A stretch of DNA of 64,000 nt. It comes from an uncultured Bacillota bacterium (GTDB taxonomy: Bacteria; Bacillota_I; Bacilli_A; RFN20; CAG-826). Location: assembly GCA_949289845.1 (NCBI GenBank), contig CASEPN010000001.1:182887-246886 (forward strand), written 5' to 3'. Positions 1 through 64,000 of this stretch are shown here, in pieces. Within the stretch, counting starts at the first letter, position 1, and each line of letters starts with the position of its first letter. Made by a program: the position numbers and the translations under genes. The notes beneath the pieces are model-generated. The model made no database searches, was not told where the DNA came from, and was given only the letters and a program-made list of their open reading frames with translations.

Positions 1-1197
1 AAGAGCTACCCTACCCTCCGGGACATCAAGAAGGAGGTCGACCTCGTCTTCGTCGCCGTCCCGGCGCACCTCGTGCGCTCGATCATCGAGGACGCGGTCG
101 CCATCAAGGCGAAGGTCGCCGTCGTCGCGACGAGCGCCTTCAAGGAGATCGGGAGGGGCGACCTCCAGAACGCCCTGACCGAGTACTGCCGGAAGAACGA
201 GCTCCCCCTCATCGGGCCGAACCTCGTAGGCATGGGCTCGCCCTACGACCACTTCAACTGCGGCTTCATCCCCTACCTCCCCGTCCCCGGCCCCATCGCG
301 ATGATCTCGCAGTCGGGCGCGAACCTCCTGGCCGCCCTGGGGACTTCCCAGGAAGAGCACCTCGGGATGTCCTTCTTCGTCGGGCTCGGGAACAAGGCGG
401 ACGTCGACTTCGCCGAGTTCATCGAGTACGCGGACCAGGACCCTCGCACCAAGGTCATCTCCATCTACATCGAGGGACTTGACAGCCCCGAGGCGTTCGT
501 CAAGAGCTGCCGGAAGGCCCATAAGCCCGTCGTCGCGATCAAGGTCGGGGGCTCGAAGATCGGCGTCAAGGCCGCCTTCGCCCACACGGCGAGCGAAAAT
601 CCTGAGGGGGACGAGTACTATGACAAGGTCATCCGGGAGGCCGGCGCCTATCGCGCGAGGACATGGCAGGAGTTCCTCGACGTCTCCCTGGCGCTTGGCT
701 ACCAGCCGCCTCTCAAGGGCGAGAACCTCGTCATGATCACCAACGGCGGGGGAGCGGGGCTCCTCTCCTGCGACCACTTCGAGAGGCTCGGGATGCCCCT
801 CCGTGAGCTCAAGGACATCTCGCCCCTCCTCGCGGCGAAGATCCGCGCGTACATGCCGATGTTCGGCTCGCCCCTCAATCCCGTCGACATCTCGGGGACC
901 GCGGGGGTGATCCAGTACAAGGGCGCCTTCCAGCAGGCCTTCCGCGACCCGAACGTGGACGGGGTGCTGGGCGCGATCTGCCCCACCGCGGTGACGGACG
1001 TCATCGGGGTGGCGAAGGCGGCGGTCGAGGTCTATCGCTCGACCAAGGAGCTCGGGAAGCCCTTCCTCATGATCTGCCAGGGAGGAGGGGAGTGCCGCGA
1101 GGCGATCCGCCTCCTGAGGGACGCGGGGATTCCCGCCTACCTCACCGCGGAGCAGGCCGTCAACGCGATGGTCGCCCTCCGGAAGGCGGGGGAGTAG
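1..1197 (+). CDS. Acyl-CoA synthetase (NDP-forming), alpha-type region, 5' truncated by window edge
   Basis: The frame is open from base 1, so the start lies upstream; 398 codons are visible. The product resembles the alpha part of NDP-forming acetyl/acyl-CoA synthetases, which convert an acyl-CoA, phosphate and NDP to acid, CoA and NTP through a phosphohistidine. Visible landmarks are the end of a CoA-binding Rossmann domain (DLVFVAVPAHLV), GPNLVGMGSP, the ligase motif ISQSGANLL, and AFAHTAS, whose histidine (bases 583-585) sits where this family has the phosphorylated His. TNGGGAG and the C-terminal domain follow. No ATP-grasp beta domain follows, so the beta subunit must be upstream or elsewhere. 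The family is clear; the substrate is not. Confidence 0.85.
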   Translation, partial: KSYPTLRDIKKEVDLVFVAVPAHLVRSIIEDAVAIKAKVAVVATSAFKEIGRGDLQNALTEYCRKNELPLIGPNLVGMGSPYDHFNCGFIPYLPVPGPIAMISQSGANLLAALGTSQEEHLGMSFFVGLGNKADVDFAEFIEYADQDPRTKVISIYIEGLDSPEAFVKSCRKAHKPVVAIKVGGSKIGVKAAFAHTASENPEGDEYYDKVIREAGAYRARTWQEFLDVSLALGYQPPLKGENLVMITNGGGAGLLSCDHFERLGMPLRELKDISPLLAAKIRAYMPMFGSPLNPVDISGTAGVIQYKGAFQQAFRDPNVDGVLGAICPTAVTDVIGVAKAAVEVYRSTKELGKPFLMICQGGGECREAIRLLRDAGIPAYLTAEQAVNAMVALRKAGE

Positions 1198-1211
1198 ACT
1201 GAGTCTACAGG

Positions 1212-1243
1212 GGCGGCGCTCCGTCCGGAACGCCGCCTTTTCT
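1212..1243 (+). terminator. Rho-independent terminator after the acyl-CoA synthetase
   Basis: GGCGGCG (1212-1218) pairs with CGCCGCC (1231-1237), with an inner TCC/GGA pairing, followed by TTTTCTT. It starts 15 bases after the TAG stop. Confidence 0.85.
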
Positions 1244-1553
1244 TCGGGATACGGCCGAGGAAATGGGCGTCCAGAGATTTTCTCAAGTCAATTGAGAAAT
1301 TTTCGCAATTAGATTGCAGAAATTTCCATACGATGAATTTGAATCGATGCCATCGATGTTTTCTGGTGCTCGTTCATGAGGCGGGCCGTCAATTTGGTCT
1401 TAAGGGGGCACGGGTTTTCCCTTTGCTAGCCCTTGGTCGCCTTCCTTAAGGCATGTCATCCTCGGTGGAATGGATCTGCCCTTGGATGCACGTGACTCTT
1501 TCTATGCTAATTCTCGCAACGAAACTACGTCAGAATGAACAACGAACATTTAC

Positions 1554-1596
1554 CAAAACGCACAACGGATATGCGACAAAACGCGCAATGGATATA
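1554..1596 (+). repeat. Two tandem 20-bp repeats (23-bp period) before the DUF4143 ATPase
   Basis: Bases 1554-1573 and 1577-1596 both start CAAAACGC and contain GGATAT; they match at 17 of 20 positions. The second copy ends 26 bases before the ATPase ATG, so the pair sits in its leader or promoter and could be an operator. The rest of the gap (1244-1553) is AT-richer than its surroundings and shows no gene or tRNA that I can recognise. Confidence 0.7.
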
Positions 1597-1622
1597 CTAT
1601 TTTTGGGAGGTGGGCTGATTCC

Positions 1623-2900
1623 ATGAATTCATACAAGCCACGCATTGCCGATCGACTTCTCCGGGAGTGCCTTTCCGGCAAGGGGGCCGTGCTGGTGGAA
1701 GGGGCCAAATGGTGCGGCAAGACGACGACAGCCCTTCAGGCCGCCTCTTCCTTCATTTATATGAACGACCCTAATTCGATGGAGCAGAACCTTTCTCTCG
1801 TTCAGCTTGATCCGCGCGGCTTCCTGGACGGCGAACCTCCGCTCCTCATCGACGAATGGCAGATCGCGCCAAGGCTATGGGACATCATAAGGTTTGAAGT
1901 CGACCAAAGGGCGAAGATGGGGCAGTTCATCCTGACCGGCTCTTCCGTCCCGCCCTCCCTGGACGAAATCCACCATTCGGGCGCTGGGCGCTTCGCCTGG
2001 CTCAGGATGCGTCCGATGAGTTTGTTCGAGTCCATGGATTCCTGCGGTTCGGTCAGTTTGCGTGCCCTATTCGAAGGGCAGACCTTCTTTCAAGGGAGGA
2101 ACCCGCTTGACTTCGAGTCCCTCGCTTTCGTCACTTGTCGGGGTGGCTGGCCCATGGCGGTTGATATCCCGGACAAGTCGGTAGCGCTGGAACAAGCCTA
2201 CTATTACCTGGATGCCATCGCCCGCTCCGACATGAGCCGGGTGGACGGCGTAACGCGTGAGGAAGGACGGGTCCGTCGTTTTCTTCGCGCTTATGCGCGG
2301 AACCAAGGCACCCAGGCGACGCTTTCCTCGTTGGTCGAGGACATGCGCGCCGCCGAGGGAGATTCCTTCAGCGTCAATACCGCCCGTTCCTACCTGAATG
2401 CGCTGGAAGGCCTTTTCGCGATCGAGGAGATGCCCGCCTGGAACCCGAACCTTCGTTCCAAGACGGCGATCCGTTCCTCTAGCACCCGCTACTTCGTCGA
2501 CCCATCGATCGCGGCGGCATCCCTTGGCATCGGGCCACAGGACCTTAAGGCAGACGTCCGGCTCTTCGGATTCTTCTTCGAGGCTCTTTGCATCAGGGAC
2601 CTCCGGGTCTATGCGGACACTCTTAAGGGGAGTGTCTATCACTACAGGGATCGGTCGGGCCTTGAATGCGACGCGGTAGTGCATCTGAGGAATGGCTCCT
2701 ATGGGCTCATTGAGATTAAGCTCGGCGGAACAGACCTTGTCGAAGAGGGGGCTAGAAACCTGAAGCGCCTGGCGTCCCGGCTGGACACCGACCGGATGAA
2801 GGCCCCTTCCTTCCTCATGGTTCTCGTAGGCGTGGGGGAGAGACCCTACCTCCGGAGCGACGGAGTCCTCGTCATTCCAGCGGGATGCCTTAGGGACTGA
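1623..2900 (+). CDS. AAA_14/DUF4143 family ATP-binding protein
   Basis: A 425-residue member of the widespread orphan ATPases with an AAA_14 domain and a C-terminal DUF4143. Walker A is GAKWCGKTT (residues 27-35), Walker B is LLIDEWQ (about 75), and FILTGSS is a sensor-like strand (about 100). The C-terminal half carries ECD followed nine residues later by E-I-K, the spacing of a PD-(D/E)XK nuclease-like fold. The ATG follows GGGAGGTG at a good distance. It stands alone, with tandem repeats upstream and a convergent WYL-like gene downstream. The cellular role of this family is not established; linkage to mobile or stress functions would be inference. Confidence 0.8.
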   Translation: MNSYKPRIADRLLRECLSGKGAVLVEGAKWCGKTTTALQAASSFIYMNDPNSMEQNLSLVQLDPRGFLDGEPPLLIDEWQIAPRLWDIIRFEVDQRAKMGQFILTGSSVPPSLDEIHHSGAGRFAWLRMRPMSLFESMDSCGSVSLRALFEGQTFFQGRNPLDFESLAFVTCRGGWPMAVDIPDKSVALEQAYYYLDAIARSDMSRVDGVTREEGRVRRFLRAYARNQGTQATLSSLVEDMRAAEGDSFSVNTARSYLNALEGLFAIEEMPAWNPNLRSKTAIRSSSTRYFVDPSIAAASLGIGPQDLKADVRLFGFFFEALCIRDLRVYADTLKGSVYHYRDRSGLECDAVVHLRNGSYGLIEIKLGGTDLVEEGARNLKRLASRLDTDRMKAPSFLMVLVGVGERPYLRSDGVLVIPAGCLRD

Positions 2901-3090
2901 TTCTTTCCAGAAAGCGCGAGCGTTCCTTTGCCTAGGTGATTCCGGCCTGGGCAATTCGCCTGGCTGTCACGGAGAAGCTGAGGCCGGCTCCCGCGAGGAC
3001 CTCGATCGCCGCGCGGTTCGATGGCCTTTCGCTTCCGCTACGCGGGATCCGCTTCGCGGGGAGGGAGAAGCTTCGCAAGGCGGGCGATCC

Positions 3091-4773
3091 CTACTCCCGG
3101 GAAGCCCTTGCCGCCCGTTCGTCCAGGAGGTTCCCGAGCGTCCCGATCAGGTTGTCGGTCGTAGTGCCAGGGTCGTACAGGTAATCTTCCTTCGCGGCGT
3201 CCGCCCGCCATTCGGGCTTCAGCCTGTAGATGGCGTCGACGAGCGCCTGATCGATGTATTCGGGAAGGGGGCTTGCCGCCTGGAACAGCCTCCAGAGGCG
3301 CGCTTCGTCAAACCCTTCCTCGCCCACGAAGCTCTCGAGATAGATGTAGAGCAGGGGACGGAGCCAGCGGACCGAGCCGATCTTCTCCGCCCTGTCCGCA
3401 AGCTTCACCCATTCGCCTATGTCGGTGACCAAGTTCAGGAGAATGCCGCGGTCGATGTAGCGCGATCCCTCCGGGAAGGCGAGGTCGTTGAATTCCCCGT
3501 CCCGGTGGAGGAGCAGGTGCCAGGCAAGCGAAGCGACGAGACGCGACCAGCCGTCCGTCCCGATTTCCTCCACGCCTGCGGCCTCCTGCCAGACGAGGCC
3601 CAGCGCCTTCCTCGCCGCCTCGGGCGACGTCCCGTCCTGGCGCACGAGCCACGAGCAGTAGACGAGGATGGCCCCGAGAAAGGGCTGGTCCGCCCGGAAC
3701 ATCTTCCGCCTTGCCTTGCAGTCGTTCGCGTCTTCGCCTGCGTAAGCCCATTCGATGGCGAAGAGGACCTTTTCCGGACTCGCGTCCTTCTCGAAGGCAG
3801 TGTGCCGTGCGAGGAGGGCGAGCGCCTCGTCCCGATCCCTCTCGTCCAGGGACTCCTGGCGGTAGCTGAGGAAGAGGCCGCCTTCCTCGTCCACGTAGGG
3901 GACGGGGCGGGCCCCGTCCTTTGGCTCTCCTATCGGGGCGTCGATCTCCCACCGGCTCTTCCTGACCCCCTCCTCGAAGACTTGGTTCAGGATCTCGTAG
4001 TCGTCGTCCCCGGGATTGGCTTGCTTCGCGTCTGCGAGGTCGTCGATGGCAAATGTCCTGGATTTCACCCTCCCCTTGTCCTTGTCGTGGACGAGCGCCA
4101 GGACGGAAAGCCGCGGCGCGAACGCCCACCGGAGCGGAAGAACCGTGATCGCGCCGTTCTTGTCCTTGAGGCGGACGAGCAAGGGGGTTCCGCTTTTGAT
4201 TTCCTTCGTTATCGAGTTCAGCATGCTTGAGCGCGCCATTCCCGCGGCAGGATTCCGGGATATCGCCTCTTCGATGGCCGGCATCACGTTTTTCATCGTG
4301 TAGCGGCTATGGTCCTCGTAGATCGTCTTTACGAGAGCATTCTTCTCCGACTTGCTGAACTCATCCGATTCCACGATGAGCATGGATAGCCGGAACGCGA
4401 GCCCTTCGTCGAAGCGACGCTTTCCCAGGAATACCCCCTGCCCACGGATCGCCTTCTGGATCGGAAACTCTTTCACGGGCTCTGCCTTTCGGCATGGAAA
4501 CTCCTTCTCGACGAGATGCGCCTGCGTGTCGAGATATTCGAGGGCGTCCTTGACTGTTTTCCGGTTGGGGAGGCGCGAGCCTGCGGGCAGCTCCTTCCTG
4601 AGCCAGTGGATGATCTGGTTCTGGAAGAGGGGATGCTCCTTGTCCGACTCCCTCCTCAGGATCTTCAGGACAGGCAGGGCGATGGTGCTGTTCGTCTTCT
4701 TTTCCTCGTTCTTCTTACCCATGTCTGGAGGATAGACCAAGGAGCCAAGAGAGTCCGTTTCTTGCCCGCCCAT
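3091..4773 (-). CDS. WYL-like helix-turn-helix regulator with long C-terminal region
   Basis: 560 residues. The N-terminus (LPVLKILRRES, then NRKTVKDALEYL) reads like the winged helix of WYL-domain regulators. Around residues 205-265, PLLVRLKDKNG, LPLRW, LALVHD and RTFAIDDL resemble the strands of a WYL domain, which binds nucleic acid or nucleotide ligands in other proteins. The C-terminal ~280 residues are helical and unrecognised. A second in-frame ATG lies at 4722; neither start has a clear ribosome binding site. It converges on the DUF4143 ATPase, 190 bases away. WYL regulators often control defence genes, but no target is visible here. The call depends on motif resemblance only. Confidence 0.5.
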   Translation of the reverse strand: MGGQETDSLGSLVYPPDMGKKNEEKKTNSTIALPVLKILRRESDKEHPLFQNQIIHWLRKELPAGSRLPNRKTVKDALEYLDTQAHLVEKEFPCRKAEPVKEFPIQKAIRGQGVFLGKRRFDEGLAFRLSMLIVESDEFSKSEKNALVKTIYEDHSRYTMKNVMPAIEEAISRNPAAGMARSSMLNSITKEIKSGTPLLVRLKDKNGAITVLPLRWAFAPRLSVLALVHDKDKGRVKSRTFAIDDLADAKQANPGDDDYEILNQVFEEGVRKSRWEIDAPIGEPKDGARPVPYVDEEGGLFLSYRQESLDERDRDEALALLARHTAFEKDASPEKVLFAIEWAYAGEDANDCKARRKMFRADQPFLGAILVYCSWLVRQDGTSPEAARKALGLVWQEAAGVEEIGTDGWSRLVASLAWHLLLHRDGEFNDLAFPEGSRYIDRGILLNLVTDIGEWVKLADRAEKIGSVRWLRPLLYIYLESFVGEEGFDEARLWRLFQAASPLPEYIDQALVDAIYRLKPEWRADAAKEDYLYDPGTTTDNLIGTLGNLLDERAARASRE

Positions 4774-5080
4774 GAGAGAAATAGTGGACAGGTGGAGGAT
4801 GGGCCACGTCCGCCAGGCGTCCGGCCATCCCTTGGCGGATGGGCGCGCGGAAAGGCGCGCTCGTCCCAGGCGAAGCCTCCGCCTTGTCCTCCGCTCCTTT
4901 TTGCCCGTCCCTAAAAGGAGGTTCCTTTTTCAGGTCGCAAACGCGCCGATGAACACGGGCTTATCCTGGACCTTTTCAGATTTGCCCCTAATTTTCCGCC
5001 TGTTCCGCTATTGCCCTTCCCACCATTGGGCGTTTAAATGGATGGCACCCACATATCGGTGCCGCTTGAAGGAGGGATTC
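4774..5080. other. Intergenic region with no recognised gene
   Basis: This 307-base stretch separates the divergent WYL-like gene and the OB-fold lipoprotein. The reading frame of the lipoprotein is open upstream to 4772, but that part has no signal peptide and low coding character, and a strong ribosome binding site and lipobox signal sequence start at 5081. No convincing promoter hexamers or RNA gene were seen. Confidence 0.5.
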
Positions 5081-7222
5081 ATGAAATCCAAGGCGCTTTT
5101 CCTTGGGATCCTGGCCGCCGGGCTCGCTCTCGCGGGCTGCGGGGACGGGGATTCCAGCACGTCGTCCACGACGCCCGATTCGACCGGAACGGGCAGCTCC
5201 AGCATCGTCGACAGCGACCCCTGGTCCGAGTACGACATCAAGACGGTCGCGGAGATCATCGAGCTCTGCGCCGACTACCCCGAGGACCATTCCGAGGAGA
5301 GGTACTACGTCCGCGGGATCGTCAGCAACCTCGACACCCAGTACGGCGGGATGGACCTCACCGATGAGACGGGCACCATCATGGTCTACGGCACCTACTC
5401 CGCGGACGGCGAGCTCCGCTACAGTGAGATCGCGGGCCCCAAGCCCGTGGACGGGGACGAGGTGCTCCTCTACGGGAACCTCCAGGAATACAACGGCACC
5501 CCTGAGATCTATTCCGGCTGGATCATCGACTTCATCTCCAACCAGGAGCCGATCAACCCCGATGACTACGAGAAGGTAACTCTCGCGGAAGCCCACGAGG
5601 CCGAGGCGGGCACCACGCTCCGCACGGAGGGAGTCATCCTCGCCCACACCTACAACGCCGGCATGAACAAGATCGGTGCCCTCATCGGCGATAGCACGGG
5701 CACGATGTACGTCTACGACAACCAGATGGCCGCCTATGAGGCCGGGGACTCCATCGAGATCGTCGCCACCAAGGACTACTGGGTCCTCGACAGCGAGCAG
5801 GACTACGCCGACAAGTACGGCTACGTCGGCGCGAACCAGCTGACCGACGTCACCATCGTCGGCGAAGGCTCCGTCAACTCCTTCGACTATGAGGCCGTCG
5901 CGGAGAAGACCACCGTCAAGGATCTGATGGACAAGGAGTTCGACGAGGACATCACCGGCTCCCTCTACGAGGTCGCCGCCCTCATCGACAGGAGGGATAC
6001 CCTCACCTCAACCGGGGAGATCGACTTCACCAACTACTACATCCTCGACCTCGACGGGAAGACCGGGACCTACAGTTACAGCCAGGCCAGCGGCAAGGAC
6101 TTCGCCTGGCTCGACGAGCACGACGGGGAAGTGGTCACCCTCTACATGACCGTCCTCAACGCGAAGATGAGCGCCTCCGGCGGCAACTGGCGCTTCCTGC
6201 CCGTGAGCGTCAGCGAGACCCCCTACGAGTTCGATCCTTCCTACATCCCCGAGCTCGCAGTCGAGTACTACGCGCTCCCGCAGTTCGCCTCGCGCTACAT
6301 CGCCGACCCGGCCCTCGAGCTCGTCTCCACGGTCGATAACGACGTCGTCGACTTCACGGGCGCGAAGCTCTCCTACCACTCGAGCGACCCGAGCGCCCTC
6401 TCCTTCGACAGCGAGAACGGGAAGATCGTCATGCACGCCCACCCGGGCGAGCCCAAGACCGTCACCATCACCGTCACCGGCAGCTATGGCGAGCACGAGG
6501 ACTACGAGGCGACCTACGAGACCCTCGTCGTCTCGCCCGAGGCGATGCCTTCCCTCACCGTGAAGGAAGCGATCGACACCGAGCCCGTGACGGCCGAGAA
6601 CCCGGACGAGACCATCATGGTCCGCGGGATCGTCGGGCCTTCCGCGGTCAACCAGCCCGCCTTCTACCTCATCGACGAGACCGGGGCGATCGCCATCCGC
6701 ATGGCGAGCACCGACCTCTTCGACGGCACCTTCCAGATCGGGGACGAGGTCATCGTCGAGGGCACCCGCGACATGTGGGGGAACAACGACACCCAGGTGT
6801 GCGTCAGCAACGCGACCATCTGGGGGAACCTCTACGGCGGGGACGGGACCTACCCGACCGACTCCTTCGTCACCGGACTCACCATCGCCGACCTTGTCAG
6901 CGACACCTACAAGACCCCCCTCGCCACCGCGGCGGTCTATGTCCTCGAGAACGTGAAGCCGATCATCTATAGCGGCGGCTGGAACGACCAGCTCGAGCTC
7001 GTCCCGGGCGATGCCACCCCCAACGAAGAGGGCAGCTACGACACCTACCTCAACATGTACCACAGCGGCGCCTCGCAGTTCTCCTTCATGGAGCCCTACT
7101 ACGACCAGGTCGTCGACGTCGAGGTCGCCCTCTGCCAGTGGAACACCTCCGGCTACAAGGGCTGCATCCTCTCCGTCACCGGCGCCGACGGCGTCAAGGT
7201 GTACAACCAGTACAACTTCTAG
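5081..7222 (+). CDS. Surface lipoprotein with repeated OB-fold-like domains and an Ig-like domain
   Basis: 713 residues. The ATG follows GAAGGAGGGATTC. A lipoprotein signal peptide ends LALAGC (Cys20), followed by a Ser/Thr-rich linker. The body holds several modules of the pattern YYVRGIV ... LTDETGTIMVYG ... GDEVLLYG, seen again as TIMVRGIVG ... LIDETGAIAIRM ... GDEVIVEG, matching the OB-fold-like domains found in extracellular nucleases and surface proteins. A stretch near residues 405-490 looks like an atrophied bacterial Ig domain (YHSSDPSALSF, VTITVTGSY). No catalytic domain is visible, so a binding or scaffold role outside the membrane is likely; the ligand is unknown. Confidence 0.75.
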   Translation: MKSKALFLGILAAGLALAGCGDGDSSTSSTTPDSTGTGSSSIVDSDPWSEYDIKTVAEIIELCADYPEDHSEERYYVRGIVSNLDTQYGGMDLTDETGTIMVYGTYSADGELRYSEIAGPKPVDGDEVLLYGNLQEYNGTPEIYSGWIIDFISNQEPINPDDYEKVTLAEAHEAEAGTTLRTEGVILAHTYNAGMNKIGALIGDSTGTMYVYDNQMAAYEAGDSIEIVATKDYWVLDSEQDYADKYGYVGANQLTDVTIVGEGSVNSFDYEAVAEKTTVKDLMDKEFDEDITGSLYEVAALIDRRDTLTSTGEIDFTNYYILDLDGKTGTYSYSQASGKDFAWLDEHDGEVVTLYMTVLNAKMSASGGNWRFLPVSVSETPYEFDPSYIPELAVEYYALPQFASRYIADPALELVSTVDNDVVDFTGAKLSYHSSDPSALSFDSENGKIVMHAHPGEPKTVTITVTGSYGEHEDYEATYETLVVSPEAMPSLTVKEAIDTEPVTAENPDETIMVRGIVGPSAVNQPAFYLIDETGAIAIRMASTDLFDGTFQIGDEVIVEGTRDMWGNNDTQVCVSNATIWGNLYGGDGTYPTDSFVTGLTIADLVSDTYKTPLATAAVYVLENVKPIIYSGGWNDQLELVPGDATPNEEGSYDTYLNMYHSGASQFSFMEPYYDQVVDVEVALCQWNTSGYKGCILSVTGADGVKVYNQYNF

Positions 7223-7228
7223 CCTAGG

Positions 7229-8590
7229 CTAGCCGGAAGAGGCAGGTTCCTCGGAGCCTGCCTTTTCCTTTTCTCCCTTCCTTTTCCGGAAGAAGAGGAT
7301 GAGGAGGGCGAGGATGCCGGCGAGGAGGGAGGAGAGGGGGAAGTTCAGCCAGATCCCGTCCGTCCCGGCGGGGTAGAGGACAAGGACGAAGATCAGGGGA
7401 AAGAGGAGGGAGACGGATAGGGAGATGAGGGTCGAGAAGAAGGGCTTCCCGATCGCGGAGCAGAAGTTCTGGACCGCGTAGGAAAGGAACCTCGTGAGCC
7501 AGGTGAAGCCATAGATGAAGATCGCGGACGTCGTGATCCGGAGGGCGGAGTCGCTGTCGAGGAAGAGGGAGGCGAGGGTCCCGGGGACGGCGGCCATGAG
7601 GAAGAAGGCGAGAAGGGAGACGGTCCCCGTCCCCAGGAGGACGAGCCTCTGGATCCCCCTGACCCTTTCCTTGTTTCCGGCGCCCCAGTTATAGCCGATC
7701 GCAGGCTGGAGGGAGTCGCACGTGCCGTAGAGGATCGGGAGGACGAAGCCTTCGATGAGCATGAGGGTGCCTAGCGCCGCCACCCCGTCCTCCCCGGCCC
7801 AGGAGAGGAGAAGCGCGTTGAAGAGGATCGCGGTCAGCCTCCCCGCGATGTTCGAGAGGAAGACGGGGAGCCCGTTCTTCACCGTAAGGAAGAGGGAACC
7901 GGGGGAGAAGGAAGGCCTCACGAAGCGGAGGAGCGAGTCCTTCCGGAGGAACATGAGGAGGGAGAGGAGGGTGACGAGCGAAAAGGAGATGTTCGCGGCG
8001 AGGGCGGAGCCCCATATCGGCATCCTGAAGGCGCCGAGGAAGAGAGGGTCGAGCCCGACGATCAGGAGCGACATGAGGATGTTGAGCGCCATGCTGTAGC
8101 GGAAATGCCCGCAGATCCTCAAATAGTTGTCCATCGCGAAGGCGAGGGAGGTGACGGGAAGGAGGAGCGTGTAGGCCCTCATGTAGGAGGTCGCCTGCTC
8201 GAGGAGATCTCCTTCCGCGCCCATTGCATGGAGGATGGGCCCTCCGGCGAAGAAGGCGATCGTCGCGACGATGGACTGGACGAGGAGGATGAGGAGGATC
8301 GCGCTCGTGAAAAGGGAGCGCGCCTTGTCTTTCTTCCCCTCGCCGAGGCGGATGGCGATGATGACGCTCGAGCCCACGCCGATGAGGTCGGAGAGGGAAT
8401 AGGAAATGATGATGAAGGGGAAGGCGAGGTTCGCCGCGTTATAGGCGGTCTCGCCAAGGAAGAGCGAAAGGAAGAACCCGTCGAGGACGGGGTAGATGGC
8501 GCTGAAGAGCATTCCGATCGCGCCCGGGATGGCAATCCTTAGGAAGAGCTTCCCGACAGGAGCCGAGCGAAAAAGAGCTTCGTGAGACAT
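7229..8590 (-). CDS. MATE family multidrug efflux transporter
   Basis: 453 residues in twelve predicted membrane helices arranged as two MatE repeats (IPGAIGMLFSAIYPVLDGFF early, NGLPVFLSNIAGRLTAILFN at about residue 245). MATE proteins export cationic drugs or metabolites in exchange for Na+ or H+. The C-terminus is a charged tail (RKRKGEKEK). The gene starts 16 bases after the MarR gene and is almost certainly cotranscribed from the MarR-controlled promoter at 9084-9112. Its substrate cannot be told from sequence. Confidence 0.92.
   Translation of the reverse strand: MSHEALFRSAPVGKLFLRIAIPGAIGMLFSAIYPVLDGFFLSLFLGETAYNAANLAFPFIIISYSLSDLIGVGSSVIIAIRLGEGKKDKARSLFTSAILLILLVQSIVATIAFFAGGPILHAMGAEGDLLEQATSYMRAYTLLLPVTSLAFAMDNYLRICGHFRYSMALNILMSLLIVGLDPLFLGAFRMPIWGSALAANISFSLVTLLSLLMFLRKDSLLRFVRPSFSPGSLFLTVKNGLPVFLSNIAGRLTAILFNALLLSWAGEDGVAALGTLMLIEGFVLPILYGTCDSLQPAIGYNWGAGNKERVRGIQRLVLLGTGTVSLLAFFLMAAVPGTLASLFLDSDSALRITTSAIFIYGFTWLTRFLSYAVQNFCSAIGKPFFSTLISLSVSLLFPLIFVLVLYPAGTDGIWLNFPLSSLLAGILALLILFFRKRKGEKEKAGSEEPASSG
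7240..7274 (+). terminator. Rho-independent terminator of the OB-fold lipoprotein
   Basis: AGGCAGG (7240-7246) pairs with CCTGCCT (7257-7263) and is followed by a T-rich run. It starts 17 bases after the stop codon and overlaps the 3' end of the convergent MATE gene. Confidence 0.75.
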
Positions 8591-8606
8591 CGATTCCTCG
8601 GCCTCC

Positions 8607-9053
8607 CTAGCGCCTCTTCTCTTCTTCGAGAAGCGCCTCGCTCAAGGTCTTAGCGTATAGCTCGCTGGCATCGATGAAGGCGGTGCCGTACCGCTCTAGG
8701 ACGGTCTCCATCGCGAGCTTCTCCGCCTGGAAGATGCCTTGGAGGATGCGTTCGGCCTCCTCCTTTCCCTTGGGAGTTAGGAAGAGATGCATCTCCCTCC
8801 TGCTGCCGGGAAGCTTTTCGATCGCGATGAGGCCCTGGTCGCGGAAGCGCATGGTCGTGGTGTTTACCGTGGAGCTCGGGATCCTCCACTCCTCGCAGAT
8901 CCTTTTCTGCGAGAGATGGTGGTCCGGGTAAAGCGCGTAGAGGATCGTCCACTCGCTCTCGTCGATCCCGAGGTGAGTGGAATAGCGGTCGTATTCGCCA
9001 TCGACGATGAGGGTCGCGATCGAGTAGCGCCTGATGTATTCGCTCAGTTCCAT
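8607..9053 (-). CDS. MarR family transcriptional repressor of the MATE operon
   Basis: 148 residues with the winged-helix core of MarR proteins: LSQKRICEEWRIPSSTVNTTTMRF is helix-turn-helix (residues ~48-70) and GSRREMHLFLTPKGKEEA is the wing and following helix. The ATG follows AAGGAGG. It is the first gene of a two-gene operon with the MATE pump. Two identical inverted-repeat sites overlap its own promoter, so autorepression relieved by a pump substrate is the natural reading; that is inference from family behaviour. Confidence 0.9.
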   Translation of the reverse strand: MELSEYIRRYSIATLIVDGEYDRYSTHLGIDESEWTILYALYPDHHLSQKRICEEWRIPSSTVNTTTMRFRDQGLIAIEKLPGSRREMHLFLTPKGKEEAERILQGIFQAEKLAMETVLERYGTAFIDASELYAKTLSEALLEEEKRR

Positions 9054-9066
9054 GCACGTCCTCCTT

Positions 9067-9106
9067 AATCCGATTTCGGAATATTTATAAATCCGATTTC
9101 GGAATA
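9067..9106. promoter_or_regulatory. Twin MarR operators over the promoter
   Basis: Two identical 17-base sites at 9067-9083 and 9090-9106 each contain TCCGA-TT-TCGGA, a 5-bp inverted repeat. They are 23 bp apart. One fills the -35/-10 spacer and the other follows the -10, so binding would block RNA polymerase. Confidence 0.8.
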
Positions 9107-9112
9107 AGTCAA
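9084..9112 (-). promoter_or_regulatory. Sigma-A-type promoter of the MarR-MATE operon
   Basis: On the minus strand TTGACT (9112-9107) and TATAAA (9089-9084) are separated by 17 bases. The -10 lies about 30 bases before the MarR ATG. Confidence 0.85.
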
Positions 9113-9189
9113 ATCGAAGATGCGCTCCGTGGACGGGGAAGTAGGAAGAAGTTTTGGTAATATCTGTATATTGAAGCGCGTTTTGCAGA

Positions 9190-9885
9190 CTATTCAGCGA
9201 GATAGATCGTCACTTTCTCATCGCGCTTCCTTTCCAGATATGCCTTCAGGAACGGGGAGAGATGGAAAGTCAGCGCCTTCTCTGGGCAAGAGGAAACGCA
9301 GGCCCCGCAGCGAATGCACCGCTTCCCGTCGACTTCGCCCAGGCGGATCGCATGGAAATGGCAGGCTTTCTCGCAGGCCATGCAGCCAGTGCACCTTCCT
9401 ATGAGGGCGACCTTGGCGCCGGCCCTCGCCCTCCACTTCGGAAAGAACCAACGCCCGAACGTGTCCTTTTCCTTGGGGAGGACGAGACGCCCGTCCTTCC
9501 GGAACGCCCGGAGGATGGTCTCCGCTTCATTAAGAGGCATCTCGTAGTCGTCTAGAGGGAGGTAGCTGTGGGGCGCGGGGAGATACATCGCCCCAACGAG
9601 AGGGAGCGAGAGCTTTCTCGCCGCCTCTTCGATCGCGTTCCCGTGCCAGATGCGCCCGAAGGTCAGGGCGATCGCGACCTTCCTTGCCTCCACGTTTTCA
9701 AGGAATCGGAAAGCTTCCTCCGGAAGCCGTTCCCCATGGACGGGCGCGAGGAATAGGAGATTTTCGTAAACGGACGGGATCCCCGCGAGCCCGCATTCAT
9801 AAAGAGGCCAGCCCGCCTTCTTCGCGAGGTATTCCGCGACTTTTCTGGTGTTTCCCGTATACGAAAGATAGACGACCGCGTTCAA
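9190..9885 (-). CDS. EFR1-type flavodoxin/ferredoxin fusion
   Basis: 231 residues from a TTG at 9885 that overlaps the upstream stop codon (GAT TGA / TTG AAC); an ATG at 9918 would add 11 poorly conserved residues and overlap the upstream gene further. The N-terminus is flavodoxin-like with the FMN phosphate loop SYTGNTRK (residues 8-15). The C-terminal third has two 4Fe-4S motifs, CTGCMACEKAC and CIRCGACVSSC, each ending with the usual fourth Cys. EFR1 proteins are intracellular electron carriers. Translational coupling to the PP-loop gene suggests it feeds electrons to that enzyme's reaction. Confidence 0.85.
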   Translation of the reverse strand: MNAVVYLSYTGNTRKVAEYLAKKAGWPLYECGLAGIPSVYENLLFLAPVHGERLPEEAFRFLENVEARKVAIALTFGRIWHGNAIEEAARKLSLPLVGAMYLPAPHSYLPLDDYEMPLNEAETILRAFRKDGRLVLPKEKDTFGRWFFPKWRARAGAKVALIGRCTGCMACEKACHFHAIRLGEVDGKRCIRCGACVSSCPEKALTFHLSPFLKAYLERKRDEKVTIYLAE

Positions 9886-11276
9886 TCCTCTTCCAGGTAC
9901 GCCTTCATGATCCGGCATTCGGGGACCTCCTCGAGCGAGAAGCCTAGTTCATCCTTAATCTCGGCGATCGCCTCCTCACGAGAGAGATTCCTTCCCTGGC
10001 TTGCGATCGCCATCTCCAGCGCGCTGAAGGGGATCATCGTCGAGCGCATCTCATAGAAGCGGATGAACTGGGTATGCTCCTTGCAGCGCTCGATCCTGCA
10101 GGATGTGTGGAGGCCTTTCCTCATGCTTTCGGGCGGGCGGTAGCCGGCTTCCTTCTCCAGCATCTCCATCACCTTCCGCCAGTCGTAGGAGCCTCCTGCG
10201 GCCTCGTCGAGGTCGATCTGGACGAAGGAAGGCACTCTTCCCGTCCAGGAGGAGCGGCGGATCGCCCTTCTCAAAGGCTTCAGGAGGGAGGGGACCTCGT
10301 GGATCGCCTCCACGACGTTGGAGACGAGCTCGTTCCGATAGCCGGCCATGTTCTTCAGGGGATTGTCCCCGTAGGCGAGCTGCTTCATGGTGAGGAGGGT
10401 GTGGAGCCCGCCGTTCCGGAGGGGAGGGCGGAGGGTCAGGACCCTCCCGAGGTTATAAAGGCGTAGGAAGGCCTTGCTCTTCCAGATCCGGTAGGCGGAC
10501 TTCGGCGCCATGTGGTTGAAGTAGAGCCCAAGGATCTGCGCCGGCTCGTTCCCGGCGAGGAAATAGGGTACCCCTAGCTCGACGAGCTCCGGGTAGAAGA
10601 GGACGTAGGCGAGGGAAGGGCATGCGCAGACGTTTTCGGAAAGCGACATGAGCCTCCGGTATATCTTCCGGAGGTCCTCGTCCAGCATCTTCCGGGAAAG
10701 GAACTCCACTTTCGGGAAGATGCGCTTCGCCTCCTCGATGCTCTCCTTCGCGCTCCTGGACATGTAGGGGATCTCCCACGTGAGGGCCAGCACCCGGAGG
10801 CCCATCTTCTTGGAGAGGAGGTAGAGGAGGTAGGTGCTGTCCTTCCCTCCCGTGTAGAAGAGAGCGACGTCGAAGCGGGACTTCTCCGTCTTCGGGATCT
10901 CATGGACAAGGGGAACGATGGAGCGGAGTTCCTTCGTCTCCTCCTTCATCTGGCAGATGGGGCAAAGCCCGCGCTCGTCGAACTCCAGTCCCGGGATCAT
11001 GAAGTCGTTTGCCGCGCAATCCTTGCAAAAACGGGCTTCTTCAAGGGATTTCGGGATTTTTGGGTTTTCCTTTTCCTCGACCACGACCGTCCCGAGCAGC
11101 CTCTTGCCCAGAATCCGTTTTTCCTTCGCCGTCAGTTCCTTCGGGAGGGAGAGGAGGAGCTCCCGTTGCTTTTTTCCTAGAGGGATGTAGTTATGGAAAA
11201 GGTTTCCCATGTTCCGGAGCCCGTAGTAGCGGACCCCTTTTTCCTCGATCTTCCATCGGGACTTCAGTACGTGCAT
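9882..11276 (-). CDS. PP-loop ATPase resembling N-acetyl sugar amidotransferases/thiolases
   Basis: 464 residues. A PP-loop YTGGKDST (residues 141-148) marks an ATP pyrophosphatase that adenylates its substrate. Upstream are two Cys pairs, CKDC (84-87) and CPIC (105-108), a likely zinc site as in amidotransferases of the WbpG/PseA type. A further ACPS motif lies in the core. The reaction may be transfer of amide nitrogen or sulfur; the coupled ferredoxin argues for a redox or sulfur step, but this is inference. There is no ribosome binding site; TAGAAT ends five bases before the ATG, hinting at leaderless transcription. The substrate is unknown. Confidence 0.7.
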   Translation of the reverse strand: MHVLKSRWKIEEKGVRYYGLRNMGNLFHNYIPLGKKQRELLLSLPKELTAKEKRILGKRLLGTVVVEEKENPKIPKSLEEARFCKDCAANDFMIPGLEFDERGLCPICQMKEETKELRSIVPLVHEIPKTEKSRFDVALFYTGGKDSTYLLYLLSKKMGLRVLALTWEIPYMSRSAKESIEEAKRIFPKVEFLSRKMLDEDLRKIYRRLMSLSENVCACPSLAYVLFYPELVELGVPYFLAGNEPAQILGLYFNHMAPKSAYRIWKSKAFLRLYNLGRVLTLRPPLRNGGLHTLLTMKQLAYGDNPLKNMAGYRNELVSNVVEAIHEVPSLLKPLRRAIRRSSWTGRVPSFVQIDLDEAAGGSYDWRKVMEMLEKEAGYRPPESMRKGLHTSCRIERCKEHTQFIRFYEMRSTMIPFSALEMAIASQGRNLSREEAIAEIKDELGFSLEEVPECRIMKAYLEED

Positions 11277-11370
11277 GGCTCATTCTATCTTTCCGGAAGG
11301 TAAAAGATGAAGGTGCGATCGTCTCGGCGGACTGAACGCTCGAAAAGATTCGCCATCGGAAGACGGTTTG

Positions 11371-11430
11371 GCCAAATGACCGAACGAAATTGCGCCAAAT
11401 GACCGAACGAAAATCCGCCAAATCACCGAA
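11371..11430. repeat. Three tandem 23-bp repeats
   Basis: Units start at 11371, 11394 and 11417, exactly 23 bp apart, each beginning GCCAAAT; the first two share GACCGAACGAAA and the third diverges (CACCGAA). They lie about 95 bases upstream of the PP-loop start. An ORF through them on the minus strand has no coding character. Possible operator array or relic of a mobile gene's flank. Confidence 0.75.
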
Positions 11431-11545
11431 TTTGCTCAATTTACATTGGATATTGCCTTTTTTATCGACCAGCCTGAATCTCCTTCAACCATTAATGTGG
11501 TTTCAGGAAATAAGAATCAATAGATGCATGGTAGGATTCACCTAG

Positions 11546-11571
11546 GTAAAAAGGCCGCCCTTTGGCGGCCC
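11546..11571 (-). terminator. Rho-independent terminator of the lipoprotein gene
   Basis: On the minus strand GGCCGCC (from 11570) pairs with GGCGGCC (to 11553) around a four-base loop and is followed by five T. Confidence 0.9.
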
Positions 11572-11591
11572 TGCCCCTTCCTTGCCTTTGG

Positions 11592-12572
11592 CTAGAAGGT
11601 CTTCTCGTATACCTTCTGGTCGTCCTCGAAGCGGACCTGGTAGGTTGTGGTCCCGTCGGGGTTCTTCGTAAGGGTGAGCCACCCCTCGATATCCCGTCCG
11701 TTCTTCTTTTCCACCTCGAAGGAGGCGCCCATGAGCCCGTCCTCGTCGGCGAAGAGGGTGATCTCGAACTCCTCGCCTCCGACCTCCCTCTCGAGCCCGA
11801 GGGCGAGCTTCCCGTTCCGGAGGGTCTCGAACTCGTATTCCATCGACTCGACCTCGCGACCGTTCTCGACGAGGGTGTACTCGTACTCGTTCTCGTTGTC
11901 CTCGAGGGATTGCTCGATCTCGACGTAGTTCCTGGCGTCCAGGGCGATCCTCAGCTCAAGCTCGGTCTCCCATTCGTCGCGTTCCTTCTCCTCGCTCCGC
12001 TCGCCGCGGACGGCGTACTCCACCCCGTCCCGGATGGCGATGCCCTTGATGAGCGTGGTCCTTTCCCACTCGTCCCTTTCTTCCTCGACCTCCGTGTGGG
12101 TCTCGTTCAGATAGAGGGAGTAGGTCTCGCTCGCCCCATCGATGTCGTTGATGGTGACGACCTGAAGGCTTTCGTAGCCTTCCCGGTCGCTCGGAAGGGT
12201 CTCCACGCTTCCGGGGGAGAAGCTGAGGAGCGATCCGAGGGAGTGGGCGGAGAGGAGGATCTCCTCCGCGAGAAGGTCTTTCTCCGTCGGGGCGGCCTGG
12301 CTTTCCGAGGCGATTCCTTCCCCGGGGACGAGGTCGGGGGCCTTCATGATCCCCGCGGGGAGGGCTTCCGCCCCGCCAATTCCTCCGAGGAGGTCGAGGG
12401 AGAGGACGGCCTGGGCGAGGTAGCCCGTTTCCTCCTTGAGGACGAGCGTCCCGGTCCCATCCCCCTGGGAGCCGCCCTGGCTCCCCTTGTCCGTCCCTGG
12501 GCTCGCGCATCCTGCGAGGATCCCGGCGGCGAGGAGCATCCCTGCTCCGAGGATGATGGCGTTCTTCTTCAT
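11592..12572 (-). CDS. Lipoprotein paralogous to the ECF-sigma partner's ectodomain
   Basis: 326 residues starting at ATG 12572 (ribosome binding site AAGGAGAA); the frame runs further upstream but lacks signals. The lipobox is ILAGC (Cys22). The C-terminal ~200 residues are acidic, beta-rich and align in pattern with the membrane protein at 16471-17493: both have a GE-x-E-x-K segment and then IEQ or SEQ, ENEY and a Y-x-E-x-G strand. Its upstream region carries the same 34-nt element as the sigma factor gene. I infer membership in the sigma factor's regulon, perhaps as an extracytoplasmic sensor or buffer. No known domain name can be assigned. Confidence 0.7.
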   Translation of the reverse strand: MKKNAIILGAGMLLAAGILAGCASPGTDKGSQGGSQGDGTGTLVLKEETGYLAQAVLSLDLLGGIGGAEALPAGIMKAPDLVPGEGIASESQAAPTEKDLLAEEILLSAHSLGSLLSFSPGSVETLPSDREGYESLQVVTINDIDGASETYSLYLNETHTEVEEERDEWERTTLIKGIAIRDGVEYAVRGERSEEKERDEWETELELRIALDARNYVEIEQSLEDNENEYEYTLVENGREVESMEYEFETLRNGKLALGLEREVGGEEFEITLFADEDGLMGASFEVEKKNGRDIEGWLTLTKNPDGTTTYQVRFEDDQKVYEKTF

Positions 12573-12610
12573 ATTGGTGTTTCTCCTTCCGAGGCTTTCC
12601 TGCCTCTTAC

Positions 12611-12644
12611 GCCCACCAAACGGGGGAGGGGGCTCCTTTATTAC
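12611..12644 (-). promoter_or_regulatory. 34-nt conserved upstream element, copy 1
   Basis: On the plus strand it begins GCCCACCAAACGGGG and ends CTCCTTTATTAC; 33 of 34 bases match 18017-18050. It ends 39 bases upstream of the lipoprotein ATG, in the same orientation relative to its gene as copy 2. Likely an ECF-type promoter or operator. Confidence 0.7.
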
Positions 12645-12708
12645 GTCTACTTGGGATTTTTCTCCGGGAAGGCACGCTCCCACCTGTGGTGGGAATTTCT
12701 TTCGGGGC

Positions 12709-12743
12709 AAAGGAAAGGCGCCGGCCTTGGAGGCCAGCGCCTT
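12709..12743 (-). terminator. Rho-independent terminator of the flavoenzyme gene
   Basis: On the minus strand AAGGCGC and GGCC pair with GGCC and GCGCCTT around a short loop, followed by TTCCTTT. It begins 20 bases after the stop at 12763. Confidence 0.85.
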
Positions 12744-12762
12744 CTTGGGAAGAGGGTTCCGC

Positions 12763-14694
12763 CTAGCGGAGCGAGTAGGCGGCGAAGTAGCCGCCCCTCA
12801 CGGCCTCGGCGACCTGCCCGACCTTGACGCAGTCGCCGATCACCTGGGTGGTCGGGTACTTCTCGCAGATTGCATCCACGAACTCGTTGTTCGGCTTGGT
12901 GCCGAAGGCGGCGATCACAAGGTCGGCTTCGAGCCTGATCTCGCCTTCCTTCCCTTCCGCGACGATCCCGGACTTAGTGATTTCCTTGATGGTCGCGGAG
13001 GTGATCGCCTTCACGTGGTTGTCGCGTAGGCGGAACATGAGGGGGTTCCTGTTGTCGAGGATCGCCTCGGGGCAAAGCTCGGGCTTCATCTCGACGATGG
13101 TGACCTCCTTCCCTTCCATCGCGAGCTCGAGGGCCATGTCGCAGCCGGAGATGCCTCCGCCGCAGACGACGACCTTCTTGCCGCGGATCTTCTCGGGATG
13201 GACGTGCGCGTCGCACACCTCGACCGCGTTCTCAATGCCTTTGATCTTGGGAAGGAAGGGCGAGGCGCCGGTCGCGAGGATGATGCGGTCAGCTTCCATG
13301 AGCTCCTCGGAGTCGGGGGTGATCGCCGTGTTCAGCCTGAAGACGACGCCGGCCTTCTCGCACTGGAGGATCTCCCAGTCGATGAACTGGCGGAGCCTCT
13401 TCTTGAAGGAAGGCGCGGAGGCCGGGACGAACTGGCCGCCGAGGACGCTCGCGCGGTCGTAGAGGGTGACGTGGTGGCCTTCCAGGGCAGCGACGCGCGC
13501 CGCCTCGAGCCCGCCGGGGCCGCCGCCGACGATCGCGACTTTGAGCGGGGTCTCCGCCTTGGTGAGGTGGTACTCGCCCTCGGCGACCGCCTCCGCGTTG
13601 ATCGCGCAGCCGATCTTCCTGTTCTGGTAGAGGCGCTTGACGCACACCTGGTTGCAGACGAGACAGGGACGGACGTCCTCCCTCCTTCCTTCCAGGAGCT
13701 TGTTCGGGAGATCGGGATCGGCGATGAGGGGGCGGCCCATCATCACGAAGTCGCACTTCCCTTCCTCAAGGGCCTTCTCCCCCGACTCGGGGGTGTGGTT
13801 CCCGGAGTTGAGGACGATGACGCCGCAGGCCTTCTTGATCTCGTAGGCGTAGTCGACCATGCAGCCGTCGCCCTGGTAGATGGAGGGGCAGATCCACTGC
13901 TTGTCCTCGTAGCAGCCCACGTCGATGTCGAAGGCGTCGACGCCGAGCTCCTTCATGTAGTTGACGATGCGGATGGACTCCTCGAGGGTGCGCCCGCCCT
14001 TGAAGTCGTGGTCGGCAGCCATCCTCATGAGGATCGGGTAGTCGGGTCCGACCGCGGCCCTCATCGCCTGGTAGATTTCCTTGACGATGCGCATGCGGTT
14101 CTCGAAGGAGCCGCCGTACTCGTCGGTGCGCTTGTTCCAGGCCGGGGTCATGAACTGGTCGAGGATGTAGCCGCTATGGGCGTGGATCTCGATGGCGTCG
14201 GCCTCGGCGACGACCGCCCTCGCGGCGGCTCTTCCGAAGGCGGCGACGAGCTCGTGGATCTCATCGAGGGTGAAGGCGCGGCAAAGCTTGTCGGGGAAGT
14301 AGAAGGAGGGGACCTCGCTCGCGCTCACCATCTGGGCATCGGAGAAGGGGAAGGCGTTCCGCCCGAGGCCGCATCCGATCTGAAGGCAGGCCTTGGCGCC
14401 TTCGGAGTGGATGGCCTCGATGATGTAGGACCAGCCCTTCATCTGGAGGTCGGTGTCCGCGGTGGTGATGTAGTCGATCCAGGGATCGGTCTTGTTGGTG
14501 CAGTACTGGGCCTCGATGAGGACCATGCCGACGCCGCCCCTTGCCCTCCGCCTGTAGTACTCGATCTGGGCGGAGGAGGGGAACCCGTCGTGGTTCTCCG
14601 AGAAGGTCCCCATCGGGGACATGACGATGCGGTTCCTGAGGGAAAGGTTCTTGATCTTCCCCCGGGAGAGCAGCTTTTCGAAGTTCGATGCCAT
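12763..14694 (-). CDS. NADH:flavin oxidoreductase, 2,4-dienoyl-CoA reductase/BaiH-like
   Basis: 643 residues from ATG 14694 (AAGGAGG upstream); an upstream ATG at 14751 has no ribosome binding site. The N-terminal half is an old-yellow-enzyme TIM barrel (NRIVMSPMGT, GGVGMVLIEAQY, EIHAHSGYILDQF). A 4Fe-4S site follows with CLVCNQVC and a fourth Cys eleven residues on (about 343-365). An FAD fold (VAIVGGGPGG, ~385) and NAD fold (VVVCGGGISG, ~505) complete the FadH/BaiCD/BaiH layout. It should reduce an activated C=C bond with NAD(P)H; the substrate is undefined. Divergent from a PucR-type regulator that probably controls it. Confidence 0.88.
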   Translation of the reverse strand: MASNFEKLLSRGKIKNLSLRNRIVMSPMGTFSENHDGFPSSAQIEYYRRRARGGVGMVLIEAQYCTNKTDPWIDYITTADTDLQMKGWSYIIEAIHSEGAKACLQIGCGLGRNAFPFSDAQMVSASEVPSFYFPDKLCRAFTLDEIHELVAAFGRAAARAVVAEADAIEIHAHSGYILDQFMTPAWNKRTDEYGGSFENRMRIVKEIYQAMRAAVGPDYPILMRMAADHDFKGGRTLEESIRIVNYMKELGVDAFDIDVGCYEDKQWICPSIYQGDGCMVDYAYEIKKACGVIVLNSGNHTPESGEKALEEGKCDFVMMGRPLIADPDLPNKLLEGRREDVRPCLVCNQVCVKRLYQNRKIGCAINAEAVAEGEYHLTKAETPLKVAIVGGGPGGLEAARVAALEGHHVTLYDRASVLGGQFVPASAPSFKKRLRQFIDWEILQCEKAGVVFRLNTAITPDSEELMEADRIILATGASPFLPKIKGIENAVEVCDAHVHPEKIRGKKVVVCGGGISGCDMALELAMEGKEVTIVEMKPELCPEAILDNRNPLMFRLRDNHVKAITSATIKEITKSGIVAEGKEGEIRLEADLVIAAFGTKPNNEFVDAICEKYPTTQVIGDCVKVGQVAEAVRGGYFAAYSLR

Positions 14695-14770
14695 TCTTTG
14701 GTGTACCTCCTTATGGTCCTGAACTTGGGCGTAGAAATGGTAGCGCGACAAATATCACGAAATCATGAGG

Positions 14771-14812
14771 TGCATTTATGAATTCCAGGCGAAAAACAGG
14801 GCATAATGCACA
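14771..14812. promoter_or_regulatory. Inverted repeat between the flavoenzyme and PucR genes
   Basis: GTGCATT (14771-14777) and AATGCAC (14806-14812) are exact inverted halves 28 bases apart in the 133-base divergent gap. The right half overlaps CATAAT, a possible -10, just before the PucR ribosome binding site. A candidate operator for the PucR-like protein. Confidence 0.35.
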
Positions 14813-14827
14813 ACAAGGAGGAAGCCT

Positions 14828-16345
14828 ATGAATCTCCTGGACATCGTAAGAAAGCTTGATTTCCCGGTCCTTTCCTATGGAAAGATGGAGGCGAAGGAGT
14901 TCTACGGGGTGGACTACTACCGCCCCGGGGAGGAGCACGGCGAGAACATCGTCTATTTGTCCATGGGCAAGGTGGACGATCCCTCCCTTTCCTTCATCTA
15001 TGGGGAAGGGGTGGATTCTTCCTCCCTTCCTTCCTCCCTCAGCACTTCCCTTCCGCAGGAGGAATGCTTCCGGAGGCTCCACCGCTACTTCCTGAAGCAG
15101 GACAGGAAGCTTCTCCTCGTGAAGCCGTTCGTGAGCCTGTTCCTAAGCGCGAGCGACCACGACCTGAAGAAGATCGCGCGCAAGGCGGTCGAGATCCTCG
15201 ATAACCCCATCATCATCACGGACGCGGCATACAAGGTGCTCGCCATCGACGATGCCGGGGTGGAGGTGGACGACCCCATCTTCGCCGAAGGGCTCAGGAC
15301 GGGCTACTGCTCCTCCTCCTCGATCGCCCTCTTCGAGGAAGAGAGGGTCACGGAGAAGGTGCTCACGAGCCAGGAGCCCTTCATCCTTTCCACGGGCCTC
15401 GCCCGGAAGGTTCACCGGATTCTCGGGAAGGTCATGATCCACGGGAAGGTCGTCGCCTATCTCGGTGTTCTCGAGAGCAAGAAGCCATTCGACCAGGAGT
15501 CCTTGGGGAACGCCTCGCTCCTATGCCAGATCCTCCGCCACGTCTTCGAAAGCGACGCCTCCCTCCTGAGCGGGACGAACATCATCCACGAGTCCCTCAT
15601 CCTGGAGATCATGCGCGGGGAAATAAAGAGCCCCCTCGTCCTTTCCGAGCGCCTCAAGTCCGCGAGGTGGAAGGTGAGGCCGCACTTCCGGGTGACCGTA
15701 GTCCCGACCTTCAACGAGCACCGGTCCATCGACAACATCCCTTATCTCATCGCCCGGATCTCGGAAAAGCTCCGCCTCAAGGTGGTCCGCTACGAGAACA
15801 ACGTTCTCGTCGTCAACAACTACGAGGATTCCAAGGAATGGCACCGGCAGGTCGCCTTCATCGAGAAGGAAGCGAGGACCCTGAACCTGAAGGTCGGGAT
15901 CTCGAACGAGTTCTCCTCCCTCCTGGACCTCCGCCACTACTACGAGGAAGCGCTCAAGGCCGTGAGCATCGCCCTCATGATCCAGGCGAAGGACACTACC
16001 TTCTACTTTGCCGCCTTCCTTCCCTACTACCTCATCTCATGCGTGGACAAGAAGACCCTGAGGGAATGCCGGAACGTCTACTACGAAAGGCTCCGGAGGC
16101 ATGACGAGAGGCACCGGACGGAGTACGTCGACACCCTTTACTACTACATTCTCTTCAACTGCAACGCGAACCGGGCCGCGGAAAGGCTCAGCATCCACAG
16201 GAACACCCTTGCCCACCGTCTGGAGAAGATCGTCGATATCAGCAACATCAACCTCCAGAACGGCATCATCCTTCAGAACTTCGTCCTCTTCGCCCAGATC
16301 CAGCATTACCTTGAGAAGTCCCAGGATGGGGAGGGGAAAAGGTGA
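14828..16345 (+). CDS. PucR family transcriptional regulator
   Basis: 505 residues, ATG after AAGGAGGAAGCCT. The C-terminus holds the PucR-type helix-turn-helix: YILFNCNANRAAERLSIHRN (about 440-459) followed by TLAHRLEKI. The central part (DNPIIITDAAYKVLAIDD and following) reads like a GAF or ligand-sensing segment of such regulators. PucR proteins activate catabolic genes in response to a metabolite. It is divergent from the Fe-S flavoenzyme, the likely target. The effector cannot be named. Confidence 0.85.
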   Translation: MNLLDIVRKLDFPVLSYGKMEAKEFYGVDYYRPGEEHGENIVYLSMGKVDDPSLSFIYGEGVDSSSLPSSLSTSLPQEECFRRLHRYFLKQDRKLLLVKPFVSLFLSASDHDLKKIARKAVEILDNPIIITDAAYKVLAIDDAGVEVDDPIFAEGLRTGYCSSSSIALFEEERVTEKVLTSQEPFILSTGLARKVHRILGKVMIHGKVVAYLGVLESKKPFDQESLGNASLLCQILRHVFESDASLLSGTNIIHESLILEIMRGEIKSPLVLSERLKSARWKVRPHFRVTVVPTFNEHRSIDNIPYLIARISEKLRLKVVRYENNVLVVNNYEDSKEWHRQVAFIEKEARTLNLKVGISNEFSSLLDLRHYYEEALKAVSIALMIQAKDTTFYFAAFLPYYLISCVDKKTLRECRNVYYERLRRHDERHRTEYVDTLYYYILFNCNANRAAERLSIHRNTLAHRLEKIVDISNINLQNGIILQNFVLFAQIQHYLEKSQDGEGKR

Positions 16346-16470
16346 GACAAGGGAGTGGTTCTAGAGAGTTGCTTGCCATTACCTTCAAAGAAGAATTGCC
16401 TTTATCCTGCAATTAGAATCCCGAAGTTGATATTTCAGTTTTTAAGTGAGTTTTGCCGGTTTATCGCTTC

Positions 16471-17493
16471 TCAACTGATTTCAATCGTTCCTATGACTGG
16501 CCCGCCGTCCTCCTCGACGAACGTGTAGCGGTGCCCTTTTTCCAGCCTCTCCACGAGGCAGCTGGCTTCCTCCTCCTCCGAGGGGGACTCCATCTCGTAC
16601 TCAGCGAAGAAGCGATCCTCCATCGCTTCGCCCCGGTATTCGAAGGAGCAGGAGGTCGTGGTCTCGCCCTCGCGGATCTGGATCTCGCTTTCGCCCTCCA
16701 TGCCCTCGACCTCGCGCTCGAACTCGACCTCGCGCCAAGGCCGGGTGGCTCCCTTCTCGTAGTAGGCGTAGCTATATTCGTTCTCGCCCTGCTCGATCTC
16801 CTGCTCGGACTCGATCCAGGAGCCATCGGGGAGATAGAGGATCGTCTCGACTTCCTTCTCCTCGCCTTTCTCCTCTACCCGTCCTTCGAACCGGTAGGAT
16901 TCCTCCCCCGACTCGATGGTCCCGGAGAAGCGCTGGAGCTCCTCGCTCACCTTCTCTTCCTCATAGTCGATCAGGAGAGACAGCTCTCCGTCTTCCACCT
17001 GGATGAGGGTGTCCCCGGCGAGGAGGGAGATCGAGAGGCCGTCCGTCCTCTGGAACTCCTCGACCATCTCGATGTAGCCGTCGATCTCGCCGGCAATCCT
17101 TCGGAAATCCTGTTCCGTGAGAGGCTGCCTCATCAGGAGGGAAGAGCGCTCCTCTTCCTCGGCGAGGGTGACGAGGGAAAGGGCCTGCCTCGCGAAGGCG
17201 CCGGCCTCCTTCTCGTCGAGGGTCGTGAGCACGGGAGGGATGGAGGAGGAACCGCTCACGTCCGGATTTCCTTCTCCCTGCAGCGCGAAAGGAAGGGCGA
17301 TGAGAAGGGCGATCGCCGCGGCCCCTCCCGCCAGGGCGGGCGCGAGGACCTTCCAGTGGGGAGCCTTCCTCCTTTCTTCCTGGGGGATGGGCTCCGCGGA
17401 AAGGACCTTCTCCCGCGTTTCCTCGAGGGTGTCAGGAAGAGGAGCTTTCTCATAGGCTTCCCGGATGCTCTTCTCGATGTCCTTCCTTCTCAT
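16471..17493 (-). CDS. Membrane-anchored partner of the ECF sigma factor (putative anti-sigma)
   Basis: 340 residues. A short cytoplasmic N-terminus (MRRKDIEKSIREAYEKAP, helical) precedes one membrane segment at about 49-70 (VLAPALAGGAAAIALLIALP) and an acidic outside domain of about 265 residues. The start overlaps the sigma gene stop by four bases (ATGA). Such one-pass partners usually hold the sigma factor at the membrane. No zinc-binding anti-sigma motif is visible, so its inhibitory role is inferred from position and topology. The ectodomain resembles the lipoprotein at 11592-12572. Confidence 0.7.
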   Translation of the reverse strand: MRRKDIEKSIREAYEKAPLPDTLEETREKVLSAEPIPQEERRKAPHWKVLAPALAGGAAAIALLIALPFALQGEGNPDVSGSSSIPPVLTTLDEKEAGAFARQALSLVTLAEEEERSSLLMRQPLTEQDFRRIAGEIDGYIEMVEEFQRTDGLSISLLAGDTLIQVEDGELSLLIDYEEEKVSEELQRFSGTIESGEESYRFEGRVEEKGEEKEVETILYLPDGSWIESEQEIEQGENEYSYAYYEKGATRPWREVEFEREVEGMEGESEIQIREGETTTSCSFEYRGEAMEDRFFAEYEMESPSEEEEASCLVERLEKGHRYTFVEEDGGPVIGTIEIS

Positions 17494-17996
17494 TCCTTTC
17501 CGGCCTCCTTTCTTAGCTTCTTCATCGCCCGGTGGTAGGTGACAAGCACCGCGGAGAGGCCCTTCCCCATGACCTCCGCGACCTCGCGGAACTTGAGCTC
17601 GTCGAGGACGTGAAGCGTGACCACCTCCCTCTCCAGGGGAGTGAGAGGGGCGAGGAGCCTGTCGATGTCTTCCTTCGGGCTTTCCTCCTCCCGTCCGTCC
17701 AGCCCCTCGTCGTACTCGACCGTCTCGCGGTCCCTCCTCCGGAGCTCGTCGTAAGCGAGGTTCCGGACGATGGTGGCGAGGAAGGCGTAGGGATTGGTGC
17801 CGTCCTTGTAGGAGTGGATCCTCTCCACGAAGCGGACATAGGCTTCCTGGGTGACGTCCTCCGCCTCCTCGTGCGAGGAGAGGAGTCCGTAGGCGATGTA
17901 GTGCATCTTCCGGTGGGTGGCCTCATGGAAAAGCTGGAAGCGGGAGAAGTCCCCGCCTCGCATCTCCTGGATGACCTCGTGGATTGGATCCTGCAT
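17490..17996 (-). CDS. ECF-type RNA polymerase sigma factor
   Basis: 168 residues, the usual ECF length. Region 2 is at 30-60 (YIAYGLLSSHEEAEDVTQEA, then YVRF) and region 4 at 117-160 (LTPLEREVVTLHVLDELKF, then REVAEVMG). It would direct RNA polymerase to a small regulon in response to an envelope signal relayed by the membrane protein translated in overlap. The 34-nt element 20 bases upstream of the ATG suggests autoregulation. An alternative start in another frame at 18025 has no coding merit. Confidence 0.9.
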   Translation of the reverse strand: MQDPIHEVIQEMRGGDFSRFQLFHEATHRKMHYIAYGLLSSHEEAEDVTQEAYVRFVERIHSYKDGTNPYAFLATIVRNLAYDELRRRDRETVEYDEGLDGREEESPKEDIDRLLAPLTPLEREVVTLHVLDELKFREVAEVMGKGLSAVLVTYHRAMKKLRKEAGKE

Positions 17997-18016
17997 CGCT
18001 TCATGTACGCCCCTCC

Positions 18017-18050
18017 GCCCACCAAACGGGGAAGGGGGCTCCTTTATTAC
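18017..18050 (-). promoter_or_regulatory. 34-nt conserved upstream element, copy 2
   Basis: Differs from 12611-12644 by one base (A for G at the sixteenth plus-strand position). It ends 20 bases before the sigma factor ATG. Identity over 34 bases in otherwise unrelated leaders argues for selection, most simply as the promoter recognised by this sigma factor. Confidence 0.7.
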
Positions 18051-18074
18051 ATCCTTCTTGAAATTCTATTTCCT

Positions 18075-18818
18075 TCAGGACTTCTTCCTTTGGATCCGCA
18101 TCGCGACCTTCGCCAGTAGGGAAGAAGGAAGAAGATGAAGGAAGGGACGGATCGCCCGTATCCTCCAGTCGGGGAACAGGTTGAAGCGGCCCTTGAGGAA
18201 ACGAGGGATAGCGTAGGAAGCGACCTTCTCCGCGGTCATCCCCTTGAGGGCGAAGCGAACCCCGGCGCGGTCGGAGAAAGAGGTGTCCACGGGTCCTGGG
18301 CAAAGGATCGAGAGGGCTACGCTGGATTTCCTGGCCCGGAGCTCTTCCCGAATCGCTTCCGAGAGCCTCACGACGTAGGCCTTGCTAGCGTAGTAGGAGG
18401 CCATAAGGGGTCCGGGGAGGAAGCCTGCGATCGAGGCGACGTTGAGGATCCTGCCTTCGTCTTTCGCCACCATGTTCCGCAGGAACGCACGTGTAAGATG
18501 TTCGAGCGCGATTACATTGATTTCTAACAGTTTCTCCGCAGATTCATCATCATTTTCTAGGAATTCGCCGAAGATTCCGAAGCCCGCGTTGTTGACGAGG
18601 ATGTCCGCGGACGCGAATTCCTCGATCAGGGAATCCCGTTCCTCTTTCCAGGTCAGGTCCATCGTACGGATCTGAGAAGGGCCTTGAAGGAGGGCCGCGG
18701 TCTTCCGAAGCCCGTTCTCGTTCCTTCCGACGAGGACGATTTCGTATCCCCTTGAGGAAAGTTCACGGGCGATTTCCCGCCCGATTCCCGAGGAGGCGCC
18801 GGTGACCACTGCAAGCAT
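18075..18818 (-). CDS. SDR family oxidoreductase
   Basis: 247 residues of the classical short-chain dehydrogenase family: cofactor loop TGASSGIG (6-13), NNAG (76-79), catalytic Ser129 and Tyr142-x3-Lys146 (YYASK). The family oxidises or reduces alcohols/ketones with NAD(P)(H); its overall sequence resembles the uncharacterised DltE/YqjQ-type group. The start lies four bases after the membrane protein stop, so both probably form one operon; TAAAAT lies six bases before the ATG and there is no clear ribosome binding site. Substrate unknown. Confidence 0.9.
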   Translation of the reverse strand: MLAVVTGASSGIGREIARELSSRGYEIVLVGRNENGLRKTAALLQGPSQIRTMDLTWKEERDSLIEEFASADILVNNAGFGIFGEFLENDDESAEKLLEINVIALEHLTRAFLRNMVAKDEGRILNVASIAGFLPGPLMASYYASKAYVVRLSEAIREELRARKSSVALSILCPGPVDTSFSDRAGVRFALKGMTAEKVASYAIPRFLKGRFNLFPDWRIRAIRPFLHLLPSSLLAKVAMRIQRKKS

Positions 18819-18822
18819 GTGC

Positions 18823-19473
18823 CTATTTTACCTGAACGGTGTCAGAAGGCTTTCCGGCAGGGCTCCCTCTCCCGGCTTTCGGTTTTCTATTTGGCTTATA
18901 TTCCGAAATCCATCCCGCGATGAACAGGACCAGAAGGGCTCCGAAGAGCACGAACCCAATCGCGGTGGGCACCAACACGCCCATCGGGCTCCAGAGGTAA
19001 GCCAAAGCGGCAAGGATGAGCGAGGCGCAGTAGGTGACCACGAAGACCATCATCGGCAGGAAGGAGCAGAACGTATACCCCCACTGCTCGTCCGCGCACT
19101 TCTTATCCAAATACAGGGCGATGACGGATGCGGGGAACCAGCAGGCGACGTAGGCCGTCTCGAAGACAGAGCCGAAATAGAGCCCTCCCATGGACATGAC
19201 CGCGTCGAAGGAGACCAACGCTCCCGCGACGAGGTAGAGGAGGAAGCAAAGGCCTATCAAGATGTCCTTCGCGATGGAAGCGGCCTTCCCCTTGCATTCG
19301 TCGAGGACGAAGAAGTGGACGTAGGAGAGAAGGAGCGCGAGGGCGAGCGCTGGTGAGACGAGGGCGATGGTGCTCCCACCCCGGAATATGGCGGCCATCT
19401 GGGTAGGGAGAAGGGGGATGAGCACAGCGATCGCCACCCAGGCGAGACGAGGAAGAAGCCCTGTGCATTTCAT
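18823..19473 (-). CDS. Multi-pass membrane protein of unknown function
   Basis: 216 residues from ATG 19473, with about seven hydrophobic segments (for example LPRLAWVAIAVLIPLLP, ALALALLLSYVHFFVL, FLLYLVAGALVSF). The frame is open to 19530, but TATAAT ends six bases before the internal ATG, which would make the shorter form leaderless, and the added residues are not hydrophobic. The C-terminal tail is basic and Gly/Pro-rich. No family recognised. Upstream partner of the SDR gene. Confidence 0.6.
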   Translation of the reverse strand: MKCTGLLPRLAWVAIAVLIPLLPTQMAAIFRGGSTIALVSPALALALLLSYVHFFVLDECKGKAASIAKDILIGLCFLLYLVAGALVSFDAVMSMGGLYFGSVFETAYVACWFPASVIALYLDKKCADEQWGYTFCSFLPMMVFVVTYCASLILAALAYLWSPMGVLVPTAIGFVLFGALLVLFIAGWISEYKPNRKPKAGRGSPAGKPSDTVQVK

Positions 19474-19485
19474 GCTTTGATTATA

Positions 19486-19907
19486 CAAAGCCCTTGCGAC
19501 TGGGGGATTCCACGGAACGTACCCAATCAATAACGATCGTCCAAAGCAATAAGTAAGGAGATTCTTATTTCCATGACCTTCTGTGCGAAACCCCTTGGCG
19601 AAACGATGGCTAGCAACAAGGAAGGAAGCCCGTCCCGTCGGTGGATTTCTCTCTTCACGTCCTTGTCCAAAAGCGGATGGTCCGGCATTCGCGTCTGATG
19701 TCTAGGTCCTTTGTCGAAGGTTCGGTTTGTATCGGGCGAATTGCAGCCTATTTTCAAGTAGGCTAGTTTGAAATAGGTTGGCTCACAAAGCGCCAAGATC
19801 GCATTAGGAGGGCATCAGCTGAATCCGTTTGTCGTTTTCCACTAAATTAAGGGTGATTTGCATGGTTATGGTGACTTAGATTGGAAATTTACCTATCAAG
19901 CAAGTTA
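19486..19907. other. Intergenic region without a recognised gene
   Basis: AT-richer stretch between the membrane protein promoter and the tRNA terminator. An 89-codon ORF on the minus strand (19527-19796) lacks a ribosome binding site and family resemblance. A short inverted repeat AATAAG/CTTATT lies near 19550. Nothing else seen. Confidence 0.4.
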
Positions 19908-19943
19908 GAAACAAAAAAGTCTGCCTTCAATGGGATGGCAGAC
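19908..19943 (-). terminator. Rho-independent terminator of the tRNA-Asp/tRNA-Phe unit
   Basis: On the minus strand GTCTGCC (from 19943) pairs with GGCAGAC (to 19919) and is followed by six T and TGTTT. Confidence 0.9.
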
Positions 19944-19954
19944 AGCATTCGCGG

Positions 19955-20030
19955 TGGTGGCCCAAGGCGGAATCGAACCGCCGACACAGGGATTTTCAGT
20001 CCCTTGCTCTACCGACTGAGCTATCGGGCC
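19955..20030 (-). tRNA. tRNA-Phe (GAA)
   Basis: 76 nt including an encoded CCA. Acceptor GGCCCGA pairs with TTGGGCC (one G-U). The anticodon loop CTGAAAA gives GAA. Second in a two-tRNA unit, four bases after tRNA-Asp. Confidence 0.97.
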
Positions 20031-20034
20031 GCGC

Positions 20035-20111
20035 TGGCGGACCATACGGGATTCGAACCCGTGATCTCCTCCGTGACAGGGAGGCATGTTAGGCCGCTAC
20101 ACCAATGGTCC
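20035..20111 (-). tRNA. tRNA-Asp (GTC)
   Basis: 77 nt including an encoded CCA. Acceptor GGACCAT pairs with ATGGTCC; discriminator G; anticodon loop CTGTCAC gives GTC within a CCTCC/GGAGG stem. Confidence 0.97.
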
Positions 20112-20129
20112 ATTTCGCAGCGCTCGCGC

Positions 20130-20158
20130 ATTATCGGGCTTCCTCCTTTCTCGCGCAA
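20130..20158 (-). promoter_or_regulatory. Promoter of the tRNA unit
   Basis: On the minus strand TTGCGC (20158-20153), a 17-base spacer and GATAAT (20135-20130), ending 18 bases before the tRNA-Asp 5' end. Confidence 0.7.
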
Positions 20159-20240
20159 CTGATTTCGCTTCAGGAAGGACTTTTCCTTCCGTCCTTCCTT
20201 GCCGTGAGAGTATTTCAGCAGGGTTCTTCCAAATTCCCGA

Positions 20241-20268
20241 TTGACGTTTCCTCACACTGAGAGTTAAT
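20241..20268 (+). promoter_or_regulatory. Putative promoter of the MarR-ABC exporter operon
   Basis: TTGACG (20241-20246), 16 bases, then GTTAAT (20263-20268). The -10 matches four of six consensus positions and ends 24 bases before the MarR start. Confidence 0.5.
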
Positions 20269-20292
20269 TGCGAATCGCTCGGAGATATGCCT

Positions 20293-20730
20293 ATGGACGA
20301 GAAAGACTACGACGCCGCCTACGAGAGGATCCGCTCGATCATCGGGAACCTCTCCTCGATGCCCAGGGAAAGCAAGCCCCTGGAGCATGGCAAGGGACTC
20401 TTCGTGATCCTTGCCGTCCTCGCGGAGGCTGGCGGTTCCCTTCATTCAGGAGACATCGCCCGCAGGACGAAGGTTGGGACCGGCAGGGTCGCCACGGCCC
20501 TAAACGTCCTCGAGGCGAAGGGTTATGTCAGGCGTTCCGTCCCCGAGGAAGACCGGAGGAAGGTGCTCGTATCCCTCACCGAGGAAGGCTGGGCCTGCGT
20601 CCATAAGCTCCGTTCCTCCTTTTGCTCCACCCTCGAGGATCTCGTCAGGGCGATCGGGCAGGAGCGCTTCTTCTCCTTCCTCGACACCTATGTAGAGATA
20701 TCCGCGGCCTTGGTAAGGAGGAAGGGCTAG
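20293..20730 (+). CDS. MarR family transcriptional regulator of the ABC exporter
   Basis: 145 residues from ATG 20293, which has GGAGA seven to eight bases upstream; the ATG two codons earlier is too close to it. The winged helix reads SGDIARRTKVGTGRVATALN (~55-74), then VLEAKGYVRRS and EDRRKVLVSLTEEG. It leads a three-gene operon with two ABC exporter half-transporters, a common arrangement in Bacillota where the MarR protein represses drug efflux. No operator palindrome was recognised near its promoter. Confidence 0.88.
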   Translation: MDEKDYDAAYERIRSIIGNLSSMPRESKPLEHGKGLFVILAVLAEAGGSLHSGDIARRTKVGTGRVATALNVLEAKGYVRRSVPEEDRRKVLVSLTEEGWACVHKLRSSFCSTLEDLVRAIGQERFFSFLDTYVEISAALVRRKG

Positions 20731-22686
20731 ATGTTCCGCCTCTATAAACGCCTTCGGCCCTTGGACTGGGGGATCGTCGCCTTCATCGTCGGGCTCACCA
20801 TCCTCCAGGTATGGTGCACGATGCTCATGGTGGACTACACGAGCGGGATGATCACTTCCATCCAGCTCCTGAACTGCCATAACTCCGCCTCGGAGTTCCT
20901 CCTCATGGCGGAAGACGCCTTCGGGACGGAAGGGGCCGCCTTCGTGGGGATGCTCCGCTCTCTCCTCTCTCCTCACACTCTTGAGGGAGGGGCGATCGAC
21001 TGGGCCGGGCTCATGAGGGATCCCTCCTACCAAGGCTTCATCGCAGCTCTGCCGACAGAACTAGCGGACATCTTCCATTCCCTGGAATCCGCCTCCCCGG
21101 GGGATATCTGGGTCAACGCGGGCATGATGGTCCTTGTCGCCTTGGGAATTGCTTCCTGCCAGATTGTGATCGAGGTCCTGGCAAGCCGGGTCACCGCGAA
21201 CCTCGCCTCCCGCGTCAGGGATGAGTTCCACCATAAGGTCGACTCCTTCGGGCTAGGGGAGATCCGTCGCTTCTCCACCGCCTCCTTGATAACCAGGGCC
21301 ACCAACGACGTCCAGCAGGTCTCGATGTGCACCCTCCTCGTCCTCAGGATGGTGTTCGCCGCCCCCGTGACCGCGATCTGGGCGATCTGCAAGATCCAGA
21401 CCGTCGCGGGAGAACTGACCCTTGCAACCGGTCTCGCCGTCCTTCTCCTCGTCATCGCCCTCGTCGGGCTCATGCTCCTTGTCCTTCCTGAGTTCAAGAG
21501 GTTGCAGAAGAGGATCGACCTCCTGAACTCCCTCACCGAGGAGAACCTTTCCGGCATCCGCGTTGTGCGGGCCTACCATGCCGAGGGGTATCAGGAGGGG
21601 AAGTTCCAAAAGGCGAACGGGGAGCTCACGAGGAGCCAGCTCTTCACCGGACGGGTGCTCGCCCTCCTCTCGCCAGTGATGATGATCGTCATGAACGGGC
21701 TGACGCTCGCCATCTATTGGATCGGCGCTTATCTCATGAACCGGGGCGGGACCACCCTCGACTACGCCTCCGTGAGCGCCTTCAGCTCCCTCGCCACCCA
21801 GATCGTCATGTCCTTCATGATGCTCCTTATGATGTTCGTCCTCTGGCCGCGCGCCTCCGTGAGCGCACGTCGGATCAACGAGGTCCTGGGGACGATTCCC
21901 GCCATCCAGGACCCGGAGGTCGAGGATGCCCCGCGGGAAGAGGGGACCATCGAGTTCCGCGACGTCAGCTTCCGCTACCCCGATAGCGAGGCCGACGTAA
22001 TCGAGCATGTGAGCTTCCGAGCGAAGAAAGGGGACACCGTCGCCTTCATCGGTTCGACGGGCTCAGGGAAGAGCACCCTCGTGAACCTCGTCCCGAGGCT
22101 GTACGACGTCTCCGAAGGCGAGGTGCTCGTTGATGGGGTGGACGTCAGGAAGATGAGCCAGGACACCCTCCGGAGGAAGGTCGCCTTGGTTCCGCAGACG
22201 GGCGTCCTCTTCACAGGCACCGTCCGCTCTAACGTCGGGCTGGGGGTCTCTTCCCTAAGCGAGGAGAAGTGCCGGGAGGTCCTCCGCTTGAGTGAGGCCC
22301 TTTCCTTCGTCGAGGAGATAGAAGGGGGACTGGACGCTCCCATCGCCCAGGGAGGAACGAACGTCTCCGGCGGCCAGAGGCAGAGGCTATGCATCGCCAG
22401 GGCGCTCGCCGTCGATCCCGAGGTCCTTGTCTTCGACGACTCCTTCAGCGCCCTCGACTTCAAGACGGACCGCTCCGTCAGGGAGAACCTCGCCCGCGAG
22501 GCGAAGGGAATCACGAAGCTCATCGTCGCCCAGAGGATCGGCACCATCATGGATGCCGACCTTATCCTCGTCCTTCAGGAAGGGAAGGTCGTTGGGGAAG
22601 GGAAGCATGAGGAACTTCTGCAAAACTCCCCCGTATATCGCGATATCGCCCTCAGCCAGATGTCGAAGGAGGAGCTTGGCCTATGA
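20731..22686 (+). CDS. ABC exporter half-transporter with degenerate ATP site (subunit 1)
   Basis: 651 residues; starts directly after the MarR stop. Membrane domain (~1-380) then nucleotide-binding domain: Walker A GSTGSGKST (~441), signature VSGGQRQRL (~545), Walker B VLVFDDS (~565). The catalytic Glu after Walker B is Asp here, typical of the non-hydrolytic site in heterodimeric exporters such as BmrC/LmrC. Between the first two helices lies an unusual insert of about 80 residues (roughly 50-130), predicted outside the membrane. Works with the next gene as a heterodimer exporting drugs, lipids or peptides. Confidence 0.93.
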   Translation: MFRLYKRLRPLDWGIVAFIVGLTILQVWCTMLMVDYTSGMITSIQLLNCHNSASEFLLMAEDAFGTEGAAFVGMLRSLLSPHTLEGGAIDWAGLMRDPSYQGFIAALPTELADIFHSLESASPGDIWVNAGMMVLVALGIASCQIVIEVLASRVTANLASRVRDEFHHKVDSFGLGEIRRFSTASLITRATNDVQQVSMCTLLVLRMVFAAPVTAIWAICKIQTVAGELTLATGLAVLLLVIALVGLMLLVLPEFKRLQKRIDLLNSLTEENLSGIRVVRAYHAEGYQEGKFQKANGELTRSQLFTGRVLALLSPVMMIVMNGLTLAIYWIGAYLMNRGGTTLDYASVSAFSSLATQIVMSFMMLLMMFVLWPRASVSARRINEVLGTIPAIQDPEVEDAPREEGTIEFRDVSFRYPDSEADVIEHVSFRAKKGDTVAFIGSTGSGKSTLVNLVPRLYDVSEGEVLVDGVDVRKMSQDTLRRKVALVPQTGVLFTGTVRSNVGLGVSSLSEEKCREVLRLSEALSFVEEIEGGLDAPIAQGGTNVSGGQRQRLCIARALAVDPEVLVFDDSFSALDFKTDRSVRENLAREAKGITKLIVAQRIGTIMDADLILVLQEGKVVGEGKHEELLQNSPVYRDIALSQMSKEELGL

Positions 22687-24467
22687 GAAGGGACGCGCTC
22701 GACAAGAAGGCTTTCTTGAGCCTTATGAGGTCCTTGGGGAAGAAAGGAGTCCTCCCGATCCTCGCTTCCTCCCTTCTCCTCACCCTTTCCGTCGTCCTCC
22801 AGATCCTCGCGCCGACCTATCTCAAGGAATTCACCGACCAGATCGCGGACGGCTACCTCGCCCACGCGATCGACATGGAGGCGCTCCTCAGAATCGGGAT
22901 CACCCTCATCTCCTTCTATGTAGCCGTCGCCATCTCCGGCTACCTCGCCAACTACATCCTCACGACCGTCACCCAGCGCTATGCCGAGCGGCTCCGGAAC
23001 GAGATCGCCCGGAAGATCAACCGCGTGCCCCTCCGCTACTTCGACTCCCACCAGCACGGCGAGGTTCTCTCGACCCTCACCAACGACGTCGACCAGATCG
23101 GGAGCTCCCTCCAGCAGTCGGTCGGGATGGTGGTCCAGTCGCTCTTCATGCTCGTCGGCGTCCTGATCGCGATGTTCAGCGTCTCCTGGCAGATGGCGCT
23201 CGCGGCGATGGCCTCCCTCCCCCTCATGGCCGTCTTCGTCCTCATCGTGCTGAAGATGGCGATGCCCCGCTTCAAGAGGAGGCAGGACGGGATCGCAGCG
23301 GTGAACGCCCTCGTGGAGGAGATATACAAGGGTCACCTTATCATCAAGGCGTTCCGCGCCTCCGGGAAGACTGGTGAAGAGTTCCGGAAGAAGAACGAGG
23401 AGCTCAGGGAGGCGATGTTCCAGGCCCAGTGCCTCGGCGGCCTCTTCCAGCCCTTCATGAGCTTCATGAGCTATTTCGCCTACGCGGCTGTCTTCCTAGT
23501 CGGAGGGCTTCTCATGAACGAGGGGGCGGGCATCACCTTCGGGACGATCGCCGCCTTCCTCGTCTACGTCTCCCTCTTCCAGTCGCCCCTCAGCCAGCTC
23601 GCCCAGGCGATGAACACTCTCCAGATGGCCGGGGCGAGCGCTTCCCGCGTCTTCTCCTTCCTCGAGGAAGAGGAGATGGAGGATGAAAGCTTCAAGAAGC
23701 CCGTCTTCCTCCCTGCCGGAGGGGAGCGACCCCTCAGGGGAGAGGTCGTCTTCGAGAACGTCTCCTTCTCCTATGATGGAGAGCGCGAGATCATCCACGG
23801 CTTCAGCGCGAAGGTGGAGCCCGGCATGAAGGTCGCGATCGTCGGCCCCACGGGCGCGGGCAAGACGACGATGGTGAACCTCCTGATGCGCTTCTACGAG
23901 ATCGACGGAGGGAGGATCCTCATCGACGGGGTCCCTCTTTCCTCCCTTTCCCGGGACGAGGTGCACCGCCTCTTCGGGATGGTCCTCCAGGATTCCTGGG
24001 TGTTCCGGGGCACGATCCGCGAGAATCTCGCCTACAACACCCCGGGCGTCTCGGAGGAACGGATCCGCGCTGCCCTAAAGGACGCTTCGCTGGCCCACTA
24101 CGTCCAGACCCTCCCGGGCGGGCTCGACCATATGGTCGAGGATCCCGGAGAGATCGCCGGAGGGCAAAGGCAGCTCCTCACCATCGCACGGGCGGAGATC
24201 AAGGATGCCCCTCTCCTCATCCTCGACGAGGCGACGAGCAACGTCGACACGAGGACCGAGGAAAGGATCCAGGAGGCGATGGACCGCCTCATGGAGGGCC
24301 GCACCTCCTTCGTCATCGCCCACCGCCTTTCCACGATCAAGAACGCCGACCTCATCCTCGTCCTCAAGGACGGGGACATTGTCGAGCAAGGGACCCACGA
24401 CTCCCTCATGGAGCAGGGCGGGTTCTACAAGGGCCTCTACGAGGCGCAGTTCAGCCTAGGGGACTAG
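22683..24467 (+). CDS. ABC exporter half-transporter, catalytic subunit 2
   Basis: 594 residues; overlaps subunit 1 by four bases. Six-helix membrane domain, then Walker A GPTGAGKTT (~388), signature IAGGQRQLL (~490) and Walker B LLILDEATS (~512) with the canonical catalytic Glu. Paired with the degenerate partner it completes one hydrolytic and one non-hydrolytic site. Substrate unknown. Confidence 0.93.
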   Translation: MRRDALDKKAFLSLMRSLGKKGVLPILASSLLLTLSVVLQILAPTYLKEFTDQIADGYLAHAIDMEALLRIGITLISFYVAVAISGYLANYILTTVTQRYAERLRNEIARKINRVPLRYFDSHQHGEVLSTLTNDVDQIGSSLQQSVGMVVQSLFMLVGVLIAMFSVSWQMALAAMASLPLMAVFVLIVLKMAMPRFKRRQDGIAAVNALVEEIYKGHLIIKAFRASGKTGEEFRKKNEELREAMFQAQCLGGLFQPFMSFMSYFAYAAVFLVGGLLMNEGAGITFGTIAAFLVYVSLFQSPLSQLAQAMNTLQMAGASASRVFSFLEEEEMEDESFKKPVFLPAGGERPLRGEVVFENVSFSYDGEREIIHGFSAKVEPGMKVAIVGPTGAGKTTMVNLLMRFYEIDGGRILIDGVPLSSLSRDEVHRLFGMVLQDSWVFRGTIRENLAYNTPGVSEERIRAALKDASLAHYVQTLPGGLDHMVEDPGEIAGGQRQLLTIARAEIKDAPLLILDEATSNVDTRTEERIQEAMDRLMEGRTSFVIAHRLSTIKNADLILVLKDGDIVEQGTHDSLMEQGGFYKGLYEAQFSLGD

Positions 24468-25270
24468 AGGCTGGGGACGCTTCCGTCCTGGCCGAAGTAG
24501 AAGATGACGCGGCTCGTGCTGTCCTCGAACTCCTCCTCGAGGTCCAGCGGATGGACGCCTTTTCCCGGATCATTCCCGACTTCCTCCGGGGACCAGCCGT
24601 CCCCTCCATGGAGGATGAGGTTTCCTTTCCAGTCCTCCGGGGCGAATACGTCGAGGGACTTCCCTCCGATCGCATGCTGGCCGTCCTTATGGGCAATCGT
24701 GCCCGCGCCCCCTGATATCTCGAGGGTTGAGCGTTCCTCCATGTGGATGTAGATAGGCACTTCCTCGCCTTCCCGCGATCCAACTAGGGGATAGCCTTGT
24801 TGGAATTGGTATTCCCCAGAGTGGGCGATCGTTACGTGCCCCTTGATGGCGAGATGGAGCGGCGTTTCGTTCGTGTTGAGGAACTGCTCCTCGCTCGTGC
24901 GGACGTCGATGTCCTCAAGCGTCAGGAAGAAGTCCCTGTAGGTGGGGAGGGCGATGGAGAAGTCGGCCTCCTCCCCTCCTCCGACGATCCGGAGGGACTT
25001 GAGGGTATAGGGAAGGTAGATGTCGACGTGCTCGGCCCCGTATCGTGGCATGTAGTGGACCGTCATGGCCTCCTTCTCGGTTTCTTGAAGGAGCTCCTTG
25101 AGGTCCTCGGGTTCCCTCACAGGGTTCTCCATGCTCCCGAGGTCCTCGGGAAGCCCTTCCTCCTCGCCCTTGGGGAGAAGATGGATCGCCGTCTCCGTAC
25201 CGAGGTAGGCGAAGCCCCCTAGGGAAGCAAGGCACCCGATCGTCGCGAACGCGGAAGCTAGCTTATGCAT
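24464..25270 (-). CDS. Exported or membrane-anchored protein of unknown function
   Basis: 268 residues from ATG 25270 (the frame opens at 25309). An N-terminal hydrophobic stretch (ASAFATIGCLASLGGFAYLG) acts as signal or anchor. The rest is beta-rich with repeated short strands (LEISGGAGTIAHKDGQHAIG, then LDVFAPEDWKGNLILHGGDG), recalling right-handed beta-helix or carbohydrate-binding surface proteins. No ribosome binding site; TAGAAT lies seven bases before the ATG. Its stop overlaps the end of the convergent ABC gene by four bases. Confidence 0.6.
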   Translation of the reverse strand: MHKLASAFATIGCLASLGGFAYLGTETAIHLLPKGEEEGLPEDLGSMENPVREPEDLKELLQETEKEAMTVHYMPRYGAEHVDIYLPYTLKSLRIVGGGEEADFSIALPTYRDFFLTLEDIDVRTSEEQFLNTNETPLHLAIKGHVTIAHSGEYQFQQGYPLVGSREGEEVPIYIHMEERSTLEISGGAGTIAHKDGQHAIGGKSLDVFAPEDWKGNLILHGGDGWSPEEVGNDPGKGVHPLDLEEEFEDSTSRVIFYFGQDGSVPSL

Positions 25271-25484
25271 CGCAGGGATTCTACCCCAAACCGAGCGGCA
25301 ATCGGGCATTGCAGGGAGCGGATTCTCCTACTTATCCCGGTACGCTTAGCAAAGATTTCGCATTAACCTTGCATAACCTCGACCAAAGACTGGTTTTCCT
25401 AGGGAATCGCCGAATCGTTGAGCATCTTCACGTTCCTTTCGCACCCTCCCCACGCGCGGGAGCCGTGGTTAAAATGGCATCCGT

Positions 25485-26933
25485 ATGGAAAAGATCGAGA
25501 CCGGGGCGCATCCCGCCCTCCGCCTGAACTACAAGCGGACTTTCCTCATCGGCTTCGCTTTCTTTGGGATCCTGCTCCTTTGGCAGGTGTACGACTCCTG
25601 GTGCCCCACGATCCTCACCGAGCTCTTCGCGCGGAACATATTCGGGGTGGAAGGGGGCGCCGCCCTCTCGGAGGAGCTTTCCCTCGAGGTGCAGTACCTC
25701 GTCGGCATCATGATGGCGATCGATAACCTCGCCGCCCTCATCCTTCTTCCGATATTTGGTTCGTTGAGCGACAGGACGAAGACCCCCATCGGGAAGAGGA
25801 TGCCTTACATCCTCGCCGGGACCTTGGTGGCCGCCATCGCCTTTCCCTTCATCCCCCTGCTCTTCCACTACCTTCCTGACCAAATCGGCGGCCTCGTCGG
25901 GGTCATCCTCATGATGTTCGTCGTCATCGTCGCGATGATGACCTACCGGAGCCCGGCGGTCTCCCTCATGCCCGACCTCACCCCGAAGCCCCTCCGGAGC
26001 AAGGCCAACGGGATCATCAACATCATGGGCTACCTCGGCGGGGCGTGCGCCACCTTCATGGGGATGGGCTTCGTCCTGAGCGACTACGTCCGCGACCCCG
26101 AGAGCTGGTGCTACCAGAACATCTGGGCGATCGAGCTCCCCTTCCTCATCGCCTCCCTCCTCATGGTCGTCTCCGCCTTCGTCCTCTTCTTCAAGGTGAA
26201 GGAGAACAAGCTCGCCGAGGAGCTCCGTCCCGAGCTCGAGGAAGGGGAGAGGCTCTCCATGACCGCTGAGAAGGTCGACGACGACAAACCGATGGCGAAG
26301 GCGAACAAGGTGATGCTAGGTCTCATCCTCGCCGCTGAGGTGTGCTGGTTCATGGCGGATAACGCCATCAACACCTTCCTCTCCCTCTTCGTCCAGTACT
26401 ATCTGAACTGCTCGACCTCCTCGAGCTCCCTCCTCACCATCCTCGGCGGCGTCTTCAGCGTCCTCGGCTTCTGGTTCGGAGGAGTGATCGCCGACAGGAT
26501 CGGAAGGAAGTGGACGATCTCGATCGGCCTCGGCCTTTATATCGTCGGGGCGATCCTCATGTGCTTCGCCTGGCCGACGGAGGGCGCGGACGGCGCCTAC
26601 GTCCTTCCCTGGATCCTCTACCTCGTCTTCCCGATCAAAGGCTTCGGGATCGCCCTCGTCAACACCTGCAGCTTCCCGATGGTCGTCGAGCTTTGCTCCT
26701 CCAAGAAGGTCGGGAAGTTCACGAGCTACTACTACGCCGCCTCGATGGGGGCCCAGGCCGTCACCTCGATCGCCCTGGGCGGGCTCCTCTACCTGACGAA
26801 GAGCTACAGCACCCTCCCCATCTACGCGACCTGCTTCATGGCGGCAGCCTTCCTGATCTTCCTCTTCGTGAGGAACATCAAGGCGAAGGTGGTCCGCACC
26901 AAGAGGGGGCTCGAGGCCCTCGATCAGGACTAG
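25485..26933 (+). CDS. MFS transporter, sugar carrier-like (SLC45/GPH type)
   Basis: 482 residues, twelve predicted helices. The loop FGSLSDRTKTPIGKRMPYIL is the family's long motif A as in SLC45 sucrose carriers and GPH symporters, and GGVIADRIGRKW is the second-half copy. It probably imports a sugar or glycoside with a cation; aldose epimerase and malQ downstream fit carbohydrate use. TAAAAT lies nine bases before the ATG and no ribosome binding site is seen. The ligand is not determinable. Confidence 0.85.
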   Translation: MEKIETGAHPALRLNYKRTFLIGFAFFGILLLWQVYDSWCPTILTELFARNIFGVEGGAALSEELSLEVQYLVGIMMAIDNLAALILLPIFGSLSDRTKTPIGKRMPYILAGTLVAAIAFPFIPLLFHYLPDQIGGLVGVILMMFVVIVAMMTYRSPAVSLMPDLTPKPLRSKANGIINIMGYLGGACATFMGMGFVLSDYVRDPESWCYQNIWAIELPFLIASLLMVVSAFVLFFKVKENKLAEELRPELEEGERLSMTAEKVDDDKPMAKANKVMLGLILAAEVCWFMADNAINTFLSLFVQYYLNCSTSSSSLLTILGGVFSVLGFWFGGVIADRIGRKWTISIGLGLYIVGAILMCFAWPTEGADGAYVLPWILYLVFPIKGFGIALVNTCSFPMVVELCSSKKVGKFTSYYYAASMGAQAVTSIALGGLLYLTKSYSTLPIYATCFMAAAFLIFLFVRNIKAKVVRTKRGLEALDQD

Positions 26934-26941
26934 GAGGGGAT

Positions 26942-27946
26942 ATGCCAGCGATCATCACCCACTACACGTTCGCCCTCGAGACGATGGAGCGGAAGGACCG
27001 CTCCCCTGAGGAGAAGGAGGCCCTCCTCCTCGGCGCCCAGGGGCCCGACCCCTTCTTCTTCTTCGGCCAGCGCCCCTGGCTCCGCCGCCATAGCAGGGAG
27101 GACGTCACCTCCTTCGGGCATGAGCTCCACCACGTCGACCCGACCGACTGCTACTTCCTCATGATGGACGAGGCGAGGAAGGAGGAAGACGAGAAGGCGA
27201 GAGGAATCCTCTTCTCTTATCTCGAGGGGCTCTTGCTTCACTACTCCCTCGACCGGAACTGCCATCCCTATGTCTGGAGCCGCTGCGGCTACGGGAGGAC
27301 CCCGGAGGAGAAGAAGGACTGGGGGGCGAGCCACACCTGGCTCGAGACCCTCATCGACCGCGTCTACGGAGGGGAGAAGGGGACTTTCACCATCCACGCG
27401 GACAAGTACCTCGCCCTCGGCTATCGCTCTGCCGTCCTCATTGGAACTCTTTGGGCGAAGGCGAACGACGCCACGCTGAGGAAGGAATCCTTCGACGAGA
27501 ACTCCTTCCTCCTCTCCGTCGTGGACTACCGCGCGATCATGCGCCTCACCAACGTCCCTCACGGCTGGAGCCGCTTCCTCACCAGCCTCATGGGGAAGAA
27601 GTCCGTCCCCTACCGCATGAACCTTCCGATCCGCCTCAAGCCAGAGGAGGAGGCTCTCGACGTCATGAACGAGAGGCACGCCATGTGGCGCGACCCGGTC
27701 ATGGGCCACCACCGGAGCGAGTCCCTCCATGAGCTCATGGGGAAAGCCAAGGAAGACTACAAGGCTGCCCTCCAGATCCTCCAGCACGCCTTCGAAGGCG
27801 CGGAAGGAGCGAAGGAGGAGCTGAGGCGCTTCTGCCACGGGCTCGACCACGACGGCTACCGCCCGAGCGAGAAGCTCCTCTACATGAGCCCGGTCTGGCC
27901 CGGCTCCAGGGAACGGGCTCCCAAGGACGAGAGAAAGGCGGGATGA
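26942..27946 (+). CDS. Zinc-dependent phospholipase C-like protein
   Basis: 334 residues from ATG 26942 (AGGAGGGGAT upstream); the longer frame upstream shadows the MFS gene. The start PAIITHYTFALETM, then LLLGAQGPDPFFFFG and several His/Asp pairs (HELHHVDP, LLLHYSLDRNCHP, HTWLETLIDR) match the family annotated as zinc-dependent phospholipase C. There is no signal peptide, so it acts in the cytoplasm or at the inner membrane face. Eight bases after the MFS gene and overlapping cls by four, it belongs to one operon; a lipid-related role beside cls is plausible. Confidence 0.8.
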   Translation: MPAIITHYTFALETMERKDRSPEEKEALLLGAQGPDPFFFFGQRPWLRRHSREDVTSFGHELHHVDPTDCYFLMMDEARKEEDEKARGILFSYLEGLLLHYSLDRNCHPYVWSRCGYGRTPEEKKDWGASHTWLETLIDRVYGGEKGTFTIHADKYLALGYRSAVLIGTLWAKANDATLRKESFDENSFLLSVVDYRAIMRLTNVPHGWSRFLTSLMGKKSVPYRMNLPIRLKPEEEALDVMNERHAMWRDPVMGHHRSESLHELMGKAKEDYKAALQILQHAFEGAEGAKEELRRFCHGLDHDGYRPSEKLLYMSPVWPGSRERAPKDERKAG

Positions 27947-29505
27947 AGCTCTTCCGGACAGGATTCTGGGCGAAGGCGGTCACCTGCCTTACGATCCTCG
28001 TCGAGCTTGCGCTCCTGATCGCTTTCTCCTACCTCTTTTCCGCCGGAATCCTCGAAAGCGAGTACGCGGCCATCTTCGTCCTCGTCCTTTTGCTCCTCAA
28101 CCTCATGGCGATCGTCATCGCGGTGAACGCGGGCGGGGAGACGGACTACAAGGTGAGCTGGCTCGCCTTCCTGGGCGCGATCCCCGTGTTCGGCCTCCTT
28201 TTCTACGTCCTTTTCGCCCACAAGTTCACGAGTCCCTCGCAGAAGGCGTACATGAAGCGCTACGACGAGGCCCTCCTGAAGCGCGAGACGGAGCCTTCCA
28301 CCCTCAAGGCGCTGGACGCCCTCAACCCCTCCGGAGGGAGGATCGCCCGCTATATAGAGCGTTCCTCGCACGGGGCCCTCTATAGGAACAGCAAGGTCAC
28401 CTACTTCCCGCTCGGGGACGACGCCTTCCCCGCGATGCTGGAGGAGCTAAGGAAGGCAAGGCACTACATCTTCCTCGAGTACTTCATCGTCCATCCGGGG
28501 ATCTTCTGGGACGAGATCCTGAAGATCCTGAAGGAAAAGGCTAAGGCGGGGCTCGACATTCGCCTCATGTATGACGACGTCGGCTCCTTGGCGACGATTC
28601 CAAGCGGCTACCGGCAGGAACTCCGCAAAATGGGCATCAAATGCGAGGTATTCATGCCGATCCGCCCGTTCCTGGACATCCGGATGAACAACCGTGACCA
28701 CCGCAAGATACTCGTGATCGACGGGCATACCGCCTTCTCCGGAGGCATCAACCTCGCCGACGAGTACATCAACGCCGTCCCGCGCTTCGGCCACTGGAAG
28801 GACAACGCGGTCATGGTGAAGGGGAAGGCCGTCGAGGGCTTCACCCTCCTGTTTCTGGCCAACTGGGCGACGACCTTCGAGCCGAAGAGCAAGATTGACT
28901 ACGACTACTACCGGCCCGAGACCTTCATCGACGAGGCCGGGGGCTTCCCTTCCTCGGAAGGCTTCCTTTCGCCCTATGGGGACGTGCCTTACGACGACTG
29001 GTCCACCGGGGCCGGGGTATATAGCGCCATCATTACGGGAAGCCGCCGCTACCTTTATGTCTCGACCCCCTACCTCATCCTGGACTCCAGGCTCAGGGAC
29101 GAGCTATGCCAGGCCGCCCTCTCGGGTGTGGACGTCCGCATCCTCACTCCCCATATCCCTGACAAGAAGACGGTGTTCCAGCTGACGAGGGCGAACTACG
29201 GCCCCCTCCTCAAGGCGGGCGTGCGCGTCTTCGAGTACACCCCGGGGTTCGTCCACCAGAAGATGTTCGTCTCCGACGACTCCCTCGCCACATGCGGGAC
29301 GATCAACCTCGACTACCGCTCGCTTTACCTCCACCTCGAGAACGGCCTCTTCCTCGCGGAAAGTCCCGTCATCATGAAGATGAGGGACGACTTCCTCGAG
29401 AGCCTTTCCCGTTCTGAGGAATGGACCTACGAGACGTGGAAGAAAAGGAGGAGGGGGAAGCGCGCCTTCTGGGCGATACTCCGCGTCTTCGCCCCGTTGC
29501 TCTAG
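27943..29505 (+). CDS. cls: Cardiolipin synthase
   Basis: 520 residues: two N-terminal membrane helices (first ~65 residues), a third near 75-95, then two phospholipase D domains with HKD motifs HRKILVIDG (~253) and HQKMFVSDD (~438). The enzyme condenses two phosphatidylglycerols to cardiolipin and glycerol at the inner membrane. Overlaps the phospholipase-like gene by four bases. Confidence 0.93.
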   Translation: MKLFRTGFWAKAVTCLTILVELALLIAFSYLFSAGILESEYAAIFVLVLLLLNLMAIVIAVNAGGETDYKVSWLAFLGAIPVFGLLFYVLFAHKFTSPSQKAYMKRYDEALLKRETEPSTLKALDALNPSGGRIARYIERSSHGALYRNSKVTYFPLGDDAFPAMLEELRKARHYIFLEYFIVHPGIFWDEILKILKEKAKAGLDIRLMYDDVGSLATIPSGYRQELRKMGIKCEVFMPIRPFLDIRMNNRDHRKILVIDGHTAFSGGINLADEYINAVPRFGHWKDNAVMVKGKAVEGFTLLFLANWATTFEPKSKIDYDYYRPETFIDEAGGFPSSEGFLSPYGDVPYDDWSTGAGVYSAIITGSRRYLYVSTPYLILDSRLRDELCQAALSGVDVRILTPHIPDKKTVFQLTRANYGPLLKAGVRVFEYTPGFVHQKMFVSDDSLATCGTINLDYRSLYLHLENGLFLAESPVIMKMRDDFLESLSRSEEWTYETWKKRRRGKRAFWAILRVFAPLL

Positions 29506-30485
29506 TGAAGGTCGGGTGCTGGACGAGGGGAGGGGCCTCCTATCTGCTCCTCCGGAACAAGGACGGCTTCCGGATGGTCCTTTGCGACGTCGGGGCTTCC
29601 GTCCGCGACATGTCCTGGAAGGGAAGGCCGCTCGTCGTCTCTCCCAGGGAGGAAGCGACTTTCCTTTCTTCCCCCTGCCAGTACGGGAAGTCCATCGGAA
29701 GGATCGCCGGGAGGATCCCCGGCGCCACCCTCCCCTTCCTCGGGGAAACCCTTTCGCTGGAGGAAAGCTGGCCGGGCTGCACGATGCACGGCGGCCCCCA
29801 TGGCTTCTCGATGCGGAGGTTCCGCATGGAGACGAGCCATTTCCGGGAAGGTGTCCGCGTGACCTTCTCCCTCCTTTCCCCGGACGGGGAAGGGGGCTTC
29901 CCCGGGGAGCTCCACGCCATCTTCCACTACTTCGTGCCTGAGAGGGGGGCTTGGTTCCGCTACGAAAGCGCGGCCCTTTCGAACAAGGCGACCCCCTACT
30001 CGCCCACTCTGCACCTATATTTCAACCTCGGGGGAGAGGGGGATGTCCTTTCCCACTCCCTCCTCCTTCCGGCGGATTCCATCGTGGAGACGGACGAACG
30101 TCTCTTCCCGGTCGGGAAGAAGGACATCGAAGAGGGTGGGCCCTTCGACTTCCATGAGGAGCGTCCGATCGGGGAGAGGATCGACGATCCCTTGCTCCAG
30201 GGGACGGGCGGGTACGACCACACCCTCTATCTTGAGAGAGGGAAGGCCGTCCTTTTAAGGAACAAAGGGCTCTCGCTCAGGATCGAGACGGATTTCCCGG
30301 CGGTCCAGCTTTACACGGACAATCGCGGGAGCGGGCTTCCCCTCACCAACGGAAGGAACGAGGGAGATCGCGCCGGCGTCGCGATCGAACCCTTCTACCC
30401 CTTGGTGGACATCCGGGCGATGGGCCTTCTCCCGATGCGCCAGAGAAAGAACGTCACCACTTACTCCTTCGAGGAAAATCTCTAG
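29505..30485 (+). CDS. Aldose 1-epimerase (mutarotase) family protein
   Basis: 326 residues from a GTG at 29505 whose G is the last base of the cls stop codon; the open frame upstream overlaps cls and is not coding. Family marks are YGKSIGRIAGRI, catalytic-region MHGG and GYDHTLYL, and the acid in VAIEPFYP. It interconverts sugar anomers in the cytoplasm, consistent with the sugar carrier and malQ nearby. Confidence 0.87.
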   Translation: MKVGCWTRGGASYLLLRNKDGFRMVLCDVGASVRDMSWKGRPLVVSPREEATFLSSPCQYGKSIGRIAGRIPGATLPFLGETLSLEESWPGCTMHGGPHGFSMRRFRMETSHFREGVRVTFSLLSPDGEGGFPGELHAIFHYFVPERGAWFRYESAALSNKATPYSPTLHLYFNLGGEGDVLSHSLLLPADSIVETDERLFPVGKKDIEEGGPFDFHEERPIGERIDDPLLQGTGGYDHTLYLERGKAVLLRNKGLSLRIETDFPAVQLYTDNRGSGLPLTNGRNEGDRAGVAIEPFYPLVDIRAMGLLPMRQRKNVTTYSFEENL

Positions 30486-30576
30486 GAATCCCAGTCCCTT
30501 TTTCTGAATTCGCTTGATTTGCTTGCTTGAGGGAAGGGCCTCGCCATTCTCCGGGAGCGCGAAAGCGCCCGTTCCA

Positions 30577-30585
30577 TGCTATAAT
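30577..30585 (+). promoter_or_regulatory. Extended -10 promoter of malQ-rimO
   Basis: TG (30577-30578), one base, then a perfect TATAAT (30580-30585), 24 bases before the malQ ATG; no good -35, as allowed for extended -10 promoters. Confidence 0.7.
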
Positions 30586-30609
30586 CCGAGGGAAAAGCGA
30601 GGATAACGA

Positions 30610-32091
30610 ATGGAAAGAGTCACGGGAATCCTGTCTCCCGTCGCCAGCCTCCCTTCGCGGCACGGCATCGGCGACTTCGGGAAGGAGAGCTATCGTTTCG
30701 CGGAACTTTCCGCCAAGGCCGGGTTCCGGCTCTGGCAGGTTCTGCCCCTCAACCCCCTCGGGTACGGGCATTCTCCCTACCAGCCCTTCTCAAGCTACGC
30801 GATCGACGAGCTCTACTGCGACCTCGACGCGCTCAAGGAAGAAGGTCTCATCAAGGGGGACATCCCGGATTTCGCGAAGGATAGCGCCAAGATCCTCTAC
30901 GAGGAGATCCGCGACTTCAAACTTCCCTACCTCCACGAGGCCTTCGCCTCCTTCATGAAGAAGAGGGGCGCGGCGAAGAAGCTCGAGGACTTCCGGAAGG
31001 AAGAGGAATGGGCGACCGCCTGGGGCCTCTTCATGATGAACAAGAGGAAGGAGTTCCTCAGGAGCTGGACCACCTGGGAGAAGCGCCGCCAGAGGATGAA
31101 CGAGGGGAAGGTCGTCCTCACTCCCGAGGAGAAGAACGACTTCGACTTCGAGATCTGGCTCCAGATGACCCTCTACTCCCAGTGGAAGAGGCTTCTCGAC
31201 CACTGCCACGCCCTCGGGCTCAAGATCGTCGGGGACGTCCCTTTCTACGTCGGCCATGACTCGAGCGACGTCTGGGCGAACCTCGAGTACTTCCTCATCG
31301 ACCCCAAGACCAAGGAGCCGACCTTCATCGCCGGCGTCCCCCCCGACTACTTCTCCGCGACAGGACAGCGCTGGGGGAACCCGATGTACAACTGGGACTA
31401 CCTCGAGATGAAGGACTTCAGCTTCCTCACGAAGCGCCTCATCGGGAACGCGAAGCTTTACGACATCGTCCGCCTCGACCACTTCCGCGCCTTCGACACC
31501 TACTGGAAGATCCCCGCGAGCTGCCCGACAGCCATCGAAGGCGTCTGGAACGAGGCCCCGGGCTACAAGTTCTTCGACACCCTCCTTAAGGAGGCCCCCG
31601 GCATCGAGATCATCGCCGAGGACCTCGGAGACCTAAGGAAGGAGGTCCTTGTCCTCCGCGACCATTACGATTTCCCCGGCATGAACGTCGTGCAGTTCAC
31701 CTTCCACGACGCCGAGATCGCCAAGACCGACGATCGCGACCGCGAGAACATGGTCGCCTACCTCGGCACCCACGACAACCAGACCATCCGCGCCTATTAC
31801 GAGGAGCTTCCCGAAGGGGAGAGGAAGGCCTGGGACGAGGCGCTTTCCTCGCTTGGCATCCCGGAAGGGGACATCACCGAGAGGGCGATCCGTTACGAGC
31901 TCTCGCTCAAGGCGAAGTACGCCATCTTCGCCGTCCAGGACCTCCTCGGCCTCGGGGACGAGGCCAGGCTCAACAAGCCCGGCATCGTCGACGACGTGAA
32001 CTGGACCTGGCGAATGAAGGACTACGGGGAACTTGAGGAAAGGCTTCCCCATCTCACCGACCTAATGAAAGAGTACGGGAGGCTCCAATGA
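30610..32091 (+). CDS. malQ: 4-alpha-glucanotransferase (amylomaltase)
   Basis: 493 residues, full family length. The opening ITGILSPVASLPSRHGIGDF-type start, GYGHSPYQPFSSYAI, nucleophile region VRLDHFRAFDTYW and acid IIAEDLG are diagnostic of GH77. It transfers maltosyl and longer glucan units during maltodextrin or glycogen use in the cytoplasm. GAGG lies ten bases before the ATG. Overlaps rimO by four bases. Confidence 0.96.
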   Translation: MERVTGILSPVASLPSRHGIGDFGKESYRFAELSAKAGFRLWQVLPLNPLGYGHSPYQPFSSYAIDELYCDLDALKEEGLIKGDIPDFAKDSAKILYEEIRDFKLPYLHEAFASFMKKRGAAKKLEDFRKEEEWATAWGLFMMNKRKEFLRSWTTWEKRRQRMNEGKVVLTPEEKNDFDFEIWLQMTLYSQWKRLLDHCHALGLKIVGDVPFYVGHDSSDVWANLEYFLIDPKTKEPTFIAGVPPDYFSATGQRWGNPMYNWDYLEMKDFSFLTKRLIGNAKLYDIVRLDHFRAFDTYWKIPASCPTAIEGVWNEAPGYKFFDTLLKEAPGIEIIAEDLGDLRKEVLVLRDHYDFPGMNVVQFTFHDAEIAKTDDRDRENMVAYLGTHDNQTIRAYYEELPEGERKAWDEALSSLGIPEGDITERAIRYELSLKAKYAIFAVQDLLGLGDEARLNKPGIVDDVNWTWRMKDYGELEERLPHLTDLMKEYGRLQ

Positions 32092-33386
32092 AGGCCGCCC
32101 TCGTCTCGCTTGGCTGCGCGAAGAACCTCGTCGACAGCGAGATCGTCCTGTCCGTCCTGGAAAGGGGCGGGATTTCGCTGACCTCCGACCTCAAGGAGGC
32201 CGACCTCGTCATCCTCAACACTTGCGCCTTCATCAAGCCGGCTAGGGAAGAGGCCGCCCGCGAGATCAAGAGCATCCGCAAGAAGACGAAGGCGAAGATC
32301 CTCGTCATGGGATGCTTTCCCGAGAAGGACCTCGAGGAATGCAGGTCCATGCTCCCGGAGGCCGACCTCCTCATCCCGATCCACGACTACTCCCGCTTCG
32401 GGAAAATCCTCGGGGACTTCCTCGGGATTTCCGAGCTCCCCGCGATGGAGCCGACCAAGCGCGTCCTCTCCACTCCTCCCTGGAGCGCATGGCTCCGGAT
32501 CAGCGAGGGGTGCGACAACCACTGCGCCTTCTGCGCGATCCCGAAGATCCGCGGGCCGTTCCGCTCGCGCCCCTGCGAAGAGATCCTCGAGGAAGCGCGC
32601 TCCCTTAGGGAGCAAGGCGTCCTCGAGCTTTCCGTCGTGAGCCAGGACACCTGCCGCTACGGTAAGGACATGGGATCGGGGGCGAAGACCCTTGTCGACC
32701 TCCTCAGGGAACTGGACGGGATGGGTTTCTACTCCATTCGCCTCTTCTACCTTTACCCCGCGGAGGTCACCGACGAGCTCCTTGACCTCATCGCCGAGAG
32801 CAAGAGCATCGCCCACTACCTCGACCTCCCCATCCAGTGCGCCTCCGACCCCCTCCTCAGGAGGATGAACCGGAGGGACACCGTCGAAGGCATGAGGGAT
32901 CTCTTCCGCCGCATCCAGGAGAAGATCCCGGACGCGGTCTACCGCACGACCCTCATCACCGGCTTCCCCGGGGAGACGGAGGAGGACCACCGGAGCACCC
33001 TCGAGTTCATGAAGGAGATCCGCTTCCACCACCTCGGCTGCTTCCGCTTCAGCCCGGAGGAAGGGACCCCTGCCTTCAAGATGGACGGGGAAGTGCCCGA
33101 GGACGTCGTCCGCGCCAGGGAACGGGACATCATGGGGCTCCAGCTCCAGATCGCCGCCGAGAGGTGCCGCGAGATGGTGGACCAGGAGCTCGAAGGCATC
33201 GTCACAGGCTACGACGCCCACCGCCACCAGTACACGTTCCGCTCCTACTGGAACGCCCCCGACGAGATCGACGCGAACATCTACTTCTCCTCGCCCATCA
33301 CCGTCCCCTCCGGCTCCATCCGGAAGCTCAAGGTGACGAACGGCTTCGTCCGCGACCTCGCGGGGCAGCTCCTCCCGGAGGAATAG
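32088..33386 (+). CDS. rimO: Ribosomal protein S12 methylthiotransferase RimO
   Basis: 432 residues. N-terminal UPF0004 domain with cluster cysteines in SLGCAKNLVDSE, NTCAFI and MGCFPE; radical-SAM motif CDNHCAFC (~143-150) in RISEGCDNHCAFCAIPKIRG; C-terminal TRAM domain. It adds a methylthio group to an aspartate of S12. The NLVDSE and IRGPFRSR context separates it from MiaB. Confidence 0.95.
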   Translation: MKAALVSLGCAKNLVDSEIVLSVLERGGISLTSDLKEADLVILNTCAFIKPAREEAAREIKSIRKKTKAKILVMGCFPEKDLEECRSMLPEADLLIPIHDYSRFGKILGDFLGISELPAMEPTKRVLSTPPWSAWLRISEGCDNHCAFCAIPKIRGPFRSRPCEEILEEARSLREQGVLELSVVSQDTCRYGKDMGSGAKTLVDLLRELDGMGFYSIRLFYLYPAEVTDELLDLIAESKSIAHYLDLPIQCASDPLLRRMNRRDTVEGMRDLFRRIQEKIPDAVYRTTLITGFPGETEEDHRSTLEFMKEIRFHHLGCFRFSPEEGTPAFKMDGEVPEDVVRARERDIMGLQLQIAAERCREMVDQELEGIVTGYDAHRHQYTFRSYWNAPDEIDANIYFSSPITVPSGSIRKLKVTNGFVRDLAGQLLPEE

Positions 33387-33404
33387 CCCCTAGAGCTCAT
33401 GAAA

Positions 33405-33427
33405 GAGAGGCCCTCGGGCCTCTTTTT
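33405..33427 (+). terminator. Rho-independent terminator after rimO
   Basis: GAGGCC/GGCCTC stem with a small loop, then TTTTT, 19 bases after the rimO stop. Confidence 0.9.
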
Positions 33428-33461
33428 CGATATGTCTAATCTGGAATTGATGGCTTATTCC

Positions 33462-34802
33462 CTAATCCAGAATCTCCCAGCGGCCACCGTTCGGAGGCCC
33501 GACCTCCGGATCCTCCTTGAGGAGCGGATCGTCCTTTCGATCGTGCTTAGCGAGGTCCCGACGGCGTCCGCCATCCCCTGCCTGGACATCCTTGGGTTCT
33601 CCTCGATGAGGCGGAGGAGGGCCTCCTCGAGGATGTCGCTCCTGATGGCGGTGGAGGAAGCGTAGCGGCAGGGCCTTCCTCCAGGATCGGGTTTCTTAGG
33701 CGCATCGCCTGCGACCGCCTCTTCGTAGTTAAGGTTGGGGAGCGTGACGAAGAAGTAGCGGTCGATCACCTGAAACTCCGGCTTCCTCGGATCGTTCTCG
33801 TTTGCCTACCTTATGCGGAGCAGCCCGGTCCCGTAGTTCTCGATCAGGCCTAGCTTGTCGATTTCCTGACGAGCCCGGGGTTCCGGAATGTCTGGAGGCC
33901 GTCCAGCGCGGCCTCCAAGGTCGAGTGGAAGACGTTCCCGGGATTGATAATGCGGGCATAGCCGGGGTGGAGCTCGATCTTTATGTTCGAGGGGAGGGAG
34001 TAGTCCGCGTGGCAGATGGCGTTCAGGACGGCCTCCCTCATGCTTGCGCCCGGGAAGGACTTCGTCTCGACCCTCTCGGCCTGTCCTGGAAGGATCCTCG
34101 CGGAGGTGTCGTTGAACATCTCGACGTATTCGAGAAGGCTTCTCGCGATGTGGACGAGGGAGCCCCTGAACTCCTTCTTCACCTTGAAGTCCATCCCCTC
34201 GGTATAGACGGCGAACTTGACGACGACAGGGCTTTCCTCGCTGAGGAGGAGTCCGAGATTCGTGAACTTTCCGTGCGCGTCCTGGATACCGAGCGCCATG
34301 AACTTGTCGGGTCCGAAGGGCAGGCCTTGCTCCTCCGCGTTCTCATGCATATGGCGGAAGGTGAGGCCCTGCCTTTCGGAGACGCCCTTCTCGAAGCTAT
34401 AGTCTCTCGAATCCATCGCCAGATTGAGGATTTCCTCCTGGTCGACCTGGCGGACGCTCCTTCCGAGGCGAACGAAGGTCCCGCCCGGCCTTGGGCCCTT
34501 GGAGGCGAGGTAGTAGGGCTTCTGATCCCCCTCCTCGATCCGGATCTCAAGGACCCCGTCCTCGTTATAGGCAAGTTGCACCTTGCTCCGGCAGCTTGGG
34601 GCAATAGCGTCTCCGATCAAATTCCCAACCAGCCCGTCGTAACGATCCCTTAGTTCGGGAGGGACGCCCACTGGCCTTCCCTGGTCGTCGACCCCGATAT
34701 AGATCACTCCGCCCCGGCGTTCAGGAAAGCGACGATCTCCTTGTCGAGATGGTCCACCATCTCGCGCCTCAGCTCTACCTTGTCGCTTTCCTCGTATCTC
34801 AT
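33462..34802 (-). pseudogene. Frameshifted AlbA_2 (Schlafen-like) ATP-binding regulator
   Basis: Conceptual product starts MRYEESDKVELRREMVDHLD at ATG 34802 and is broken four times. After FLNAG a G is missing from a G run near 34712 (the frame resumes as GVIYIGVDDQGRPVGVP). A base is missing near 33863, after NPGLVR, before EIDKLGLIENYGTGLLRI. A TAG interrupts near 33810. A C is missing near 33515 before LKEDPEVGPPNGGRWEILD, the expected winged-helix end. The AlbA_2 DNA-binding domain, ATPase-like middle and C-terminal winged helix are otherwise recognisable. Neighbouring genes are intact, so local sequencing error is unlikely but possible. Confidence 0.8.
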
Positions 34803-35066
34803 AGCCGTGGTCCCCTTGCGACTTTCTTGTTAACAGCACTGAATAAGGCTGAGAGGGAGAGTGTCCAAAGGGATTTAGGTCAAAGCCTCCTTTCTCGATC
34901 CTGTCGGTTTGCGGCAAAAAGACAGAAATCACATGGGTTGCCATGATCGCTTCTCGTCCATGGACCTTCGGCACTTGCCCAGGCAGGAACAACCGGCTTT
35001 TAAGTCTGCTTGAAAGAGGGATTCCGAATTTACGACCTGCTTCTGCAGGGTTTTCTGCCATTGCTT

Positions 35067-35093
35067 AAGGAAAAGGCGGCCCGGAGGCCGCCT
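35067..35093 (-). terminator. Rho-independent terminator of the large lipoprotein operon
   Basis: On the minus strand GGCGGCC pairs with GGCCGCC (35092-35075) and is followed by TTTTCC. The gap from here to the pseudogene start at 34802 holds no other recognisable feature. Confidence 0.85.
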
Positions 35094-35109
35094 GGGGAAT
35101 CGCCAGGGA

Positions 35110-37779
35110 CTAGAGGTATTCCGTATACGTCTCGTCCTGGACGAAGGGGATGTAGACGGTAGGCGTCCCGTCCTCCGCATCGACCGTCCCGATCACCGCG
35201 CCGAAGTCCATCCCGTAGCTCGCCTCGTCCGCGATCCCGTAGGAGAGGCAGACCCCGATCTCCCCGTCCGCGGGGTCGTACTCGAAGGCGAGGCGGTACT
35301 CGTCCGCGGCGATCCCCGTGTCCGTGACGTTCGTCTCGTACACGCTCGCGCGGATTCCGCCGTCCACGTATTCGTAATAGAACCAGTAGACGTCCTCATG
35401 GGTTTCCTCGGGGTTTTCCTCGTCCGCGGACTCGATATAGGTGTCGACGATGTAGCCCTTGAGGGGATTCTCGTAGCTATCGTCCCCGCCCTCGTAGGGC
35501 TCGTCCGTGAAGACGATGTGGGTGTCCGGGTAGCCCACCGGGTCCATCGTGACCGTCCAGGAGGTGCCGACGGGGGTCATGTCCTGGGGGAGGATGGTGA
35601 TGGTGAAGACCACCGCGTTCCCCTCGCCCGCGGGGGGATCGTACCACTCGCTCGTGCAGGCGACCCGGACCTCGGTGGGCTTCTCGACGGCGCCGGCCTT
35701 GAGGGTCAATCTCCCGCCTTCGGTGGAGACGACCTCGAGAAGCGAGGGATTCTCGCTTTCGGCCTCGAAGACGCAGGGCGCGTTGTCCGGGACCTGGTTC
35801 ACGAGGTAGCTCTCGGTGGTGTTCTCGTAGATCCTCGCCTTGTCGATGTCCTGGACCATGTCGCTTGCCGTCCAGTCGAGGGCCAGGGCGTGGAACTTGG
35901 TCGTCGCCCAGACGCGGATCGGCAGGGCGTAGGTCGCCCCGGGATCCTTCGTGGCGCGCCCGATGGTGACCTCGACGCCCGTTTCGTCGGTGAGGCCAAG
36001 GGCGGTCATCTCGGTGTAGTCGTCGGTGTCGCTCTTGCCGATCTTGCTTTCGTCCTCCGAGGCGATGGGGCCGTACTGCCAGAGGTCGAGGGCGGTCCTC
36101 GGGAGGTAGCCTGCCTCGACGTTCTCGATCTCCTCTTCCTCGAAGTAGGAGGCGAGGCGGACCTTGTCGCCGTAGTGGACGGCGGAAGTCTCCCCGTCGT
36201 CCGCGACGCCGGAGTCAGGGTTATAGAAGCGGATCTCCTCGAATTCCTCGATGAAATAGGGGGAGAGGTCGAAGGGCGCCTCCCCTTCGAGGGGGTCGCC
36301 GTACCGCCATTCTCCTTCCATTCTCTTCCCGACCTTCCCGGACTGCCCCGCGAGAGGAGCGTGGCCCACGAAGTCCCACTCCGTCTCGGAGTAGATGGTC
36401 TCGAGGTAGTCGAGGCTCTTGATCGCGCCTCCCTCCGTGAAGCCGATCTCCATGTGGAAGACGTGGCCCTCGTGCATCTCCTGGGTGTAGGTACCGCCCT
36501 CGGAGCTATATTCGACGTAGGTGTCGACGGTGGTGAGGAAGCCCTCCTCCTGGGGCTCGCTTTCGATCCGGACGCTGTAGGAGCTCGTTTCCTCCATCTG
36601 GAAGCCGCTCCGGTAGGCGTCCATGATCTCGCCTTCCAGGAGCTTCATCGCGTAGGGGAAGGTCTCGAGGGACTTCCTCGCGAGGCGATGCGAGATCTCG
36701 AAGGTCTCGAGGTCTTCCGATTCCTCGAGGGAATCCTCGACGACGTCATAGGTCGCCGAGTAGGCGTTCTCCCTTTCCCTCGTGAGGTCGTTATTCCCGA
36801 GGGCGTGCGTGTACTCGTCGACCACCGTGAGGGTCCCCGCCTCCTCGTCGAGGCGCTTGTAGACATGGTAGTCCCGCGCCTGGAGGAGGTCCTCCGCGAC
36901 GAAGAGGAAGGAGCCGTCCTCGTAGCGGTTCATCTCGAGCTCCTGGGCGAGCCCTTCCCCGGGGATCGTCAGGGAGAGGGTCATCCCCTGGACGTCCGCG
37001 GGATGGATCGCCGTCTCCGAGCGGATCGAGAGGCCTGTGTTGAAGAGAGAGCTGAGGGAAGCCTCGCTATTGGGGAGCTGGTCCACCTTCACCCTCTGCA
37101 CGTAGCAGGGGAACAAGGGTGAGCTCGGGTCGTAGAAGAAGTGGTAGGTCGACCCGGAGGCAATGTTCAGGTTCTCTTCCGTCCCGAAGTTGAAGGAGAC
37201 ATCGGCGAAGCTCCTGCTCTCGTCCAGCGAATAGGCGGGGATCTTGGTGAGCGAGCCGTCCTCCCCCTCGACGTTATAAGAGAAGTTCGCTCGCGCCTGC
37301 GGGACGTCGACCTTGACGTTCCTCGCCGCGTAGACGCCGTTCTCCTCGAGGGTCAGGATCGCGGCGATGTCCCCGGAAAGGGTCACCGTCCCCTCGACCT
37401 CGACCTGGACGGTCACCCTCACCGAGCGGCCCGGCATCGTGAACGAGAAGGTCTTGTTCCCGTCCGTCGAGACGAGATCCTCGTCGTTCGCCTTCGCGCC
37501 CGTGACCCGGTAGCCCGGCTCCGTGGAGAGGATCGTGAGGGTGACGGCCTCCCCTTCCTTGGCCTCGCTCTTGTCGAGCTCCGCCTCGACGCCCGCGGGG
37601 AGGGTTAGGGTGACGATGTAGGTCTTCTCTTCCTCCTGATGGGAGGAGGATCCCGTGGAGAGGGACTGGGACTCTCCCTGGCTCTGGGCCTGGGAGGATG
37701 AGGATGAAACTACGTCCGTCCCGCCGCAGGCGGCAAGGACGAGTGAGAGGGCAGGGAGGATGAGAAGGCTCTTCTTCAT
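35110..37779 (-). CDS. Large surface lipoprotein with InlB-like repeat
   Basis: 889 residues. Signal peptide ends VLAACGG (Cys18), then a Ser/Gln-rich linker. Residues ~52-130 form an InlB B-repeat-like module (YIVTLTLPAGVEAEL ... VTLTILSTEPGYRVTGAKAN ... FSFTMPGRSVRVTVQ). The remaining ~750 residues are acidic and beta-rich without catalytic motifs recognised. Ribosome binding site AAAGGAAAG precedes the ATG. Second gene of an operon with the 266-residue lipoprotein, 15 bases apart. A surface adhesion or nutrient-binding role is a guess. Confidence 0.75.
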   Translation of the reverse strand: MKKSLLILPALSLVLAACGGTDVVSSSSSQAQSQGESQSLSTGSSSHQEEEKTYIVTLTLPAGVEAELDKSEAKEGEAVTLTILSTEPGYRVTGAKANDEDLVSTDGNKTFSFTMPGRSVRVTVQVEVEGTVTLSGDIAAILTLEENGVYAARNVKVDVPQARANFSYNVEGEDGSLTKIPAYSLDESRSFADVSFNFGTEENLNIASGSTYHFFYDPSSPLFPCYVQRVKVDQLPNSEASLSSLFNTGLSIRSETAIHPADVQGMTLSLTIPGEGLAQELEMNRYEDGSFLFVAEDLLQARDYHVYKRLDEEAGTLTVVDEYTHALGNNDLTRERENAYSATYDVVEDSLEESEDLETFEISHRLARKSLETFPYAMKLLEGEIMDAYRSGFQMEETSSYSVRIESEPQEEGFLTTVDTYVEYSSEGGTYTQEMHEGHVFHMEIGFTEGGAIKSLDYLETIYSETEWDFVGHAPLAGQSGKVGKRMEGEWRYGDPLEGEAPFDLSPYFIEEFEEIRFYNPDSGVADDGETSAVHYGDKVRLASYFEEEEIENVEAGYLPRTALDLWQYGPIASEDESKIGKSDTDDYTEMTALGLTDETGVEVTIGRATKDPGATYALPIRVWATTKFHALALDWTASDMVQDIDKARIYENTTESYLVNQVPDNAPCVFEAESENPSLLEVVSTEGGRLTLKAGAVEKPTEVRVACTSEWYDPPAGEGNAVVFTITILPQDMTPVGTSWTVTMDPVGYPDTHIVFTDEPYEGGDDSYENPLKGYIVDTYIESADEENPEETHEDVYWFYYEYVDGGIRASVYETNVTDTGIAADEYRLAFEYDPADGEIGVCLSYGIADEASYGMDFGAVIGTVDAEDGTPTVYIPFVQDETYTEYL

Positions 37780-37794
37780 AAGGTCTTTCCTTTC

Positions 37795-38595
37795 TTATTC
37801 CATGCTCGGCAGGAGGAAGCAGAGGATCGTCTCCTCGCCCCCCGCCACGTACCAGAGGTTGATGAAGTCGCCGCTCCTTGAGATGGAGAAGGAGCTGAGG
37901 GTCGTCCTCGCCGTCTCGGAGGGCTCGTAGGAAATGGAGTAGAAGTGCGTCTTCGTCGCGCTTTCGTAGTAGGCGTACTCGTAGGTGAAGTCGTAGCGCT
38001 GCCCCGCCCCCATCTCGTCGGACATGAGGAGGAGGCCCCGCTTCTCCTCCGGGTCGACGAAGGTCATCTCGTAGGTCCCGTAGGGGTAGCCCGGGGGCTC
38101 GTTCCACTGGGTCACGGAGAAGAGGTAGTCGTCCATCTCCTCGAGGGGAATCTCCTTCCTGATCTTCACGACCTTCTGGCAGTAGGAGAACCCGTCGTCC
38201 CCGTAGATGGTGAGGAGGACGTTCCCCGCGCCTTTCGCGCGGAGGAGGAAGGTGAAGTCTCCCGCAGGGTCGACGATGGCCTCCAGGAGCGAGGGGTCGC
38301 TCGTCTCCACGACGAGGGAGGACACCCTCTTGTCGTCCGGGGCGAAGGAGCACTCGTACTCGTCCCCGACCGTCATCGCGTAGCCCATCTCGAGCTGGAG
38401 GAGGTAGCCGCCATAGGCGCCTTCGCAGTATTCCTCCGCCTCGATCGGGGGATAGCTCTCCTCCCAGACGGGGAGCTTCGTCTCCGAAGAGGAGGAACTA
38501 TCCTCGACGGAGGGGGAGGAGCTCCCTTCGGGAGGGGTCCCCGAGCAGGAGGGCAGCAGGAGGAGAAGCGGCAGGGCGAAGGCGGTCTTTCGCAT
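37795..38595 (-). CDS. Lipoprotein of unknown function
   Basis: 266 residues with lipobox LLPSC (Cys17) and a Ser-rich linker to about residue 40. The body is beta-rich, with an Ig-like segment (VSSLVVETSDPSLLEAIV ... NVLLTIYGDDGFSY). First gene of the operon, driven by the promoter at 38632-38659. No family recognised. Confidence 0.7.
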   Translation of the reverse strand: MRKTAFALPLLLLLPSCSGTPPEGSSSPSVEDSSSSSETKLPVWEESYPPIEAEEYCEGAYGGYLLQLEMGYAMTVGDEYECSFAPDDKRVSSLVVETSDPSLLEAIVDPAGDFTFLLRAKGAGNVLLTIYGDDGFSYCQKVVKIRKEIPLEEMDDYLFSVTQWNEPPGYPYGTYEMTFVDPEEKRGLLLMSDEMGAGQRYDFTYEYAYYESATKTHFYSISYEPSETARTTLSSFSISRSGDFINLWYVAGGEETILCFLLPSME

Positions 38596-38631
38596 GGGGC
38601 ACGTCCTTTCCTATTGAGGCGTCACCACGCT

Positions 38632-38659
38632 TTTATATGCATCCGCGCGATTTTCTCAA
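38632..38659 (-). promoter_or_regulatory. Promoter of the lipoprotein operon
   Basis: On the minus strand TTGAGA (38659-38654), 16 bases, TATAAA (38637-38632), 36 bases before the ATG. Confidence 0.65.
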
Positions 38660-38707
38660 GGAAAAACTTGAGCCAGAAAACTTTCCCTTGCTGCGCTCGA
38701 TTTCCTG

Positions 38708-38735
38708 TTGAAAGTTATCGCGAAGCGGTTACATT
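38708..38735 (+). promoter_or_regulatory. Putative promoter of the exported-protein pair
   Basis: TTGAAA (38708-38713), 16 bases, TACATT (38730-38735), 36 bases before the ATG at 38772. Divergent from the lipoprotein promoter, about 70 bases away. Confidence 0.45.
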
Positions 38736-38771
38736 CGATGCGACGAAAAGGAGAAGGAGAAAGGAGTTCCA

Positions 38772-41183
38772 ATGAAGAAGAGACTGCTGCTTCCCTTGCT
38801 CGCGGCGGGCGCCCTGGTCGGGATCGCCGCCGCGGGGAACGTCCCAGGCCGCACGCTGGCTGGGCCGGGGACAACCCACCACGCCTTGGAGGAGGGAGAG
38901 GAGGCGATCGTCCTCTCGCTCCCGCCCGAGGTCACCGCTGAGGCGCCGGAGGGCGCTACTCCCGGCGAGATCGTCCACGTGGACATCTCCTATGAGGAGG
39001 GGGACATCCTCGTCCACGCCCTCCTCGTGAACGGGAACCCCGCCGCCGAGGACCCGGACGGGGGCTACTACTTCCCGATGCCGGGGGAGGGGGCGACCAT
39101 CACCCTCGCCTACGACTACGTCGGGAAATACGAGGTGAACGACATCTCCGCCGAGGGGATCGCCCTGACCGGCCTTCCCGAGGGGCTCGTCCGCGAAGGG
39201 GACGCCATCACGTTTGCCGTCCACACCCTCCCGGGCACGCCCGTCTCCTTCACGGGGGTCGTGACCATCGAGGATGCGGAAGGGAACGAGGTCCCCTACA
39301 CGAAGAACGGGAACGAGTACTCCTTCGAGATGCCCGATTCCGACGTCACCATCCTCTGCGGGACCGAGACGCGCCTCTTCCGCGTGAACGAGGAGAAGTA
39401 CGCGGCCGACGACACTTCCTACGACCTCATCCTCAACTACGGCGTCCTTGGCGAGGAAGGCTCGGTCGAGGACATCACCTACAAGGGGGCGGCCCTCGCC
39501 GGATCGACGATCCGCGTGACGATGCAGGACGCCACCCGCTACCGCCCCACCGGGATCCAGATCAAGGAATCCGGGGCGACCTACATGCTCGAGGAAGGCT
39601 CCACGACCATCGACATCCCGCTCCCGAACCACGACATGACCCTCGTCCCCCTGGCCGAGCTGAAGTACCTGCCCTTCCAGATCGAGTGCCCCGAAGGCGT
39701 GACCGCGAAGGCGTACACGAAGGACGGGACGGGCGCCTACCAGGAGCTCGCGGCCCTCGAGGCGGTCCCCCAGGACCTCGTCTACCTCAAGGCCGAGAGC
39801 GAGAGCCCCGACGTCAAGGTCACCGGCTGGACCGGCACCTACCTCGCCTCCTGGGGCTCGACGACCACCCTCCCTTCCGTCTCCTTCGAGGACGTGGGGG
39901 ACGGCTACTGGTCCTATGAGATGGACGACGAGGAAGAGATCGTCCTGACCCCGACCACGATCGACCGGATGGACGTCGCCCTCCCGGAGACGGAGGACGT
40001 CGAGATCGCCCTCTACGCGAAGGACGCGGACGGACAGTACGTCGCCCAGTCCGGCTTCTTCCCGGGCGACACGGTCTACGCGAAGGCTACGCTCCTCAAC
40101 GAGGAGGTGCGCCTCGAGTCCCTCGCCCTCCTCTGGAAAGAGGGCTACTACGACGGCGAGATCGAGATGATCCTCAACGAAGAGGGCTACTACGAGGGGA
40201 CGATCGACGCGAGCGCCACGGGCGGCTACGCCATCGAGGCCGAGATCGTCGCCCCCTTCGACGTGACCCTCACGAACAGCCTCAGCCTCACGGGCGCCCT
40301 TTACGGGAAGACGGAAGCGGGCGCCTACGAGGCGAAGTCCTCCTTCTTCCCGGGCGAGACCGTCTACGTGCAGGTCTCCGGCGAGACCGAGGACCTCAAG
40401 GTCCGGGACGTCCTCCTCGGCTGGTACGAGGAGGGCTACTACACCTGGTCCGACCCGGAGCCGGAGGATCTCTCGATGACCCTCAATAACGACGGCTACT
40501 ATGAGGGGACGATCCCGGCGGACGCCCTCGCCCCTGTGAGCGTCACCATCCTTGAGGAGAACCCCACAGCCTACGCCGCCTACCCCTTCGTCGGGAGCTA
40601 CGCGCTTACGGAAGGATATAGCGACAGTAGCAGCTACAACGTCTACGATGGGGCTGCCACTGACGCCGACATCGATATCCCCGCCTCGGGCATCGCCTCT
40701 CTCAACGGGACCGAGGCCATCATCTCCGCCATCGAGGGGAATCCCGAGGATGAGGAAGGCATCATCCACTTCGCGGACGGACAGATCCTCGCCTATGGGC
40801 CGAACGTGATCTTCGGCAGCTGGAGGGATTTCATGACCCTGGCGAAGAATGACGTCTATTTCGGCCTCAAGACGGCCGACGACGGGGCGGAATACACCTG
40901 CTCGCTTCTCAACATCCGCGGCTACACCGGCCTCTTCCAGGGCTACCGGACGGATGCGGAGGGGAACAGGACGGTCATCGCGACGGCCTTCTACCGCTAC
41001 GTATCCTCGAACTCCTACGACCTCCATCTCTCTGGCGTCGAGTGCAAGGACGCCGAGGGGAATACGATCGAACTGCCCAAGTCCGGCAGCGAGAACGCCG
41101 ACATCCACGTCTACGTCGACGGGGCGAAGATCGGCGTCATGAGCGGAACCTCCGGGTCCTATGCGTGGACTCCCGCCGAGTAA
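38772..41183 (+). CDS. Secreted repeat protein sharing a C-terminal domain with its neighbour
   Basis: 803 residues, ATG after AAGGAGTTCC. A Sec signal peptide (MKKRLLLPLLAAGALVGIAAA) has no lipobox Cys, unlike its neighbours. InlB-like motifs occur early (YYFPMPGEGATITLAY, EYSFEMPDSDVTI). Around residues 410-590 two units repeat: LYAKDADGQYVAQSGFFPGD and LYGKTEAGAYEAKSSFFPGE, each followed by an EGYY and a GYYEGTI segment. The C-terminal ~200 residues resemble a middle portion of the next protein (PFVGSY / PFLGRY). No anchor or enzyme motif was found. Operon with 41202-43640. Confidence 0.7.
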   Translation: MKKRLLLPLLAAGALVGIAAAGNVPGRTLAGPGTTHHALEEGEEAIVLSLPPEVTAEAPEGATPGEIVHVDISYEEGDILVHALLVNGNPAAEDPDGGYYFPMPGEGATITLAYDYVGKYEVNDISAEGIALTGLPEGLVREGDAITFAVHTLPGTPVSFTGVVTIEDAEGNEVPYTKNGNEYSFEMPDSDVTILCGTETRLFRVNEEKYAADDTSYDLILNYGVLGEEGSVEDITYKGAALAGSTIRVTMQDATRYRPTGIQIKESGATYMLEEGSTTIDIPLPNHDMTLVPLAELKYLPFQIECPEGVTAKAYTKDGTGAYQELAALEAVPQDLVYLKAESESPDVKVTGWTGTYLASWGSTTTLPSVSFEDVGDGYWSYEMDDEEEIVLTPTTIDRMDVALPETEDVEIALYAKDADGQYVAQSGFFPGDTVYAKATLLNEEVRLESLALLWKEGYYDGEIEMILNEEGYYEGTIDASATGGYAIEAEIVAPFDVTLTNSLSLTGALYGKTEAGAYEAKSSFFPGETVYVQVSGETEDLKVRDVLLGWYEEGYYTWSDPEPEDLSMTLNNDGYYEGTIPADALAPVSVTILEENPTAYAAYPFVGSYALTEGYSDSSSYNVYDGAATDADIDIPASGIASLNGTEAIISAIEGNPEDEEGIIHFADGQILAYGPNVIFGSWRDFMTLAKNDVYFGLKTADDGAEYTCSLLNIRGYTGLFQGYRTDAEGNRTVIATAFYRYVSSNSYDLHLSGVECKDAEGNTIELPKSGSENADIHVYVDGAKIGVMSGTSGSYAWTPAE

Positions 41184-41201
41184 GGAAAGGAATCGCCAAC
41201 C

Positions 41202-43640
41202 ATGAAACTCAAGAAAACATACGCCCTCATCCTTGCCGCCGCGGCCCTAGTCCTCGCCGGATGCGGGGACGGCGACGTGACATCCGCCGCCTCTTCCTCG
41301 AAGGACGAGGAGTCCTCCTCGATCAGCGAGGGGACCTCCTCCTCCGACAAGGGGAGCGAGTCCCACTCGGAGAGCCAGAGCTCCTCCAGTTCGTCTAGTT
41401 TGAGCAGTTCCTCCAGCAGTTCCGCGAGCGAGCCTTCCAGCACGACCTCGAGCAGCGAGCCCGTCGTTACCTACCCGATCGCCGTGGACGCCCCGGACGG
41501 GGTGACCGTCACGGTGGACGAGAAGGCCGAGGAAGGGGCGCTCGTCAAGGTCGTCGTGGACGCGGGGGATCTCATCCTCGATTCCGTGACCGCGAACGGC
41601 CACGCCTGCGGGCTCCTCGAGGAAGGAACCTACTACTTCCAGATGCCCGCGGAAGCGGTGACGATCGTCGTGACCGCCCATGAGGCGGACGTCCCCGGGA
41701 CCCTCTACGACCTCACCGTCTCCGGATCGATCGCCCTCCAGGGGGCGAAGGGCTCCTACGAGGAAGGGGAGGAAGTCTCCTTCTCCGTCCTCGTCGACCC
41801 GGGCATGGTCCTGAACGGGGACGTGAAGATCACCAGCGACAGCTACTTCAATCCCACCCCGGTGGAGTACGAAACCTCCCTCGGGGAGGACGGGAACACC
41901 GTCTACACCTTCCAGATGCCCGCCTTCGACGTCCTCGTCACGGGCGAGACCACCTACGGGCTCTACGAGCTCCTCTGGGACGATCCGAACATCTCGGGCG
42001 TTTACGCGAAGGCCCCGGGGGCGGAGTACGCCTCCTCGGTGAATTACGAGGTCGTCGCCTATAAGTCTGAGGTCGAGGTCCGCCTCAAGGACACCGACAC
42101 CCACCTCGCGAAGGGGATCCGCATCGTCGAGACCGGGGAGGAGATCCTCGCCGCCGAGGGCGAGATGAGCGTCACCTTCTCGATGCCCCACAGGAACATC
42201 ACCGTCGAGTCCGTCGTCGATCCCTACTACCGCACGATCGTCGGGGAAGCCTCCGCGCACCTGACCCCGGACACCTACCGCCTCCTTGAGGACGGGACCT
42301 ACGTCCTCGACGACGAGTTCCTCGCCGGGGAGACCGCCTACGTCAAAATCAGCGGCGTGACCGCCGACTACCAGGTCCTGAGCCTCGTCGCCGGCTACGA
42401 GGGCACCTACGGCGAGGATACGGAAGACCTCCTCGCCAAGGGCGCGAACGAGGACGGCTACTACGCCTACGAGATCACCAACGAGAGCGACGCCTACTTC
42501 GTCCGCGTCGGGGAGAAGGACATGACGGCCTACGTCGGCGCGCCCTTCCTCGGGCGCTACCTGGGGGTCGAGATCTACGACGCCTACAACCCGGATTACG
42601 ATGCCTGGGACTGGGACGGCGTCGACGGGGACTACGCGATGACGATCGACGGCTCTGGCATCTTCAGCCACAGGAGCTACGACGCGAGGATCCTCTCCTA
42701 CGACGAGACGTCGGGCAACATCGCCCTTGAGGTCGACGGAGAGAGCGGGGCCGCCCTCTACGGCGAGAACATCTTCTTCTCCAGCTACCGGCTGACCTCC
42801 ATCGTCAGTACTGACAACCTCTTCGCCGTCCGCATCCAGGATGGGGACGATCCCTCGATCTACACGGTGGAGTGGAACCACTTCGGCACCACCCAGGTCA
42901 TCCAGGTGAAGCGGAGCGGCGAGGTCTACGCCACCGCCTACGCCGACCTGGCCGCCCACACGGTCCACTTCGGGGTCGACTTCGTCCTCAACGAGGGCGC
43001 GACCTCGATCCTCGACACGAGCGAGACTGGCGGCTACAAGATTGAGAAGGAAGGGGAGACCCTCCTCGAGGTTGGCACCAAGGACGGGGAGTTCGTCCTC
43101 CTCGACGGCTACCAGGGGACCTACGTCCTCGAGGGCGGGACCGACATCCTCATCCTCGACGGGACGGGGAAGGCCACTTACCTTGGGGAAGAGGGCCTGA
43201 CCTACCAGATCGTCGACGAGACCCACGTCACCCTCAAGAAGGGCGGCGAGACCTGGGACATCGAGCTCGGGGAGGGGACCTACGAGGTCCTCGCCCACCA
43301 TGAGGCCGCGAACGAGCTGGTCGGCTACACCTACGTCGGCGAACTTGATAATGACGGGGACGTCTACTCCATCAAGATCGAGTTCGTGGGCGAGAGCAAG
43401 TGCTACTTCACCCTCGGCTACGGGTCCTACCTGACCTACATCGGCGGTGACGCGGCCCGGGAGAATCTTGAGAACCAGACCTACGTCATCGACGAGGAGG
43501 CCGGAACCGTCACTGTCACGACATGGGGCTACGGGACCGAGTACAACCTCGTCCTGACGATCGGCGAGGGCACCCTAACTTTCCAGGAGGATATCAGCAA
43601 CATCTATCCCACCGCCGACGTGGTCCTGACCCGCCAGTAG
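41202..43640 (+). CDS. Surface lipoprotein with very long Ser linker and InlB-like repeats
   Basis: 812 residues. Lipobox LVLAGC (Cys21) is followed by about 65 residues dominated by Ser, an extended linker lifting the protein off the membrane. At least three repeats end in the motif F-x-MP followed by alternating hydrophobic residues (YYFQMPAEAVTIVVT, YTFQMPAFDVLVT, VTFSMPHRNITV). The central domain (APFLGRYLGVEIYDAY onward) matches the C-terminus of the preceding gene product; two further beta-rich domains follow. Eighteen bases after 38772-41183. Function unknown. Confidence 0.75.
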   Translation: MKLKKTYALILAAAALVLAGCGDGDVTSAASSSKDEESSSISEGTSSSDKGSESHSESQSSSSSSSLSSSSSSSASEPSSTTSSSEPVVTYPIAVDAPDGVTVTVDEKAEEGALVKVVVDAGDLILDSVTANGHACGLLEEGTYYFQMPAEAVTIVVTAHEADVPGTLYDLTVSGSIALQGAKGSYEEGEEVSFSVLVDPGMVLNGDVKITSDSYFNPTPVEYETSLGEDGNTVYTFQMPAFDVLVTGETTYGLYELLWDDPNISGVYAKAPGAEYASSVNYEVVAYKSEVEVRLKDTDTHLAKGIRIVETGEEILAAEGEMSVTFSMPHRNITVESVVDPYYRTIVGEASAHLTPDTYRLLEDGTYVLDDEFLAGETAYVKISGVTADYQVLSLVAGYEGTYGEDTEDLLAKGANEDGYYAYEITNESDAYFVRVGEKDMTAYVGAPFLGRYLGVEIYDAYNPDYDAWDWDGVDGDYAMTIDGSGIFSHRSYDARILSYDETSGNIALEVDGESGAALYGENIFFSSYRLTSIVSTDNLFAVRIQDGDDPSIYTVEWNHFGTTQVIQVKRSGEVYATAYADLAAHTVHFGVDFVLNEGATSILDTSETGGYKIEKEGETLLEVGTKDGEFVLLDGYQGTYVLEGGTDILILDGTGKATYLGEEGLTYQIVDETHVTLKKGGETWDIELGEGTYEVLAHHEAANELVGYTYVGELDNDGDVYSIKIEFVGESKCYFTLGYGSYLTYIGGDAARENLENQTYVIDEEAGTVTVTTWGYGTEYNLVLTIGEGTLTFQEDISNIYPTADVVLTRQ

Positions 43641-43657
43641 GACCATCGACATCCCCA

Positions 43658-43692
43658 AGGCGCTCTTCTCTCCGGAGGGGCGCCTTTCTTCT
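43658..43692 (+). terminator. Rho-independent terminator of the exported-protein pair
   Basis: AGGCGC (43658-43663) pairs with GCGCCT (43680-43685), with an inner CTCC/GGAG helix, followed by TTCTTCTT. Confidence 0.8.
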
Positions 43693-43749
43693 TGGTGGTC
43701 GAATATCAAAAAACCAGCGGCGTTTCCGCGCTGGTCGAGCAGGTTTTGC

Positions 43750-44649
43750 CTAGATACCGAGATTTAGGACGAACCGATGGAGGTCCTCCATGTCGATGGA
43801 GGCAAGGAACTTCATCCCGGGGACTTCCTTCCCTTCCTTCAGCCATCCGCGGACCTGCCCGTCGACCGTCCCTTCCTCGATCTCGTGCCGCACCGGGAGG
43901 AAGTCCAGCTTCTCTTCCTTGAGGAGCATGTAGAGGGCGAGCGCGTCGTGAGGGGTGATCGGCCAGTTCGTGCTCTTCTGGAAGCGGCGGACGGCCTCCC
44001 TCCGGAAGTCGGCGAGAGGGTCCGTCCCCGTCCTTTCAAGGATTCTTTCCTCCGCGGGGGAGAGGGTGCTCTTCTCCGTAAGCTCGAGGCCGACCGCGCG
44101 GATGTCGAGCCCGGAGGAGAGGATGACCTTGAACGCCTCGACGTCGCACTCGAGGTTCCACTCGGGACGATGTTCCCGGTATTCCCCTCCCATGAGGAAG
44201 AGGCGGGAGGACTTCAGGATCCCCCCCTTGTCCGCAAGGATGGTACGAGCAACGTTGGTGAGGGGGGCGATCGCAAGGAGGGTCAGGGGGGCCTCCTTCG
44301 CGCGTTTGAGGATTTCTCGGGGGACGAGGAAGGGATCCTTCGCCTCCTCGAGGAACGCCCCGGGATCGGGGGTCCTCTCCTCGAGGTCCCACTGGGAGAA
44401 GGTCTCGTGGGGACGGACGGGGGTGAGTCCCCGGATGGGGGAGGGGGAGCCCGTCAGGACGGGGATATCCTCCCTTCCCGCGGCGCGGAGCATCCTTGAG
44501 GCGAACTCCGCGCGGAGAGGGGTGTTCTTGAACACCGTGGAAATTCCCACGAGGTCAAGGGATGGGTTCCGGAGGATTTCCTCCAGGACGAGGGTGTCGT
44601 CGATGTCGTCCCCGATGTCGGTGTCGAGCCAGATCCTTGTCTTTTCCAT
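43750..44649 (-). CDS. Nucleoside hydrolase (IunH-like)
   Basis: 299 residues from ATG 44649, preceded by GGAGGAACCCCT; upstream ATGs at 44664 and 44703 are less well placed. The Ca2+-binding N-terminal motif is DTDIGDDIDD (9-18), near the family's DTDxGxDD. LTLLAIAPLTNVA and the mid-chain LFLMGG are also typical. It hydrolyses the N-glycosidic bond of a nucleoside in salvage. Stands alone, next to tRNA-Thr. Confidence 0.88.
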   Translation of the reverse strand: MEKTRIWLDTDIGDDIDDTLVLEEILRNPSLDLVGISTVFKNTPLRAEFASRMLRAAGREDIPVLTGSPSPIRGLTPVRPHETFSQWDLEERTPDPGAFLEEAKDPFLVPREILKRAKEAPLTLLAIAPLTNVARTILADKGGILKSSRLFLMGGEYREHRPEWNLECDVEAFKVILSSGLDIRAVGLELTEKSTLSPAEERILERTGTDPLADFRREAVRRFQKSTNWPITPHDALALYMLLKEEKLDFLPVRHEIEEGTVDGQVRGWLKEGKEVPGMKFLASIDMEDLHRFVLNLGI

Positions 44650-44813
44650 AGGGGTTCCTCCCATCTTCGCAATTCTCGCCAAGGCGGGAAGAGAAGGCAA
44701 CATGAGAAGTCCTTTCGAAAGAATATGGATGACGTTCTTCCCTCAAGGAGACGCCACATCATGGTTGTTTGGACCTAATGTCACATGAACTTGGAAAGGA
44801 GCGACTTTCTCCC

Positions 44814-44842
44814 TTGCATGGCGGGAGCGCTTCTACTAACAT
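44814..44842 (+). promoter_or_regulatory. Putative promoter of tRNA-Thr
   Basis: TTGCAT (44814-44819), 17 bases, TAACAT (44837-44842), 21 bases before the tRNA. Confidence 0.5.
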
Positions 44843-44863
44843 ACGCACGCTGCCAAGCAGCAT

Positions 44864-44937
44864 GCCCCGCTAGTTAAATGGCATAACAGATCCATGGTAA
44901 GGATCAATCCGTAGTTCGATTCTGCGGCGGGGCACCA
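44864..44937 (+). tRNA. tRNA-Thr (GGT)
   Basis: 74 nt with encoded CCA. GCCCCGC pairs with GCGGGGC; anticodon stem GATCC/GGATC with loop ATGGTAA; T stem CGTAG/CTGCG. It borders the accessory island to its right, a classical integration position. Confidence 0.97.
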
Positions 44938-44970
44938 TAGCGAAAGCCGATGTCTGGCATATCCTTGGCA

Positions 44971-45022
44971 GAGGCCGGGGGCCAGGCATTTTTGTTTCCG
45001 ATTGGTCCTGGCCTCTTTATTT
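44971..45022 (+). terminator. Possible terminator after tRNA-Thr
   Basis: GGCCAGG (44980-44986) pairs with CCTGGCC (45007-45013) across a 20-base loop, followed by TCTTTATTT. The long loop weakens the call. Confidence 0.4.
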
Positions 45023-45071
45023 CTGGGCGAGGGGGAGGCATCCATGTTCCGGAGGGGTTCCGATGGACGGA

Positions 45072-45194
45072 TTCGGAACTTTTGTAGAAAGCTACACGAA
45101 TTCCGAAATCTATTGGCTTTGATTCGGGACCACTCCCGAATCTTGTGTAAGAAGAAAAGGCCGGCGCCACCGCCCCCGGGGGCGGCGCCCGGCC
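45072..45194. other. Cluster of three hairpins in a gene-free stretch
   Basis: Hairpin 1: TTCGGAA/TTCCGAA (45072-45107) enclosing TGTAG/CTACA. Hairpin 2: a perfect 9-bp stem GATTCGGGA/TCCCGAATC (45121-45142). Hairpin 3: a GC-rich stem around CCCCCGGGGG (45159-45194), flanked on the minus strand by TTTTCTTC, so it would terminate leftward transcription. No gene is seen between tRNA-Thr and 45281. Confidence 0.6.
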
Positions 45195-45280
45195 CTTGAG
45201 CCGACTGACGGCCCGCCTTGTCCTTGGTTCGTCGAAAGAGAAGGAGAAAAGGCTAGGTTAGGGTTGCTTTAGCTGGCAGC

Positions 45281-45658
45281 GTGCTTTGGGAATCGGCCTT
45301 CCTGCCATCGGGCTGGCGCGAGGCAGGGGAGGGCCTTGGCTCCTGGATCGTGCCGGAGGAGCCCTCCTCCCTTAGGCAGCATTGCCTCGTCCACGTCGGG
45401 AGGAACATGTCCTCCGCCGCCAGGAAGACGCTCTTCGCGTCGAACTCGGCGGAGTCCTTCCGCGCTGAAGCTGCGCTCGCGCCCGGGCGTCAACTCGCTC
45501 GCCAACGGCTGCTACCTGATGGCCCGGGAGGCGGGGAGGCATGGCCTCCCCAGGCACAACAGGAGGATCGCCGGCTACGACGAGCTGACGGACGAGGAGA
45601 TGTCCGGGCCTGGCATTGGGAGGTGAGAGGTGTTAGCGATGGCGCGGGGAAAGGCTGA
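45281..45658 (+). pseudogene. Degenerate transposase fragment, IS256/mutator-like
   Basis: The first frame gives GSWIVPEEPSSLRQHCLVHV followed by GRNM, like the segment of IS256-family transposases around their conserved C-x-VH-x-x-RN. The similarity ends after a probable frameshift; another frame continues as NSLANGCYLMAREAG. No start, DDE triad or terminal inverted repeats were identified. A short relic; the family assignment rests on one motif. Confidence 0.4.
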
Positions 45659-45776
45659 CTCACCGGCCATGCACGAAATTCGTCCGCGGTCTTCGCATGT
45701 GCGCTCTGCCATTCCCATCCTACCGATATTTCTTTATGGGAAAGGGGACTTCCCGCGCTTCTTTCTATGTGTATGA

Positions 45777-45812
45777 TTTAGAGGCAGATGGCAATTGCCA
45801 CCTGTCTCTAAA
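45777..45812. repeat. 36-bp near-palindrome, left copy, before the second DUF4143 ATPase
   Basis: Arms TTTAGAG/CTCTAAA, CAG/CTG and a central TGGCAATTGCCA; only three symmetric position pairs mismatch. It ends four bases before the ATPase ATG. The same core recurs at 47090-47125. Confidence 0.85.
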
Positions 45813-45816
45813 ATCT

Positions 45817-47094
45817 ATGTTCAAAAGAGAGCGTCTCATGGAAGCCCTGCTTTCCAAGCGGGGGAACGGAAGGGCCAAGGTGATCACTGGCCTTAGGAGA
45901 AGCGGGAAGTCCTTTTTGCTGAAGGAACTTTTCATCCCCTATCTCCTACAGGAGGGCGTCCCTGGCGAGAACATCCTCCTTCTGGAGCTGGACGACCTGA
46001 GGAATGCCTCCCTGCGCAACCCTCTGAAGTTGCTCGATAAGGTGCTTTCCTCCATCCCTGCCGAAGGGATGAGCTATGTCTTCGTCGATGAGATCCAGCT
46101 TTGCCAGGAAGTGAGTAACCCCGATGCCGCAGGCGACGTCCTTTCTTTCGTCGATGCGTGCAATAGCCTTCTGAAGCGCCCGGGGGTCGATCTTTATGTC
46201 ACGGGGTCGAATTCCAGGATGCTTTCGAAGGACATCCTCACGCGTTTTCGCGATCGCGGGGACGAGATACGCGTGACCCCGCTGACCATCGGCGAGATCT
46301 TGGAGGAATGCCCGGGATCGCCAGGGGCGCTCTTCAACGAATATCTTGTCTATGGCGGCCTTCCGCGAGTCGCCTTGGAAAAGAGCCTGGAAGGGAAGGC
46401 CATGTACCTATCATCCGTGATTGGCGAGACATACCTGGGGGATATCGTCGAGCGGGCCGGGCTTCCTTCCGAAAAGGGGCTCAAGGACATCGGGCGTCTT
46501 CTTGCCACGACCGCGGGCAGTCTCACGAGCATAGAGAACATCGCGCGGACCCTTGCGGCCGCCTATCAGGAGAAGTTCTATTGGGAAAAGGTTCGGAAGT
46601 TCATCGATCTCTTCCAAAGTTCCTTCCTCATCGAGGAAGTGGGGCGGTATGACCTCATCGGGCGCAGGAACATCGAGGAGCCGCATAAGTTCTACTACGC
46701 GGACAACGGCCTGATGAACGCCTTCGGCGATTTCTCCCATTTCGAAAGGCAGCAGGCGCTGGAATGCGCTGTCTACAACCATCTGAGGGAATCCGGGTAT
46801 TCCGTCGAGGTCGGCGTCGTCCCCCTCAGGAAGATGGAGGGAGGGCGAAGGGAGATGCGCTCCTATGAGGTCGACTTCATCGCGACCAAGTACCTGTCGA
46901 AGTTATACATTCAGGTCGCCTGCTCCATGGGCGATCTCCGAAAGGAAAGGCAGGAAAAGGCATCTCTTTCCGCCATCCGCGACTCAAACGCGAAGGTGAT
47001 CCTTCTGGGAGAGGACATACCGCCCACCCGCGATGAGGAAGGAATTCTCACGGAATCCGTCCTCGATTTCCTGAAGAACGACTGCAGGATTTAG
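45817..47094 (+). CDS. AAA_14/DUF4143 family ATP-binding protein (second copy type)
   Basis: 425 residues from ATG 45817; the frame extends to 45697 but would run through the palindrome. Walker A GLRRSGKS (25-32), Walker B YVFVDEIQ (~90), sensor LYVTGSNS (~130). The C-terminal DUF4143 ends with YEVDFI and, later, YIQVA, a PD-(D/E)XK-like layout with Q for E. Unlike the copy at 1623 it belongs to the ITGLRRSGKS subgroup. The gene is bracketed by two matching 36-bp near-palindromes, the right one containing its stop codon, which suggests a self-contained mobile or autoregulated cassette. Confidence 0.8.
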   Translation: MFKRERLMEALLSKRGNGRAKVITGLRRSGKSFLLKELFIPYLLQEGVPGENILLLELDDLRNASLRNPLKLLDKVLSSIPAEGMSYVFVDEIQLCQEVSNPDAAGDVLSFVDACNSLLKRPGVDLYVTGSNSRMLSKDILTRFRDRGDEIRVTPLTIGEILEECPGSPGALFNEYLVYGGLPRVALEKSLEGKAMYLSSVIGETYLGDIVERAGLPSEKGLKDIGRLLATTAGSLTSIENIARTLAAAYQEKFYWEKVRKFIDLFQSSFLIEEVGRYDLIGRRNIEEPHKFYYADNGLMNAFGDFSHFERQQALECAVYNHLRESGYSVEVGVVPLRKMEGGRREMRSYEVDFIATKYLSKLYIQVACSMGDLRKERQEKASLSAIRDSNAKVILLGEDIPPTRDEEGILTESVLDFLKNDCRI

Positions 47095-47125
47095 AAAGAA
47101 GTGGCAATTGCCACTTATCTCTAAA
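47090..47125. repeat. 36-bp near-palindrome, right copy, over the ATPase stop codon
   Basis: TTTAGA/TCTAAA outer arms and a perfect AAGTGGCAATTGCCACTT core. It shares TGGCAATTGCCA and the right arm TCTCTAAA with the left copy at the same spacing. The TAG stop (47092-47094) lies in its left arm. Confidence 0.85.
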
Positions 47126-47199
47126 CAAAATCATGCCTTTGGGCGTGGTTTCCCGCCTCCATTGCGGGCAATTCATCGGCCCGGCCCATAGCCGACCCC

Positions 47200-47745
47200 T
47201 CAGCCCAGCAGGAGCCCCAGGGAACCGACGATGATCTCGCGGAGGGAAAGCCCGATCTCGGCGCCCGTCCTCCTCATCGCCTCCCTCTGCACGTCGATCG
47301 GATAGGCGATCGGGTAGTAGCCGTACATCATGGTGATGAAGGAGGCGGCGAGGATGTCCGCGTCCTTCTCCCTCCCGCATTCCCTTGCCAGGCTCCTGAA
47401 GGCGGTCTGGAACCGCTTCAGCTCGCCTTTGAGGACGACGAGGTTCTCCAGGGAGGAGGAGCGCTCGATGTCCTCGAGGTCGCAGGACATGATCTTGAGG
47501 ATGATGACGTTCTCCTCCAGGAGGCTCGCGATGGAGGAAATGATCCCTTCCTTGGAAAGCCCCTTTCCCACGAGCCTTTCCAGCCTGTCGTCCAGCTCCA
47601 CGAAATGGTTGTAGAGGGAATCGAGGAGGATCTCCTCCTTGCTCCTGTAGTAGGAGTAGATCGCCGTCCTCGAGATACGGGTCATCTCCGTGACGTCCTT
47701 GAGGTAGATGGACCGCAGCTCCTTCTTCAGGTAGAGCGCGTCCAT
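47200..47745 (-). pseudogene. TetR family regulator lacking its N-terminus
   Basis: 181 codons remain from ATG 47745. DVTEMTRISRTAIYSYYRSK is the second half of a TetR helix-turn-helix and EEILLDSLYNHFVELDDRL follows normally, but the first helix and usual leader residues are cut short and no ribosome binding site is present. Just upstream, on the other strand, is a cupin gene that also lacks its 5' end. The two were probably divergent and lost their shared promoter region. It may be dead or poorly expressed. Confidence 0.6.
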
Positions 47746-47760
47746 CGCGCAGGGTCCGGG

Positions 47761-47991
47761 GGAAGGCAGATCCTCCTTTGCACCGACGGGGAAGGCTGGT
47801 ACCAGGAATGGGGGAAGGAGGCGCGGAAGCTCCATCCCGGCGACGTCGTCCTCATCGCCCCCGGCGCCAAGTACTGGCACGGGGCGAGCAAGGACGAATG
47901 GTTCGCCCACCTCGCGATCGAGGTGCCGGGGGAAGAATGCTCGACCGAGTGGCTCGAGCCCGTCTCGGACGAGGAGTACGGGAGGCTCTAG
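47761..47991 (+). pseudogene. Cupin-domain protein, 3' remnant
   Basis: About 77 codons encode the second half of a small cupin (QILLCTDGEGWYQEWGKEAR, GDVVLIAPGAKYWHGA, WFAHLAIEVPGE), ending TAG at 47991. The N-terminal strand with the first metal-binding His motif is absent and no start codon fits. Fused at about 47750 to the 5'-truncated tetR remnant on the opposite strand. Confidence 0.75.
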
Positions 47992-48039
47992 GAAGGGCCT
48001 CCCTTTCCGCAAGGGGCCCGGGGAATGTAGACTGGCCCC

Positions 48040-48852
48040 ATGCCCCAGCACGTGATCGTCCGCGAATACGACGCCCGCTACCCTGCGCTTTACGAGAAGG
48101 AGGCGGGGCTTATTTCCTCGATCCTCGGGGAGAACCTCGTCGCCATCCATCACATCGGGTCCACCGCGGTCCCGGGGCTCAAGAGCAAGCCCATCATCGA
48201 CATCCTCGTCTCCGTCCGTTCCCTCGAGGAGGTCGACGGGAAGAAGGAAGAGTTCGAGAGGAACGGCTACGAGTGCATGGGGGAGTTCGGAATCAAAGGG
48301 AGGAGGTATCTCCGGAAGGGCGGGGATGAGAGGACCCACCAGATCCACGTCTTCCAGGAAGGGGACAGGGCGAACCTCATGCGCCATCTCGCAGTAAGGG
48401 ACTACCTCATCGCCCATGAGGACGTCCGGGAGGAGTACGGGCGGCTCAAGGAAGGGCTCGCCCTCCGCTTCCCTCACGACATCGAGGGCTACTGCGACGG
48501 GAAGGAAGCCTTCGTGCGGAAGACGGAAGGGGACGCTCTCCGGGAATGCGTCCGTGACGGGAAGGACATCGGGATCCTCCTGCGTCTTTTCCAAAAGGAA
48601 TGGGCGGGGGGCCTCGCCCATATATTCATCCGCGCGATTGATGAGACCTGCGCGAAGGATTATTCGAAGCTCCAGCTCGAGGCATGGGCTTCCGCGGCAG
48701 ATCAGGATGGTTGGGCGGATAGGTTCGAGTCCTCGCTCACCGCGAAGGGGTTCTTCCTCGGAAGGGGCTATGAGGTGCTCAAGGAAGAGACCGTTTTTCG
48801 GAACGGAGCGCCCTTGAGGCGCTTACTTATGAGGATGAGGAAGGGGGCTTAG
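48040..48852 (+). CDS. GrpB family protein fused to a core-deleted GNAT domain
   Basis: 270 residues. Residues 1-165 are a GrpB/UPF0157 nucleotidyltransferase-like domain (IVREYDARYPALYEKE, VAIHHIGSTAVPGLKSKPII). Residues 175-270 start and end like a GNAT acetyltransferase (LAHIFIRAIDETCAKDYSKL ... QLEAWAS, then AKGFFLGRGYEVLKEETVFR), but the middle with the acetyl-CoA-binding Q/R-x-x-G-x-G/A loop is missing, an apparent in-frame deletion of some 60 residues. No ribosome binding site; TAGACT lies six bases before the ATG. The GrpB part may still fold; the GNAT part cannot be active. Confidence 0.75.
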   Translation: MPQHVIVREYDARYPALYEKEAGLISSILGENLVAIHHIGSTAVPGLKSKPIIDILVSVRSLEEVDGKKEEFERNGYECMGEFGIKGRRYLRKGGDERTHQIHVFQEGDRANLMRHLAVRDYLIAHEDVREEYGRLKEGLALRFPHDIEGYCDGKEAFVRKTEGDALRECVRDGKDIGILLRLFQKEWAGGLAHIFIRAIDETCAKDYSKLQLEAWASAADQDGWADRFESSLTAKGFFLGRGYEVLKEETVFRNGAPLRRLLMRMRKGA

Positions 48853-49035
48853 GGCAATAATCGCCGTTTCTTGGCGATAACTTCGCAGAACTGCCTTCAA
48901 TCCCTGGATATCGTCGTTACAAGAGGAATCCCGCGGTTTTGCTAGGCAACCCTTCTTTTGGGGCATGCTTTATGCGTCTTGTTGGATAGGGAGAATCCTA
49001 TGGAACGGGAGCGACCTTCTTCCTACAATTGCCCT

Positions 49036-50052
49036 ATGGAAGAAAGGCTTCCCACCTACATCGCCCAGTGGACGATGGTCCTCCGGGGCATGCAGGTGGA
49101 CAACACCTACAAGTGCGCTTGGGCTCGCGCGATCCTTTCCTGCCTCGGGAAAGGGAAGTTCGTCACGCTTCCCCCGGACGGTAAGGCGATGCTCCATTTC
49201 TCCGACATCGCGAAGGAGATGGTGAGGCTCTACTGGAACCAGTCCTGCTTCTTCCATCTCCGCCAGGGCCCGGAGAAGAGAGGAATGAAAGGGGTCCGGA
49301 TCGTCAACGCTGTCGAGAGCCTCATCGAAAGCTATTACGCGCTCCTCGGGACCAGGAGGCCCTCCTGGTGGAGCGAGGCGGAGCCTCTCCTCCGGGAGGA
49401 GAAAGGGCTTCTCGGGTCTGCCTTCAAGGAAGTCGAGAAGGTCCTCCCCGAGAACGTCGCCCATCGCTTCCTGAACCTCAGGGGACATGAGGGTCCCCTT
49501 CCCCTCTATGAGTACCGGAGGCCGGAGAAGGCCATCTACTTCGCTTCCTGGCAGGTAGAGATGCTCCTTTCCTACAAGGACCTACTCGAGGACGAGGTGG
49601 ACTTCCGCTGGACGGAGATCCTCGAGAAGTTCAACGGGGCCCCAAGGATCGCGAGCAAGATCATCTCCTCCTCGAACGAGGAGGTGAAAAGGGAAAGCCT
49701 CAAGGACTTCCGGGACGTCATCCAGGGAGCCTATCGGTAGGTGAGGATCCCCGACTTCTACGAGGAAGGCTCCTACGTCCCTCTCGACGACTTCTCCCTC
49801 GACCACGTGATCCCGTGGAGCTACCTCTACTCCGACGACATCTGGAACCTCGTCCCGACGAGGAGGGGAAGGAACTCCGCGAAGGGGGACTCCCTCCCGA
49901 AGGAGGAGGATATCGCCCGCCTCAAGAGGAGGAATCACGAGCTCCTCCCTCGCCTCCAGGTGATGAAGGGGATGGAGAAGTACGCAGGCGCCCTCCTCTT
50001 CGCCGAGGAGAACCATCTCGTCGACCTTTACTACGCGGGGTGCCTCGTGTGA
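49036..50052 (+). pseudogene. HNH endonuclease split by an in-frame TAG
   Basis: From ATG 49036 (TACAAT six bases upstream, no ribosome binding site) the product begins MEERLPTYIAQWTMVLRGM, like the N-terminus of a family of ~340-residue HNH proteins. It runs 234 codons to TAG (49738-49740). The same frame continues as GTG-VRIPDFYEEGSYV and then the HNH core LDHVIPWSYLYSDDIWNLVP (~260-280), to 50052. The whole fits one family-length protein. The zinc cysteines normally before and after the core (CFYC-like and CxxCN) are absent (TRRGRN). Either inactivated, or two separately translated pieces from the GTG at 49741. Confidence 0.6.
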
Positions 50053-50606
50053 GCGATTTCTACGATGAGAACGCGGAGTCCTACGTCAAGGGCACCTTCC
50101 ATCTCGACATGGAGGGGACGAGGAGGAAGTTCCTTTCCTACGTCCCCGAGGGAGGGAGGATTCTCGACCTGGGGTTCGGGTCGGGAAGGGACATGCTCGC
50201 CTTTAGGGACGCTGGCTACCAGGTGGTAGGGATCGACCCCTGCCTTCCTTTCGTCCACATGGCGAGGTCGATGAGGCTCGAGGCCCTTCCCCTCAAGGCG
50301 GAAGACATGGCCTTCCAGGACGAGTTCGACGGCATCTGGGCCTCTGCTTCACTCCTTCATTCGGAGGACCTTCCAGAAGTGCTGGGGAAGTGCCATAAGG
50401 CGCTTAAGGAAAGAGGTGTCCTTTACTGCTCCTTCAAGAAGGGGAGCTTCCGGGGGATGAGGGACGGGAGGTTCTACGTGGACATGGAGCCTGTCTCTTT
50501 GGAGAAGACACTGAAGAGGACTGGGTTCGCACCTCTTTCCATCTGGACGAGCGAGGACAGGACGAGACCCGGGCTTCTTTGGACGAACGGGATCTTCCGG
50601 AAGTAG
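50049..50606 (+). CDS. Class I SAM-dependent methyltransferase
   Basis: 185 residues from GTG 50049, overlapping the HNH stop (GTGTGAGC). Motif I is ILDLGFGSGRD (~38-48), with VVGIDPCLPFVHMA as the acidic strand and IWASASLLH as motif IV. It lacks a DNA-methylase NPPY motif, so a small-molecule or protein substrate is likelier. Translational coupling to the HNH gene suggests a former two-gene unit. Confidence 0.8.
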   Translation: MSDFYDENAESYVKGTFHLDMEGTRRKFLSYVPEGGRILDLGFGSGRDMLAFRDAGYQVVGIDPCLPFVHMARSMRLEALPLKAEDMAFQDEFDGIWASASLLHSEDLPEVLGKCHKALKERGVLYCSFKKGSFRGMRDGRFYVDMEPVSLEKTLKRTGFAPLSIWTSEDRTRPGLLWTNGIFRK

Positions 50607-50666
50607 GACTTCATCGTTTCGTTCCTGAAATTTCTCCGATCAAATGGGCTTTTTAGACCTGCCGGC

Positions 50667-50693
50667 TTGAAAAATCCTGGGGGGGGGTATTCT
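50667..50693 (+). promoter_or_regulatory. Putative phase-variable promoter of the dnd operon (G9 spacer tract)
   Basis: TTGAAA (50667-50672) and TATTCT (50688-50693) are 15 bases apart, and nine consecutive G (50679-50687) fill the spacer. Slippage of the G run would change the spacing toward or away from the optimal 17. The helicase ATG is 40 bases downstream, after GGGGAGGGAAGGCGAGG. Confidence 0.5.
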
Positions 50694-50733
50694 TCGGATG
50701 ATTTAAGACTTTTTCGGGGGAGGGAAGGCGAGG

Positions 50734-52914
50734 ATGGCGGAGACAAACCTTCAGGAAGTCCCGGGCCTCGACTTCGACTACACTAACACCCCGGATACGC
50801 CGATCGCGGACCAGCTTTTCATCCCTTGCCTCCAGGAGTCGATTTTCTTTGAAGCCTTGTTCGGCTTCTTTTCTAGCGAATCCTTGATTGCGATCGCGCC
50901 CGGGCTGGACTCGCTTTTTTCGCATGGCGGGAAGATCCGTCTCGCCATATGCGCGTTCCTGAAGGAAGAGGATGTGGTGGCCATAGAGGAAGCCTACGAA
51001 GAGAAAGTTCGGACTTCTTTCTCCGAAGTCGAGAAACGTCTGTTCCAGGAGCTGAGGAAGGCCGGGGAGGATAGTCCGGATTCGGTCGCTTTGCTTCGCG
51101 ATATGATTGCGGCCAATCGGCTGGAAATCATCGCGGTAGGGCCTTACCAGTCTTCGGGCCTCATGCATGAGAAAACCGGGATTTTCGAAGATTCGTTTGG
51201 GAACTGCGTCCTTTTCAGCGGGAGTTCGAACCTGACTCCTAGCGCGATTACGGATATCCGTGGCTTTTGGAACTACGAAGGGCTGAAGGTTTTCCGTTCC
51301 TGGGTCGGAGGCGAGGATAAGTATTGCTTCAAAGACAAGAGGAAAATTGAGCGGATTTTCGCAGGCGATGACCCATGGCTTCGGCGGAAAGAGATTAGCG
51401 CCATCGTCAAGGATTACATCGATGGGATGCCGGAGGTTACTTCGCGGCGCAAGGGAGCAACGACGTCCTCCGAGAAGTTCTCTCCTAGGATTAAGGAAGA
51501 GCTTGGCCTTGGCGGGCTCTATGACTATCAGCGAATGGCTGTCGACAGGTGGTTCGAAATGGGCTGCCGCGGCTTCTTCATGATGGCCACCGGGACCGGA
51601 AAGACGAGGACCGCATTGGCGGCCGTAAAGGAGTACTGGGAGAAGAAGAGGAACGTCGTCGTCGTGGTCGCTGTCCCTCTTCTTGCGTTGGCCGACCAGT
51701 GGGAAGGGGAAATCGAACGCTGGCTGGGAGTTCATCCGATCGTCTGCAATTCTAAAAATCCTCAGTGGCGCGACGAGGCGCAGAGGGCCTTGTCCGGAAG
51801 GAGGTTCCGCAACAAGGACGCCAGGACGGTTCTGCTCGTCACGTATCACTCCAAGAAGAAACTTGAGGCCTTACTTGGAAACTATCCGAATGAAAAGTGC
51901 CTTCTTCTCGCCGACGAGGCGCATCACATTGATCCTGAATGGCTCGAGCAGGCGAAGTTCTTTGGGCCTTGCATCGGCTTGAGCGCCACGCCTGGGACAG
52001 GAATGCCCTCGGACGAGCTCGGGCCACGGATTATCAGGGACTTCGGGGGTCTTGCCATTTCCTTGTCCCTCGAGGAGGCCCTCGAAAAGGGCGTTCTGGT
52101 GCCATACGACTACCACCCTCTCTTCTGTCATTCGAACGACGAGGAAGAAGGAAAGTTCCGGTATTACACGCAGCTCATCGCGGCGGCGCTTCAGAATCCT
52201 GACCCAAAGAAGAAGGAAGATTGCTCAAGGCTGATCCGCCTGCGTTCGCAGGTCGTCGCAAACTGCAGCGACAAAATTTCGCGGCTGGGCGACTTTATTC
52301 AGTCTGTCGCAAAAGAGGATCGCGATCACTTGATCGTCTACTGCGGAGCGGGGGACATCTATGGGGCAAACTCCGAGGAGGAAGAGCGGTTCATTTCTTT
52401 CGTCCACAAGAAGCTGAAGGAAACGTTGCCGGACATTGTCGTGGCTCCGTTCACCAGCCACGAGGACAAGACCGAGCGTTCCTTGATTTTGAAGGGATTC
52501 CAAGAGGGGACGATCAAGGCCATTACGGCGATTCGCTGCCTTGACGAGGGCATCGACCTCCCCTCAATCCGGGCAGCCTTGATTCTTGCGAGCGGCTCGA
52601 CCCTCCGCGAGTTCGTCCAGCGGAGAGGACGGATTCTTCGTCGTTCCGAAGAGACGGGGAAGGACCATGCGTCCATCTATGACGTGATTTGCCTCCCCCA
52701 AGGCGCTGATGGCCAGGCGCTGGCTCGGTATGAGCTTAGACGTTTCTACGAGTTCGCCCGGAGCGCTAGGAATTGGGAGAAAGGTCTGAAGGACCGCCTG
52801 GAGCATTACTTGAGTCATTACGGGCTCGGGACGATCGAGGAAGCCTTCTTCGGTGAGGAAGACGACTTCGCGATGGAAAAGATTCAGATGGAAGGAGACG
52901 AGGACGATGCCTAG
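50734..52914 (+). CDS. PLD-like nuclease/SF2 helicase fusion, dnd-linked
   Basis: 726 residues. Residues 15-175 look like a phospholipase D-type nuclease domain: HEKTGIFED (His145, Lys147) then SGSSNLT. The rest is an SF2 helicase with Walker A MATGTGKT (~285), DEAH box LLADEAHH (~390), GLSATPG (~417) and motif VI QRRGRILRR (~628). It heads a seven-gene operon ending in dndCDE, and helicase-like restriction proteins have been reported beside dnd genes, so it probably attacks DNA lacking phosphorothioate marks. That role is inferred from context. Base composition is AT-richer than the flanking chromosome. Confidence 0.82.
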   Translation: MAETNLQEVPGLDFDYTNTPDTPIADQLFIPCLQESIFFEALFGFFSSESLIAIAPGLDSLFSHGGKIRLAICAFLKEEDVVAIEEAYEEKVRTSFSEVEKRLFQELRKAGEDSPDSVALLRDMIAANRLEIIAVGPYQSSGLMHEKTGIFEDSFGNCVLFSGSSNLTPSAITDIRGFWNYEGLKVFRSWVGGEDKYCFKDKRKIERIFAGDDPWLRRKEISAIVKDYIDGMPEVTSRRKGATTSSEKFSPRIKEELGLGGLYDYQRMAVDRWFEMGCRGFFMMATGTGKTRTALAAVKEYWEKKRNVVVVVAVPLLALADQWEGEIERWLGVHPIVCNSKNPQWRDEAQRALSGRRFRNKDARTVLLVTYHSKKKLEALLGNYPNEKCLLLADEAHHIDPEWLEQAKFFGPCIGLSATPGTGMPSDELGPRIIRDFGGLAISLSLEEALEKGVLVPYDYHPLFCHSNDEEEGKFRYYTQLIAAALQNPDPKKKEDCSRLIRLRSQVVANCSDKISRLGDFIQSVAKEDRDHLIVYCGAGDIYGANSEEEERFISFVHKKLKETLPDIVVAPFTSHEDKTERSLILKGFQEGTIKAITAIRCLDEGIDLPSIRAALILASGSTLREFVQRRGRILRRSEETGKDHASIYDVICLPQGADGQALARYELRRFYEFARSARNWEKGLKDRLEHYLSHYGLGTIEEAFFGEEDDFAMEKIQMEGDEDDA

Positions 52915-53116
52915 TTACGATGAAGGAACTGTCGTTAGCCAAGCCGCGGCGGCTGAGCTGCGGGCGACTGCCTTGTCGGAAGCCAAGGAGATCCTTGGGG
53001 CTCAGCAGGTCACGCTCAGTATGAAAAAAGCATCCGCCCAGAAGCTTTATCAGCTGGCGATTCAGCTTGCGGAACGCGAGCTGACAAAAGAGGAGGATTC
53101 CGCGAATGCTGATTGA
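52907..53116 (+). CDS. Small helical protein in the dnd operon
   Basis: 69 residues from ATG 52907, overlapping the helicase stop by eight bases and the next gene by eleven. Predicted mostly helical and Ala-rich (AAAAELRATALSEAKEILGA), with a charged C-terminus. No family recognised. Overlap on both sides indicates equal or coupled translation, as for a complex subunit or regulator. Confidence 0.6.
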   Translation: MPSYDEGTVVSQAAAAELRATALSEAKEILGAQQVTLSMKKASAQKLYQLAIQLAERELTKEEDSANAD

Positions 53117-55169
53117 GAAAGTTTGGGCGGAGAACTTCCGGAACTTCCGAAAGTTCGGATCTCGCGATAATCCGATACGGTTCAACACCGGAGGCAAGGT
53201 CAATCTCATTTACGGGAAATCCGGTTTTGGCAAGAGCACCATTCTTCAGTTGCTCCAATGGACTCTCTATGGCCAATGCGATTTTGACGAAGATGACCTA
53301 GTGAACAGCGGGATAAGGTCGAGCGCTTCTGCCGGCGCCGAGATTGCTCTTTTCGGATCGCTTTCGATCTTGGTTGATGGGGTGCGTTATCTCATCGAGC
53401 GTCGATGGGTCTTCTTAAAGCAACCCGGGGGCGGGTTACGTCGGAAGAAGGACAATAAGGATCGCTTCGAAGAGTATTTCACTATCATGCAAGAGTCCCC
53501 GGACGGGAGCAGCAAGCCGATTCAAGGCCGTGATGGGAAAGAAGGTCGAGAGTTTATCGACCGAATCATGCCGCAAGGGCTTGCCGGCTATTTCTTTTTC
53601 GACGGGGAGCAATTTATCGACCGGTTCGAAGACACGAAAAATGCGAATGGGAAGAGGCTGAAGGAGGCAATCGGGACGTTGTTCCAGACGGATGTCTATA
53701 ACGTCGCGAGGGAACTTCTTGCCGGACCTGCGTGGTCATCCTCGGGCATATTGGACAAGAGCCTCAGACAAACGCCGAGCTCCGGTTCCAAGGAATTGGA
53801 AGAAGCTCGCGAAGAGATGGAAGAAGCTAGGAAATCCTTCGACATGGCGAGAAAGATGAGCGAATGGCGGAGCCAAGAGGCAAATTCGGAACAAAAGGAG
53901 ATGCTGGAGCTTACGGAAGCTCTTAAGAACATACCGAACCCGGAAGACCTGAAGAAGCAGATCAACGACTTGGAGAAAGAAGAGAAGTCCTTGCGGAAGC
54001 AATATGATGACCTTCTCCATAAGATCGCCGCCTCCGCGCGCTCGCATTTCATATCCTTTGCCGTCGCCAAAAGTTCCGTCGATGCCACAAGAATGAAGCC
54101 GGATGAGATTGGCGATCAGGAGGTTCCGCCCTCCTTGTCGAAAGAACTCATCAAGAGCCTGGAAGAAAGAGGGGAGTGCATCTGCGGCCACCATATCGGC
54201 AATCTGGAGAGAGGGCATTTGGAGCGTTGGCTCGCCGCGCTTCCCCCGGCATCCTATCGGCCGACATATGAGTCCTACCTCGAGCGCAAGAGCCTGATTG
54301 TAGAACGGGAACTAGGGCAGGGATTCCGTGACTTGCATAGCCTTGTCGAAGAGCTTGTCGCAAAAGAGGAAAGAATTAACGATATAGCGAATAGGCTGAA
54401 GGAAGCCTGGGAACGCCAGCGCGAGGTTTTTGACGCCGAGGCAGAGCACAAATGGGAAAGGTTTGGTGTGCTTCAGAGGAAAGTTAAGAAGACCGCTGAT
54501 TCCCTTCGGGACTTATCCAAGGAGGCCGAGCAAAAGAGAAGGGCTTCGGATGTGGCCAAAAGGAGATTCGACGAAGCGCTGAGACGAGCAAATGTCGCCA
54601 AAAAGGAACGCTATGCGCTGGCGCTTTCCAATGAGGTGGCCGAGCTTTTTGAATCGCTTGCCGCGGATCGCACGCGAAACGTTCGGTTGGACCTTCAGAG
54701 GGCCATCGAGGAGTATCTCAACAAGATTCTTGTAGGGGCCGTCAAGACCGCTGAGCTGGATGACAATTTCAAGCTTACGATTCGGGAAGGGGACATTACT
54801 TATAAGTCCAGGGGCCAGGCTGCCGTCGCTTGCTACAGCTATGTCCTCGGGATCCTTTCCGTCCTAAGGAACTTCAGGGACCGCCATGAAGACGACATCC
54901 TGGATCTTTCCGACGAATATCCCCTTGTCATCGATGCTCCCTTCAGCGAGACGGATCCAGAGCAGACCTTGCATGCCCTTTCCTACTTCAGGGAGATTCC
55001 GAAACAGATTGTTCTCATGTCGAACCGCGACCTGAACGACATGGTAGCGAAAGATGATGTGGGGACCATCTATGTCATCAAGGGCGTAGGGGTAGACGCC
55101 TTCATCGAGGAATGCTCTTACGAGGATGTGGATCGCTACTTTGCCGAGGGTGGCGAGAAGGAGGACTAG
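53106..55169 (+). CDS. SMC/Rad50-like ATPase (DndD-like, restriction-side copy)
   Basis: 687 residues. Walker A is GKSGFGKST (37-45), then the family mark YFFFDGEQFIDRF (~160), a long coiled coil with a hook-like Cys-x-Cys (Cys358 and Cys360 in GECICGHH), a degenerate signature (KSRGQAAVACYSYVLGI) and Walker B YPLVIDAPF. The FFDGE motif is shared with DndD in the same operon, but overall sequence is quite different. It likely assembles with the helicase and small proteins as a DNA-scanning or cleaving complex. Confidence 0.8.
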   Translation: MLIEKVWAENFRNFRKFGSRDNPIRFNTGGKVNLIYGKSGFGKSTILQLLQWTLYGQCDFDEDDLVNSGIRSSASAGAEIALFGSLSILVDGVRYLIERRWVFLKQPGGGLRRKKDNKDRFEEYFTIMQESPDGSSKPIQGRDGKEGREFIDRIMPQGLAGYFFFDGEQFIDRFEDTKNANGKRLKEAIGTLFQTDVYNVARELLAGPAWSSSGILDKSLRQTPSSGSKELEEAREEMEEARKSFDMARKMSEWRSQEANSEQKEMLELTEALKNIPNPEDLKKQINDLEKEEKSLRKQYDDLLHKIAASARSHFISFAVAKSSVDATRMKPDEIGDQEVPPSLSKELIKSLEERGECICGHHIGNLERGHLERWLAALPPASYRPTYESYLERKSLIVERELGQGFRDLHSLVEELVAKEERINDIANRLKEAWERQREVFDAEAEHKWERFGVLQRKVKKTADSLRDLSKEAEQKRRASDVAKRRFDEALRRANVAKKERYALALSNEVAELFESLAADRTRNVRLDLQRAIEEYLNKILVGAVKTAELDDNFKLTIREGDITYKSRGQAAVACYSYVLGILSVLRNFRDRHEDDILDLSDEYPLVIDAPFSETDPEQTLHALSYFREIPKQIVLMSNRDLNDMVAKDDVGTIYVIKGVGVDAFIEECSYEDVDRYFAEGGEKED

Positions 55170-55694
55170 ATGAACAACAGCCAGCCAATTTCAAGTTCGA
55201 TCGTCCTTTATGGCGCTCCTTGGCTAGAGGCTAGGGAGAAGTTTTGCCAAAACAGAGGGAACGGCATCCTCTTTGAGACTGCCGCCGAGCTCTTCATCTT
55301 TTGCTCGGCGATAGGGGTGCGAATCGGCTCTCCGACCGAACAATTTCCATCAGATGAGGAAAACCCGCAAGGCGTCGAGGTTCCTTATACGGTTCTCGAG
55401 CGGCCCAAGAACAAGGATTTTCTCAGCGACCTCTACGCGACGGTCTTGTTTAACCGTTGGATCGAGCCTGAACTGACTGACATTCAGAGACTTGAGGTTA
55501 TTTTCGAAAAGGGGGCGCCTTCCGACCGCCACAAGATTCTTGAACCCTATGCGCGAACAGGGGTCCTCCACCTCCTTGAATGCACGAAGGACTTCGCCAA
55601 GGACTGGCCGCTCATCGAGCGGGTCTGGTCGAATCTCGCGGACCTTTATGGCGAGCCCCGCATCCTTGAAGGGGAAGGTTCTTCCGAGGAGTAG
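55170..55694 (+). CDS. Dnd-associated protein, resembling 'dnd system-associated protein 4'
   Basis: 174 residues starting directly after the SMC-like stop; Phe-rich helical segment LFETAAELFIFCSAIGVRIG then a Tyr/Phe-rich core. From memory this pattern (an F-x-A-x-x-LG-type helix followed by a polar loop) fits small proteins named as dnd-associated. Two bases separate it from dndC. Function unknown; likely part of the restriction module. Confidence 0.5.
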   Translation: MNNSQPISSSIVLYGAPWLEAREKFCQNRGNGILFETAAELFIFCSAIGVRIGSPTEQFPSDEENPQGVEVPYTVLERPKNKDFLSDLYATVLFNRWIEPELTDIQRLEVIFEKGAPSDRHKILEPYARTGVLHLLECTKDFAKDWPLIERVWSNLADLYGEPRILEGEGSSEE

Positions 55695-55696
55695 CG

Positions 55697-57070
55697 ATGG
55701 CCGGGGATAGCCGCCTTTCGGTCTTTTCGTCCGTCCTTGAGGACATGGAGAGGGTCTACCTCCATGACCGGAGGCCTTGGATGATCGGCTATAGCGGGGG
55801 CAAGGACTCCTCTCTTTTGACGATGCTCGCCTTCGAGATGCTCGAGAGGATTCCCAAGGAAAAGCGTTGGAAGCCCATATACGTGGTCTCCAGCGATACG
55901 CGCCTGGAGAACCCGGTCGTCTCCCTCTACATGCATGCGTCCAACCGGAAGATCGGACGTTACGCCCATGAAAACAATCTCCCGGTCATCTCGGAAATCA
56001 TCTATCCCAAGGACGAAGAGACGTTCTGGACCCTCGTGATCGGAAAGGGCTATCCGACCCCGGAGCCCCCGGGGTTCCGCTGGTGCACCGAGCGCCTGAA
56101 GATCAATCCGATGAACCGCTTCGTCGACGGGATCATCCAGGAGCATGGCGAAGTCGTCATCCTCCTGGGAGTCCGCAAGGGCGAGTCCGGGACGAGGAAG
56201 AGGAGCATCGAGTCCCGCGAGATCGAGGGGCGGCTTCTCCAGCATCACGAGACCCTCCCCAAGGCGTGGGTCTTCAACCCTCTCGCGGAGGTGCCCAACG
56301 AGTTCGTCTGGCCCTATCTCCTGAAAGGGGATGGAATCGCTCCCTGGGGAACCGACCTCAAGAAGCTTTACGCGATGTACCGCGGCAGCGACCTTTCCGA
56401 GGAGCAGTCCGTCATCGGTCAGGTCGATATCTCGAAGATGCCGGTCACGGGGAACAGTCGTTTCGGGTGCTGGTGCTGCACCATCGTGAAAGAAGACAAG
56501 TCCCTCGCGAACTTCATCGCGAAGGGCTCGAACGAACTCGCCCCTCTGAGGGATTTCCGGAACTGGCTTGTTTCGATTCGGCAGGATCCCGCCTACCGGG
56601 AGAAGCATCGGGCGAACGGGAAGGTCTACAGGAAATCGGACGGGGAAGTCGGGCTTGGTCCTTTCACCCTGGACGCGAGGGAGGAGATCCTCCGCAGGCT
56701 TCTTGCCCTTCAAAAGCGGACCGGCTTCTCGCTCATCTCGGAAGGAGAGCTCCGCCTCATCGATCGCGCCTGGGAGGACGAGGGGGATTTGTCGCGCCGG
56801 CGTCTTGTGGATGCCTACCGGGACGTCATGGGGAAGAAGCTTCCATGGGACGAGGAGAAGCGCGCCCTGATGGACGAGGATTTCCTCAGGGAGCTTGAGG
56901 ATTTGTGCGATAGGAACGGCCTTCCGTTCGAGGCCATCGGGAAGGTCCTCATGGCGGTCGAGAAAGGGAGGGTCGGGAAGACCAGGGATGCCCTCCGCAA
57001 GTCTGCGAAGAGAATTCTTTCCCAAGAGTATCTCCATCAGGACGCGCTGAGGGAGGGGGAGGAAGCATGA
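55697..57070 (+). CDS. dndC: DNA phosphorothioation sulfurtransferase DndC
   Basis: 457 residues, family length. PP-loop YSGGKDS (32-38) in a PAPS-reductase-like fold, WCTERLKI (~132), and a cysteine cluster FGCWCCT (~255), which with other Cys should hold the 4Fe-4S cluster. DndC activates the DNA phosphate with ATP and passes on sulfur supplied by a cysteine desulfurase. No dndA desulfurase is in the operon, so a chromosomal IscS/NifS may serve. Confidence 0.93.
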   Translation: MAGDSRLSVFSSVLEDMERVYLHDRRPWMIGYSGGKDSSLLTMLAFEMLERIPKEKRWKPIYVVSSDTRLENPVVSLYMHASNRKIGRYAHENNLPVISEIIYPKDEETFWTLVIGKGYPTPEPPGFRWCTERLKINPMNRFVDGIIQEHGEVVILLGVRKGESGTRKRSIESREIEGRLLQHHETLPKAWVFNPLAEVPNEFVWPYLLKGDGIAPWGTDLKKLYAMYRGSDLSEEQSVIGQVDISKMPVTGNSRFGCWCCTIVKEDKSLANFIAKGSNELAPLRDFRNWLVSIRQDPAYREKHRANGKVYRKSDGEVGLGPFTLDAREEILRRLLALQKRTGFSLISEGELRLIDRAWEDEGDLSRRRLVDAYRDVMGKKLPWDEEKRALMDEDFLRELEDLCDRNGLPFEAIGKVLMAVEKGRVGKTRDALRKSAKRILSQEYLHQDALREGEEA

Positions 57071-59163
57071 AGATTCTCGCCGCGGAAATCGAAAACTTCG
57101 GCCCCTACGTCGGGCGCACCCGCTTCGACCTTTCTCCCGAAGGGACCATCCGCAGGATTGTGCTCCTGGGAGGGAAGAACGGAGCGGGCAAGACGACGTT
57201 CTTCGAGTCGCTCCGGCTTGCCCTTTACGGTCCGAAGGCGTTCGGCCTTGCCGTCAGGAACGCCAAGTACGGCAAGAAAGTCGCCTCCCTCGTCAACAAG
57301 CGGGTGCTCCGGGAAGGAAAGGCGCGGGCATCCGTCGCCGTTTCCCTTCGGCTTGAGGACGGGAACCATGAGAACGGATCCTATCGACTCGATCGTTCCT
57401 GGGAAATCGAGGGCAAGGACGTCAGGGAAACCCTCAAGGTGTCCTTCAAGCCGGATAACGGGGACGAGAGGTTCCTTGGCAGGGAAGAGGAACAGGACTT
57501 CGAGATGACGCTCGAGTCTCTCTTGCCTTTGTCTCTCTTCCCGTTCTATTTCTTCGACGGGGAGAAACTCACGGATTTCTTCCTAGACGGCAAGGGCTTC
57601 CGCGAGACCTTGATCGCGATGACAGGGATGGAGAGCCTCGATATCCTCGTATCGATCCTTGGCGATCTTGCGAAGAAGGAGGGGAGGGCGAAGGACGCCG
57701 GAAGGCGGTTCGAAAAGGCGGAGAAGACTTATCTTTCCCTTAAATCGAAATGCGATGCCCTTCGCTCGGAACGGGATGCCCTTAAAGAGGAAATCGAGAA
57801 AAAGGAAGAGGATTTCCAGGAATTTCAGAAGGAATTCCTTCGAAAAGGAGGCCTTTCCGCGAAGGCAAGGCGCGCCCTTGAGAAAGAAATCGAGCACGAG
57901 ACGGAAGAAAGGGAGAGGAAGCGCGTGGAGCTTAAGGCCTTTGCGAACACGCATCTCCCTATCCTCATCATGGAAAGGCAGGTGCGGAAGGCGCTTGAGG
58001 GGGCCGATTCCTCCCGTTCCGCCTTCCTTGTCCGGGAGATCAAGAAGGCAGCGGAGGAGCGAGGAGTCCTCCCGCTTCTTTCCGAGCAGCTTGGGCCACA
58101 AGGCCTCGACGGGCTCCTTAGGTCCATCTTCGGGGAGGAGGCGCTCAAGGGGGAAGGCGCAGGCTTCTACCGCCCCTCGCCGGAAGAACTTTCTCGCATT
58201 CATGAGCAATTGGAGGAGGCTACGTCCGCCGACCTTGGCTATTTCAAGGCGATCGAGGAAGACATCTATGGCTCCATGTCGATGCAGCGGGGGATACGGG
58301 AAAAACTAAAAGGAGTATCCGAGGAGGGGGAGAAGGCGCTTGAGAAAGAACGGAAGGAACTGGAGAAGTTCCGCTTCTCTGTTCTGAGGAAGATCAGGGA
58401 GAGAGAAGATTCCCTGGAGGCGCTCCTTCCTGATTTCCTTAGGGCGGAGGCTGAATATCGCTCTGCTTTGAAGGAACGGGACGACCGGCTGAGGGAAGAG
58501 TCCGCGCACAGCCTTGCCGCGAAGGCGCACCTTGTCCTCGCGGAGTTCGAGCGCCATCTTTTCGCAAAGCAGGTGGATCGGCTGAAGGACTCCTTCCTCT
58601 CCATCTTTTCTTCGATCATCAACAAGGACGGCCTTGTCGACGGGCTTGAAGTCGATTCCATGCTTCGCGTCTACCCCGTGCTTTCGGAACAGGTTAGCTT
58701 GGGGGAGATGGTCCATCTCCGCGAGGAGCTGGGAGAAAGCGAATTCGAAGAACGATACGGGGAGGCTGCCCTTTCCATGACCTATCTCGAGACGGATGAA
58801 GAACAGGTCCGGATGCCTCTCAAGGTAAGTGGGATGTCCGCCGGGGAGAGGCAGGTGTATCTATTCGCCCTCTATGGGGCGCTTGCCACGATCGCCGACC
58901 ACCGGATGCCCTTCCTCATCGATTTCCCGTTCGGCCGGGTCGACACCGTCCACCGCATGGGCATGGTGGACCATTTCTTCCTTTCCCTTCCCGGGCAGGT
59001 CGTCATCCTTTCGACGGACGAGGAGGTGCAAGGGGCGCTTCTGGAGGAGATGGACCCCTTCATCGCGAGGTCCTACACGATCGAGAGCAAGGGGGACGGG
59101 ACGAGCCGCGTGCTCGAAGGCGTCTATTTCGGGAAGGAGGTTCCCCATGGGAAACAGGCTTAG
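57067..59163 (+). CDS. dndD: DNA sulfur modification ATPase DndD
   Basis: 698 residues; overlaps dndC by four bases. Walker A GGKNGAGKTT (35-44), FYFFDGEKLTDFF (~160), a long coiled coil, signature MSAGERQVYLFALYGAL and Walker B MPFLIDFPFGRVD. DndD is the SMC-like ATPase of the modification complex, thought to open or nick DNA for sulfur insertion. No hook cysteines were seen in its coil, in contrast to the copy at 53106. Confidence 0.92.
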   Translation: MKILAAEIENFGPYVGRTRFDLSPEGTIRRIVLLGGKNGAGKTTFFESLRLALYGPKAFGLAVRNAKYGKKVASLVNKRVLREGKARASVAVSLRLEDGNHENGSYRLDRSWEIEGKDVRETLKVSFKPDNGDERFLGREEEQDFEMTLESLLPLSLFPFYFFDGEKLTDFFLDGKGFRETLIAMTGMESLDILVSILGDLAKKEGRAKDAGRRFEKAEKTYLSLKSKCDALRSERDALKEEIEKKEEDFQEFQKEFLRKGGLSAKARRALEKEIEHETEERERKRVELKAFANTHLPILIMERQVRKALEGADSSRSAFLVREIKKAAEERGVLPLLSEQLGPQGLDGLLRSIFGEEALKGEGAGFYRPSPEELSRIHEQLEEATSADLGYFKAIEEDIYGSMSMQRGIREKLKGVSEEGEKALEKERKELEKFRFSVLRKIREREDSLEALLPDFLRAEAEYRSALKERDDRLREESAHSLAAKAHLVLAEFERHLFAKQVDRLKDSFLSIFSSIINKDGLVDGLEVDSMLRVYPVLSEQVSLGEMVHLREELGESEFEERYGEAALSMTYLETDEEQVRMPLKVSGMSAGERQVYLFALYGALATIADHRMPFLIDFPFGRVDTVHRMGMVDHFFLSLPGQVVILSTDEEVQGALLEEMDPFIARSYTIESKGDGTSRVLEGVYFGKEVPHGKQA

Positions 59164-59524
59164 GACGTCCCTCCATACGAAGAAGGTGTTCGACGAAGTG
59201 AAGAACATCAGCCGCCTCCAGCCCTTCGCCCTTTCCAAGATCGCCCTTGCCCTGTCCCTTCGCATGGAAACCCCGTTGTCGGAAGAGGATTTCAATACCG
59301 ATAACGACGGGCTCGAGCTTTCCCGGGAAACCGTATGCGGGCCGTACGACTCCCTCTTCTCCATGGTTGTGTGCGAGGACGCCGGGAAGGCAATCGCGGA
59401 CTCAGAAATCTTCTCCACCTATTTCAAGGCCCACATCGACCGGGGCGCGAAAGAACTGGAGAAGGAGTTCCGTTACGACAAGAGGCTTTTCCGTCGCCTC
59501 ATCGGCCTGAAGGATTCGATCTAG
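59147..59524 (+). CDS. dndE: DNA sulfur modification protein DndE
   Basis: 125 residues from ATG 59147, preceded by GGAAGGAGG and overlapping dndD by 17 bases. The pattern RLQPFALSKIALALSLRMET, NDGLELSRETVCG and FKAHIDRGAKELEKEF is that of DndE, a small DNA-binding tetrameric subunit. It closes the operon; a weak hairpin without a T run lies 10-45 bases downstream. Confidence 0.88.
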   Translation: MGNRLRTSLHTKKVFDEVKNISRLQPFALSKIALALSLRMETPLSEEDFNTDNDGLELSRETVCGPYDSLFSMVVCEDAGKAIADSEIFSTYFKAHIDRGAKELEKEFRYDKRLFRRLIGLKDSI

Positions 59525-59591
59525 CATTGCTTTGATATCGCCTTTTCAATGCAAGGCAAATCAACGTATCTACGGTTTTTTATGATTAAAC

Positions 59592-59630
59592 TCCAGAAAA
59601 TCCGGAATGCAATTCCAGAAAATCCGGAAT
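59592..59630. repeat. Two tandem 17-bp repeats (22-bp period) after dndE
   Basis: TCCAGAAAATCCGGAAT occurs at 59592-59608 and again at 59614-59630. Each copy is palindromic at its ends (TTCC/GGAA). Situated between dndE and the convergent permease gene. Confidence 0.8.
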
Positions 59631-59642
59631 TCAGCCCTCTTC

Positions 59643-60953
59643 CTAGACGAAGAGGAACGCCTCGGCCTGGAGGGCAAGGAGCCCTATGAGGAGGGCGGGC
59701 ACCGCGACCATGAGGCCTTCCCTCGTGAAGCGAAGGAAGGTGAGGGGGATCCCCTCCTCCCTGACCTTCTGGAGGAACATGAGGCCCGCGAGGGCCGCGA
59801 ACGGGGTGAGATAGGCGGCGAGGTTCGAGGAAAGGATGACCGCGTAGGGAGCAAGCCCCTCGTAAGGGGCGGACAGGAACACTTCCTCGAAGAGGACGGA
59901 CATGGGGATGTTGTTCATGAGGTTCGCTAGGAGCATCGATCCCAGCCCGTGGCTCCATATCGAGTAGCCTTCCTGGTTCAGGATCCCCGCGATGAGGGAG
60001 GTGATCCCCTGTTCGTCCAGCGCAAGGACGACGACGAACATCCCAAGGAGCAAGGGGAGGAGGGAATAGGGAAGCCTCCTGACCGCCCGAAGGGGCGGGA
60101 GGACGTCCTTCCTGAGGATTCCCCTCACGAGGCGGAAGAGGAAGAGGAAGAGCGCGAGCGCGAGGCAGATAAGGTAGCTCGGGATCGGGAGGAAGGAGCC
60201 AAGAGCCGCCCCGAGGATCGCAAGGCCCAGGGCGATGAGGGAGACAATCACCGAGGGCCTGTCATGGAGGGGAGAGGGCTCCTCCCTCATGGGGATGAGG
60301 GGTTTCCTTAGCTCCCTCCGGAACAAGATCCTGAGGATGAGGAAGGCGAGGAGGCCGGATAGAAGGGAAGGAAGGGACATCCGCAGGAGGTAGTCCGCCC
60401 AGGAAATGCCGAGGCTCTCGGTGAGGAAGATGTTCGTCGGGTTCCCGACGGGAAGGAAGGCGCTGAAGGTGTTCGCCGCGACGAAGGAGCCGATGAGATA
60501 GGGGACGGGATCCACCCTCGTCCGCCTGCAGAAGGAGATGAGGAACGGGGTGAACGTAAGCACGATGATGTCGTTCGAGGTGAAGACGGTGAGGAGGCTC
60601 ACGAAGAGGAAGAGCATCGCGAAAAGCGTCCCTTGGGACTTGCCTCCGTGCCGGAGGGCGACGCCGGCGAGATGCGAGAAGAACCCTTCCTCGTCGAGGA
60701 GGGTGGAGAGGAACACCATCGAGAAGAAAAGGACGAGCACCCGGAGAGGGTTCACCGCCGTGTCGCTAAGGAAGGTCTCCTCGATCCTTTCCCAAGGGAC
60801 GAGCCCGAAGGAAAGGATGAGGATCGCCCCGAGGAGGGGGATGAACGGGTAGACCGGGACCTTCCTTCCCCTGAGGGAAATGCTCGGGAAGAGGAGCGCG
60901 GATGCCCCGGTGAGGATCACCGTCAGAAGCGAGAGGACGAGCGCGAGCACCAT
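59643..60953 (-). CDS. ArsB/SLC13-type anion permease
   Basis: 436 residues with about eleven membrane helices. Landmarks of the ion-transporter superfamily are TVFTSNDIIVLTFTPF (~120), PVGNPTNIFLTESLG (~168) and the C-terminal ANLMNNIPMSVLF (~345). Members export arsenite or antiport Na+, or take up dicarboxylates; no arsenic regulator or ATPase is nearby, so the substrate stays open. TAGCAT lies eight bases before the ATG and there is no ribosome binding site. Confidence 0.85.
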   Translation of the reverse strand: MVLALVLSLLTVILTGASALLFPSISLRGRKVPVYPFIPLLGAILILSFGLVPWERIEETFLSDTAVNPLRVLVLFFSMVFLSTLLDEEGFFSHLAGVALRHGGKSQGTLFAMLFLFVSLLTVFTSNDIIVLTFTPFLISFCRRTRVDPVPYLIGSFVAANTFSAFLPVGNPTNIFLTESLGISWADYLLRMSLPSLLSGLLAFLILRILFRRELRKPLIPMREEPSPLHDRPSVIVSLIALGLAILGAALGSFLPIPSYLICLALALFLFLFRLVRGILRKDVLPPLRAVRRLPYSLLPLLLGMFVVVLALDEQGITSLIAGILNQEGYSIWSHGLGSMLLANLMNNIPMSVLFEEVFLSAPYEGLAPYAVILSSNLAAYLTPFAALAGLMFLQKVREEGIPLTFLRFTREGLMVAVPALLIGLLALQAEAFLFV

Positions 60954-61266
60954 CGCCGGAGATGCTAGTCCCTCCCTTGGGGAATGGGTCTCTGAAAGCG
61001 GTTCATCCCCTTCCGCCCCTCAATTTTGCAAACGGGAGGATCCGCTTTCCTATCCACGAGGTCGTCCTTGGGACTAGTCCCGGGGCGAGAGGGGACGGCT
61101 CCCCGGTCCTTCAAGGGAAAAATCCGTTCCAACGGGCGTTTCAGTGAGGGAAGCGAGCCATCGCGAGAATGGTTTTCTTACACTCGCTCAAAAACTTATT
61201 TCATTCGACCAGTCCTAGTTATCTAATTGTTACTCAAAAACTCTCTGGAGGGAGGTCACCCTTTCC
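60954..61266. other. Intergenic region with no recognised gene
   Basis: 313 bases between the divergent permease and exported-protein genes. Short ORFs in it have no ribosome binding site or family resemblance, and no clear promoter pair was identified. Confidence 0.4.
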
Positions 61267-62016
61267 TTGAAAGGACCCAGGGGGATGGCTATTTCCCCCT
61301 CCATGCGCAGGAGTTCGCGCGCGTATTTCGGGAAGAGATGGCTCATGGTCCCTCTTCTCCTGGGAGCCTCCCTCCTCGGAACGGGCTTCGCCGCCTGGGA
61401 GCTTTCGGGCGTCCCTGGCTCCCTGAACGTCCCGGAGGCGGAGTTCGCCGGGACGAAGCCCTCCTACGTGAACCTTTCCTCCATCGGCTTCCAGGCCCTC
61501 CCGGATAGCCTCGTCGAGCCCGAATGGATCGGGGAAGCCGGGGAACGGGAGTTCGTCGGGGATCCCGTCCTCTCCGTCGAGGCGACCGTCGACATGGATT
61601 TGTTCGGGAACGTCTTCTATAACGACGGGTTCTATCTGAAGGTCGTGGTGCAGGGGATCGCCATGAGCGCCCTCCCTGCGATCGAGGAGCTGTCCCTCAG
61701 CCCTTCCCGCTACCCATGGTTCGCCTTCCCGGCGATGCGCGGGGGCGAGGGCTCCCGGGACTTCTACTTCCCCCTGAAGAGCCAGGTGAGGCCTTCCCTC
61801 TTCCTCCTTGGGTCCTTGGACGCGAATGCCCCCGAGGAGGGGGAGACCTCGATGAATCCCGACGTAGGGATCCGCTTCTCCTTCCCCCTCAAGGAGGATA
61901 TGGCGGAGACCTTCCTTTCCGGGAACCTTCCCTCCCTTTCCTTCTCCTTTTCCTTTCCCTCCGGAAAGGGAAGAAGGCTGGGAAAGAAGGGGACAAGCCC
62001 TCCCTTTCCAACGTAA
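61267..62016 (+). CDS. Exported protein of unknown function
   Basis: 249 residues if read from TTG 61267, which has GGAGGT ten bases upstream; an ATG at 61303 is the next candidate. A hydrophobic segment WLMVPLLLGASLLGTGFAAW resembles the signal region of SipW-dependent matrix-type proteins (G-T-x-A-A-W), though that is a loose likeness. The remainder is beta-rich, with a basic tail. Positioned 131 bases before the terminal lipoprotein. Family not recognised. Confidence 0.55.
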   Translation: MKGPRGMAISPSMRRSSRAYFGKRWLMVPLLLGASLLGTGFAAWELSGVPGSLNVPEAEFAGTKPSYVNLSSIGFQALPDSLVEPEWIGEAGEREFVGDPVLSVEATVDMDLFGNVFYNDGFYLKVVVQGIAMSALPAIEELSLSPSRYPWFAFPAMRGGEGSRDFYFPLKSQVRPSLFLLGSLDANAPEEGETSMNPDVGIRFSFPLKEDMAETFLSGNLPSLSFSFSFPSGKGRRLGKKGTSPPFPT

Positions 62017-62147
62017 ATCGTTAATCTTTCTCCGGAAACCTCCTTTCTGCGGGGATTTCCCGCGCCCATCCGCGAATTCCTTGCAAAGCGTTCCTTCCCT
62101 CCTTTACGATGAAGTCGCCCCAAGGGGCCATCAAGGAGGTGCCTACC

Positions 62148-64000
62148 ATGAAGAAAAGGCATATCGCCCTCGCCCTCGCGCTCGCGCCGATGCTGGCGCT
62201 CGTCTCCTGCGACACCACGTCCTCCTCCACCGGGACCGGGGGAGGAAGCGACGTCTCTTCCTCCGGTTCGGGCGGAGAAACCATCGTCCCCGCCGGGGAG
62301 GGCTTCCACGTCGAAGCCGGGATCCCCGACAAGAAGGGGGACATCACCGAGGAGGCCTTCCTCGCCTTCATGGCGGAAGTCGCTTCCGCCATCACGGGGG
62401 AGGAAATCCCCGACCCTTCCCTCGAGGACATGCCCGAGAGCTTCCTCCCGACCCTCTCCAAGGGCGGCTGGACGGACGCGCTCCTCGAGGACATCGCCCC
62501 CGTCCTCACCTCGGAAGGCGCCGTCTCCCTCATCCAGTCCGTCATGATGGCCTCAAGCGGCATGCCCGTGGATCCCACGATGATCCCCGGGATGGTGGGC
62601 CAGGCCTACGACGTCCTGGGCGAGCTCCTGCCCATCGTCGACGAGGACCAGTTCGCCGCCATCCTCGTCGCCGGTTTCTCCTCCTGGACCGCCTCCGCGG
62701 GAACGAGCGCTCCCCTCCTTGCCTTCGGGCTGAACTACGAGAACCAGGAGGAGGTCCTCGAGGTCGCCAAGGAAGACCCGGCGGCCCTCGCCTTCTTCGA
62801 GGGAGTGATCGAGCGCTCCGACTACGGGGTCGATCCTTCCGTCTACCAAGGCTGGAACGAGGAGACGGAAGAGCTCCTCTGGATGGCCGGGAGGACCGTC
62901 TACGGAGTCCTCTCCGCGATCATCGAGAACTTCGAGAAGACGGAGCTCGCCGCCCTCGTCGATAGCATCATGGCACTCACCGCAACCACTTCCGGGGCCG
63001 CTCCCTCCGCGGAGGACGTCCTGGCTCTCCTCCACGGGGCGGGGAAGATCCTCCTGAACTGCCTCCCCGACGGGGAGTCCCTCTCCCTTCTCTTTGGGAA
63101 GGTCGCCGCGCTTCCGAGCATAAGCAGGGAATGCTTCGAGAACGAGATCCTCGTCCACGGCTACTGGGGCGGGAACGTCTGGAACGAGGACCCCCTGACG
63201 GGGCTTCCCCCTCTGGGAGGGGACTTCCGGACCCTCCTCACCTTCCTCGGGACGATGCTCGAGAACGCCGAGCTCGAGCACGCGGAGGCGATCCTCGCCT
63301 TCGCCGAGGCGAGTACCTCCACCGACCCCGCGGCGATGGAGGCGATGACCGGCGCGATGGTCTCCCTCTCGAAGCTCTACGCCGAGGCCCTCTGCCTCAT
63401 GGGGGACAAGGCGGACGAGGTCGCTCCTGCCATCGAGTCCGTCCTCTCCTTCGCCCTCGGGCAGGATTCCTACGAGACCCAGAGCTCCTCGATCGGGGAT
63501 TCCTATGAGTTCCAGGTCACCAAGACCACGAGCGCGCTCGACAAGGAGGCCCTCGCCTCGCTCCTTGATGCCATCGAGCTCATGGCGGACCTCGACATGG
63601 AGAACCCCGACCCCGACCTGATGTTGGAGATCTCCGCCGCGATGGAAGCCGCCTCCGCCCTCGCCACGAGCGAGAGCGAGACCTACCTCCTCGCCTACGA
63701 GGAAAGCGGTCCTGTCGGGGAAAGCTACCCCGCTCCGACGGTTACTAAGGCCGAGGAGACGGGCGAGACCCCGGTCGAGCACGTCCTTTCCGGGATCGAC
63801 ACCGCCGCCCCGGGCCAGGGCCTTGCCACCATTTCCTTCGACGACATCGAGTTCCTGTTCCGCTACGAGGTCAGCGACATCGACCGGAAGGTCTCCTACC
63901 TCGAGGTCTGGCATGAGAACGGCTACTTCTCGAGCGACGCGTCCCAGACGCTGGCCTTCTCCCCGGACATGGGCTCCATCCAGGAGATCTCCTACCGCAC
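62148..64000 (+). CDS. Lipoprotein of unknown function, 3' truncated by window edge
   Basis: Starts at ATG 62148 after CAAGGAGGTGCCTACC and stays open to the window end (617 codons visible). Lipobox LALVSC (Cys21), Ser/Gly linker to about residue 50, then a long mostly helical, acidic region with recurring short hydrophobic helices (AAILVAGFSSWTASAG, LLALLHGAGKILL-like). No catalytic motif or known domain recognised. The helical body differs from the beta-rich lipoproteins at 35-44 kb. Confidence 0.75.
   Translation, partial: MKKRHIALALALAPMLALVSCDTTSSSTGTGGGSDVSSSGSGGETIVPAGEGFHVEAGIPDKKGDITEEAFLAFMAEVASAITGEEIPDPSLEDMPESFLPTLSKGGWTDALLEDIAPVLTSEGAVSLIQSVMMASSGMPVDPTMIPGMVGQAYDVLGELLPIVDEDQFAAILVAGFSSWTASAGTSAPLLAFGLNYENQEEVLEVAKEDPAALAFFEGVIERSDYGVDPSVYQGWNEETEELLWMAGRTVYGVLSAIIENFEKTELAALVDSIMALTATTSGAAPSAEDVLALLHGAGKILLNCLPDGESLSLLFGKVAALPSISRECFENEILVHGYWGGNVWNEDPLTGLPPLGGDFRTLLTFLGTMLENAELEHAEAILAFAEASTSTDPAAMEAMTGAMVSLSKLYAEALCLMGDKADEVAPAIESVLSFALGQDSYETQSSSIGDSYEFQVTKTTSALDKEALASLLDAIELMADLDMENPDPDLMLEISAAMEAASALATSESETYLLAYEESGPVGESYPAPTVTKAEETGETPVEHVLSGIDTAAPGQGLATISFDDIEFLFRYEVSDIDRKVSYLEVWHENGYFSSDASQTLAFSPDMGSIQEISYR

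Follow-up and report, generated by a model that had tools for sequence, protein, structure and literature searches.

What partner accompanies dndC, dndD and dndE when they follow, in one operon, four genes that are not dndF, dndG or dndH? The question is raised by a seven-gene operon in the window, the 64,000-nucleotide stretch of DNA from an uncultured Bacillota bacterium analysed here (source genome of 1.30 Mb, 98% complete, in 4 contigs). A sequence-only reading had proposed a distinct complex reading sulfur marks. In this study, we report that the window system is a bacterial copy of the known Dnd-PbeABCD kind, named and genetically tested in 2019 in Haloterrigena jeotgali A29 (Xiong et al., PMC6459918); the probability that the seven genes as a whole would constitute a Dnd-PbeABCD antiphage system is put at about 0.93, judged from their sequences. 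The proposed complex thus turned out to be PbeABCD, while the other part of the proposal held, in that the mark is probably used for discrimination between self and non-self.

The operon occupies positions 50734-59524 of the window and consists of seven co-directional genes, almost without gaps, as determined from the ORF listing and by reading (Table 1). The pbeA/pbeB and pbeB/pbeC junctions overlap by 8 and 11 bp, pbeC and pbeD abut, pbeD and dndC are separated by 2 bp, and dndC/dndD and dndD/dndE overlap by 4 and 17 bp. ORFs, junctions and family matches agreed in confirming an overlapping operon that includes dndC, dndD and dndE, in which four translationally linked genes upstream of dndC make up a partner other than DndFGH. 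Active-site motifs (HKD, SF2 helicase, Walker A, CxC hook and PP-loop) were intact. A promoter and terminator scan was uninformative, returning 3 promoter-like sites against 2.1 expected and none upstream of pbeA. The proposed HMM search of the seven proteins matched PADLOC models for five (PbeA, PbeC, DndC, DndD and DndE; E 2e-158 to 5e-10), with no match for PbeB and a weak result for PbeD.

Table 1. Features of the window operon in the order pbeA-pbeB-pbeC-pbeD-dndC-dndD-dndE, its HNH neighbour and the Ssp-Pbe loci
Feature	Position	Strand	Length	Description
pbeA	50734-52914	+	726 aa	SF2 helicase with a PLD/HKD nuclease-like domain at its N-terminus
pbeB	52907-53116	+	69 aa	small, fast-evolving; no family; placed by position, size and homologues
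pbeC	53106-55169	+	687 aa	CxC-type ABC-ATPase, DndD sister
pbeD	55170-55694	+	174 aa	TIGR04062-like ('DNA phosphorothioation-associated protein 4'), weak match; proposed DndE cognate
dndC	55697-57070	+	457 aa	PAPS-reductase-like PP-loop sulfurtransferase
dndD	57067-59163	+	698 aa	ABC-ATPase of the modification complex
dndE	59147-59524	+	125 aa	DNA-binding subunit of the modification complex
HNH_4 (Cas9-type HNH) gene	48958-50052	+		HNH_4 E=2e-8; neighbour, outside the system
Ssp-Pbe locus in class	L024 2284-14349
Further Ssp-Pbe loci in class	L058, L055, L026, L061, L057, L059, L060, L023, L054
Ssp-Pbe locus on Rhizobium plasmid	L076 7285-18344

The first gene, read earlier as a PLD-helicase fusion, is indeed one. 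Its product matched PADLOC PbeA (E=2e-158), Pfam ResIII (6e-19) and Helicase_C (1e-9), and, below the cut-off of that model, NCBIfam TIGR04095 (dnd_restrict_1, the helicase part of PbeA; E=2e-94). The Pfam match of the PLD-like domain was sub-threshold (E=0.0085), with the HKD residues conserved. Alignment of seven homologues (A1) revealed a single invariant HKD signature (H145, K147, D153, G163-S164-x-N166) and invariant SF2 helicase residues (GTGKT, DE-H, QRRGR-LR), so that the PLD/HKD, ResIII and helicase C parts expected of a PbeA are all present. No PbeA relative was found in viral contigs with a single-sequence query. The very small gene expected between pbeA and pbeC is also in place, recognised by position, size and congener homologues only: PbeB found no family in PADLOC, Pfam or NCBIfam, and its homologues in the related loci L002 and L028 share 67% and 33% identity.

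The third protein had been called an SMC-like ATPase. It is instead a CxC ABC-ATPase that matched PADLOC PbeC (E=6e-55), Pfam AAA_23 (twice over cut-off) and, below cut-off, the DndD model TIGR03185 (E=7e-14). Walker A (GKSGFGKST) is kept, and a C-x-C-G hook motif (ECICGHH in the window) is common to all aligned PbeC and absent from DndD. A PbeC profile that included DndD matched Rad50/SMC-type ATPases in the PDB. An SMC protein is defined by a hinge domain and a coiled coil of 800-1000 residues (PMC10853773); the SMC label was rejected since PbeC measures 687 aa overall and has the CICG hook in their place. The same correction of an earlier 'SMC' label was made by Rakesh et al. in 2024, who re-surveyed the system and re-annotated PbeC as a CxC ABC-ATPase (PMC10853773).

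The description of the fourth product as a small dnd-associated protein was borne out by its position and its homologues, and less so by the window copy itself, which matched TIGR04062 weakly (E=0.049). The gene sits right after pbeC, the position of pbeD in Dnd-Pbe systems; 11 of 17 aligned positional homologues matched TIGR04062 (best 2.2e-49), and plasmid annotations from Ruegeria, Pontibrevibacter and Rhizobium place a 'DNA phosphorothioation-associated protein 4' directly after a PbeC-type ATPase. The proposed DndE-like nature of PbeD was not reproduced in a profile comparison with DndE (probability 3%), a PDB profile search found no PbeD relative, and an AlphaFold model built from two sequences was not usable (pLDDT 45).

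The modification genes dndC, dndD and dndE lie adjacent to this module. DndC exceeded the cut-off of TIGR03183 (E=1e-111; 374 bits against 290) and that of Pfam PAPS_reduct, matched PADLOC DndC (6e-123), and keeps an SGGKDS motif and a GCWCC cysteine cluster. DndD exceeded that of TIGR03185 (E=1e-93; 315 bits against 246) and matched PADLOC DndD (9e-99). DndE was over the cut-off of Pfam PF08870 (E=2.5e-18), below that of NCBIfam TIGR03184, and matched PADLOC (5e-10); its profile (A4) matched the solved DndE chains 7x4e (5.7e-18), 5wtu and 4lrv.

The reported absence of dndA, dndB and dndFGH was upheld at the locus, where none of these genes and no desulfurase in the operon was found. DndB was also without a match in the whole source genome; a genome-wide search for DndFGH with TIGR03237 alone gave nothing, in a search in which no control matched either. 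The source genome encodes SufS within a suf cluster and, beside thiI, a NifS/IscS-type desulfurase whose best NCBIfam model is DndA (TIGR03235, E=1e-77, 262 bits, below the 480-bit equivalog cut-off). As IscS can replace DndA (PMC9239217, PMC11662687) and dndA can be encoded elsewhere in a genome, its lack at the locus is neither defining nor decisive. We infer that a chromosomal desulfurase feeds DndC, the best candidate being the DndA/IscS-like enzyme beside thiI.

Comparison with DndCDEA-PbeABCD of H. jeotgali A29 indicated the same Pbe set, likewise ordered A-B-C-D internally and agreeing in domains and sizes (in the archaeon a PbeA with PLD, ResIII and helicase domains, a PbeB of 66 aa, an AAA_23 PbeC and a PbeD of 152 aa; PMC6459918), and DndC, DndD and DndE in both. 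However, pbeABCD follows dndCDEA in the archaeon, whereas in the window it lies upstream of dndCDE and is translationally linked to it; the window locus also lacks dndA, and its host is an uncultured Bacillota with a 1.3-Mb genome. The systems anchored by a CxC ABC-ATPase (Rakesh 2024, PMC10853773) share the HKD-SF2 helicase, the small protein, the CxC ATPase and the proposed DndE cognate; that class also has methylase-linked forms, whereas the modification partner in the window is DndCDE. With DndABCDE-DndFGH the window shares the DndCDE modification module, but its effector is unrelated. SspABCD-SspE and SspABCD-SspFGH are likewise PT-based, and relatives of the window locus combine PbeABCD with genes of Ssp type. 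No ssp genes are present in the window; a genome search for DUF4007 gave no match, and no control matched either. The suggestion of an under-described subtype accordingly fails for the partner, which was described in 2019 and 2024 (PMC6459918, PMC10853773), and may survive for the upstream position of pbeABCD.

The identical seven-gene order was found in two congeners, G018 (locus L002) and G022 (L028), with protein identities of 33-97%. In a third relative, G169 (L065), dndB is inserted before dndC among the pbe and dnd genes and no pbeB was detected. No desulfurase was detected near these three loci. The window and these three relatives form supported groups in the PbeA (96/92) and PbeC (100/99) trees; a contig search of genomes returned only one close relative, L002. 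Between the window and G018, dN/dS was 0.04-0.19 across all seven genes, indicating purifying selection on both halves of the operon. The arrangement is therefore not due to chance, given an order kept in two congeners and coding sequence under such selection.

The two halves differ in their divergence from G018. Values of dS (NG86) were 0.12-0.51 for flanking genes and 0.18-0.39 for dndC, dndD and dndE, against 0.55 for pbeD, 1.1 for pbeB and 1.6 for pbeA and pbeC, where estimates are saturated. Nucleotide identity drops at about 50.5 kb and returns at about 55.05 kb, which makes pbeA-pbeC (window 50500-55050) a divergent mosaic block between conserved dndCDE and flanks. The simplest reading of this single genome pair is that pbeA-pbeC would have been replaced by recombination in one lineage, in agreement with the poor co-evolution of DndCD with PbeAC reported earlier (rho 0.107; PMC6459918).

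The genomic context of PbeA was surveyed in 395 genomes of the class, drawn evenly, of which 22 had a match at E<=1e-60; this threshold was chosen because at E<=0.001 generic helicases match in every genome. DndC and DndD accompanied PbeA in 6 of the 22 (the window, G018, G022, G110, G136, G169). SspB, SspC and an SspD-like PAPS reductase were nearby in nine (G012, G067, G129, G281, G338, G352, G370, G409, G436), a methylase-like gene in four (G141, G282, G330, G359) and no detected partner in two (G265, G345); G255 was left out. Beyond the 22, G094 is a tenth Ssp case and G049 a further Dnd case. In G533 of the same class, a PbeA/PbeC locus (L069) adjoins a methylase-like gene, and its PbeA match reads through six TGA codons, which this genome probably reads as Trp. 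As the loci were collected with one PbeA model, the proportions describe the sample and not all PbeA. PbeABCD thus often occurs without dndCDE, an outcome that the sequence-only reading had named as counting against its proposal: this holds for PbeA-PbeC in most loci surveyed here and for 58% of 553 published PbeAC pairs, which had no dndCD within 10 kb (PMC6459918).

In eight of the nine Ssp-linked genomes a desulfurase also lies directly upstream of pbeA; the exception is G129, where the pbe genes come first and no desulfurase was detected. SspB, SspC and SspA were assigned by PADLOC in L024 and L058, and SspB and SspC also in L026; the remaining loci were assigned by phmmer similarity to these three, in which the PAPS reductase is closer to BrxP of type-4 BREX (E 1e-77 to 1e-85) than to SspD (about 1e-11). 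No SspE, SspFGH, BrxL or PglZ was found among the part of the flanking ORFs scanned. On a Rhizobium indigoferae plasmid (NZ_CP140639.1), pbeB-C-D-A is convergent to genes for a PAPS reductase, an SspC-like ATPase, DUF4007 and a cysteine desulfurase. The ten Ssp-linked sequences of the class form one clade of the PbeA tree (100/99) with the Rhizobium copy elsewhere, so the Ssp label needs two changes on that tree. In the parts of the open-access literature available, no paper described an Ssp-Pbe pairing, and those naming both Ssp and Pbe treated them as separate systems.

Taken by itself, the window is mostly a record of a known system, found here in a small Bacillota genome with the operon order reversed relative to the archaeal prototype. 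The placement of pbeABCD ahead of dndCDE within a single operon, which a small supported clade shows, may be a new arrangement, and the Ssp-Pbe pairing may be even more so. What stays of interest is that PbeABCD also pairs promiscuously with Ssp-type writers and seems to recombine independently of dndCDE, and the comparison to the Ssp-Pbe relatives matters more than the window itself. Dnd writers make double-strand PT with an ABC-ATPase, Ssp writers single-strand PT with an AAA+ ATPase. If one effector serves both, it must respond to the mark, or to some consequence that both kinds of mark share, rather than to the Dnd proteins, and swapping writers would then offer a test of the contested Pbe mechanism (block of replication, or cleavage). 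On balance, we favour the combined view that PbeABCD is an exchangeable effector cassette reading the marks of different writers, that Ssp-PbeABCD is an undescribed PT-based defence pairing, and that, within this genus, the effector half of the Dnd-Pbe operon recombines apart from the modification half.

In the window system, DndC, DndD and DndE would receive sulfur from a cysteine desulfurase encoded elsewhere on the chromosome and place phosphorothioate marks at a short motif of host DNA. PbeC with PbeD would scan DNA, PbeA, an SF2 translocase with an HKD nuclease-like domain, would act as effector, and PbeB may be a small partner or regulator. By analogy, unmarked phage DNA would be halted at replication and marked DNA spared. 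This presumed division of labour follows H. jeotgali A29. There, full protection (about 10^4-fold) requires every one of the four pbe genes, pbeA only in part; virus carrying PT marks escapes; cells deficient in PT lack protection yet stay healthy; and replication of the virus is blocked, with no cleavage visible (PMC6459918). The archaeal effector works only if host DNA itself carries the mark (PMC6459918). PT-dependence and replication block are drawn from this one archaeal system, and the Dnd-Pbe reading has its limits in a PbeB without family, a weakly matched PbeD and a locus that does not encode DndA.

Alternatively, PbeABCD could be a plug-in effector that reads modification status generally, with the Dnd pairing incidental and the operon a restriction system in which the HKD domain of PbeA cuts unmarked DNA. 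The varied partners in the survey, SspBCD-type genes, methylases or none, are consistent with this, as are the mosaic replacement of pbeA-pbeC beside conserved dndCDE and the invariant HKD and GSxN residues; Rakesh et al. took the conserved HKD nuclease as an argument that cleavage has to play a part (PMC10853773), and its conservation in the window leaves room for cleavage by PbeA. However, Xiong et al. saw neither cleavage of viral DNA nor toxic effects of pbeABCD in the absence of PT, and a PT-dead DndA mutant lost protection (PMC6459918). We therefore hold this alternative to be possible but somewhat doubtful.

An abortive infection mechanism, in which the infected cell is killed or arrested and PbeB acts as a negative regulator until a phage trigger releases it, is unlikely. 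A negative-regulator role of the small protein was proposed by Rakesh et al. (PMC10853773), and no protein of the operon changes faster than PbeB (67% identical to its G018 counterpart, where DndCDE are 96-97% identical), but deletion of archaeal pbeB abolished protection and caused no toxicity (PMC6459918). That the operon is a decayed, non-functional remnant without dndA is very improbable: it has no desulfurase and the neighbouring HNH gene carries a stop, but all seven frames are intact, both halves are under purifying selection and the chromosome encodes a DndA-like desulfurase. An undescribed restriction complex unrelated to PbeABCD, to which PbeB and PbeD without a named family over cut-off might point, is refuted to near certainty by the family matches of PbeA and PbeC, by the order and sizes of the genes and by the PbeD homologues that reach TIGR04062.

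The HNH_4 gene upstream is split by an in-frame TAG at 49738-49740. Its homologue in G018 (L002:8230-9324) is intact and has CGG at this position; a conserved stop was rejected on account of this arginine codon, and the window copy is simply interrupted. An intact 343-aa copy lies beside pbeA in G022. Relatives that lack PbeA (G026, G060, G072) have homologues too, so the gene is not an obligate part of the system. Between it and pbeA lies an ORF (50049-50606) that by eye resembles a class I SAM methyltransferase, homologues of which also flank pbeA in G018 and G022. About 4 kb upstream of the operon, an AAA_14/DUF4143 ATPase (45697-47094) matches the PADLOC candidate PDC-S01 (E=3e-87). Elsewhere in the source genome (L030 8085-10676; G000:C1, about 603.1-605.7 kb), a second PLD-helicase gene of 863 aa, perhaps part of another defence island, combines a PbeA-like N-terminus with an SNF2 helicase that resembles DpdE/ZorD/DrmD.
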